From a virus: a stretch of DNA of 21,219 nt. This document shows, piece after piece, positions 1 to 21,219 of the stretch (position 1 is its first letter; each line of letters starts with the position of its first letter). Under the pieces are notes generated by a model, which did no database searches, was not told the origin of the DNA, and saw only the letters and a list, made by a program, of their open reading frames with translations. The position numbers and the translations under genes are program-made. The stretch covers positions 1 through 21,219 of the IMG/VR virus record IMGVR_UViG_3300037247_000722; one strand, written 5' to 3'.

Positions 1-249
1 AACTATTTCTTCTTTTGTGAAGTTTTCTTCTAATTCTTCAGACCATGATATTTTCTTGACTGACTTCTTGACTGGTTTTTTGACTACCTTAACAGCCTTA
101 TCTGATTCATAAAAATCACTGTTTAGTAATATCTTTTCTGTATGTTCTTTTTGGATTTCGATAGGAACATTTGCCTCTTTGAAGTGATACTTAAATTTAG
201 GATAAGTAGACTTAATACAAACATCTGCAGATTTCGATGCAATTTTCAT
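1..249 (-). CDS. hypothetical protein, C-terminus cut by window edge
   Basis: The reading frame starts at ATG 249 and stays open for 83 codons to the left edge, so the C-terminus is missing. Residues 1-50 look like a small beta-rich domain, followed by a Lys/Val-rich stretch (VVKKPVKKSVKK) and an acidic end. I do not recognise a family. The layout, with a compact N-terminal domain, a motif of the type 'P-[IV]-x-I-x(5)-E-x-I-L-x-x-x-D-F' and then a charged tail, resembles the protein at 5561-5938, so both may share a small virion-protein fold; this is inference. A TATA-like element at 271-278 is placed for leaderless transcription from the ATG. It comes after the probable tail terminator, where tail genes would be expected. 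Confidence 0.7.
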   Translation of the reverse strand, partial: MKIASKSADVCIKSTYPKFKYHFKEANVPIEIQKEHTEKILLNSDFYESDKAVKVVKKPVKKSVKKISWSEELEENFTKEEIV

Positions 250-270
250 AAATTATCAAAGTGTTCTACC

Positions 271-278
271 TATATATA
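271..278 (-). promoter_or_regulatory. TATA box for the gene starting at 249
   Basis: The minus strand reads ATTATATATAGG here. The centre lies about 25 bases upstream of ATG 249, the spacing seen at most operon starts in the window, and there is no ribosome binding site before the ATG. Confidence 0.6.
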
Positions 279-291
279 ATTATCGAAATTA

Positions 292-320
292 TAAAAAAAA
301 TAAAAAGCCGATTAAGGCTC
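292..320 (-). terminator. hairpin plus oligo-T terminator
   Basis: On the minus strand, AGCC (319-316) pairs with GGCT (309-306) around a six-base loop and is followed by a T-rich run (T5, A, then T8). It lies just after the stop codon at 332-334 and before the promoter of the next gene. Archaeal termination mainly needs oligo-T, which is present; the 4-bp stem is short and may be incidental. Confidence 0.5.
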
Positions 321-331
321 AATAAAATAAA

Positions 332-481
332 TTAATCCTCAGTTGATTCAGCTTCGTCTGTTTCTTCTGGGGTTTCTTCAGTGGATTCCGAAGTCTCTTC
401 GTCTTCCTTTTTTACTTCTGTAGATTCAGCTTCAGTCGTTTCAGACTCTACTTTTTCTACAGGGGTTTCTGTTTCTTCCAT
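332..481 (-). CDS. acidic Glu/Thr/Ser-rich peptide (49 aa)
   Basis: This short gene runs from ATG 481 to TAA 332 and encodes 49 residues made almost entirely of Glu, Thr, Ser, Asp and Val, with repeated ET/EST units (EETETPVEK, EAESTEV, EESTEETPEET). It is very likely disordered and strongly negative. It has its own TATA box at 502-509 at leaderless distance and a terminator-like structure after its stop, so it appears to be a single-gene transcription unit, which supports a real gene. No family is recognisable. Short acidic proteins in tail or head modules can act as assembly chaperones or DNA mimics, but nothing here shows which. Confidence 0.65.
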   Translation of the reverse strand: MEETETPVEKVESETTEAESTEVKKEDEETSESTEETPEETDEAESTED

Positions 482-501
482 ATAATTACATAGATTTCTA
501 C

Positions 502-509
502 TTTATAAA
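502..509 (-). promoter_or_regulatory. TATA box for acidic peptide gene
   Basis: TTTATAAA lies inside the palindrome ACTTTATAAAGT (500-511), with its centre 25.5 bases upstream of ATG 481 and no ribosome binding site before the ATG. Confidence 0.75.
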
Positions 510-525
510 GTTAATTATTAGAATA

Positions 526-954
526 TCAAACTGCCAAGTTAAGTTGTTCGAGTCGCCATTTCGTCTGAGAACGCCACAGACCAACCATTTTAGAACTCAT
601 GTCAGTTTCTTCCATTATGTCACTTATATCGTAAACTGAATCAGTGAAAACGTCTATTTGAGCGTCATTTAGTACACGTCTCAATTCTTTTCTCATTGAT
701 ACGAACTGAGCACGAGACTTAGCTGTTCTTATGTCTAACATTATAAAGGTTTGAGTCTTTTTAGATTGACCGCCAGATGCGTTATCTTCAGGTGTGTATA
801 TTAATTCCCAAATAAATATGAAATCTCCACTATTGAGACTTACTCTTTTTACTTCAGAAATATCAGAAATAGTTGGAGTCCTACCGTTTGTGTTAGACTG
901 ATCCCAATTTGTAGATATAAGGTTAGCCACATCAATTAAAATATCATCTGCCAA
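526..954 (-). CDS. probable tail terminator / tail-completion protein
   Basis: The protein has 142 residues. The start is TTG 954: a GAGGT ribosome binding site lies 8 bases upstream, inside the end of the preceding gene, which it overlaps by 11 bases, and there is no ATG nearby. The N-terminus, an amphipathic helix (VANLISTNW) followed by a short loop and beta strands, and a C-terminal strand ending in a helix (WRSQTKWRLEQL) are the layout of small neck or tail-terminator proteins of siphoviruses. The third place after a connector gene also fits. It would cap the tail tube and dock it to the head. I infer this from size, layout and position; no diagnostic motif is visible, and another neck protein is possible. 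Confidence 0.5.
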   Translation of the reverse strand: MADDILIDVANLISTNWDQSNTNGRTPTISDISEVKRVSLNSGDFIFIWELIYTPEDNASGGQSKKTQTFIMLDIRTAKSRAQFVSMRKELRRVLNDAQIDVFTDSVYDISDIMEETDMSSKMVGLWRSQTKWRLEQLNLAV

Positions 955-1162
955 GTTTATCTACCTCTGGTTCTAATTTTGGTGTACTTAGATTAACTTT
1001 TCTTAAGTTGACTTTTTGTAGTACTAATATTTTTCCGCTGTTTTTATTTAATTTATTTTCCATGTAGTTTAATGCTTTTTCTAATGTATCAAATTGTTCA
1101 ATATCGTAATAACAACTCACCCTCCAAACGTCTGGACCATCTGGTAAGTATCCTGTTTCCAT
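944..1162 (-). CDS. hypothetical protein (72 aa) between connector and tail terminator
   Basis: It starts at ATG 1162, which shares one base with the stop of the connector gene (TAATG), and overlaps the next gene by 11 bases. Its last codons carry the GAGGT site used by that next gene, so the three genes are translationally coupled. The fold looks like one beta-alpha-beta unit (WRVSCYYDIEQFDTLEKALNYME) followed by a basic segment with two short repeats (KVNLRKVNLS). The family is unknown. The position between a connector and a tail terminator suggests a role in the head-tail joint, but that is inference. Confidence 0.65.
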   Translation of the reverse strand: METGYLPDGPDVWRVSCYYDIEQFDTLEKALNYMENKLNKNSGKILVLQKVNLRKVNLSTPKLEPEVDKLGR

Positions 1163-1779
1163 TATATTATAGCTACTTTTAGCTCCCTATTTGATTGAAT
1201 TATTTTATTTGCTTCTCTTTGCCAAATAGTTCGTTTGTCTATTAAAGGAATATTTGAACTTCCTTCCGGAAATAAAATAGACTTATCGTCAGACTCGACT
1301 ATTGCTATTGCTGTCAGTCTAATACATGCTTTTTCTATATCTTTTTTAACAGTAAGTTCACTAAATCTATAAGTTAATCTAACATCAAAAGTACGTTTAA
1401 TAATTCTTGGATAAGTTCTAATCCAAAGTATTCCGTCTTGTTGGTTTATCCAGTAATCATTATTTCGACCTTCGGTTCTAGTAACTAGATAATCTTCCCA
1501 ACCGTCATTATCTGAAGTACTTGTCCAAACTTCTAACTTGTCTCCGTCGCCAGTTGATAGAGTTTTAATATTTCTGTTTCCCATAAAGATTTTAATTCCT
1601 TCGTATCTAAGAGTCGGATTATCTATTGTATGATATTCTTTTGTGACAGTTTCACTTTTCCAAGAGTTCATAGTTAACTGATTTATTTCATCTTCAGATT
1701 GTTCAATCATTTCTTCTACTTGTGTTTTAGTTGGCTTAGTCGTTCCGTCGAATTTCTTAAGCTGAAGGAAACTTGCCAC
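1162..1779 (-). CDS. head-tail connector (gp6-like adaptor), 5' end apparently frameshifted
   Basis: The open frame starts with GTG 1779 and gives 205 residues. The N-terminal helix region (PTKTQVEEMIEQSEDEINQL) followed by a beta-rich middle and a C-terminal helical part (DIEKACIRLTAIAIVES) matches the DNA-packaging connector layout of HK97 gp6/SPP1 gp15-type adaptors, which form the ring below the portal. Members usually begin with a 'YC..xxV...L' helix. That segment (VDYCSSDKVASFL) is present upstream in the same frame, but no ordinary start codon precedes it. The promoter and the leaderless ATG (1823) are in another frame, one base off. The real protein is probably about 219 residues starting at 1823; see the entry at 1780-1823. 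Confidence 0.7.
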   Translation of the reverse strand: MASFLQLKKFDGTTKPTKTQVEEMIEQSEDEINQLTMNSWKSETVTKEYHTIDNPTLRYEGIKIFMGNRNIKTLSTGDGDKLEVWTSTSDNDGWEDYLVTRTEGRNNDYWINQQDGILWIRTYPRIIKRTFDVRLTYRFSELTVKKDIEKACIRLTAIAIVESDDKSILFPEGSSNIPLIDKRTIWQREANKIIQSNRELKVAII

Positions 1780-1823
1780 TTTATCAGAACTGCAATAGTC
1801 TACGATTTTTGTTCACCTACCAT
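1780..1823 (-). other. shifted 5' end of the connector gene (one-base frame break)
   Basis: ATG 1823 lies 27.5 bases below a TATA box, but its frame reads only MVGEQKS and then TAG. The frame of the connector gene reads IVDYCSSDK before GTG 1779. One extra base in the homopolymer T5 at 1806-1810 (A5 on the coding strand) would join them into a single protein starting MVGEQKIVDYCSSDK. This could be an assembly or sequencing indel, a real mutation, or -1 slippage on the A run. Confidence 0.65.
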
Positions 1824-1846
1824 GAGTTTTAAAGGAAATTAGATTA

Positions 1847-1854
1847 TTTATAAT
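1847..1854 (-). promoter_or_regulatory. TATA box for connector operon
   Basis: The minus strand reads AATTATAAAT, centred 27.5 bases above ATG 1823. It lies directly after the stop codon of the beta-propeller gene (1858). It would serve the genes at 1823-944-526 as one transcript. Confidence 0.65.
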
Positions 1855-1857
1855 TAA

Positions 1858-3129
1858 CTATTGGAACGTTCCGCCTACTTTAACCAAAATTGGTTTTTCT
1901 ACGAATGTTCCTGATATTTTTGTTTTTATTGTTTTGGTTGAGAATGTTCCGCCTATTTTTATTTTTGGGTTAATTACTCCGCTTACTGCACTTATTTCAA
2001 TATCATTAACTAGATTAACAAATATATCCGCTAAATCATCATTATACCAACTCCATTGAACTCTTCCACCAGAATCTCCAATTGTTCTACCACCATGAAC
2101 AAGTCGATTATCATCTGTTGTTTCATTATAAGCTTGTTCACTTCCCCAGGTACTCATTCCATCATCAGACTTATGAAATACTATATCCATTTCACTTAAC
2201 CAAGTCCCACCTTTTAGATAAGCTACATAAACATCGTCGTTTTGTTGATTTATTAAAACTGAACATTGTGCTGATTCTGCTTGGGAATTATATATAAGTG
2301 AGGTATTTGGAAATGATGGAGAATCTATGGAGTTTGGATTTATCACGGATGCTACAAGGACGTCTACAACGGTATCGGGGTCAGTATGACTTACAAACAT
2401 AATTTTTCTATCACTATGTCTAACTGCCCCATCCATATTTATATAAGTTAAATTGTCATGCCTGTCAAGTGCATTCTCAGTTTCCGTCCAATCATCTTCA
2501 CTATCATCATACATCTTTATTGAAATTTTATTTGCGCTTCTGTCCCAAAATATACCACAAGCATCGTTATCATCACCAGTATTTGCCGGATATAAAAGAA
2601 GCCAATCTTCTTCTGTTGGTGTTTCAAATGGGTCTGCTATACTTGTTCCAGCAGTTGCAAATAAATCATCTGATTTTAAACATCCTATTTCTGATTGTGT
2701 AGAATATGCAACTATAATATTACCACTCACGGTTTTTGTAATTGCAATTCTATTTTCAGATTTAGTAGAAGAAACCGTCAATCCACTAACTACTGTTCTT
2801 TGAGTGCCACGAACTCCCGTGCTTATATTTACGGTCCTATATTTACAAGCTCCACCAGTATCTAATGTGACAACATGTAATATAGTTCCACTATCTCCTG
2901 GGGTTTCTTGGTCATACCAGCAAGCGACATTCATTATTGTTCCATCAAATATTATAGCTTGGCCGGACCATGATGAGCCACCATCAACCGTTCTTCTTTG
3001 AAATGCCTCATTCCCACTACTAATAAAAACAACTGTACCAGTATCTTTATCAGTCCAATACGGACCCCACAAATTATTTGATTCGTCTAATGTTCCAATT
3101 ATTGAGCTATATACTGTTGTATCAGCCAT
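1858..3129 (-). CDS. Asp-box beta-propeller (sialidase-like) virion adhesion protein
   Basis: The protein has 423 residues and starts at ATG 3129. The AAAGGAGGAATTT ribosome binding region upstream is the strongest Shine-Dalgarno in the window, and the start overlaps the previous stop by 8 bases. Residues 47-54 (TVDGGSSW) form a canonical Asp box, and 321-328 (SDDGMSTW) a near match. These mark the blade turns of BNR/sialidase six-bladed propellers. The usual catalytic arginine motif of sialidases is not evident, so glycan binding is more likely than cleavage. Residues 389-423 carry three short repeats (KIKIGGTF, KTKISGTF, LVKVGGTF), a tail often seen in phage receptor-binding proteins. It sits after the fibre gene, so I infer a receptor-recognition role at the particle surface. 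Confidence 0.6.
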   Translation of the reverse strand: MADTTVYSSIIGTLDESNNLWGPYWTDKDTGTVVFISSGNEAFQRRTVDGGSSWSGQAIIFDGTIMNVACWYDQETPGDSGTILHVVTLDTGGACKYRTVNISTGVRGTQRTVVSGLTVSSTKSENRIAITKTVSGNIIVAYSTQSEIGCLKSDDLFATAGTSIADPFETPTEEDWLLLYPANTGDDNDACGIFWDRSANKISIKMYDDSEDDWTETENALDRHDNLTYINMDGAVRHSDRKIMFVSHTDPDTVVDVLVASVINPNSIDSPSFPNTSLIYNSQAESAQCSVLINQQNDDVYVAYLKGGTWLSEMDIVFHKSDDGMSTWGSEQAYNETTDDNRLVHGGRTIGDSGGRVQWSWYNDDLADIFVNLVNDIEISAVSGVINPKIKIGGTFSTKTIKTKISGTFVEKPILVKVGGTFQ

Positions 3130-3382
3130 TTTTAAATTCCTCCTTTGTTTCTTTCTCTAAATAATCATGAATAGCTGAAGCACATTCTAAATTAGGAAAA
3201 ATATCACTTTTTATAATCTCATTAACATCTTTTACCACAGCATCTAAATATTTATCGTATTCACCATCTTTAACTTGTTTACAATCCATCCATTTAGATT
3301 TCTTCTCAGTAGAAAGATTTCTAGTCTCTTGAGCCTCAGCTAGAACTGCGTTTAAATGAAATAATTGATGACTAGATAACAT
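3122..3382 (-). CDS. hypothetical helical protein (86 aa) between fibre and propeller genes
   Basis: It starts at ATG 3382, sharing one base with the fibre stop (TAATG), and ends 8 bases inside the propeller gene. It is predicted to be mostly helical and highly charged (NAVLAEAQETRNL, KYLDAVVKDVNEII), with two Cys residues (in MDCKQ and LECAS). I see no signal peptide or membrane segment. Small helical genes directly after a fibre gene are often fibre-assembly chaperones in tailed viruses. Here that rests on position only. It also supplies the strong ribosome binding site for the propeller gene. Confidence 0.6.
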   Translation of the reverse strand: MLSSHQLFHLNAVLAEAQETRNLSTEKKSKWMDCKQVKDGEYDKYLDAVVKDVNEIIKSDIFPNLECASAIHDYLEKETKEEFKNG

Positions 3383-4980
3383 TAACTCTCATCAATCCAA
3401 GTATCACCATTAACAGCGTTAGACGGTTCGACCGTTCCAGACCATTCGACTGAAGTAAATCCAGAAGGTCTTGCTGTTCCTGCGGTGCCACCATGATTGA
3501 TATGCCCCTTGACGTTTGTTTTAGTAAATGAAACTTTAGCATTATTTGTGTTTACGTCTGAGTGGTCAGTCCCGCCTGCACTTGACCTATGAGTTGTATT
3601 TTCACTTATTCCGTCATGGTCATGTAAAGTAGTATCTCCGCCGCCTGTTAAGGTATCAAGTTCAGTTCCAGTTGCGGTTGTGTCATTGTGACTAACTATT
3701 GAATGTGATTCTGCGTGTTTTGCTAAAGTATTTGCTACTATTTCATCCCATTTATCAGCTCCTAATAATCCAGCATTATCTGTATCAGCCTCGATAAGTG
3801 TTACATTAGTTCCATCACTAGATTCTATAACCTCAGTTGTTGCGTTCCCTGTTCCTAGACTAAGGTTGGTTGATACGTTTGTGTCCTTCAAAGTATTTGC
3901 TACTATTTCATCCCATTTATCTGAACCAAGAATACCTGCGTTTGTTGTGTCGGCTTCAACCAAAGTTGCATCAGTACCATCAGATGAATCTACTTTTATT
4001 GTAGTGGCTGTTCTTGTTCCTGCACTTAGGTTAGTTGAAACATTTGTATCTTTTGAAGTATTTGTAGAAATAGCCGAACGTTCTGTATCAGTTAAAACCT
4101 TAGTAGTTGTTCCTTCTATCATATTATCCATTTGGAATACATCACCTACTACACTTGTTGGATCGTAAGTTGCTGCTGCCATGTCTCCACCTGCACTTGC
4201 AAAATCAGAAATTAAAGCTTTTTTAAGGCTACCTGTATCTCCTGTATCACTTATTAAAACAAAATCAGCACCTACTGCTGTTACGGTATCTTGTCCGGTT
4301 ACTGCTGTTTTGTCTAAGGTTAATCCAGTATCTCCTGTTACGTCGCCTGTGTGAGTTGCATTAGTTACTTTAGATGAATTAGTAACTACATCTGAATGAT
4401 CTGAACCAGTTGAACTTCTATGAGTAGTATTTGAACTTACTGCGGCGGCGTCTGTATAACTTACTTTGGCATTATTAGTTACTATTTCATCAAACTTCGC
4501 TTTAGTTAAAAGTCCGGCTCTGGTCGCACTTGCAGATACGAGTGTGGCGTTTGTACCATCAGACGAGTCTACATCTACGGTTGTTTCGGTACTTGTGCCT
4601 TCGGATAAGTCTGTTGAAATGTTAGTATTTTTAGCATTGTTTGTTGTAATGTCTGTACTTTGTTGAGAGGTTATACCTGTTTTGGCTGTATTGGCTGTTA
4701 CTGCACTTATGTTTGTTCCTGAGTCTTTTATTAACTTGCCAGTTGTTGAATCGAATACTGTTATATTTTCGTCTGTTGCACTGTTTGGACCAACTACATC
4801 GCCAGAACCTGAATCTGTGAATTCTAATGCTGTTTCTCCAGAATTTACTGAAACAACTTTACTAGCCTGTCCAGAAAAACCAGAAGGCGTATCAGATAAA
4901 GCAGAAAAACTTGTAGCACCATTTTCCACTGTTACAGCTATAGCATCAGGTTCAGAAATAGTCACGTTAATATCTGTCAT
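3382..4980 (-). CDS. repeat-rich tail (or head) fibre protein
   Basis: The protein has 532 residues. The start ATG 4980 has a GAGGT site six bases upstream that overlaps the stop of the preceding gene. Composition is dominated by Thr, Ser, Asp, Asn, Ala and Val, with no Cys and no Trp until residue 352. The N-terminal part (FSALSDTPSGFSGQASKVVSV, then VTVFDSTTGKLIKDSG-like text) is a common fibre start. Three units of about 55 residues occur at roughly 116-170, 310-363 and 365-418, with the cores SSDGTxATL and KxDEIVxN. A second motif (NTTHRSSxGxxDHSDV) occurs near 184 and 465. The C-terminus (EPSNAVNGDTWIDES) is a typical fibre end. It is likely a trimeric beta-structured shaft carrying host-recognition elements. 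Confidence 0.75.
   Translation of the reverse strand: MTDINVTISEPDAIAVTVENGATSFSALSDTPSGFSGQASKVVSVNSGETALEFTDSGSGDVVGPNSATDENITVFDSTTGKLIKDSGTNISAVTANTAKTGITSQQSTDITTNNAKNTNISTDLSEGTSTETTVDVDSSDGTNATLVSASATRAGLLTKAKFDEIVTNNAKVSYTDAAAVSSNTTHRSSTGSDHSDVVTNSSKVTNATHTGDVTGDTGLTLDKTAVTGQDTVTAVGADFVLISDTGDTGSLKKALISDFASAGGDMAAATYDPTSVVGDVFQMDNMIEGTTTKVLTDTERSAISTNTSKDTNVSTNLSAGTRTATTIKVDSSDGTDATLVEADTTNAGILGSDKWDEIVANTLKDTNVSTNLSLGTGNATTEVIESSDGTNVTLIEADTDNAGLLGADKWDEIVANTLAKHAESHSIVSHNDTTATGTELDTLTGGGDTTLHDHDGISENTTHRSSAGGTDHSDVNTNNAKVSFTKTNVKGHINHGGTAGTARPSGFTSVEWSGTVEPSNAVNGDTWIDES
3725..3921 (-). repeat. tandem 165-bp repeat within fibre gene
   Basis: A 32-base segment is identical at 3725-3756 and 3890-3921, 165 bases apart, which is exactly 55 codons. 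It encodes DKWDEIVANTL in both copies. A third, diverged copy with the core ACTATTTCAT lies at 4481-4490. Identity at DNA level between the adjacent copies points to recent duplication or gene conversion. Confidence 0.8.
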
Positions 4981-4988
4981 TTTTTACC

Positions 4989-5345
4989 TCAACTAAATGC
5001 GTCACCAACACGCTGTTCTATTGTGAATTTAGCTCGCTTTAATACAACTGCTCTATCAAGTGAGCCATCTAATCTTTGGTAATCGTATAAATAAGAACCA
5101 CTTAAATCTTCTGTATCTGATTCGACTAAAGCTATTTGAGTTACTCCATTTGTTGGGTCAGAATGATTTGTGATTTCTTTTTTAATTATAGCGTCTGCGT
5201 CTGAATCTGATATTTTAGATTTAACTGTGAATAAAAATGTATAACCAGTTATGTCAATCGGATCACCTGCTGAATCTGTAAGAGTCACAGTAAATGTTTT
5301 ATCTTCACCTTCGTAGATACTTAAATCAGTTACGTCCGTTGCCAT
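4989..5345 (-). CDS. BppU-like baseplate upper protein / fibre-anchoring Ig-like domain
   Basis: The protein has 118 residues and starts at ATG 5345, directly below a TATA box. The sequence follows the N-terminal domain of BppU-type phage baseplate proteins: an opening strand (YEGEDKTFTVTLTD), 'G-x-P-I-D-I-T-G-Y-T-F' near residues 26-37, a central KSKISDSDA segment, then GVTQIAL and SGSYLYDYQR strands and a closing FTIEQR strand. In Gram-positive phages this domain fixes receptor-binding proteins to the baseplate. Here it precedes the fibre gene, and its stop codon overlaps the fibre ribosome binding site, so it probably anchors that fibre. Only the anchor-like domain is present; the long C-terminal part of some BppU proteins is missing. 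Confidence 0.6.
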   Translation of the reverse strand: MATDVTDLSIYEGEDKTFTVTLTDSAGDPIDITGYTFLFTVKSKISDSDADAIIKKEITNHSDPTNGVTQIALVESDTEDLSGSYLYDYQRLDGSLDRAVVLKRAKFTIEQRVGDAFS

Positions 5346-5366
5346 AATAAATATAAGAAATTCAAG

Positions 5367-5374
5367 TATAAATA
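5367..5374 (-). promoter_or_regulatory. TATA box for fibre operon
   Basis: The minus strand reads TATTTATA, centred 25.5 bases above ATG 5345. It would drive the genes 5345, 4980, 3382 and 3129 as one transcript. Confidence 0.65.
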
Positions 5375-5387
5375 ATTATCGTTAAAA

Positions 5388-5561
5388 TTAAGCTGCACGA
5401 GTCACCTTAAAAATGTGAACTCTCTGTTGATTTGTATTTGGAACAACAAAAAGCATATCAGTAACAGCTGTTAAAGTAATTGCATCAATTGCAGCAGCGA
5501 TTGCAACTGGTTCATTAATATCTACTACAGAAATTGTTCCCGTCGTCAACTCACCTGCCAT
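5388..5561 (-). CDS. small beta-structured virion-type protein (57 aa)
   Basis: The gene runs from ATG 5561, sharing one base with the previous stop (TAATG), to TAA 5388. An AGAGGTTGA site precedes the start. The protein opens with MAGELTTGTISVVDI and is rich in Ala, Val, Ile and Thr, with no Cys or Trp; it ends in MLFVVPN and RVHIFKVTRAA strands. This composition and the 'LTTGTISVVDIN' opening look like a small capsid-decoration or fibre-base protein, but no family can be named. It is translationally coupled to the acidic-tailed gene before it, and the fibre operon promoter follows. Confidence 0.65.
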   Translation of the reverse strand: MAGELTTGTISVVDINEPVAIAAAIDAITLTAVTDMLFVVPNTNQQRVHIFKVTRAA

Positions 5562-5938
5562 TATTCAACCTCTGGGACATTGTCCTTATTTTCTTCTAAA
5601 ATTTCTTCTGCTGTCTCAACTTCTACTTCTGGGTCAATAACTTTATCTGATTGAATATCTATAACTGATTCTTTTTCTTTTTTCTCTCTAGCCTTTTTCT
5701 CTTTCTTAGTTTCTTTTACTTCTTTCACTTCTTCTTCCTCAGAATAAGCTTCAAACATATCATGATTAATTAATTCGTCGTAGTCTTCCTGGTTTTTTAC
5801 TAAATAAGAAACGTTTCGGTTAAACCGGTAAGTGTTATTAACTTCGTGATTGCTTGAATCTAAATGAATATTTTTACAAGTATATTTAAACGAGTCGCCT
5901 TTTGCTAGACAGATTACTAATTTTGGTTTGTATTCCAT
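5561..5938 (-). CDS. small protein with highly charged C-terminal tail (125 aa)
   Basis: It starts at ATG 5938, leaderless below a TATA box. Residues 1-60 form a compact, probably beta-rich domain (KPKLVICLAKGDSFKYTCKN, then NVSYLVKNQEDYDELINHDMF). Residues 65-125 are almost only Glu, Lys, Val and Asp, first mixed-charge (KETKKEKKAREKKEKE) and then acidic, and are likely a disordered or coiled tail. The architecture is like the truncated gene at 1-249. Similar short proteins with a 'V-x-Y-L-V-x(n)-D-Y-D-E-L' motif are common in virion modules of tailed viruses, but the function is not established here. It forms an operon with the 57-residue protein. Confidence 0.6.
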   Translation of the reverse strand: MEYKPKLVICLAKGDSFKYTCKNIHLDSSNHEVNNTYRFNRNVSYLVKNQEDYDELINHDMFEAYSEEEEVKEVKETKKEKKAREKKEKESVIDIQSDKVIDPEVEVETAEEILEENKDNVPEVE

Positions 5939-5959
5939 GATAATTATAAGACTTTGATA

Positions 5960-5967
5960 TTTATAAA
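5960..5967 (-). promoter_or_regulatory. TATA box for gene at 5938
   Basis: TTTATAAA is centred 25.5 bases above ATG 5938 and lies three bases after the sulfotransferase stop codon (5971). Confidence 0.7.
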
Positions 5968-5970
5968 TGT

Positions 5971-6555
5971 TTAGTTTAAGATTATTCCTTTTTCGTATCC
6001 AAACATATCAAAGTCTTTCTCATATAACTTAAGAACTTTTTTCGCAGTAGAGACATTATAATATTTTTCGAAGTCTACTTTGTCTGTTTTATTTTCGTGA
6101 CGTAATTCTACATTTTTTATTTTTATTTTATCACAAATTAACTTAAAGTCTTTTTGTATGTTTTCAAATTTACCAATAAAATCTGGAGTCTCTGGTAGAA
6201 AAGTATATTGAGGTCTAAAATGAATATCCATGTTTTCTATTTTTGTATTACTAACCACTTCAACAAATCTTTCAAAGCTCATATTTTTATGAAGTTCTGG
6301 ATGGTTTTGTATATTTTGTAAAGATCCTTTTTGGATTACGTGTCTAAAACAACTAGCCAATCTATCAAAGGGATTCCTAACAAAAGTAAACTTAAAAGAA
6401 TTTTTATTATATTCTTCTACCTTATTGAACTCATGATTTTTTCTAAAGGATATTAAAATAGAAGTACTTGCTACTTTTGGAACACGGAAATAAGTAGCAT
6501 TATGTTTCTCAAAGGAAAAAATCATTTTTTTAATATTTGAATGTGGATAATTCAT
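5971..6555 (-). CDS. sulfotransferase family protein (Sulfotransfer_2-like)
   Basis: The protein has 194 residues. Sulfotransferases move a sulfuryl group from PAPS to a hydroxyl or amino group, often on glycans. Both cofactor motifs are visible: the 5'-phosphosulfate loop at 24-33 (RVPKVASTSI, with Lys27) and the 3'-phosphate motif at 58-70 (FVRNPFDRLASCF, with Arg60 and Ser68). The later segment IHFRPQYTFL matches the acceptor-side 'H-x-x-P-Q' region of this family, and the DFIGKFENIQKDF motif follows the family pattern. The length is near the lower end for the family, but the core is complete. There is no signal peptide, so it would be cytoplasmic. Start ATG 6555 overlaps the previous stop as ATGA. 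Likely targets are host or virion glycans; this is inference. Confidence 0.85.
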   Translation of the reverse strand: MNYPHSNIKKMIFSFEKHNATYFRVPKVASTSILISFRKNHEFNKVEEYNKNSFKFTFVRNPFDRLASCFRHVIQKGSLQNIQNHPELHKNMSFERFVEVVSNTKIENMDIHFRPQYTFLPETPDFIGKFENIQKDFKLICDKIKIKNVELRHENKTDKVDFEKYYNVSTAKKVLKLYEKDFDMFGYEKGIILN

Positions 6556-6875
6556 AAATCTTTTACAAACTTTTCGTAAAGAGGAAAATGTTCTTGTGTT
6601 AATTTCTTTTCTTTATCTAGTTGTTCTAAATTATATCTGATTAATTGTAATATAATTTCTCCTATTTCAAATTCTTTTTCTTCTTGTGCTTTTATTGGAT
6701 CAAAAGAAATTCTTCCATTATCTAATTGTTTAACTTCATATTCTTTATGTTCCTCTTCAGTAATTCCAATAGTTTTAGAAGCTTCTCTAATAATTCTCAT
6801 TGTAGTAAAATTTTCTTCTTTTGGTAAAAGACTTAAAAAAATTAGTCTATCGTGAAAACTCAATTTAAATTTCAT
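6552..6875 (-). CDS. hypothetical protein (107 aa)
   Basis: It starts at ATG 6875, leaderless below a palindromic TATA box, and is coupled to the sulfotransferase by an ATGA overlap. The pattern is an N-terminal helix (SFHDRLIFLSLLPKEENF), a short helix (MRIIREASKTIGITEEEHKEY), a beta hairpin (VKQLDNGRISFDP), then two long helices (EIGEIILQLIRYNLEQLDKE and HFPLYEKFVKDL). I recall this kind of small protein as frequent in tailed-virus genomes without known function. No catalytic or metal-binding residues stand out. Confidence 0.65.
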   Translation of the reverse strand: MKFKLSFHDRLIFLSLLPKEENFTTMRIIREASKTIGITEEEHKEYEVKQLDNGRISFDPIKAQEEKEFEIGEIILQLIRYNLEQLDKEKKLTQEHFPLYEKFVKDL

Positions 6876-6896
6876 ATAAAATAGAAATGGTTAAAC

Positions 6897-6904
6897 TTTA
6901 TAAA
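6897..6904 (-). promoter_or_regulatory. palindromic TATA box for sulfotransferase operon
   Basis: TTTATAAA is the core of a perfect 14-base palindrome (6894-6907, AACTTTATAAAGTT). Its centre is 25.5 bases above ATG 6875. The outer base of the palindrome overlaps the stop codon (6906-6908) of the preceding gene. Confidence 0.75.
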
Positions 6905-6905
6905 G

Positions 6906-7559
6906 TTATGCCCCTGAGTCTGTAAGCATTATAAAATAATCTGTAGAGCCTATTAGTATTCTAAGAGCATGCGTAGCGTCAGCAGCAGTATTTACTTGAA
7001 ATACTTTTCCACTTGCGACAGTTAATCCTTGAATATTCATTATGTATCCACCTGTATCAAATGTTGAAGCATCTGCTCCGTTTACACTCATATATTGAAG
7101 AGATGTTTTAGTACCTATAGAAGCACTACTACCTAGATTTAACTCTATTTCAAAAGGAGCATAATTTCCATCAACTGTTCCTGCGGATAAAGTCATTTCT
7201 GCAACAAGTGCAGAACCTAATCCTGCAGTTTTACCACTTGCCCCATAAGTAACTTCTGCCTTAAATGCGTTAGACCATGAACCAAGAGCAACATTTGTAG
7301 TCATAAAAGCTCTAACTCTTCCTCCAACTTGTGCTGCACCTGTCATTGTTGTATGAAATAAAGCTGGTTCAAAGCTAGTACCTGCACTAGTAGAAGAATT
7401 TGTTACATATTGTGCAAATTGCTTTACAGATTCTGAAGTAATAGGGATAGGTGAACCTGAAGAACCATAAGATATATTTTGATCCCAACTATAAGGTCCG
7501 TTTTTATAAGGAGGAGCCGCTGGGTTATTCCTACTTACTGATATTAATCCTGTTGCCAT
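6906..7559 (-). CDS. putative head decoration / capsid-associated structural protein
   Basis: The protein has 217 residues and starts at ATG 7559, leaderless below a TATA box. It is rich in Gly, Ala, Ser and Thr with few charges, as expected of an extracellular beta protein. It opens with a flexible segment (NNPAAPPYKNGPYSW), continues with a long beta domain (FMTTNVALGSWSNAFKAEV, LVAEMTLSAGT) and ends in TGGYIMNIQGL, RILIGSTDYFIMLTDSGA strands. I recall a similar C-terminal pattern in unannotated structural proteins encoded near phage capsid genes. It is separated from the capsid gene only by a homing endonuclease, which suggests that the two were once adjacent. A head fibre or decoration role fits best; this is inference. 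Confidence 0.55.
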   Translation of the reverse strand: MATGLISVSRNNPAAPPYKNGPYSWDQNISYGSSGSPIPITSESVKQFAQYVTNSSTSAGTSFEPALFHTTMTGAAQVGGRVRAFMTTNVALGSWSNAFKAEVTYGASGKTAGLGSALVAEMTLSAGTVDGNYAPFEIELNLGSSASIGTKTSLQYMSVNGADASTFDTGGYIMNIQGLTVASGKVFQVNTAADATHALRILIGSTDYFIMLTDSGA

Positions 7560-7580
7560 AGTTAATTAAGGAACTTAATC

Positions 7581-7588
7581 TTTATAAA
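7581..7588 (-). promoter_or_regulatory. TATA box containing the stop codon of the previous gene
   Basis: TTTATAAA is centred 25.5 bases above ATG 7559. The TAA stop of the homing endonuclease (7582-7584) lies inside it, so the sequence TTA TAA is both the last codons and the promoter. Confidence 0.75.
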
Positions 7589-8427
7589 GTTTTCTTTCTA
7601 CTTTGGATTTTTAATTCTGCTTCTCTTATCTTTCTTCGTGCTCTGTTTGTTTTGTTTCTACATTTAGTAGAACAATATATTGTAGTAATTTTAGGAGCTT
7701 CGAATTCTATTCCGCATTGATTACAATTTACCATAAACTTCTCTACTGGAACATAACGAGATTTATCAAAACACTTTCTTGAACAATATGTTTGATTTCT
7801 TGCTTTTGGACTATATAATATCTCTTTCCCACATACTATACAATTCTTATCAAATATTTGAATATCATCTTTTATATAAGACCAAATAAAATGATGAGAA
7901 AAGTTTCTTTGTTTATTACAGCATTGAGAAATGTGACCTACTCCAAAACCTAATTCTCTATTAATATCCATTAGGCTATCCCATTGTTTTATGAAATTTC
8001 CTTTTAAGTCATATTGAAATACTGTTTTAGAGTTTTGATGAAGTTTGCCGAATCTACCGAACATATGATTATCTTCTCCTAATTGAAGAGGTTGTAACCC
8101 TGTGTCATAAGCGTGTTGTTGGTTTTCTGATCTAGTTGTCCATTCTAAATTAGTAAAGTGATTGTTTATAGTATTCCCGTCTATGTGATTTACTTCGGGT
8201 TTATTCTCTGGGTTTGGGATGAAAGTTTTGGCTACTAGTCTATGTATTGTTTTATTATATTGAATTCCATTATTCATCAAAGTTACAGCTCGATAACCCT
8301 TTCCAGAAGATATTACACCACCTGTCATTAATTTTTCACTTTTTATAGAATAAATCTCTCCAGAATCTAATACTAAATAATTTGGGAAATCTTTGATAAT
8401 TTTAGTTCGTATGACTTTAAGTTTCAT
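7582..8427 (-). CDS. HNH homing endonuclease with NUMOD domains and two zinc ribbons
   Basis: The protein has 281 residues. Domains in order: NUMOD4-like strand region about 12-55 (FPNYLVLDSGEIYSI); HNH nuclease 60-108 (IHRLVAKTFIPNP, then VNHIDGNTINN and NLEWTTRSENQQHA) with His62, Asn80-His81 and Asn93 in the expected places; NUMOD1-like DNA-binding segment 134-184 (VFQYDLKGNFIKQWDS); and two Cys4 knuckles at 196-219 (CIVC...CSRKC) and 235-256 (CNQC...CSTKC). Free-standing enzymes of this type nick or cut at a conserved target and spread into it. It sits between the capsid gene and a virion gene, under its own leaderless promoter. It is intact and probably active; no intron signs are seen. 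Confidence 0.9.
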   Translation of the reverse strand: MKLKVIRTKIIKDFPNYLVLDSGEIYSIKSEKLMTGGVISSGKGYRAVTLMNNGIQYNKTIHRLVAKTFIPNPENKPEVNHIDGNTINNHFTNLEWTTRSENQQHAYDTGLQPLQLGEDNHMFGRFGKLHQNSKTVFQYDLKGNFIKQWDSLMDINRELGFGVGHISQCCNKQRNFSHHFIWSYIKDDIQIFDKNCIVCGKEILYSPKARNQTYCSRKCFDKSRYVPVEKFMVNCNQCGIEFEAPKITTIYCSTKCRNKTNRARRKIREAELKIQSRKKTL

Positions 8428-8448
8428 ACAATAATTAAGAATAAAGAC

Positions 8449-8456
8449 TTTTTAAA
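8449..8456 (-). promoter_or_regulatory. TATA-like box for homing endonuclease
   Basis: The minus strand reads TTTAAAAAG, centred 25.5 bases above ATG 8427. It is a weaker box than its neighbours. Confidence 0.55.
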
Positions 8457-8468
8457 TGTTTCGCCTGA

Positions 8469-9617
8469 CTATAGCAAATCCCTTAGCTTTCCTTGTGATT
8501 GCAACGATGTACAACGAATCTCTCCGTTTGTTCTATACATACCCTTAGTAGTAAATTTGTCTATCACGAAAGGAGTATTATCGTTTATACCTGCTTGGAA
8601 GTATTGAGTTGGATGAGAGATGTCTAAGCTAAGTCTTGGCTTACCTGATCCTTCTGGGTCAGATGTATCAAGAAAATACATTCTACTGATAGTATCCTGA
8701 GCAACATCTTTAGATTCAATCATAGGTATTTGGTAAATAGTGCTGATTCTAATTCCTACGTCTATTCCGTTTTCTGTTTGAATACCGTTTACACCTACTT
8801 GTACCTTTGCTTCGCCTAGTACGTTGTATCTAACTTGATCCGAGTAAAGTGCGATTGCAGTTCTTGCAGTGTCATATCCTGTATTAATTACAGTAGTATT
8901 TCCGCCGTCTTCTTTAATATTATAAATCATTGTTCTAATTAGAGAGTCACTTAGTGCTCTGTCTGTACCAGAATTGTGTGATACGTTTGAATCAAAAGTG
9001 CTAGCTGAATCTCTGTCTAGTCCAAAGATGTCAAAGTATGCGTCATATGTTCCACCAAAAGCGTCTTCTTCAGAATCTGAACTAATTACTCGGTCGATTG
9101 TTTCAAAGCCAGTCTTACCTGTATAATTAGCAGTTGCCGCACCAGCTTCAGTACTTGCATCTACTAGTAATAGCTGGTTCATTGCTTCTTTGTGCTTAGT
9201 GCCCATAATTTCTCGTTGGTAAGCTAAATCGCCGATAGCGTCGTCATCGTTTTGTACGAAGTATTCTTGGTGCTCGCTTACTTCAAAAGTATGTGCGTTT
9301 GTTTTTAGTGTATTTGAAACTTCCTTAAATGTTGGCTTAATTGTATCTGGAAGTGCTCCGCCTTCTGCTACTCCACCATCTGCTGTACTACCTGCTCGTG
9401 CTGTTTGTAGTCTCCAACCTGATTTATCCCATACAGTTTTAGGAAGGATTCCGACTGTGTTTGCTTCTTGGTTAAATGTAGCCCAAACAAATTGACCGAA
9501 TACTCGGTTATATACTCCAGTAGTTGAACTTAAAATAGGTGCATCACTTTTAGAAATCATACCTGGCTCGCCTCTATATGATAAATCTACTAGTTCTTGG
9601 ATTGTGTTAATTTTCAT
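8469..9617 (-). CDS. major capsid protein, HK97 fold
   Basis: The protein has 382 residues, in the usual range for HK97-type capsid proteins. The start ATG 9617 overlaps the protease-scaffold stop as ATGA. An N-terminal arm (TIQELVDLSYRGEPG) is followed by 'VYNRVFGQFVWATFNQEANT' and 'ILPKTVWDKSGWRLQTAR', the region leading to the E-loop, then the long spine helix (KHKEAMNQLLLVDA), and a later A-domain strand-rich part (GVRISTIYQIPMIESKDV-like text). The C-terminal strands (FVIDKFTTKGMYRTNGEIRC) complete the P/A domains. Position directly after a protease-scaffold gene is diagnostic. It assembles the procapsid and is probably processed at its N-terminus by the protease. Confidence 0.85.
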   Translation of the reverse strand: MKINTIQELVDLSYRGEPGMISKSDAPILSSTTGVYNRVFGQFVWATFNQEANTVGILPKTVWDKSGWRLQTARAGSTADGGVAEGGALPDTIKPTFKEVSNTLKTNAHTFEVSEHQEYFVQNDDDAIGDLAYQREIMGTKHKEAMNQLLLVDASTEAGAATANYTGKTGFETIDRVISSDSEEDAFGGTYDAYFDIFGLDRDSASTFDSNVSHNSGTDRALSDSLIRTMIYNIKEDGGNTTVINTGYDTARTAIALYSDQVRYNVLGEAKVQVGVNGIQTENGIDVGIRISTIYQIPMIESKDVAQDTISRMYFLDTSDPEGSGKPRLSLDISHPTQYFQAGINDNTPFVIDKFTTKGMYRTNGEIRCTSLQSQGKLRDLL

Positions 9618-10156
9618 TGTAGTCCTGCCGCCTTAATCATTTTATTTGCTTCAATTGAAGTCTTTGGTGCTGCAATTTCAGTCTTTTTGATTTCGTTTGT
9701 TTTGATTCCTGCCCTTGGAGTATCTGCTTTTTTGTTAATTAATTCTTTCATTATGTCTGCTTTCATGTCTTCTTTAATTTTTTCGATTCCTTCTTTTTCT
9801 AAGAAATTTGCTTCTGGCTTGTCTGAGACTGCCCCTTCTGCTGGTTTATCTTGAGAAACTTCATCGCCTTCGCTTTCTGGTAATTTTACCTCTTCTCCGT
9901 CTCCTTCTTTTTCTACGTCTTTATCCTTATCCTTATCTTTTTCCTCGTCTTCCTCTTTTTCAACTTCTTTTTCCTTTACTACTTCGACTGGTTCTTCTAC
10001 TTTATTAACAGAAAGTAATTCAATAATTTTATCCATCTTAGAACTTAGAACAGCCATAGGGTCTTCAGTTGGAACAGAATCAGCAGCCATTGGAGCTTCC
10101 TCAACCTTCTCTACTTTCTTTTCGTCTTCTGGTTTTTTTGTTTCCTCTTCTGCCAT
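9614..10156 (-). CDS. nested scaffold protein (180 aa) from internal start
   Basis: An in-frame ATG at 10156, residue 333 of the protease-scaffold gene, is preceded by a TATA box (10179-10186) at the same distance as at leaderless operon starts here. The product would be a 180-residue, Glu/Lys/Val-rich, coiled-coil protein (MAEEETKKPEDEKK ... IEANKMIKAAGLQ) and would contain the whole scaffold without the protease. The arrangement is the same as phage lambda gpC and Nu3, where a scaffold is made from the 3' part of the protease gene; lambda uses an internal translation start, whereas here a separate transcript is suggested. The evidence is the promoter position and the domain boundary; expression is not proven. 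Confidence 0.6.
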   Translation of the reverse strand: MAEEETKKPEDEKKVEKVEEAPMAADSVPTEDPMAVLSSKMDKIIELLSVNKVEEPVEVVKEKEVEKEEDEEKDKDKDKDVEKEGDGEEVKLPESEGDEVSQDKPAEGAVSDKPEANFLEKEGIEKIKEDMKADIMKELINKKADTPRAGIKTNEIKKTEIAAPKTSIEANKMIKAAGLQ

Positions 10157-11152
10157 ATTCTTATTTAAGATATTCTTCTTTATATATGTTTCGTCTTTGT
10201 TGTCCCTATTGAGTAAAGTCAAATCATCTTTACTTTGTGATTCTTTTTCTATTTTATCGTCGGTGTCGCTTTCTTTGTGTTCTGTCTTAGTAGAATCACT
10301 TGTATTTTCTATTTTCTTTTTTTCATCTGATTCATATTCTTTTTCTATTTTTTCTACTCTTGCTTGTAAAAATCCACAGAACGCTTTTGGGTCATCTTTA
10401 TCTTGATTTGCTGAAACACAGGCATCAAAATCTTTAAACCCAGCAAAGCCTTTCTTAACTTTATTTACTAACATTCTGATTAACTCGTGTGAGTGTCCAT
10501 TTTCTAGAACTACTATTCCAGATTCTATTAAGTGAGTATGTTCTTCGGTTTCACGAGGAAGTGTTCCTAATGTCTTTCCGTCGCCTGATTCATCTATTCG
10601 ATATAAATGATAATGATCTGAGTCAGTACTTGTTTCACCGTCTTCCTTTTTGATTGGTTTATCTTCTTTGGCAATGAAATTAACTTCTTCGATTGTTGCT
10701 TCTTTGTTGCATCCCTTTGGAACATAAGAAAACTCAAATCCCTCTAGTTCTTTTAATACTTTTTGAGTTAACCCTTTTGAGAAATCTAATTCTTCACGAT
10801 TGTTTTTTCCACCAAATGAAAAGCCTTCAACTTCGCCTTTTTTGATGTCAGCCCATACTTGGTCGTCTGATCCAAAATCTTTGAATACTTCAGTAGTTAA
10901 ATATACTCCTTCTCTTGGTCCAACTGGAGTATCTTTCATTTTAAACTCATAATTAAGAATCTTAGCAACCGATTGATTAGTATGTCGATTCATAATAAGA
11001 CCGCCTCGTTTCATGATTACTGGCATAATTCGTTTAAATTCGTCTATTGGTAATCTTTCGTTTGCGTTATCGAAAACATCAACAGTTCCAAATCCTTTTA
11101 CTATTCTGGCATTCTCATCATGTATTTCTATTTTTGGTACTTGTGTTGGCAT
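9614..11152 (-). CDS. prohead protease fused to scaffold, with His- and Cys-rich inserts
   Basis: The protein has 512 residues. Residues 1-160 are a Caudovirales prohead serine protease: the catalytic His is in IMNRHTNQSV (His57), the Ser in EGFSFGG (Ser112), and the closing strand is FEFSYVPKG. Residues 180-225 form a His-rich module (HYHLYRIDESGDGKTLG, HTHLIES, GHSHEL), likely metal-binding. Residues 242-262 carry FDACVSANQDKDDPKAFCGF, a Cys pair motif that I recall from protease or portal-associated proteins of other head-tail viruses. Residues 265-512 are highly charged, coiled-coil and disordered, typical of scaffolds. An internal promoter and ATG at residue 333 would also give a free scaffold. 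The gene is leaderless and coupled by ATGA to the capsid gene. Confidence 0.85.
   Translation of the reverse strand: MPTQVPKIEIHDENARIVKGFGTVDVFDNANERLPIDEFKRIMPVIMKRGGLIMNRHTNQSVAKILNYEFKMKDTPVGPREGVYLTTEVFKDFGSDDQVWADIKKGEVEGFSFGGKNNREELDFSKGLTQKVLKELEGFEFSYVPKGCNKEATIEEVNFIAKEDKPIKKEDGETSTDSDHYHLYRIDESGDGKTLGTLPRETEEHTHLIESGIVVLENGHSHELIRMLVNKVKKGFAGFKDFDACVSANQDKDDPKAFCGFLQARVEKIEKEYESDEKKKIENTSDSTKTEHKESDTDDKIEKESQSKDDLTLLNRDNKDETYIKKNILNKNMAEEETKKPEDEKKVEKVEEAPMAADSVPTEDPMAVLSSKMDKIIELLSVNKVEEPVEVVKEKEVEKEEDEEKDKDKDKDVEKEGDGEEVKLPESEGDEVSQDKPAEGAVSDKPEANFLEKEGIEKIKEDMKADIMKELINKKADTPRAGIKTNEIKKTEIAAPKTSIEANKMIKAAGLQ
10179..10186 (-). promoter_or_regulatory. internal TATA box inside the protease-scaffold gene
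   Basis: The minus strand reads TATATAAAG, centred 26.5 bases above in-frame ATG 10156. It lies just where the variable linker ends and the scaffold begins, and it has the sequence of the operon promoters. It could also supply extra capsid protein mRNA, because the capsid gene follows. Confidence 0.6.
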
Positions 11153-11175
11153 ACGATAAGAAAGAGATTAAGGTT

Positions 11176-11183
11176 TTTATAAT
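11176..11183 (-). promoter_or_regulatory. TATA box for protease-scaffold and capsid operon
   Basis: The minus strand reads AATTATAAAAACC, centred 27.5 bases above ATG 11152. The short gap 11184-11227 between it and the preceding stop codon shows no other feature. Confidence 0.65.
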
Positions 11184-11227
11184 TATGTTTATTTGTCACT
11201 ATTAAGTAAAGGTTAATTGTGTTTACT

Positions 11228-11530
11228 TTAATAAGATAACGGACTTGGTTGGACATATCCGTTTACATTTGGTTGTGGATTAATTAAATCTCTTAGGACT
11301 TCTATTTTACTAAGTGGTTTAGACTTTCCGTTTACTATTTTCATTATTGTATCAAGAAAATTACTATCTTGTTTTATTCTACTTTGTTCGAACACACTTG
11401 AATCTTCTAAATTCTTAACATCTTGTTCCAATTTTTTCTTAACATCTTGAAAATCTATTTTAAGTAATCTTAGTTCAGCTTCAAGAAGAGTGTTAGCTTC
11501 TTTATATTGTTGTTTTGTTGGGTCTTTCAT
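11228..11530 (-). CDS. coiled-coil hypothetical protein (100 aa)
   Basis: It starts at ATG 11530, overlapping the previous stop as ATGA, with a GGGAG ribosome binding site. Residues 5-50 form a probable coiled coil (KEANTLLEAELRLLKIDF, VKKKLEQDVKNLEDS), and the Pro/Asn-rich end (NPQPNVNGYVQPSPLSY) is likely disordered. The family is unknown. It is the last gene of the operon beginning at 12115, which encodes two membrane-associated proteins, and lies just before the protease operon. It could be a membrane-associated or virion accessory protein; the sequence does not decide. Confidence 0.6.
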   Translation of the reverse strand: MKDPTKQQYKEANTLLEAELRLLKIDFQDVKKKLEQDVKNLEDSSVFEQSRIKQDSNFLDTIMKIVNGKSKPLSKIEVLRDLINPQPNVNGYVQPSPLSY

Positions 11531-11841
11531 TTTTTCTCCCTATATTTTAATATTCCATTCATTGTGTCCCATAGTGATCTAAGTCCTACTTGTGCATTTC
11601 GTTTTGAATAGTATCCTTCGCTTACTGCTATTACTTTAAAGTTACTTGCTAATATGTTAAATCTCCACTCTCCTTTTTTATCTTTGAATAAGTGAAAGTA
11701 GCCTGTTGGTTTTAGAAGTTTATGATCTGCTTCAATTTTTTTATCTAAATTTCTTTGAAATGTTACATATCCCTGAACAAACCATCCGATTAAATATCCT
11801 ACAGTTAAAGAAGCGATTGTTATAATTATTAAGTCTATCAT
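11527..11841 (-). CDS. membrane-anchored DUF1508-like protein
   Basis: The protein has 104 residues. Residues 2-28 are a hydrophobic helix (LIIITIASLTVGYLIGWFVQ), a transmembrane segment that would leave the rest on one side. Residues 46-95 match the DUF1508 (YegP-like) pattern: a short strand YFHLFKDKKGEWRFNILASN, then KVIAVSEGYYSKRNAQVGLRSL. In the family this compact beta-beta-alpha domain occurs in small proteins of unclear role. The start ATG 11841 is preceded by a GGTGA site inside the previous gene and overlaps its stop as ATGA. A transmembrane anchor on this domain is unusual. A role in lysis or envelope contact is possible but speculative. Confidence 0.65.
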   Translation of the reverse strand: MIDLIIITIASLTVGYLIGWFVQGYVTFQRNLDKKIEADHKLLKPTGYFHLFKDKKGEWRFNILASNFKVIAVSEGYYSKRNAQVGLRSLWDTMNGILKYREKK

Positions 11842-11945
11842 TTTCTTTTCACCAATTTTATTTTATAACCAGTAAGTGCGTTTACCCAGAATCCAATTAA
11901 ATAAAATATGATTGCTATTAGTATTCTAGTTATCCATTCATTCAT
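11838..11945 (-). CDS. 35-residue single-span membrane peptide
   Basis: The gene runs from ATG 11945 to TGA 11838, with a GAGGAG ribosome binding site eight bases upstream and ATGA overlaps on both sides, so it is well supported in spite of its length. The product is MNEWITRIL followed by a hydrophobic stretch (LIAIIFYLIGFWVNAL) and a basic end (YKIKLVKRK). This is one transmembrane helix with a positive C-terminus, the layout of small holin-like or regulatory membrane peptides. It lies directly upstream of another membrane protein in the same operon, which suggests they act together. No function can be assigned. Confidence 0.65.
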   Translation of the reverse strand: MNEWITRILIAIIFYLIGFWVNALTGYKIKLVKRK

Positions 11946-12115
11946 ATTAGTTTCTCCTCGATTGATGGATGAAATCCGATTCCACCATTAAGTATCATAT
12001 TTAATTTTTCTACTATATATTCTCTTGAAACCATAGAATATTCACTATCTACCTGTTTCATAACTAAAATCAATCCTTTAATTTGTCTTACATAAAATTC
12101 CTCACTCTTTTCCAT
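11942..12115 (-). CDS. hypothetical protein (57 aa), first gene of membrane-protein operon
   Basis: It starts at ATG 12115, 25.5 bases below a TATA box, and its stop overlaps the next start as ATGA. The product looks helical and mixed in charge (MEKSEEFYVRQIKGLILVMK, then MVSREYIVEKLNMILNGG), with no membrane segment and no Cys. The family is unknown. Its last codons carry the strong GAGGAG site for the 35-residue membrane peptide. The promoter is nearly identical to that of the gene at 13567, which suggests both units are expressed together. Confidence 0.65.
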   Translation of the reverse strand: MEKSEEFYVRQIKGLILVMKQVDSEYSMVSREYIVEKLNMILNGGIGFHPSIEEKLI

Positions 12116-12144
12116 GTAAAATATAAGAGTTTCTACTTTATAAA
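12112..12144 (-). promoter_or_regulatory. extended promoter, twin of 13564-13596
   Basis: A TATA box (12137-12144, TTTATAAA) lies 25.5 bases above ATG 12115. The whole 33-base stretch from the TATA box to the ATG is identical at 31 of 33 positions to 13564-13596. Conservation outside the TATA core (AAACTCTTATA and TTTACATGG on the minus strand) is more than the other promoters show. Confidence 0.75.
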
Positions 12145-12149
12145 TATAT

Positions 12150-12563
12150 CTAATTCAAATCTTCTACTTTTATGTTCCATTTTGCCTGAGCCAAAGTTAT
12201 CGCACGAGTAAAAAACGGATTAGGAATAGTTCCTCTCTTCTTGATTGCTTGACTTATTGCGAATGCTATACTTTTAACTTTCTTGTCTGAGCCTGGATTA
12301 ATCTTTCGTCTTACCCACCCCTCTAGTTCCTGTGGAGAAACAAAATGTGGATCCGTTCCCTGATCGAGCGGTTCCGCATAATTCGCATCGTACTGAATAA
12401 CTGTTCCGTCTACTTGGTCAAATATTGTACCAGATAAAAAAAGATTAGAAGTATCAATAGCACCTGAGTCTACTAAGTTCTCTTGAGAGTTAGTAAATAT
12501 AAAATCTGCTATTTCTCTGGCTAGTTCTTTTCCGTATTCTATTATTCCTGGTTGTTGTGCCAT
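12150..12563 (-). CDS. HK97 gp10-like neck / tail-completion protein
   Basis: The protein has 137 residues, typical for the HK97 gp10 family of head-tail joining proteins. The N-terminal helix (ELAREIADFIFTNSQENLVDSG), the 'SLF-SG-x-x-F' type strand (NLFLSGTIF), the signature YDANYAEPLDQGTDPH, which resembles the family's 'Y-A-x-Y-V-E-x-G-T', and the C-terminal ISQAIKKRGTIPNPFFTRAI helix-turn-helix all match. It would bind the head-tail interface during maturation. The start ATG 12563 has a weak TATA box at leaderless distance. In most tailed viruses this gene lies after the capsid gene, together with the connector; here it lies before the protease and about 10.4 kb from the connector. Confidence 0.8.
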   Translation of the reverse strand: MAQQPGIIEYGKELAREIADFIFTNSQENLVDSGAIDTSNLFLSGTIFDQVDGTVIQYDANYAEPLDQGTDPHFVSPQELEGWVRRKINPGSDKKVKSIAFAISQAIKKRGTIPNPFFTRAITLAQAKWNIKVEDLN

Positions 12564-12584
12564 AGCATAAGTAAGATTTAGAAG

Positions 12585-12592
12585 TTTAATTA
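12585..12592 (-). promoter_or_regulatory. weak TATA box (TTAATTAA type)
   Basis: The minus strand reads TAATTAAAC, centred 25.5 bases above ATG 12563. The TAA stop of the preceding gene (12586-12588) lies inside it. The box is weak, but the spacing is exactly that of the strong boxes. Confidence 0.45.
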
Positions 12593-12849
12593 ATTTGTTC
12601 TTCTGTGAAATAAAATCCTATTGGGTCTGAATGTTCAAATGGGACTCTTGTATGTTTCTCTAAGAACTTGCGTAAACATGACGCATTACAATAATGAAAA
12701 TCTCTATAAGTCATATCTTGTGGATATTCATATTTTTGATTGACTGTTAATTCTGTGCCTTCTTCGATTTCCTTTTTACAATGTTCACATATAATAATCT
12801 CATTAAAAACTTCTTTTTCAATTTTTCTTACATTTTGTTTAACGTGCAT
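12586..12849 (-). CDS. small zinc-binding protein (87 aa)
   Basis: The Cys pattern CEHC at residues 21-24 and HYCNASCLRKFL near 52-63 makes a two-knuckle zinc-binding site of the treble-clef or FCS-like kind. The aromatic segment KYEYPQDMTYRDFHYC between them is typical. Start ATG 12849 has a GAGGT site five bases upstream that lies inside the ribbon-helix-helix gene, overlapped by 11 bases. No catalytic motif is visible. It may bind nucleic acid or a protein partner. It is one of several such proteins in this island. Confidence 0.65.
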   Translation of the reverse strand: MHVKQNVRKIEKEVFNEIIICEHCKKEIEEGTELTVNQKYEYPQDMTYRDFHYCNASCLRKFLEKHTRVPFEHSDPIGFYFTEEQIN

Positions 12850-12979
12850 TCTCTACCTCATATAAATATTTACTAAGCAAAAAAGCTATAAGTCCACTAA
12901 ATGTTCTTCCTGTTTTATTGCAGTGATTTACTACTTGTTTTTCTAAGTCTTTGTTAATTGATATGCTTCTTACTGTCAT
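12839..12979 (-). CDS. ribbon-helix-helix (CopG/Arc-like) DNA-binding protein
   Basis: The gene is 46 codons long, from ATG 12979 to TAA 12839, between two longer genes (TAATG overlap upstream, 11-base overlap downstream). The sequence TVRSISINKDLEKQVVNHC fits the first strand and helix of a ribbon-helix-helix domain, and GRTFSGLIAFLLSKYL its second helix. Such small dimers bind operator DNA through the paired strand. It probably regulates viral promoters or packaging. It is the last-but-one gene of the operon starting at 13567, so it may control the twin promoters at 13596 and 12144; this is inference. Confidence 0.7.
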   Translation of the reverse strand: MTVRSISINKDLEKQVVNHCNKTGRTFSGLIAFLLSKYLYEVENAR

Positions 12980-13224
12980 TATGAGTGTGTAGTGGGTGTA
13001 TAAAACTCTGCTTCTTTATGCTCCTTTAGTTCAGTATTATATATAACTGGTCTTTCTGCTTCTGGATATTTACCTTGTTTTTTTAATTTATTTATAGCAT
13101 CAACAACTTGAGACTGATTATATACCGATAAGTCTAAATCGTTTATAATTCGTATAAGGCTCATTATTCCCATAACAGTTTCTTCGTGGTATTTTATTAT
13201 TTTGTTTGTTTCTGTGGTTTCCAT
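12979..13224 (-). CDS. hypothetical protein (81 aa)
   Basis: The gene starts at ATG 13224, one base after the preceding stop codon and without a clear ribosome binding site, and its stop overlaps the next start as TAATG. Residues 5-47 are helical (KIIKYHEETVMGIMSLIRII, SQVVDAINKLKKQG), and the end (EAEFYTPTTHS) is unstructured. The family is unknown. The N-terminal METT is shared with the products starting at 13567 and 16033, which may reflect a common start-region sequence in leaderless mRNAs rather than homology. Confidence 0.55.
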   Translation of the reverse strand: METTETNKIIKYHEETVMGIMSLIRIINDLDLSVYNQSQVVDAINKLKKQGKYPEAERPVIYNTELKEHKEAEFYTPTTHS

Positions 13225-13225
13225 T

Positions 13226-13567
13226 TTAATTTTTACTTATGTTCATCAAGAAGCCGAAGCCCTCGTTAAACATTACGTATTTCATTTTAGTTCCTGCGAA
13301 TTTTCCATGGTCTGAATCATATACTTCTTCACCTTGTTCGATTGAGAATTCTTCTGTATCATAACCAGAACTCTTCAAGAAGATAGAAAGCTTGTCGATT
13401 TGTTCATTTGTGAAACCGTTTTCGTAATCTCTTGGTCTTACATTAAAACCACCAAAAGCATAATCTTGGTTATTTCTGCTTACCGAGGCGAATGAATATC
13501 TCTTTTTAATCTCGGATTTTATCTTATTGTATTCTTCTTTTGTCGTTTGTTTTATTGTTGTCTCCAT
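13226..13567 (-). CDS. hypothetical protein (113 aa), first gene of operon with RHH regulator
   Basis: It starts at ATG 13567 with a TATA box 25.5 bases above. The sequence begins METTIKQTTKEEYNKIKSEI and has a beta-rich middle (YAFGGFNVRPRDYENGFTNEQ) and end (KMKYVMFNEGFGFLMNISKN). No Cys, no membrane segment and no known motif are visible. The operon continues with an unknown protein, the ribbon-helix-helix protein and a zinc protein, which suggests a regulatory or early function rather than a virion role. I cannot name the family. Confidence 0.6.
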   Translation of the reverse strand: METTIKQTTKEEYNKIKSEIKKRYSFASVSRNNQDYAFGGFNVRPRDYENGFTNEQIDKLSIFLKSSGYDTEEFSIEQGEEVYDSDHGKFAGTKMKYVMFNEGFGFLMNISKN

Positions 13568-13596
13568 GTAAAGTATAAGAGTTTATACTTTATAAA
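13564..13596 (-). promoter_or_regulatory. extended promoter, twin of 12112-12144
   Basis: TTTATAAA at 13589-13596 is 25.5 bases above ATG 13567. The full 33-base element matches the promoter at 12112-12144 at 31 of 33 positions, and the two mismatches lie between the TATA box and the ATG. Confidence 0.75.
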
Positions 13597-13620
13597 CCTT
13601 TCTATAAGATTATTAACTTT

Positions 13621-13986
13621 CTATAAGCCACGATTATACAACCTATTTTTATGTTTACTCATAAATTTATGACGCCAACCTATCTTATCAATACAAGAAA
13701 AGCATACGTCTATATTTACGTTGAAACAAGTACCAGATATTGGTTTAAGTGTAATGTCATCTAGTTTTAGAAATAGTTTTGGATTAGCTGGTGAACTACT
13801 AATTAATCTAAAGTTTGAATCTCTTGTTTTAATTTCATTAATTTTTTGGAAGGTTGATCCGTTTAGGTTATAAGTTTGAGGATATAATCTTTCGGCGTCT
13901 CGTCCACAAAGAAGACATCTAAAAAATCCTTGTTTAACTTTAATTTCTCTTTTTCCTTCTAGTAATTTATTTTGATTTACTTCCAT
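13621..13986 (-). CDS. small zinc-binding hypothetical protein (121 aa)
   Basis: The CLLC pair at residues 24-27 (RCLLCGRDAERLYPQ) and the second pair in VCFSCIDKIGWRHKFMSKH look like one zinc-binding site closing around a beta-rich middle. The ATG at 13986 follows an in-frame TAA closely, so the start is not further upstream. It has neither a TATA box at leaderless distance nor a ribosome binding site. The nearest promoter is at 14104-14111, which would leave a leader of about 96 bases. This is different from all other first genes in the window. The family is unknown; nucleic-acid binding is possible. Confidence 0.6.
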   Translation of the reverse strand: MEVNQNKLLEGKREIKVKQGFFRCLLCGRDAERLYPQTYNLNGSTFQKINEIKTRDSNFRLISSSPANPKLFLKLDDITLKPISGTCFNVNIDVCFSCIDKIGWRHKFMSKHKNRLYNRGL

Positions 13987-14103
13987 GAGTAATTAAAAAT
14001 GTCAAAGAGTTGCACTCTGAAACAAAGGAGACTAAAGGCGAATGAGATATAAAAAAATCGTTACCCACTCCTTTTCATTTTCATTAAATAGACAGCTTTG
14101 AAC
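13987..14103 (-). other. structured leader or small RNA upstream of gene at 13986
   Basis: The segment starts at the predicted start site of the promoter at 14104-14111. On the minus strand it contains an ATG at 14084 that opens a 7-residue frame (MKMKRSG, 14061-14084), a 7-base inverted repeat (AAAGGAG at 14074-14068, CTCCTTT at 14030-14024), a T7 run at 14057-14051, and a hairpin AGAGT-GCA-ACTCT (14018-14006) shortly before the coding start. It could be a leader that controls translation, a small RNA ending at the T7 run, or a decayed gene. Confidence 0.45.
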
Positions 14104-14111
14104 TTTATAAA
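14104..14111 (-). promoter_or_regulatory. TATA box, overlapping stop of YkgJ-like gene
   Basis: TTTATAAA is centred 23.5 bases above ATG 14084 and contains the TAA stop (14105-14107) of the gene before it. It does not sit at leaderless distance from any long reading frame. Confidence 0.6.
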
Positions 14112-14644
14112 TATTCCTTAAAATTAAGAATCATTTCTCTTATTGTTTTATCTCTTAGAATATCTATCTCTTGGATTATTTCATATTTAAAAGTACAAAC
14201 ATCTATTACTTCGTGATATACTCCATCTGATAAACTTGGAAACTGTTCACAGGCTCTTGGGAATCCCTTTAAGACTCCATCTCCACCGTTTGAATAATCT
14301 ATTTCTTTTTCTGAATTGTCCCATTTTTTACAAGTTCCATTTTTATCGAGAAACTTACAAGTTTTTTTGCAAAGTATATTTTCTCTTTTTTTGCTTATTT
14401 CACCAAAGCCTTCCCAATACTCATGAGGATAAGGAAGACTGCAAAACTTACAACAAGCATTTTTACATTTTTTATAATCACATTTACCAACTCTTTTAAC
14501 GATTAGAAGTTTATCTTTTGTACTTACTAAATAAACATATCCTTCTAAATCTAGTTTTCTTATGTAATCAGAATCTTTTATTATATTAAGTGTTACGTAT
14601 TTTGTTTCTGGTTCAGTATCAATCTCTTTTACTTTTTCTTTCAT
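14105..14644 (-). CDS. YkgJ-like Cys-cluster metal-binding protein
   Basis: I start the gene at ATG 14644 (179 residues), because it lies 25.5 bases below a TATA box; the in-frame ATG 15 bases upstream (14659) would begin too near the box. Ten cysteines occur: 55, 60, 64, 65 and 68 in KCDYKKCKNACCKFC; 92, 96 and 105 in LCKKTCKFL and GTCKKW; 132 in RACEQFP; and 150. The pattern C-x4-C-x3-CC-x2-C and C-x3-C-x-F-L-x(4)-G-x-C fits the UPF0153/YkgJ family, which binds metal and whose function is poorly known. A long N-terminal part (1-50) is beta-rich and unassigned. It is a single-gene transcription unit, by its own promoter. Confidence 0.65.
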   Translation of the reverse strand: MKEKVKEIDTEPETKYVTLNIIKDSDYIRKLDLEGYVYLVSTKDKLLIVKRVGKCDYKKCKNACCKFCSLPYPHEYWEGFGEISKKRENILCKKTCKFLDKNGTCKKWDNSEKEIDYSNGGDGVLKGFPRACEQFPSLSDGVYHEVIDVCTFKYEIIQEIDILRDKTIREMILNFKEYL

Positions 14645-14665
14645 ATAAAAGATAAACACTTTGAC

Positions 14666-14673
14666 TTTATAAA
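14666..14673 (-). promoter_or_regulatory. TATA box for YkgJ-like gene
   Basis: TTTATAAA, 25.5 bases above ATG 14644, directly next to the stop codon (14674-14676) of the gene before it. Its position decides the start of the gene. Confidence 0.75.
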
Positions 14674-15030
14674 CTATTCCAAATCATCGTATAAAATAAT
14701 CAATTCTTTTAAAGCAAGTTCTCCGTTCATGTTTCCTTCAGAATTTAACTCTATTAATATTTCATCTGTTACATAAAAATAATCATGTTCTTTTACTTCT
14801 CCTGTTAATGTTTCGTCTCTGTATCTTCTTGATGTTATGTCATTTCTTGGGTAATAAGTTCCAGATTCTTTGACTGAGATAATTTCTTCGCCTAGGCTTG
14901 AGATAATTGAAATGTCTATCCCTGTTTCTAGTTCTACTTTAATTGTTAATATTTTACCGTTTACTTTAGAACTAAACTTACGTTCAAATTCTTCTATAGT
15001 TTGGTCTTGTAATATTATTTTATGTATCAT
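14674..15030 (-). CDS. hypothetical beta-rich protein (118 aa)
   Basis: The gene starts at ATG 15030. The product has an N-terminal helix (QTIEEFERKFSS) and then alternating strands (NGKILTIKVELETGIDISIIS, SVKESGTYYPRND, DYFYVTDEILIELNSEG, LALKELIILYDDLE). It has no Cys and no hydrophobic membrane segment. The pattern 'ESGTYYPRND' followed by a beta sandwich suggests a compact soluble domain, but I cannot name a family. A weak TATA box is present at leaderless distance, inside the end of the AbrB-like gene. Confidence 0.6.
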   Translation of the reverse strand: MIHKIILQDQTIEEFERKFSSKVNGKILTIKVELETGIDISIISSLGEEIISVKESGTYYPRNDITSRRYRDETLTGEVKEHDYFYVTDEILIELNSEGNMNGELALKELIILYDDLE

Positions 15031-15035
15031 ACAAA

Positions 15036-15227
15036 TTAAAGGGATTTGGACTTTTTAGATTTTTTGATTAAGAAAGGTTTAATTTTTTTCTCAACAAATA
15101 CACTATTTTCTTCAAGTGAATAAATTAATACTTCTCCACCAACTTCTAAGTCTAAATCTTTCATGTCTGTTTGCTCTAACTTTACGTAGAAAGATGTTCC
15201 TATTTTTCTAATTTTTCTTTTTCTCAT
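15036..15227 (-). CDS. AbrB/SpoVT-like DNA-binding protein
   Basis: The protein has 63 residues. Residues 5-45 follow the swapped-hairpin pattern: IRKIGTSFYVKLEQTDMKDL, then DLEVGGEVLIYSLEE and VFVEKK. In AbrB-type proteins a dimer of these strands binds DNA as a transition-state or antitoxin-like regulator. The basic end (KKSKKSKSL) may add DNA contact. The start ATG 15227 has a GAGGAT site and overlaps the previous stop as ATGA. It closes an operon of six small genes that starts at 16033, several with zinc-binding proteins. A regulatory role for viral genes is likely, an antitoxin role possible. Confidence 0.75.
   Translation of the reverse strand: MRKRKIRKIGTSFYVKLEQTDMKDLDLEVGGEVLIYSLEENSVFVEKKIKPFLIKKSKKSKSL
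15052..15059 (-). promoter_or_regulatory. weak TATA-like box within end of AbrB-like gene
   Basis: The minus strand reads TCTAAAAAG, centred 25.5 bases above ATG 15030. It overlaps the last codons (KKSKSL) of the preceding gene. The sequence is a poor match; spacing is the main support. Confidence 0.4.
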
Positions 15228-15529
15228 TTTAAATCCTCTTCATTGATGTTTAAGAAGTACATTAAAAATTCAGGTATGCACTCTTTAGAACCGTCAATGT
15301 CTAAAAGTCTTATTTGTTTTATATGTTTTATTAACTCTTTTTTCAAATCAATAGTATATACAAAACTTTCTTTCCATTCTGGTGCTATCATATCCTTTAA
15401 TGTTTTTAATTCATTTTGTTGTTTATGCTTTGTTGAGTTTTTTACTAGAAAATCCATAGTACCAAATATCTGTTCCTTGAATGATTTATCTGGACTGAAT
15501 AAATTATCTATTTCTTGCTTTATTTCCAT
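15224..15529 (-). CDS. hypothetical helical protein (101 aa) preceding AbrB-like gene
   Basis: It starts at ATG 15529, with a GAGGG site in the end of the previous gene, which it overlaps by 10 bases, and is coupled to the AbrB-like gene by ATGA. The sequence is helix-rich with hydrophobic heptads (EQIFGTMDFLVKN, LKKELIKHIKQIRLLDI, PEFLMYFLNI). No catalytic residues stand out. A toxin-like partner of the AbrB-like protein was considered, but no toxin family is recognisable and the order is opposite to the usual antitoxin-first order, so I call it unknown. Confidence 0.6.
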   Translation of the reverse strand: MEIKQEIDNLFSPDKSFKEQIFGTMDFLVKNSTKHKQQNELKTLKDMIAPEWKESFVYTIDLKKELIKHIKQIRLLDIDGSKECIPEFLMYFLNINEEDLK

Positions 15530-15648
15530 TTGAAACCCTCATAACATTTTTTACAATAGATTTTTGTTTTATCTTTCTCTATTACTTCTATGAAATTTTC
15601 TTTATCCTTTATTTCTTGTTTGCATTCTTTGCAGTTTATTTTTCCCAT
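15520..15648 (-). CDS. zinc-ribbon mini-protein (42 aa)
   Basis: The gene runs from ATG 15648, sharing one base with the previous stop (TAATG), to TAA 15520. The product has two CxxC knuckles (NCKEC at residues 5-9 and YCKKC at 31-35) around a short beta hairpin (NFIEVIEKDKTKI), which is a complete minimal zinc ribbon. Such proteins bind nucleic acid, polymerase or another protein. It lies in an operon of six small genes and overlaps the next by 10 bases. Confidence 0.7.
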   Translation of the reverse strand: MGKINCKECKQEIKDKENFIEVIEKDKTKIYCKKCYEGFKWK

Positions 15649-15785
15649 TATGAATTTGTTTGACTATTTAATATTATACAATCTGGATTATGAATTATGT
15701 ATTCAAACTTACCATCTAGCGTAATGCCTTTTTTAGTACTACCACATTTATCGCACTTATTTAGGTTATATTCTTTTATCTCCAT
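15648..15785 (-). CDS. zinc-binding mini-protein (45 aa)
   Basis: The gene runs from ATG 15785, immediately after the previous stop, to TAA 15648. Ligands are visible as CDKC (residues 11-14) and H-N-P-D-C (32-36), with a beta strand (GKFEYIIHN) between. This would be a C2HC site, near the layout of small HNH-free treble clefts. An AAGGA site precedes the start. The function is unknown. With the next gene it forms a tandem pair of minimal zinc proteins. Confidence 0.65.
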   Translation of the reverse strand: MEIKEYNLNKCDKCGSTKKGITLDGKFEYIIHNPDCIILNSQTNS

Positions 15786-15890
15786 TTAATTATTCCTTAT
15801 TTTATATCCATATTTTTTTAGTTTTTCTTCGCAATCTGAATCAAGTAAAGGCTTCCATTTCTTGTGTAATTTGCTGAAATATTCTTTCAT
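15786..15890 (-). CDS. short basic hypothetical protein (34 aa)
   Basis: The gene runs from ATG 15890 (TAATG overlap with the previous stop) to TAA 15786 and abuts the next ATG. The product MKEYFSKLHKKWKPLLDSDC followed by EEKLKKYGYKI is basic, aromatic and probably helical. There is no known family. The only support is the tight fit between two genes in the same operon and the coupled start. Confidence 0.5.
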   Translation of the reverse strand: MKEYFSKLHKKWKPLLDSDCEEKLKKYGYKIRNN

Positions 15891-16033
15891 TAAGCTGTGA
15901 AACCAGGTACTTCGACATCTTCAAAGCATGAATCATCCTTAGCGAATTTAGATAGGTGAGCTGGTAGCTCTCCAGTTTTCTCGAATTCATTTCTAAATTC
16001 GTTTACTTTGTTTGTGTTGTTTGTTGTTTCCAT
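15890..16033 (-). CDS. short acidic protein (47 aa), first gene of zinc-protein operon
   Basis: The gene starts at ATG 16033, 25.5 bases below a TATA box, and ends at TAA 15890, which overlaps the next start. The product is METTNNTNKVNEFRNEFEKT, then a LPAHLSKFAKDD helix and the acidic end CFEDVEVPGFTA. No family is recognised. It heads the operon 16033-15036, which includes two zinc mini-proteins and an AbrB-like regulator. Confidence 0.6.
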   Translation of the reverse strand: METTNNTNKVNEFRNEFEKTGELPAHLSKFAKDDSCFEDVEVPGFTA

Positions 16034-16054
16034 AGTTATATAAGGAATAAAGAC

Positions 16055-16062
16055 TATATAAA
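16055..16062 (-). promoter_or_regulatory. TATA box for zinc-protein operon
   Basis: The minus strand reads TTTATATAG, centred 25.5 bases above ATG 16033. A second TATA-like sequence at 16072-16079 has no ATG at the expected distance. Confidence 0.7.
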
Positions 16063-16099
16063 TGTATCGGTTTTATAAAGGTATGATAAAGGTGGGTTA

Positions 16100-18157
16100 T
16101 TATGCTAATTTAACAAAGCTGTGCCTTTGATTAAAATGAGAAAACCAATCTCTGTCTGGTTTAAATCCATGCTTGATTGACATCTTTCTAACTAAAGTTT
16201 TAAGTGCTTCTAATTTTAAGCCCTTAGTAGATTTTTTCTTTATTTCTTTTGATACACCCGCAGTTCTTGAATCTGAAGGTCCGAGCCATTTGAAAAGAAA
16301 GTTTTCAGAACCTTCAGCTTTAGTAAAATTAAACTCACGAATATTATTCTTAAGTACAGCGTTTTCAGTTCTAGCAATTAAATCAGCTTGTCCTTTTTTG
16401 ACTCCTAATCCTTGGATCTCTTTTGATATGACTGTGATAGATTTTTTAGAACTCATTCCATCTAGGATTATGTTATTGATTTTATTAGACATTGCTCTAG
16501 TTTGGTTTTCGTAAACTTTGTCAAATATATCTTTAGCGATTAAAGATAGTAAAGCTGGATCTAGTTCTTTCTTTACGTCAAAGACTACACCTTGTTTCAT
16601 TATCTCCTGTTTGCTTATTTCTGAATATTTTTTTACCTTATTTAATATTTTATTAAGATTTCTTCCGTCTGCTAAATCTAGTATCTTGTTTGTAAAAGGT
16701 ACAAACGGTTCGTTTATTAGTTCAGGGTTTGTTGCTACTTCAGAGAAACTAAACTCTTTTAGTTTTTCGTCCCATGTTACTTCGAATCCCATTGAACTCA
16801 TTTTAGTTGCGTTGTCAATTAGTACTCCTACTTTACTGGCTTCTTCCATTTCATCGTCTTCTTCGGGTTCTCTTAATTTAAATGCCCAATCGTTTATTCC
16901 CCAGTTTTTAGTAATCCAAGGAAATACTTTATCGTTATACATTTCTTGTGCGTCATCTACTGCTATGTTTGTTACGTCAACTTGAAAAGTTTCGTTATTT
17001 AATCCGCCTGAAGTTTGCACATCTCCTTGGAATATTGGCATTATTCCCCACATACTTGCTATAGCCCTACGATCCTCATTTCTAAATTCTATTAATTGCA
17101 TTTCTTGTGGGCTCTTTAGAAAATCTATAAACTGAACTGGATTTTTTCCGTCTTTGTTTTCGATCAGAAGGGGATGAATTCCATGTGGATTCTTAGCGGA
17201 CTCTTCCATTAAGTTTTCCCATGACTTTTTAGCACTTGCAAAGTTAGTAGTACCGACTGTAAGTAATGCTCTAGGCGGTCTTCCTTTTGTATAATTAAGT
17301 AAAAAGTATCTATCTTGACCTAGTAAGGTTACTATTTTCATCCAACACGCATGAATATTTGAGTACCCATATAAAAGACTTGGATTCCATCTAGATTGGT
17401 GAATTACTTCGCCTTCTATGTAATAAATATATTTAGATAGACTGTCATTCATTGAATTTGCTCCGTAGTCTTTTCCTAGTTCTCCTCGATAATGAGTAGG
17501 TACTAATTTTATTCCTTCGCTGTTTTGGAATCCTTTTGACTTAGCTTCGGTTTCTGTTATTATTTGGTATCTATCTGTTGGGTCTACGTAAACTTTTTCG
17601 CCACTATCATTATATCCTTTTCTGCCTTCGGAGTCTGCTATTATTCTCATGTAAGCAGGATGTGCAGAAAATATTTCTTTAGGAGTAGATCCTATTATTT
17701 CTCCGTTCATAAAAGAATAAGATTTAGCCATTACTAAATAAGAATCGTCTGTTACGTCTATGTTTTGTTCAAACATTTTTAACATATCTTTAAGAGTTTG
17801 GTCATTTTCATTTATTCGATGAAGCATTTTGTCCATTATATCTGATTCTTGTTCACTTGGGTTTTCTACAAGTGGAACTTTTTCTATACCTCGTCTGAAT
17901 ATTTTTCTAATTAATGCGTTTATTATTGTTCTAAGTATGTCTGACTCGTTGAATAATCTGTCTAGTCTATGATAGTCATGATACCCGTCATAATAAACAG
18001 GAATTTTAACTCCATCAAAATCTGAAGGGTGTCTATATTGTTCTGCGTCTGGTCTCATCATTTGATAATCTTTAAGTGCTTTTCTAATATTAGTTACTTC
18101 TGTTTTCATATCTGAGAAAGCTGAACCTTTTTTTATTTCATATCCTAATATAGCCAT
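16100..18157 (-). CDS. portal protein fused to MuF-like minor head domain
   Basis: The protein has 685 residues. Residues 1-470 follow the SPP1/HK97-type portal: YRHPSDFDGVKIPVYYDGYH, the wing region, then the clip and stem pattern RNEDRRAIASMWGIMPIFQG and TSGGLNNETFQVDVTNIAVD, near residue 372. Residues from about 530 form a MuF-like minor capsid domain (VYENQTRAMSNKINNIIL, KKGQADLIARTENAVL, LFKWLGPSDSRTAGV, SHFNQRH). Portals form the 12-fold DNA entry ring, and MuF proteins lie inside the head and are often ejected with DNA. A fusion of both is known in some archaeal and bacterial viruses. The start ATG 18157 is leaderless; the end of the HNH gene lies in the promoter region. The stop is TAA 16100. 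Confidence 0.85.
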   Translation of the reverse strand: MAILGYEIKKGSAFSDMKTEVTNIRKALKDYQMMRPDAEQYRHPSDFDGVKIPVYYDGYHDYHRLDRLFNESDILRTIINALIRKIFRRGIEKVPLVENPSEQESDIMDKMLHRINENDQTLKDMLKMFEQNIDVTDDSYLVMAKSYSFMNGEIIGSTPKEIFSAHPAYMRIIADSEGRKGYNDSGEKVYVDPTDRYQIITETEAKSKGFQNSEGIKLVPTHYRGELGKDYGANSMNDSLSKYIYYIEGEVIHQSRWNPSLLYGYSNIHACWMKIVTLLGQDRYFLLNYTKGRPPRALLTVGTTNFASAKKSWENLMEESAKNPHGIHPLLIENKDGKNPVQFIDFLKSPQEMQLIEFRNEDRRAIASMWGIMPIFQGDVQTSGGLNNETFQVDVTNIAVDDAQEMYNDKVFPWITKNWGINDWAFKLREPEEDDEMEEASKVGVLIDNATKMSSMGFEVTWDEKLKEFSFSEVATNPELINEPFVPFTNKILDLADGRNLNKILNKVKKYSEISKQEIMKQGVVFDVKKELDPALLSLIAKDIFDKVYENQTRAMSNKINNIILDGMSSKKSITVISKEIQGLGVKKGQADLIARTENAVLKNNIREFNFTKAEGSENFLFKWLGPSDSRTAGVSKEIKKKSTKGLKLEALKTLVRKMSIKHGFKPDRDWFSHFNQRHSFVKLA

Positions 18158-18163
18158 AGTTAA

Positions 18164-18490
18164 TTAAGTAGTTTGTATTTTATTAAACTTTGCTTTTCTG
18201 TACTTTTCATATACCCTCTTAACTTTCTTGTAAAAATATTTATGATGAAGTTGAGTATGATGTTTTTCACAAATAATTTCTAAATTAGATTTATTATTGT
18301 TTTCTTTAATTGATTGAGGTATGTCGTGATGGACTGTTAAATTTTTGTTATTTATTTTGTTATTTATTAATTTGCAGATAATACAAAATTGTCTTCTTTT
18401 TGGAATATATCCGTATCTATTTGTGACTTTTCTTTTTGGAAATTTTATCACTCTTTTTTTTACTTTTCTTGGGTTTCCTTTTTTATTCAT
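18164..18490 (-). CDS. small HNH endonuclease between terminase and portal genes
   Basis: The protein has 108 residues with a very basic N-terminus. A zinc-coordinating pair (FCIICK, Cys36 and Cys39) and the HNH core (LTVHHDIPQSIKENN, with His54-His55; then NLEIICEKHHTQLHH) are complete. Start ATG 18490 overlaps the terminase stop as ATGA. Small HNH proteins next to terminase are common in tailed viruses with cohesive ends, where they nick DNA during packaging (as gp74 of HK97); a free homing function is the alternative. The position between large terminase and portal favours the packaging role or a selfish insertion. The sequence does not decide. Confidence 0.85.
   Translation of the reverse strand: MNKKGNPRKVKKRVIKFPKRKVTNRYGYIPKRRQFCIICKLINNKINNKNLTVHHDIPQSIKENNNKSNLEIICEKHHTQLHHKYFYKKVKRVYEKYRKAKFNKIQTT
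18178..18185 (-). promoter_or_regulatory. TATA-like box for portal gene
   Basis: The minus strand reads TTTAATAAAATAC, centred 24.5 bases above ATG 18157. It lies inside the last codons of the HNH gene. Confidence 0.5.
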
Positions 18491-19692
18491 ATGTTTTCTC
18501 CAAATAATGCACTTGCGTCTAGTATTCCTGATTTACCTTGACCTTCAGATAATGTAGAAAGCCCATAGCGAATTGCGTCCATGCCGTGATCATTTAATTC
18601 AACAGGAGAATCAAGTACGTGTTCGTCTTTGTCTACTTTCCATTTGTATGATCTGAATTCTTTTATTAATTCTAGAGATCTTTCTGTTACATAGACTTTA
18701 TGATTTTTGACGAAATTAATACCTCTTAATACTGAGTCTTTACCTTTTCTTGCACCACGACAATTATAACCTGATCTGCTTATGTCTTCTATTATTTCAG
18801 GTCTGGCACAGTCTCCGAATATTTCATCGTCATAATTAAGTAGTCCATCTTCTTTTAATTTATCATGTTCTTTGACTATTTGGTCGCTTGTTAATTGAGG
18901 TTTGTAAAGAAGCAAGTCTATGTAAATTCCTTCTTTATGATATTTTATTCTAAGTATAACAGTTGGATTATTAAATCCATAGTCTTCTCCGAAGAATTCT
19001 TGACCTTCTATGTCTTCCCATTTTTTATTAATAATCTCCCAGTTAGAATAGATAGTAGCTTGAGCAACTCCCTTTAAACCTAGTCCGTAAATTCTCCAGT
19101 AATTTGGATCTGTTTCTTTGTATTTCTTGATCTGCTTAATAATTCTATCTGGTAAAAATGGGTTGTCTCTAAATGTTGTAATGAAGAACGCTGTATCTTT
19201 ATCTGTTAGAATATGGTCATAAATCCAATGGAACTCGTCTGAAGGATTGTAATCTCCTATCGTTAACTCCTTAGTTCTTTGGTTTAACTGCTTATACGCT
19301 TTATATTTAAATCCGTTTATTTCATTACAAAATAATATATCTCTACCTGGACCTCTTACTTTTTGGTCGTCATCTGCTCCAAAGAATCTAAAAATATTAG
19401 ATCCTATTCTATAAATTGATTCAGACTTATTGTGCTTTTCTACATCGTATTTATCCATTTTCTCTAATATTTGAAAGAAATCAAACATAGCACTGGCTCT
19501 TAAGCTTGTCATAGTTTCTCGAACTATGTCTATTACTTTGTTGTCCCACTCTGTTAAAGCTTTGACAATTAACCACATTAAAATATTGTAACTTTTGCCC
19601 GATCGTGTGCCGCCTTGCTCGATTATTGTAGGACTTCCTGCTTTGTATGCTTCTTCCATGTGGTCATACACTACAGTAGACTGAATTTTCAT
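18487..19692 (-). CDS. terL: terminase large subunit
   Basis: The protein has 401 residues. The ATPase has Walker A at 27-34 (GGTRSGKS), Walker B at 117-124 (RDILFCNE, with Asn-Glu instead of Asp-Glu), and the TTFRDNPFL coupling segment at 172-180. The nuclease has the acidic residues of the RNase H fold: Asp237 (GEDYGFNNPT), Asp294 (GDCARPE) and Asp372 (NDHGMDAIRY). This is the motor that cuts and pumps viral DNA into the procapsid through the portal. The start ATG 19692 overlaps the small-subunit stop as TAATG, and the stop overlaps the HNH start. The layout is of the Terminase_3/PBSX kind. Confidence 0.92.
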   Translation of the reverse strand: MKIQSTVVYDHMEEAYKAGSPTIIEQGGTRSGKSYNILMWLIVKALTEWDNKVIDIVRETMTSLRASAMFDFFQILEKMDKYDVEKHNKSESIYRIGSNIFRFFGADDDQKVRGPGRDILFCNEINGFKYKAYKQLNQRTKELTIGDYNPSDEFHWIYDHILTDKDTAFFITTFRDNPFLPDRIIKQIKKYKETDPNYWRIYGLGLKGVAQATIYSNWEIINKKWEDIEGQEFFGEDYGFNNPTVILRIKYHKEGIYIDLLLYKPQLTSDQIVKEHDKLKEDGLLNYDDEIFGDCARPEIIEDISRSGYNCRGARKGKDSVLRGINFVKNHKVYVTERSLELIKEFRSYKWKVDKDEHVLDSPVELNDHGMDAIRYGLSTLSEGQGKSGILDASALFGENI

Positions 19693-20165
19693 TAACTCTC
19701 TATGGGTTCTTCTGAATCCTCATCCTCTTTCTTTTGAATTCTTATTATTTCTACTTGTAATTTGTTGTCTATTTTCCCGCTATGTTCTATTTGTTGAGAT
19801 TCTACCCAGCCTTTAGATTTTCCTAGTCTAGATGTAATATATTGAGCTGCGTTTTGTCTTATTCTTGCTGCGGTTGCTGGTTCTTTTTCGTAATCAAAAA
19901 ATTCTAATTGATTGAATATTTCTGCTTCGGCTCGGTCTATATTACTTAATCTTTTTTTTGCGAGTAATTCTTTGATTTCAGGGTGTTTTTCTAAATAATG
20001 ACATACTGCTCCATGAGTTATCTTAAGTCTTTGTGAGACGTCTGTAACGGTTCCTGTGCTATCTTCTATGGCTACTTTGTACATTTTCTTAGTTATTGCG
20101 TTACTTTTGTGACTTTTGACTACTTTCACTTCTTTTTCAACCTCTTTTGTTTCTAGTTCATTCAT
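19692..20165 (-). CDS. terS: terminase small subunit
   Basis: The protein has 157 residues. A helix-turn-helix occupies about residues 38-60 (GTVTDVSQRLKITHGAVCHY), the packaging-site binding part. The following helix (HPEIKELLAKKRLSNIDRAE) and the segment ATAARIRQNAAQYITSRLG form the oligomerisation core of small terminases, which join as a ring. Residues 130-157 end in a charged tail (KKEDEDSEEPIES). The start ATG 20165 is leaderless below its own promoter, and the gene is coupled to the large subunit by TAATG. It recognises viral DNA and regulates the large subunit. Confidence 0.8.
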   Translation of the reverse strand: MNELETKEVEKEVKVVKSHKSNAITKKMYKVAIEDSTGTVTDVSQRLKITHGAVCHYLEKHPEIKELLAKKRLSNIDRAEAEIFNQLEFFDYEKEPATAARIRQNAAQYITSRLGKSKGWVESQQIEHSGKIDNKLQVEIIRIQKKEDEDSEEPIES

Positions 20166-20186
20166 GTTAAATTAATGTATTTGTAC

Positions 20187-20194
20187 TTTAATTA
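20187..20194 (-). promoter_or_regulatory. TATA-like box for terminase operon
   Basis: The minus strand reads TAATTAAAG, centred 25.5 bases above ATG 20165, and lies directly after the stop codon (20196) of the previous gene. Confidence 0.55.
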
Positions 20195-20195
20195 G

Positions 20196-20606
20196 TTATT
20201 GGATTGGATTCTGATTATCCCATGAAAAAGAAATTATTGGAATTCCAGTTCCAGTATGTAGCAAACTCCAATGTGTAAATAACAATCCGTCTTTAAGTTT
20301 TTGGATAATTTTATCATTCAAGGTGTTATATGAGATGGATAATTCTACATGTCCATCATCAAAATCACAAATATCACTCAAACTGTTTTCTATATCTTTT
20401 ACAGTAATATCTCTCGATTCTTTGACTCCCACTATATTATTCCAAATCCCCATACTGATATAATCTTTATTGAAAATTGGTCCTTCTTTGACTTGGTCCG
20501 ATGATAATTCAATAGGTTCATTTTCTCCTAGTATTTCTTGAATTATTGAGTAGACTTTAACTTTCCCTATTTGGGTTAGTTCGTTCTCTACTAGATATTT
20601 ATTCAT
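20196..20606 (-). CDS. hypothetical protein (136 aa) after chaperonin operon genes
   Basis: I start at ATG 20606, which overlaps the previous stop codon as ATGA, as in most operon joints here; an in-frame TTG at 20633 would give nine more residues (MDIIRRNWI) but lacks support. The product begins MNKYLVENELTQIGKVKVYSI and seems an alpha-beta protein (VELSISYNTLNDKIIQKLKD, LLFTHWSLLHTGTGIPIISF). No family is recognisable. It shares the operon with the thermosome. Confidence 0.55.
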   Translation of the reverse strand: MNKYLVENELTQIGKVKVYSIIQEILGENEPIELSSDQVKEGPIFNKDYISMGIWNNIVGVKESRDITVKDIENSLSDICDFDDGHVELSISYNTLNDKIIQKLKDGLLFTHWSLLHTGTGIPIISFSWDNQNPIQ

Positions 20607-20785
20607 AATCCAGTTGCGTCTGATAATATCCAACTTTCTAATTCAGATTCAGTTATCATATTTATTTTAAGTTCTAAGTATTTTAATACGATTGGTCTTG
20701 TCTTTTTTCTAAAGAGTAGAAACATTACTAATCTTAATATACTCATTCGGGTTAATTCAAATAGATTTTTAATTTTGTTTAACAT
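20603..20785 (-). CDS. short basic, partly hydrophobic protein (60 aa)
   Basis: The gene starts at ATG 20785, 17 bases inside the thermosome gene, so it is read from the same mRNA. Residues 1-50 are basic with a hydrophobic helix (MSILRLVMFLLFRKK) that may lie on a membrane. The rest is an acidic helix (TESELESWILSDATGL). The family is unknown. The hydrophobic part is short for a true transmembrane helix. It is coupled by ATGA to the next gene. Confidence 0.55.
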   Translation of the reverse strand: MLNKIKNLFELTRMSILRLVMFLLFRKKTRPIVLKYLELKINMITESELESWILSDATGL

Positions 20786-21219
20786 CTTGACCCTTTGCGA
20801 GAACTAATTCGTCTACCCTAAGAATTAGAACGGCGACTTCAGTGGCTGAATTAATTGCTTGAGTTTTGATTTTACTTGGTTCTATTATTCCTGAACTAAA
20901 AGTGTCTTCTATTTTTTCTGTGAATAAATTTAATCCTACTATTCCGTTTTCTAGTTTTTGTTTTAACTCTGTGATTACGTTAATTGAATCAAGTCCGGCG
21001 TTTTCTGCAAGTGTCTCTGGGATAAATTCTAGTGCATTTGCGAATTGTTCTACTGCTAATTGTTCTCTGCCACTTAATGTTACTGCGAATTCTTTTAATC
21101 GTTTGCTGATTATCATTTCGATTGCTCCACCTCCTGGAACTACGCTTGAATCATTTACTGCACTTATTACGTCACCTATTCCGTCTGTTACTGATCTTTC
21201 TATTTCGGCTGCTATATGT
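20769..21219 (-). CDS. group II chaperonin (thermosome), C-terminal part
   Basis: The frame continues to the right edge and so lacks its N-terminus; 149 residues are seen. The sequence IERSVTDGIGDVISAV, then VVPGGGAIEMIISKRLKEF, REQLAVEQFANALEFIPETL, AENAGLDSINVI and SSGIIEPSKIKTQAINSATE is typical of the intermediate and equatorial domains of archaeal thermosomes; the PGGGA motif and the AENAGLD loop are signature sites of the ATP-binding part. The C-terminus stops early, as GQDVKQN, without the Gly-Gly-Met-rich tail of many host thermosomes. It would form a ring folding chamber in the cytoplasm. It lies directly before packaging genes. Presence in a viral operon suggests a role in folding capsid or fibre proteins; this is inference. 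Confidence 0.9.
   Translation of the reverse strand, partial: HIAAEIERSVTDGIGDVISAVNDSSVVPGGGAIEMIISKRLKEFAVTLSGREQLAVEQFANALEFIPETLAENAGLDSINVITELKQKLENGIVGLNLFTEKIEDTFSSGIIEPSKIKTQAINSATEVAVLILRVDELVLAKGQDVKQN

Follow-up and report, generated by a model that had tools for sequence, protein, structure and literature searches.

Virus-encoded group II chaperonins are already known, and the closest described examples come from archaeal head-tail viruses. Thermosomes have been reported in Marine Group II (MGII) virus genomes of clade 1 (Nishimura et al. 2017, PMC5332604), which are of the magrovirus type (cf. Aoguangviridae, PMC10768690), and aoguangvirids have been described with GroEL/GroES (PMC10768690). 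Predicted archaeal virus contigs (RaFAH) also carry thermosomes (PMC8276007); these are group II chaperonins like the one considered here, and the passage on them does not single out DPANN viruses or analyze lineage, synteny or capture. Phage T4 encodes a lid, gp31, that replaces GroES, its capsid protein needing a special and apparently larger chamber (PMC3012670). Vibrio phage GroEL (phrog_5725) is likewise a phage-encoded chaperonin subunit, but it belongs to group I and is ~27-29% identical to the protein described below. A search of open-access literature found no paper joining thermosomes with DPANN viruses. What is new here is a DPANN-virus lineage with its own thermosome and evidence for repeated capture of the gene.

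We analyzed a window of 21,219 bases that constitutes an entire viral record. A chaperonin fragment lies at its right edge, upstream of and on the same strand as two small ORFs, the genes for the small (TerS) and large (TerL) terminase subunits, an HNH-like ORF and the portal gene. The features referred to in the text are as follows.

20769..21218, minus strand: group II chaperonin (thermosome), C-terminal 149 aa, 5' part off the contig (Pfam PF00118, NCBIfam, tree)
20603..20785, minus strand: small ORF, 60 aa, its start overlapping the chaperonin end by 17 bases (ORF list)
20196..20633, minus strand: small ORF, 145 aa, or 136 aa from the ATG at 20606 (ORF list)
19692..20165, minus strand: putative TerS (precedes TerL; homologous to the pre-TerL gene in the viral relatives L002 and G306)
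18487..19692, minus strand: TerL (Terminase_3 E 9.5e-24, Terminase_3C E 9.9e-14; phage_term_2 above cut-off)
18164..18490, minus strand: HNH endonuclease-like ORF (PHROG HNH families E 6e-7)
16100..18157, minus strand: portal protein with MuF/gpF-like C-terminal part (phrog_18178 E 5e-39; tblastn to halovirus portals and gpF-like proteins)
9614..11152, minus strand: putative prohead protease/scaffold (weak PHROG protease match; same place before the capsid gene in relatives)
8469..9617, minus strand: major capsid protein (MCP), HK97-type, SU10/HVTV-like (PF17236 E 2.5e-11; phrog_24667 E 5e-55)
1162..1779, minus strand: head-tail connector-like protein, role inferred (phrog_17057 E 1e-33)
526..954, minus strand: neck/tail-completion-like protein, role inferred from position (phmmer matches)

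The first-pass annotation had described two small genes and then terminase and portal after the chaperonin, and this order is confirmed, with TerL, HNH and portal identified by family and TerS by homology. The window TerL is 69% identical to that of L002, the nearest terminase relative. The 60-aa ORF has no family match in Pfam, PHROGs or NCBIfam, and the same collections gave no GroES-like match among the small neighbor ORFs. A co-chaperonin identity for the 136-aa neighbor was considered and dropped, as this ORF has no family match in the three collections, no relative in viral contigs and a single-sequence fold with a pLDDT of 38.

Several other features of the window were observed. The portal and a MuF-like domain are fused in one 685-aa protein, whereas in haloviruses such as HCTV-1 the gpF-like protein stands by itself. 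The late module includes a sulfotransferase (Sulfotransfer_2, E 1.5e-23; 5971-6555, minus strand), a candidate enzyme for modifying glycans of the virion or the host; it is conserved in the corresponding position of G306 (L444, 8117-8701) and found upstream of TerS in L002 (905-1477). The capsid gene is immediately followed by an HNH endonuclease with a NUMOD-like motif (7582-8427, minus strand), likely a selfish homing element. A 184-aa protein (14105-14659, minus strand) has a Cys-rich cluster (CDYKKCKNACCKFC) and no match in Pfam, PHROGs or NCBIfam, and a 63-aa protein (15036-15227, minus strand) resembles AbrB/SpoVT-type DNA binders by eye and lacks a Pfam match. Where the window holds the thermosome and the two small ORFs before TerS, the relatives L002 (1474-2922 and 3330-4565) and L445 (13711-14244) have methylase-type genes, by eye a cytosine methylase and a ParB-like/adenine methylase.

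The reading of this record as a head-tail archaeal virus was borne out by the capsid and portal proteins. In a tblastn search of 50,697 annotated phage records, the MCP matched only archaeal tailed viruses, namely the Haloarcula viruses HVTV-1 (the best, at 34%), HCTV-5 and HCTV-1 and a Methanofastidiosa virus, and the portal likewise matched archaeal viruses only. For TerL alone the nearest kin are in bacterial phages, such as those of Flavobacterium, and this terminase is of a widely shared type (574 contigs). The HK97-type MCP, portal and TerL, with archaeal tailed virus kin through the first two, place the virus among archaeal Caudoviricetes. Its hosts would be tiny, uncultured DPANN archaea, probably of the Pacearchaeota order. 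Searches of 200 genomes of this order with MCP and portal, uninformative for want of a positive control, found no provirus, and most of the host genomes searched gave a single group II-like chaperonin match.

On the minus strand, the chaperonin frame enters at the contig edge (21218), stays open for 149 codons and ends with a stop codon at 20769-20771. Since the window is the whole record, the N-terminal ~375 residues (the N-terminal equatorial domain, the apical domain and most of the intermediate domain) lie beyond the contig edge and are unreadable here. Pfam PF00118 (Cpn60_TCP1) covers the fragment (profile 346-489 of 490, E 6.6e-46), NCBIfam archaeal thermosome models match at ~E 1e-46 (TIGR02339, E 6.5e-47) against 1.3e-17 for the best GroEL model, and among proteins of solved structure the archaeal group II chaperonins are the closest. 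These sources agree on the original group II call, the thermosome match being the stronger, and on the sequence evidence a chance match to the chaperonin family is excluded. The motifs quoted at first reading (PGGGA, AENAGLD, IIEPSKIKTQAI, QDVKQN) are all present in the fragment. Among the ATPase residues, for which a check had been proposed, the C-terminal part keeps the catalytic Asp (equivalent to Mm-cpn D386; D12 of the fragment) and the GGG motif (G29-G31), which are invariant in the alignment. A gp31-type co-chaperonin identity was ruled out, as what the gene encodes is a subunit of the ring itself.

Among cellular proteins in GTDB genomes, those of Ca. Pacearchaeota match best (63%), and the best host identity among 200 genomes of the order is 65%. 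Ca. Pacearchaeota thermosomes L131 (PFOR01000015.1) and G235, 63-65% identical over the C-terminal part, represent the likely source lineage. In trees of host and viral thermosomes, an analysis suggested by the first-pass annotation, the fragment nests inside the Pacearchaeota-order clade with an SH-aLRT of 100 in three trees, its exact position within the order differing from tree to tree. Its end branch measures 0.8-0.9 changes per site versus a median of ~0.25, about three times that of host copies. The fragment nevertheless retains 31 of 34 near-invariant positions (those conserved in ≥95% of 155 cellular copies), and at four-fold third bases it agrees with the nearest hosts at only ~26-58%, the silent sites being saturated. 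A long branch with residues kept at silent-site saturation points to a captured, constrained viral gene rather than a host-DNA chimera. By these phylogenetic measures the window copy is old, constrained and fast-evolving, and does not belong to the chromosome of a present-day host.

Scanning for relatives of the capsid protein yielded G306 (IMGVR_UViG_3300023284_001148, 38.5 kb), the closest large viral relative found, with a capsid protein 70% identical to that of the window. The two share the late-gene orders TerS-TerL-portal and protease-MCP-sulfotransferase-connector-neck. G306 encodes one complete thermosome of 514 aa that matches the whole profile (1-489) with no large gap and has LGPKGMDK, NDGATI, GDGTTT and the catalytic Asp. 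This protein, too, is long-branched and nests in the Pacearchaeota-order clade, and it shares with the window the Val of LRVD, a position held by Ile in 99.4% of cellular copies. A single clade of the window and G306 copies was not rejected (p-AU 0.43), yet is absent from the best tree. In G306 the gene is found 6.6 kb upstream of TerS, surrounded by small early-looking genes, so that tight coupling to the packaging genes is not conserved. Faster evolution of the apical domain in the G306 copy was looked for and not seen: apical identity between G306 and L131 is 46% (58% for the N-equatorial part) and that between the host copies L283 and L131 is 61% (76%), so that it falls in step with the rest.

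The viral copies also differ from host copies at the C-terminus. After the LRxD motif there are 12 residues in the window and 10 in G306, compared with 18-32 in 54 host-order copies; all complete cellular copies examined have at least 18, the lone value of 15 belonging to a gene cut by a contig end. Beyond its tail, the window copy has a 2-residue loop deletion and LRVDE where host copies, on shorter branches, have LRIDD. The lack of a GGM-type tail had been taken as a departure from host copies, but many Pacearchaeota copies lack the GGM repeat too, and the actual difference is one of length. Short tails also occur in a magrovirus-like group (7-8 aa; magrovirus identity by resemblance) and in two further viral groups, whereas the group of L082 described below lacks them. 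The association of virus carriage with a short tail gave a raw rank test p of 9e-19, uncorrected for kinship; with 2-4 independent pairs, a number that cannot reach significance, this is not taken as proof. With a shorter tail, the chamber may have more free space.

These observations bear on two accounts under which the edge of the window would hold no working viral gene. The gene sits at the very end of the contig and its nearest kin are cellular, as would be expected if the last bases were Pacearchaeota chromosome, joined through misassembly or through a provirus beside the host thermosome. This is very improbable, since the branch is three times as long as in host copies, the tail is shorter than in any of the 54 host copies, the gene is on the same strand as the next ORF and runs 17 bases into it, and the syntenic virus G306 has its own copy with the same rare Val. 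The chimeric edge of which the first reading had warned is therefore disfavored, and so is the broken gene of the same warning, the counterpart in G306 being unbroken. Decay of a captured host gene is the least credible account of all: the 3' part alone is visible, with a shortened tail and a loop deletion, but the frame is open, 31 of the 34 near-invariant residues are kept at silent-site saturation, and the intact gene of the relative already disfavors a remnant.

The wider distribution of viral thermosomes was examined by scanning viral contigs. The fragment alone as query found no relatives there, while an alignment query recovered 49 contigs with a thermosome (L082-L130) from several unrelated viral branches; the portal alone similarly found none where its alignment query succeeded. 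Most of the 49 thermosomes have unusually short C-terminal tails. In L082, G325 and G332, complete thermosomes lie between connector and neck genes, with homologs of the window connector-like protein directly upstream and of the neck-like protein downstream; the sequenced parts of these records share with the window connector and neck and, in L082 and G332, capsid and protease as well. The figure for the capsid protein is 48% (L082/L287). These three thermosomes group beside Woesearchaeota copies (support 81-85), and their union with the window and G306 copies into a single clade of five DPANN-type viral thermosomes was ruled out by the AU test (p-AU 0.0002), from which it follows that related viruses recruited a thermosome at least twice. 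On the evidence of these trees, the copies of L082, G325 and G332 were captured separately from a Woesearchaeota-like source. A third thermosome type lies between TerL and portal in L092. Altogether 5 of the 88 capsid or portal relatives searched carry a thermosome, in addition to L082 and L092, though many records are fragments, and this minority carriage marks the gene as accessory. None was found among 50 terminase relatives; L002 starts only 4.5 kb before TerS, and its missing thermosome therefore says nothing.

The MGII/magrovirus-type systems resemble the window in that an archaeal head-tail virus carries a host-derived, short-tailed group II chaperonin, complete in MGII viruses. They differ in being a separate capture, far outside the Pacearchaeota clade; shared chaperonin ancestry was rejected, the window copy being placed in the Pacearchaeota-order clade with support 100. 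In the magrovirus-like records L093, L100, L121, L122, G347 and G361 the thermosome lies among non-structural genes. Virus thermosomes, at first said to be known mainly from magroviruses, are not limited to them, given 49 viral contigs from several lineages and the five capsid or portal relatives. The proximity to packaging genes that was first remarked upon stands for the window and fails as a general rule, in view of G306 and the magrovirus-like records.

Whether such a gene serves the virion in particular is a separate question. It could be a moron, a virus-carried gene for general host support or takeover that aids protein folding as a whole under infection or stress; we regard this as unlikely. 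The non-structural setting in the magrovirus-like records, the position of the G306 copy away from TerS, the patchy presence among capsid and portal relatives and the parallel drop in apical identity, which gives no sign of a retuned substrate site, all speak for it. What speaks against it is that the copies of the window, L082, G325, G332 and L092 are placed among, or directly adjoin, head, packaging or neck genes. It is also conceivable, if improbable, that the viral subunit forms no stand-alone ring and instead joins host subunits and redirects them. Hetero-oligomers are common among group II chaperonins and the gene derives from the host's own lineage, but the single group II-like match in most host genomes indicates that mixing is not their norm, and the viral protein diverges from host copies by at least 35%.

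Given what is established (family, strand, position, host-lineage origin and constraint of the gene, and its intact full-length counterpart in G306), we judge it probable that the virus carries a functional captured thermosome gene and supplies its own folding chamber for virion proteins. The virus-specific chamber proposed at first reading is the best-supported reading because the syntenic relative has a complete gene, and the gene position in the window, L082, G325, G332 and L092 suggests virion proteins as clients. The gene would have been taken from a host of the Pacearchaeota order and then have evolved fast under purifying selection, and the window would hold the 3' end of a complete, functional copy. 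The thermosome would be made together with the late genes, and its subunits, as in the family generally, would assemble into the usual double ring and fold enclosed proteins upon ATP-driven closure of the built-in lid. The first candidate clients are the HK97-fold capsid protein and the portal. A chamber of its own would free the virus from dependence on the host thermosome, a gain for an HK97-fold virus in a small-genome host that usually has one thermosome. As with T4 gp31 and host GroEL, the virus would supply a part of the folding chamber for an HK97-fold capsid protein (PMC3012670), but gp31 is a GroES-type lid on a group I ring, whereas the window encodes a whole group II subunit with a built-in lid. 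A bolder version, in which DPANN viruses repeatedly made the host thermosome a dedicated capsid-folding chamber and, in the window/G306 lineage, trimmed the tails that extend into it to make space for HK97-fold proteins, as a group II counterpart to what gp31 does for T4, is doubtful.

Very little is known about the viruses of Pacearchaeota and other DPANN archaea, organisms whose genomes are very small and usually encode a single thermosome. That a virus should bring a folding chamber along suggests that virus assembly in these cells is limited by how much folding the host can provide, and the recurrence of independent captures is a sign of real selection. The viral thermosome offers a host-linked marker gene for placing otherwise unassigned archaeal viruses, and the short-tailed viral copies provide a natural set for testing chamber volume against substrate range.
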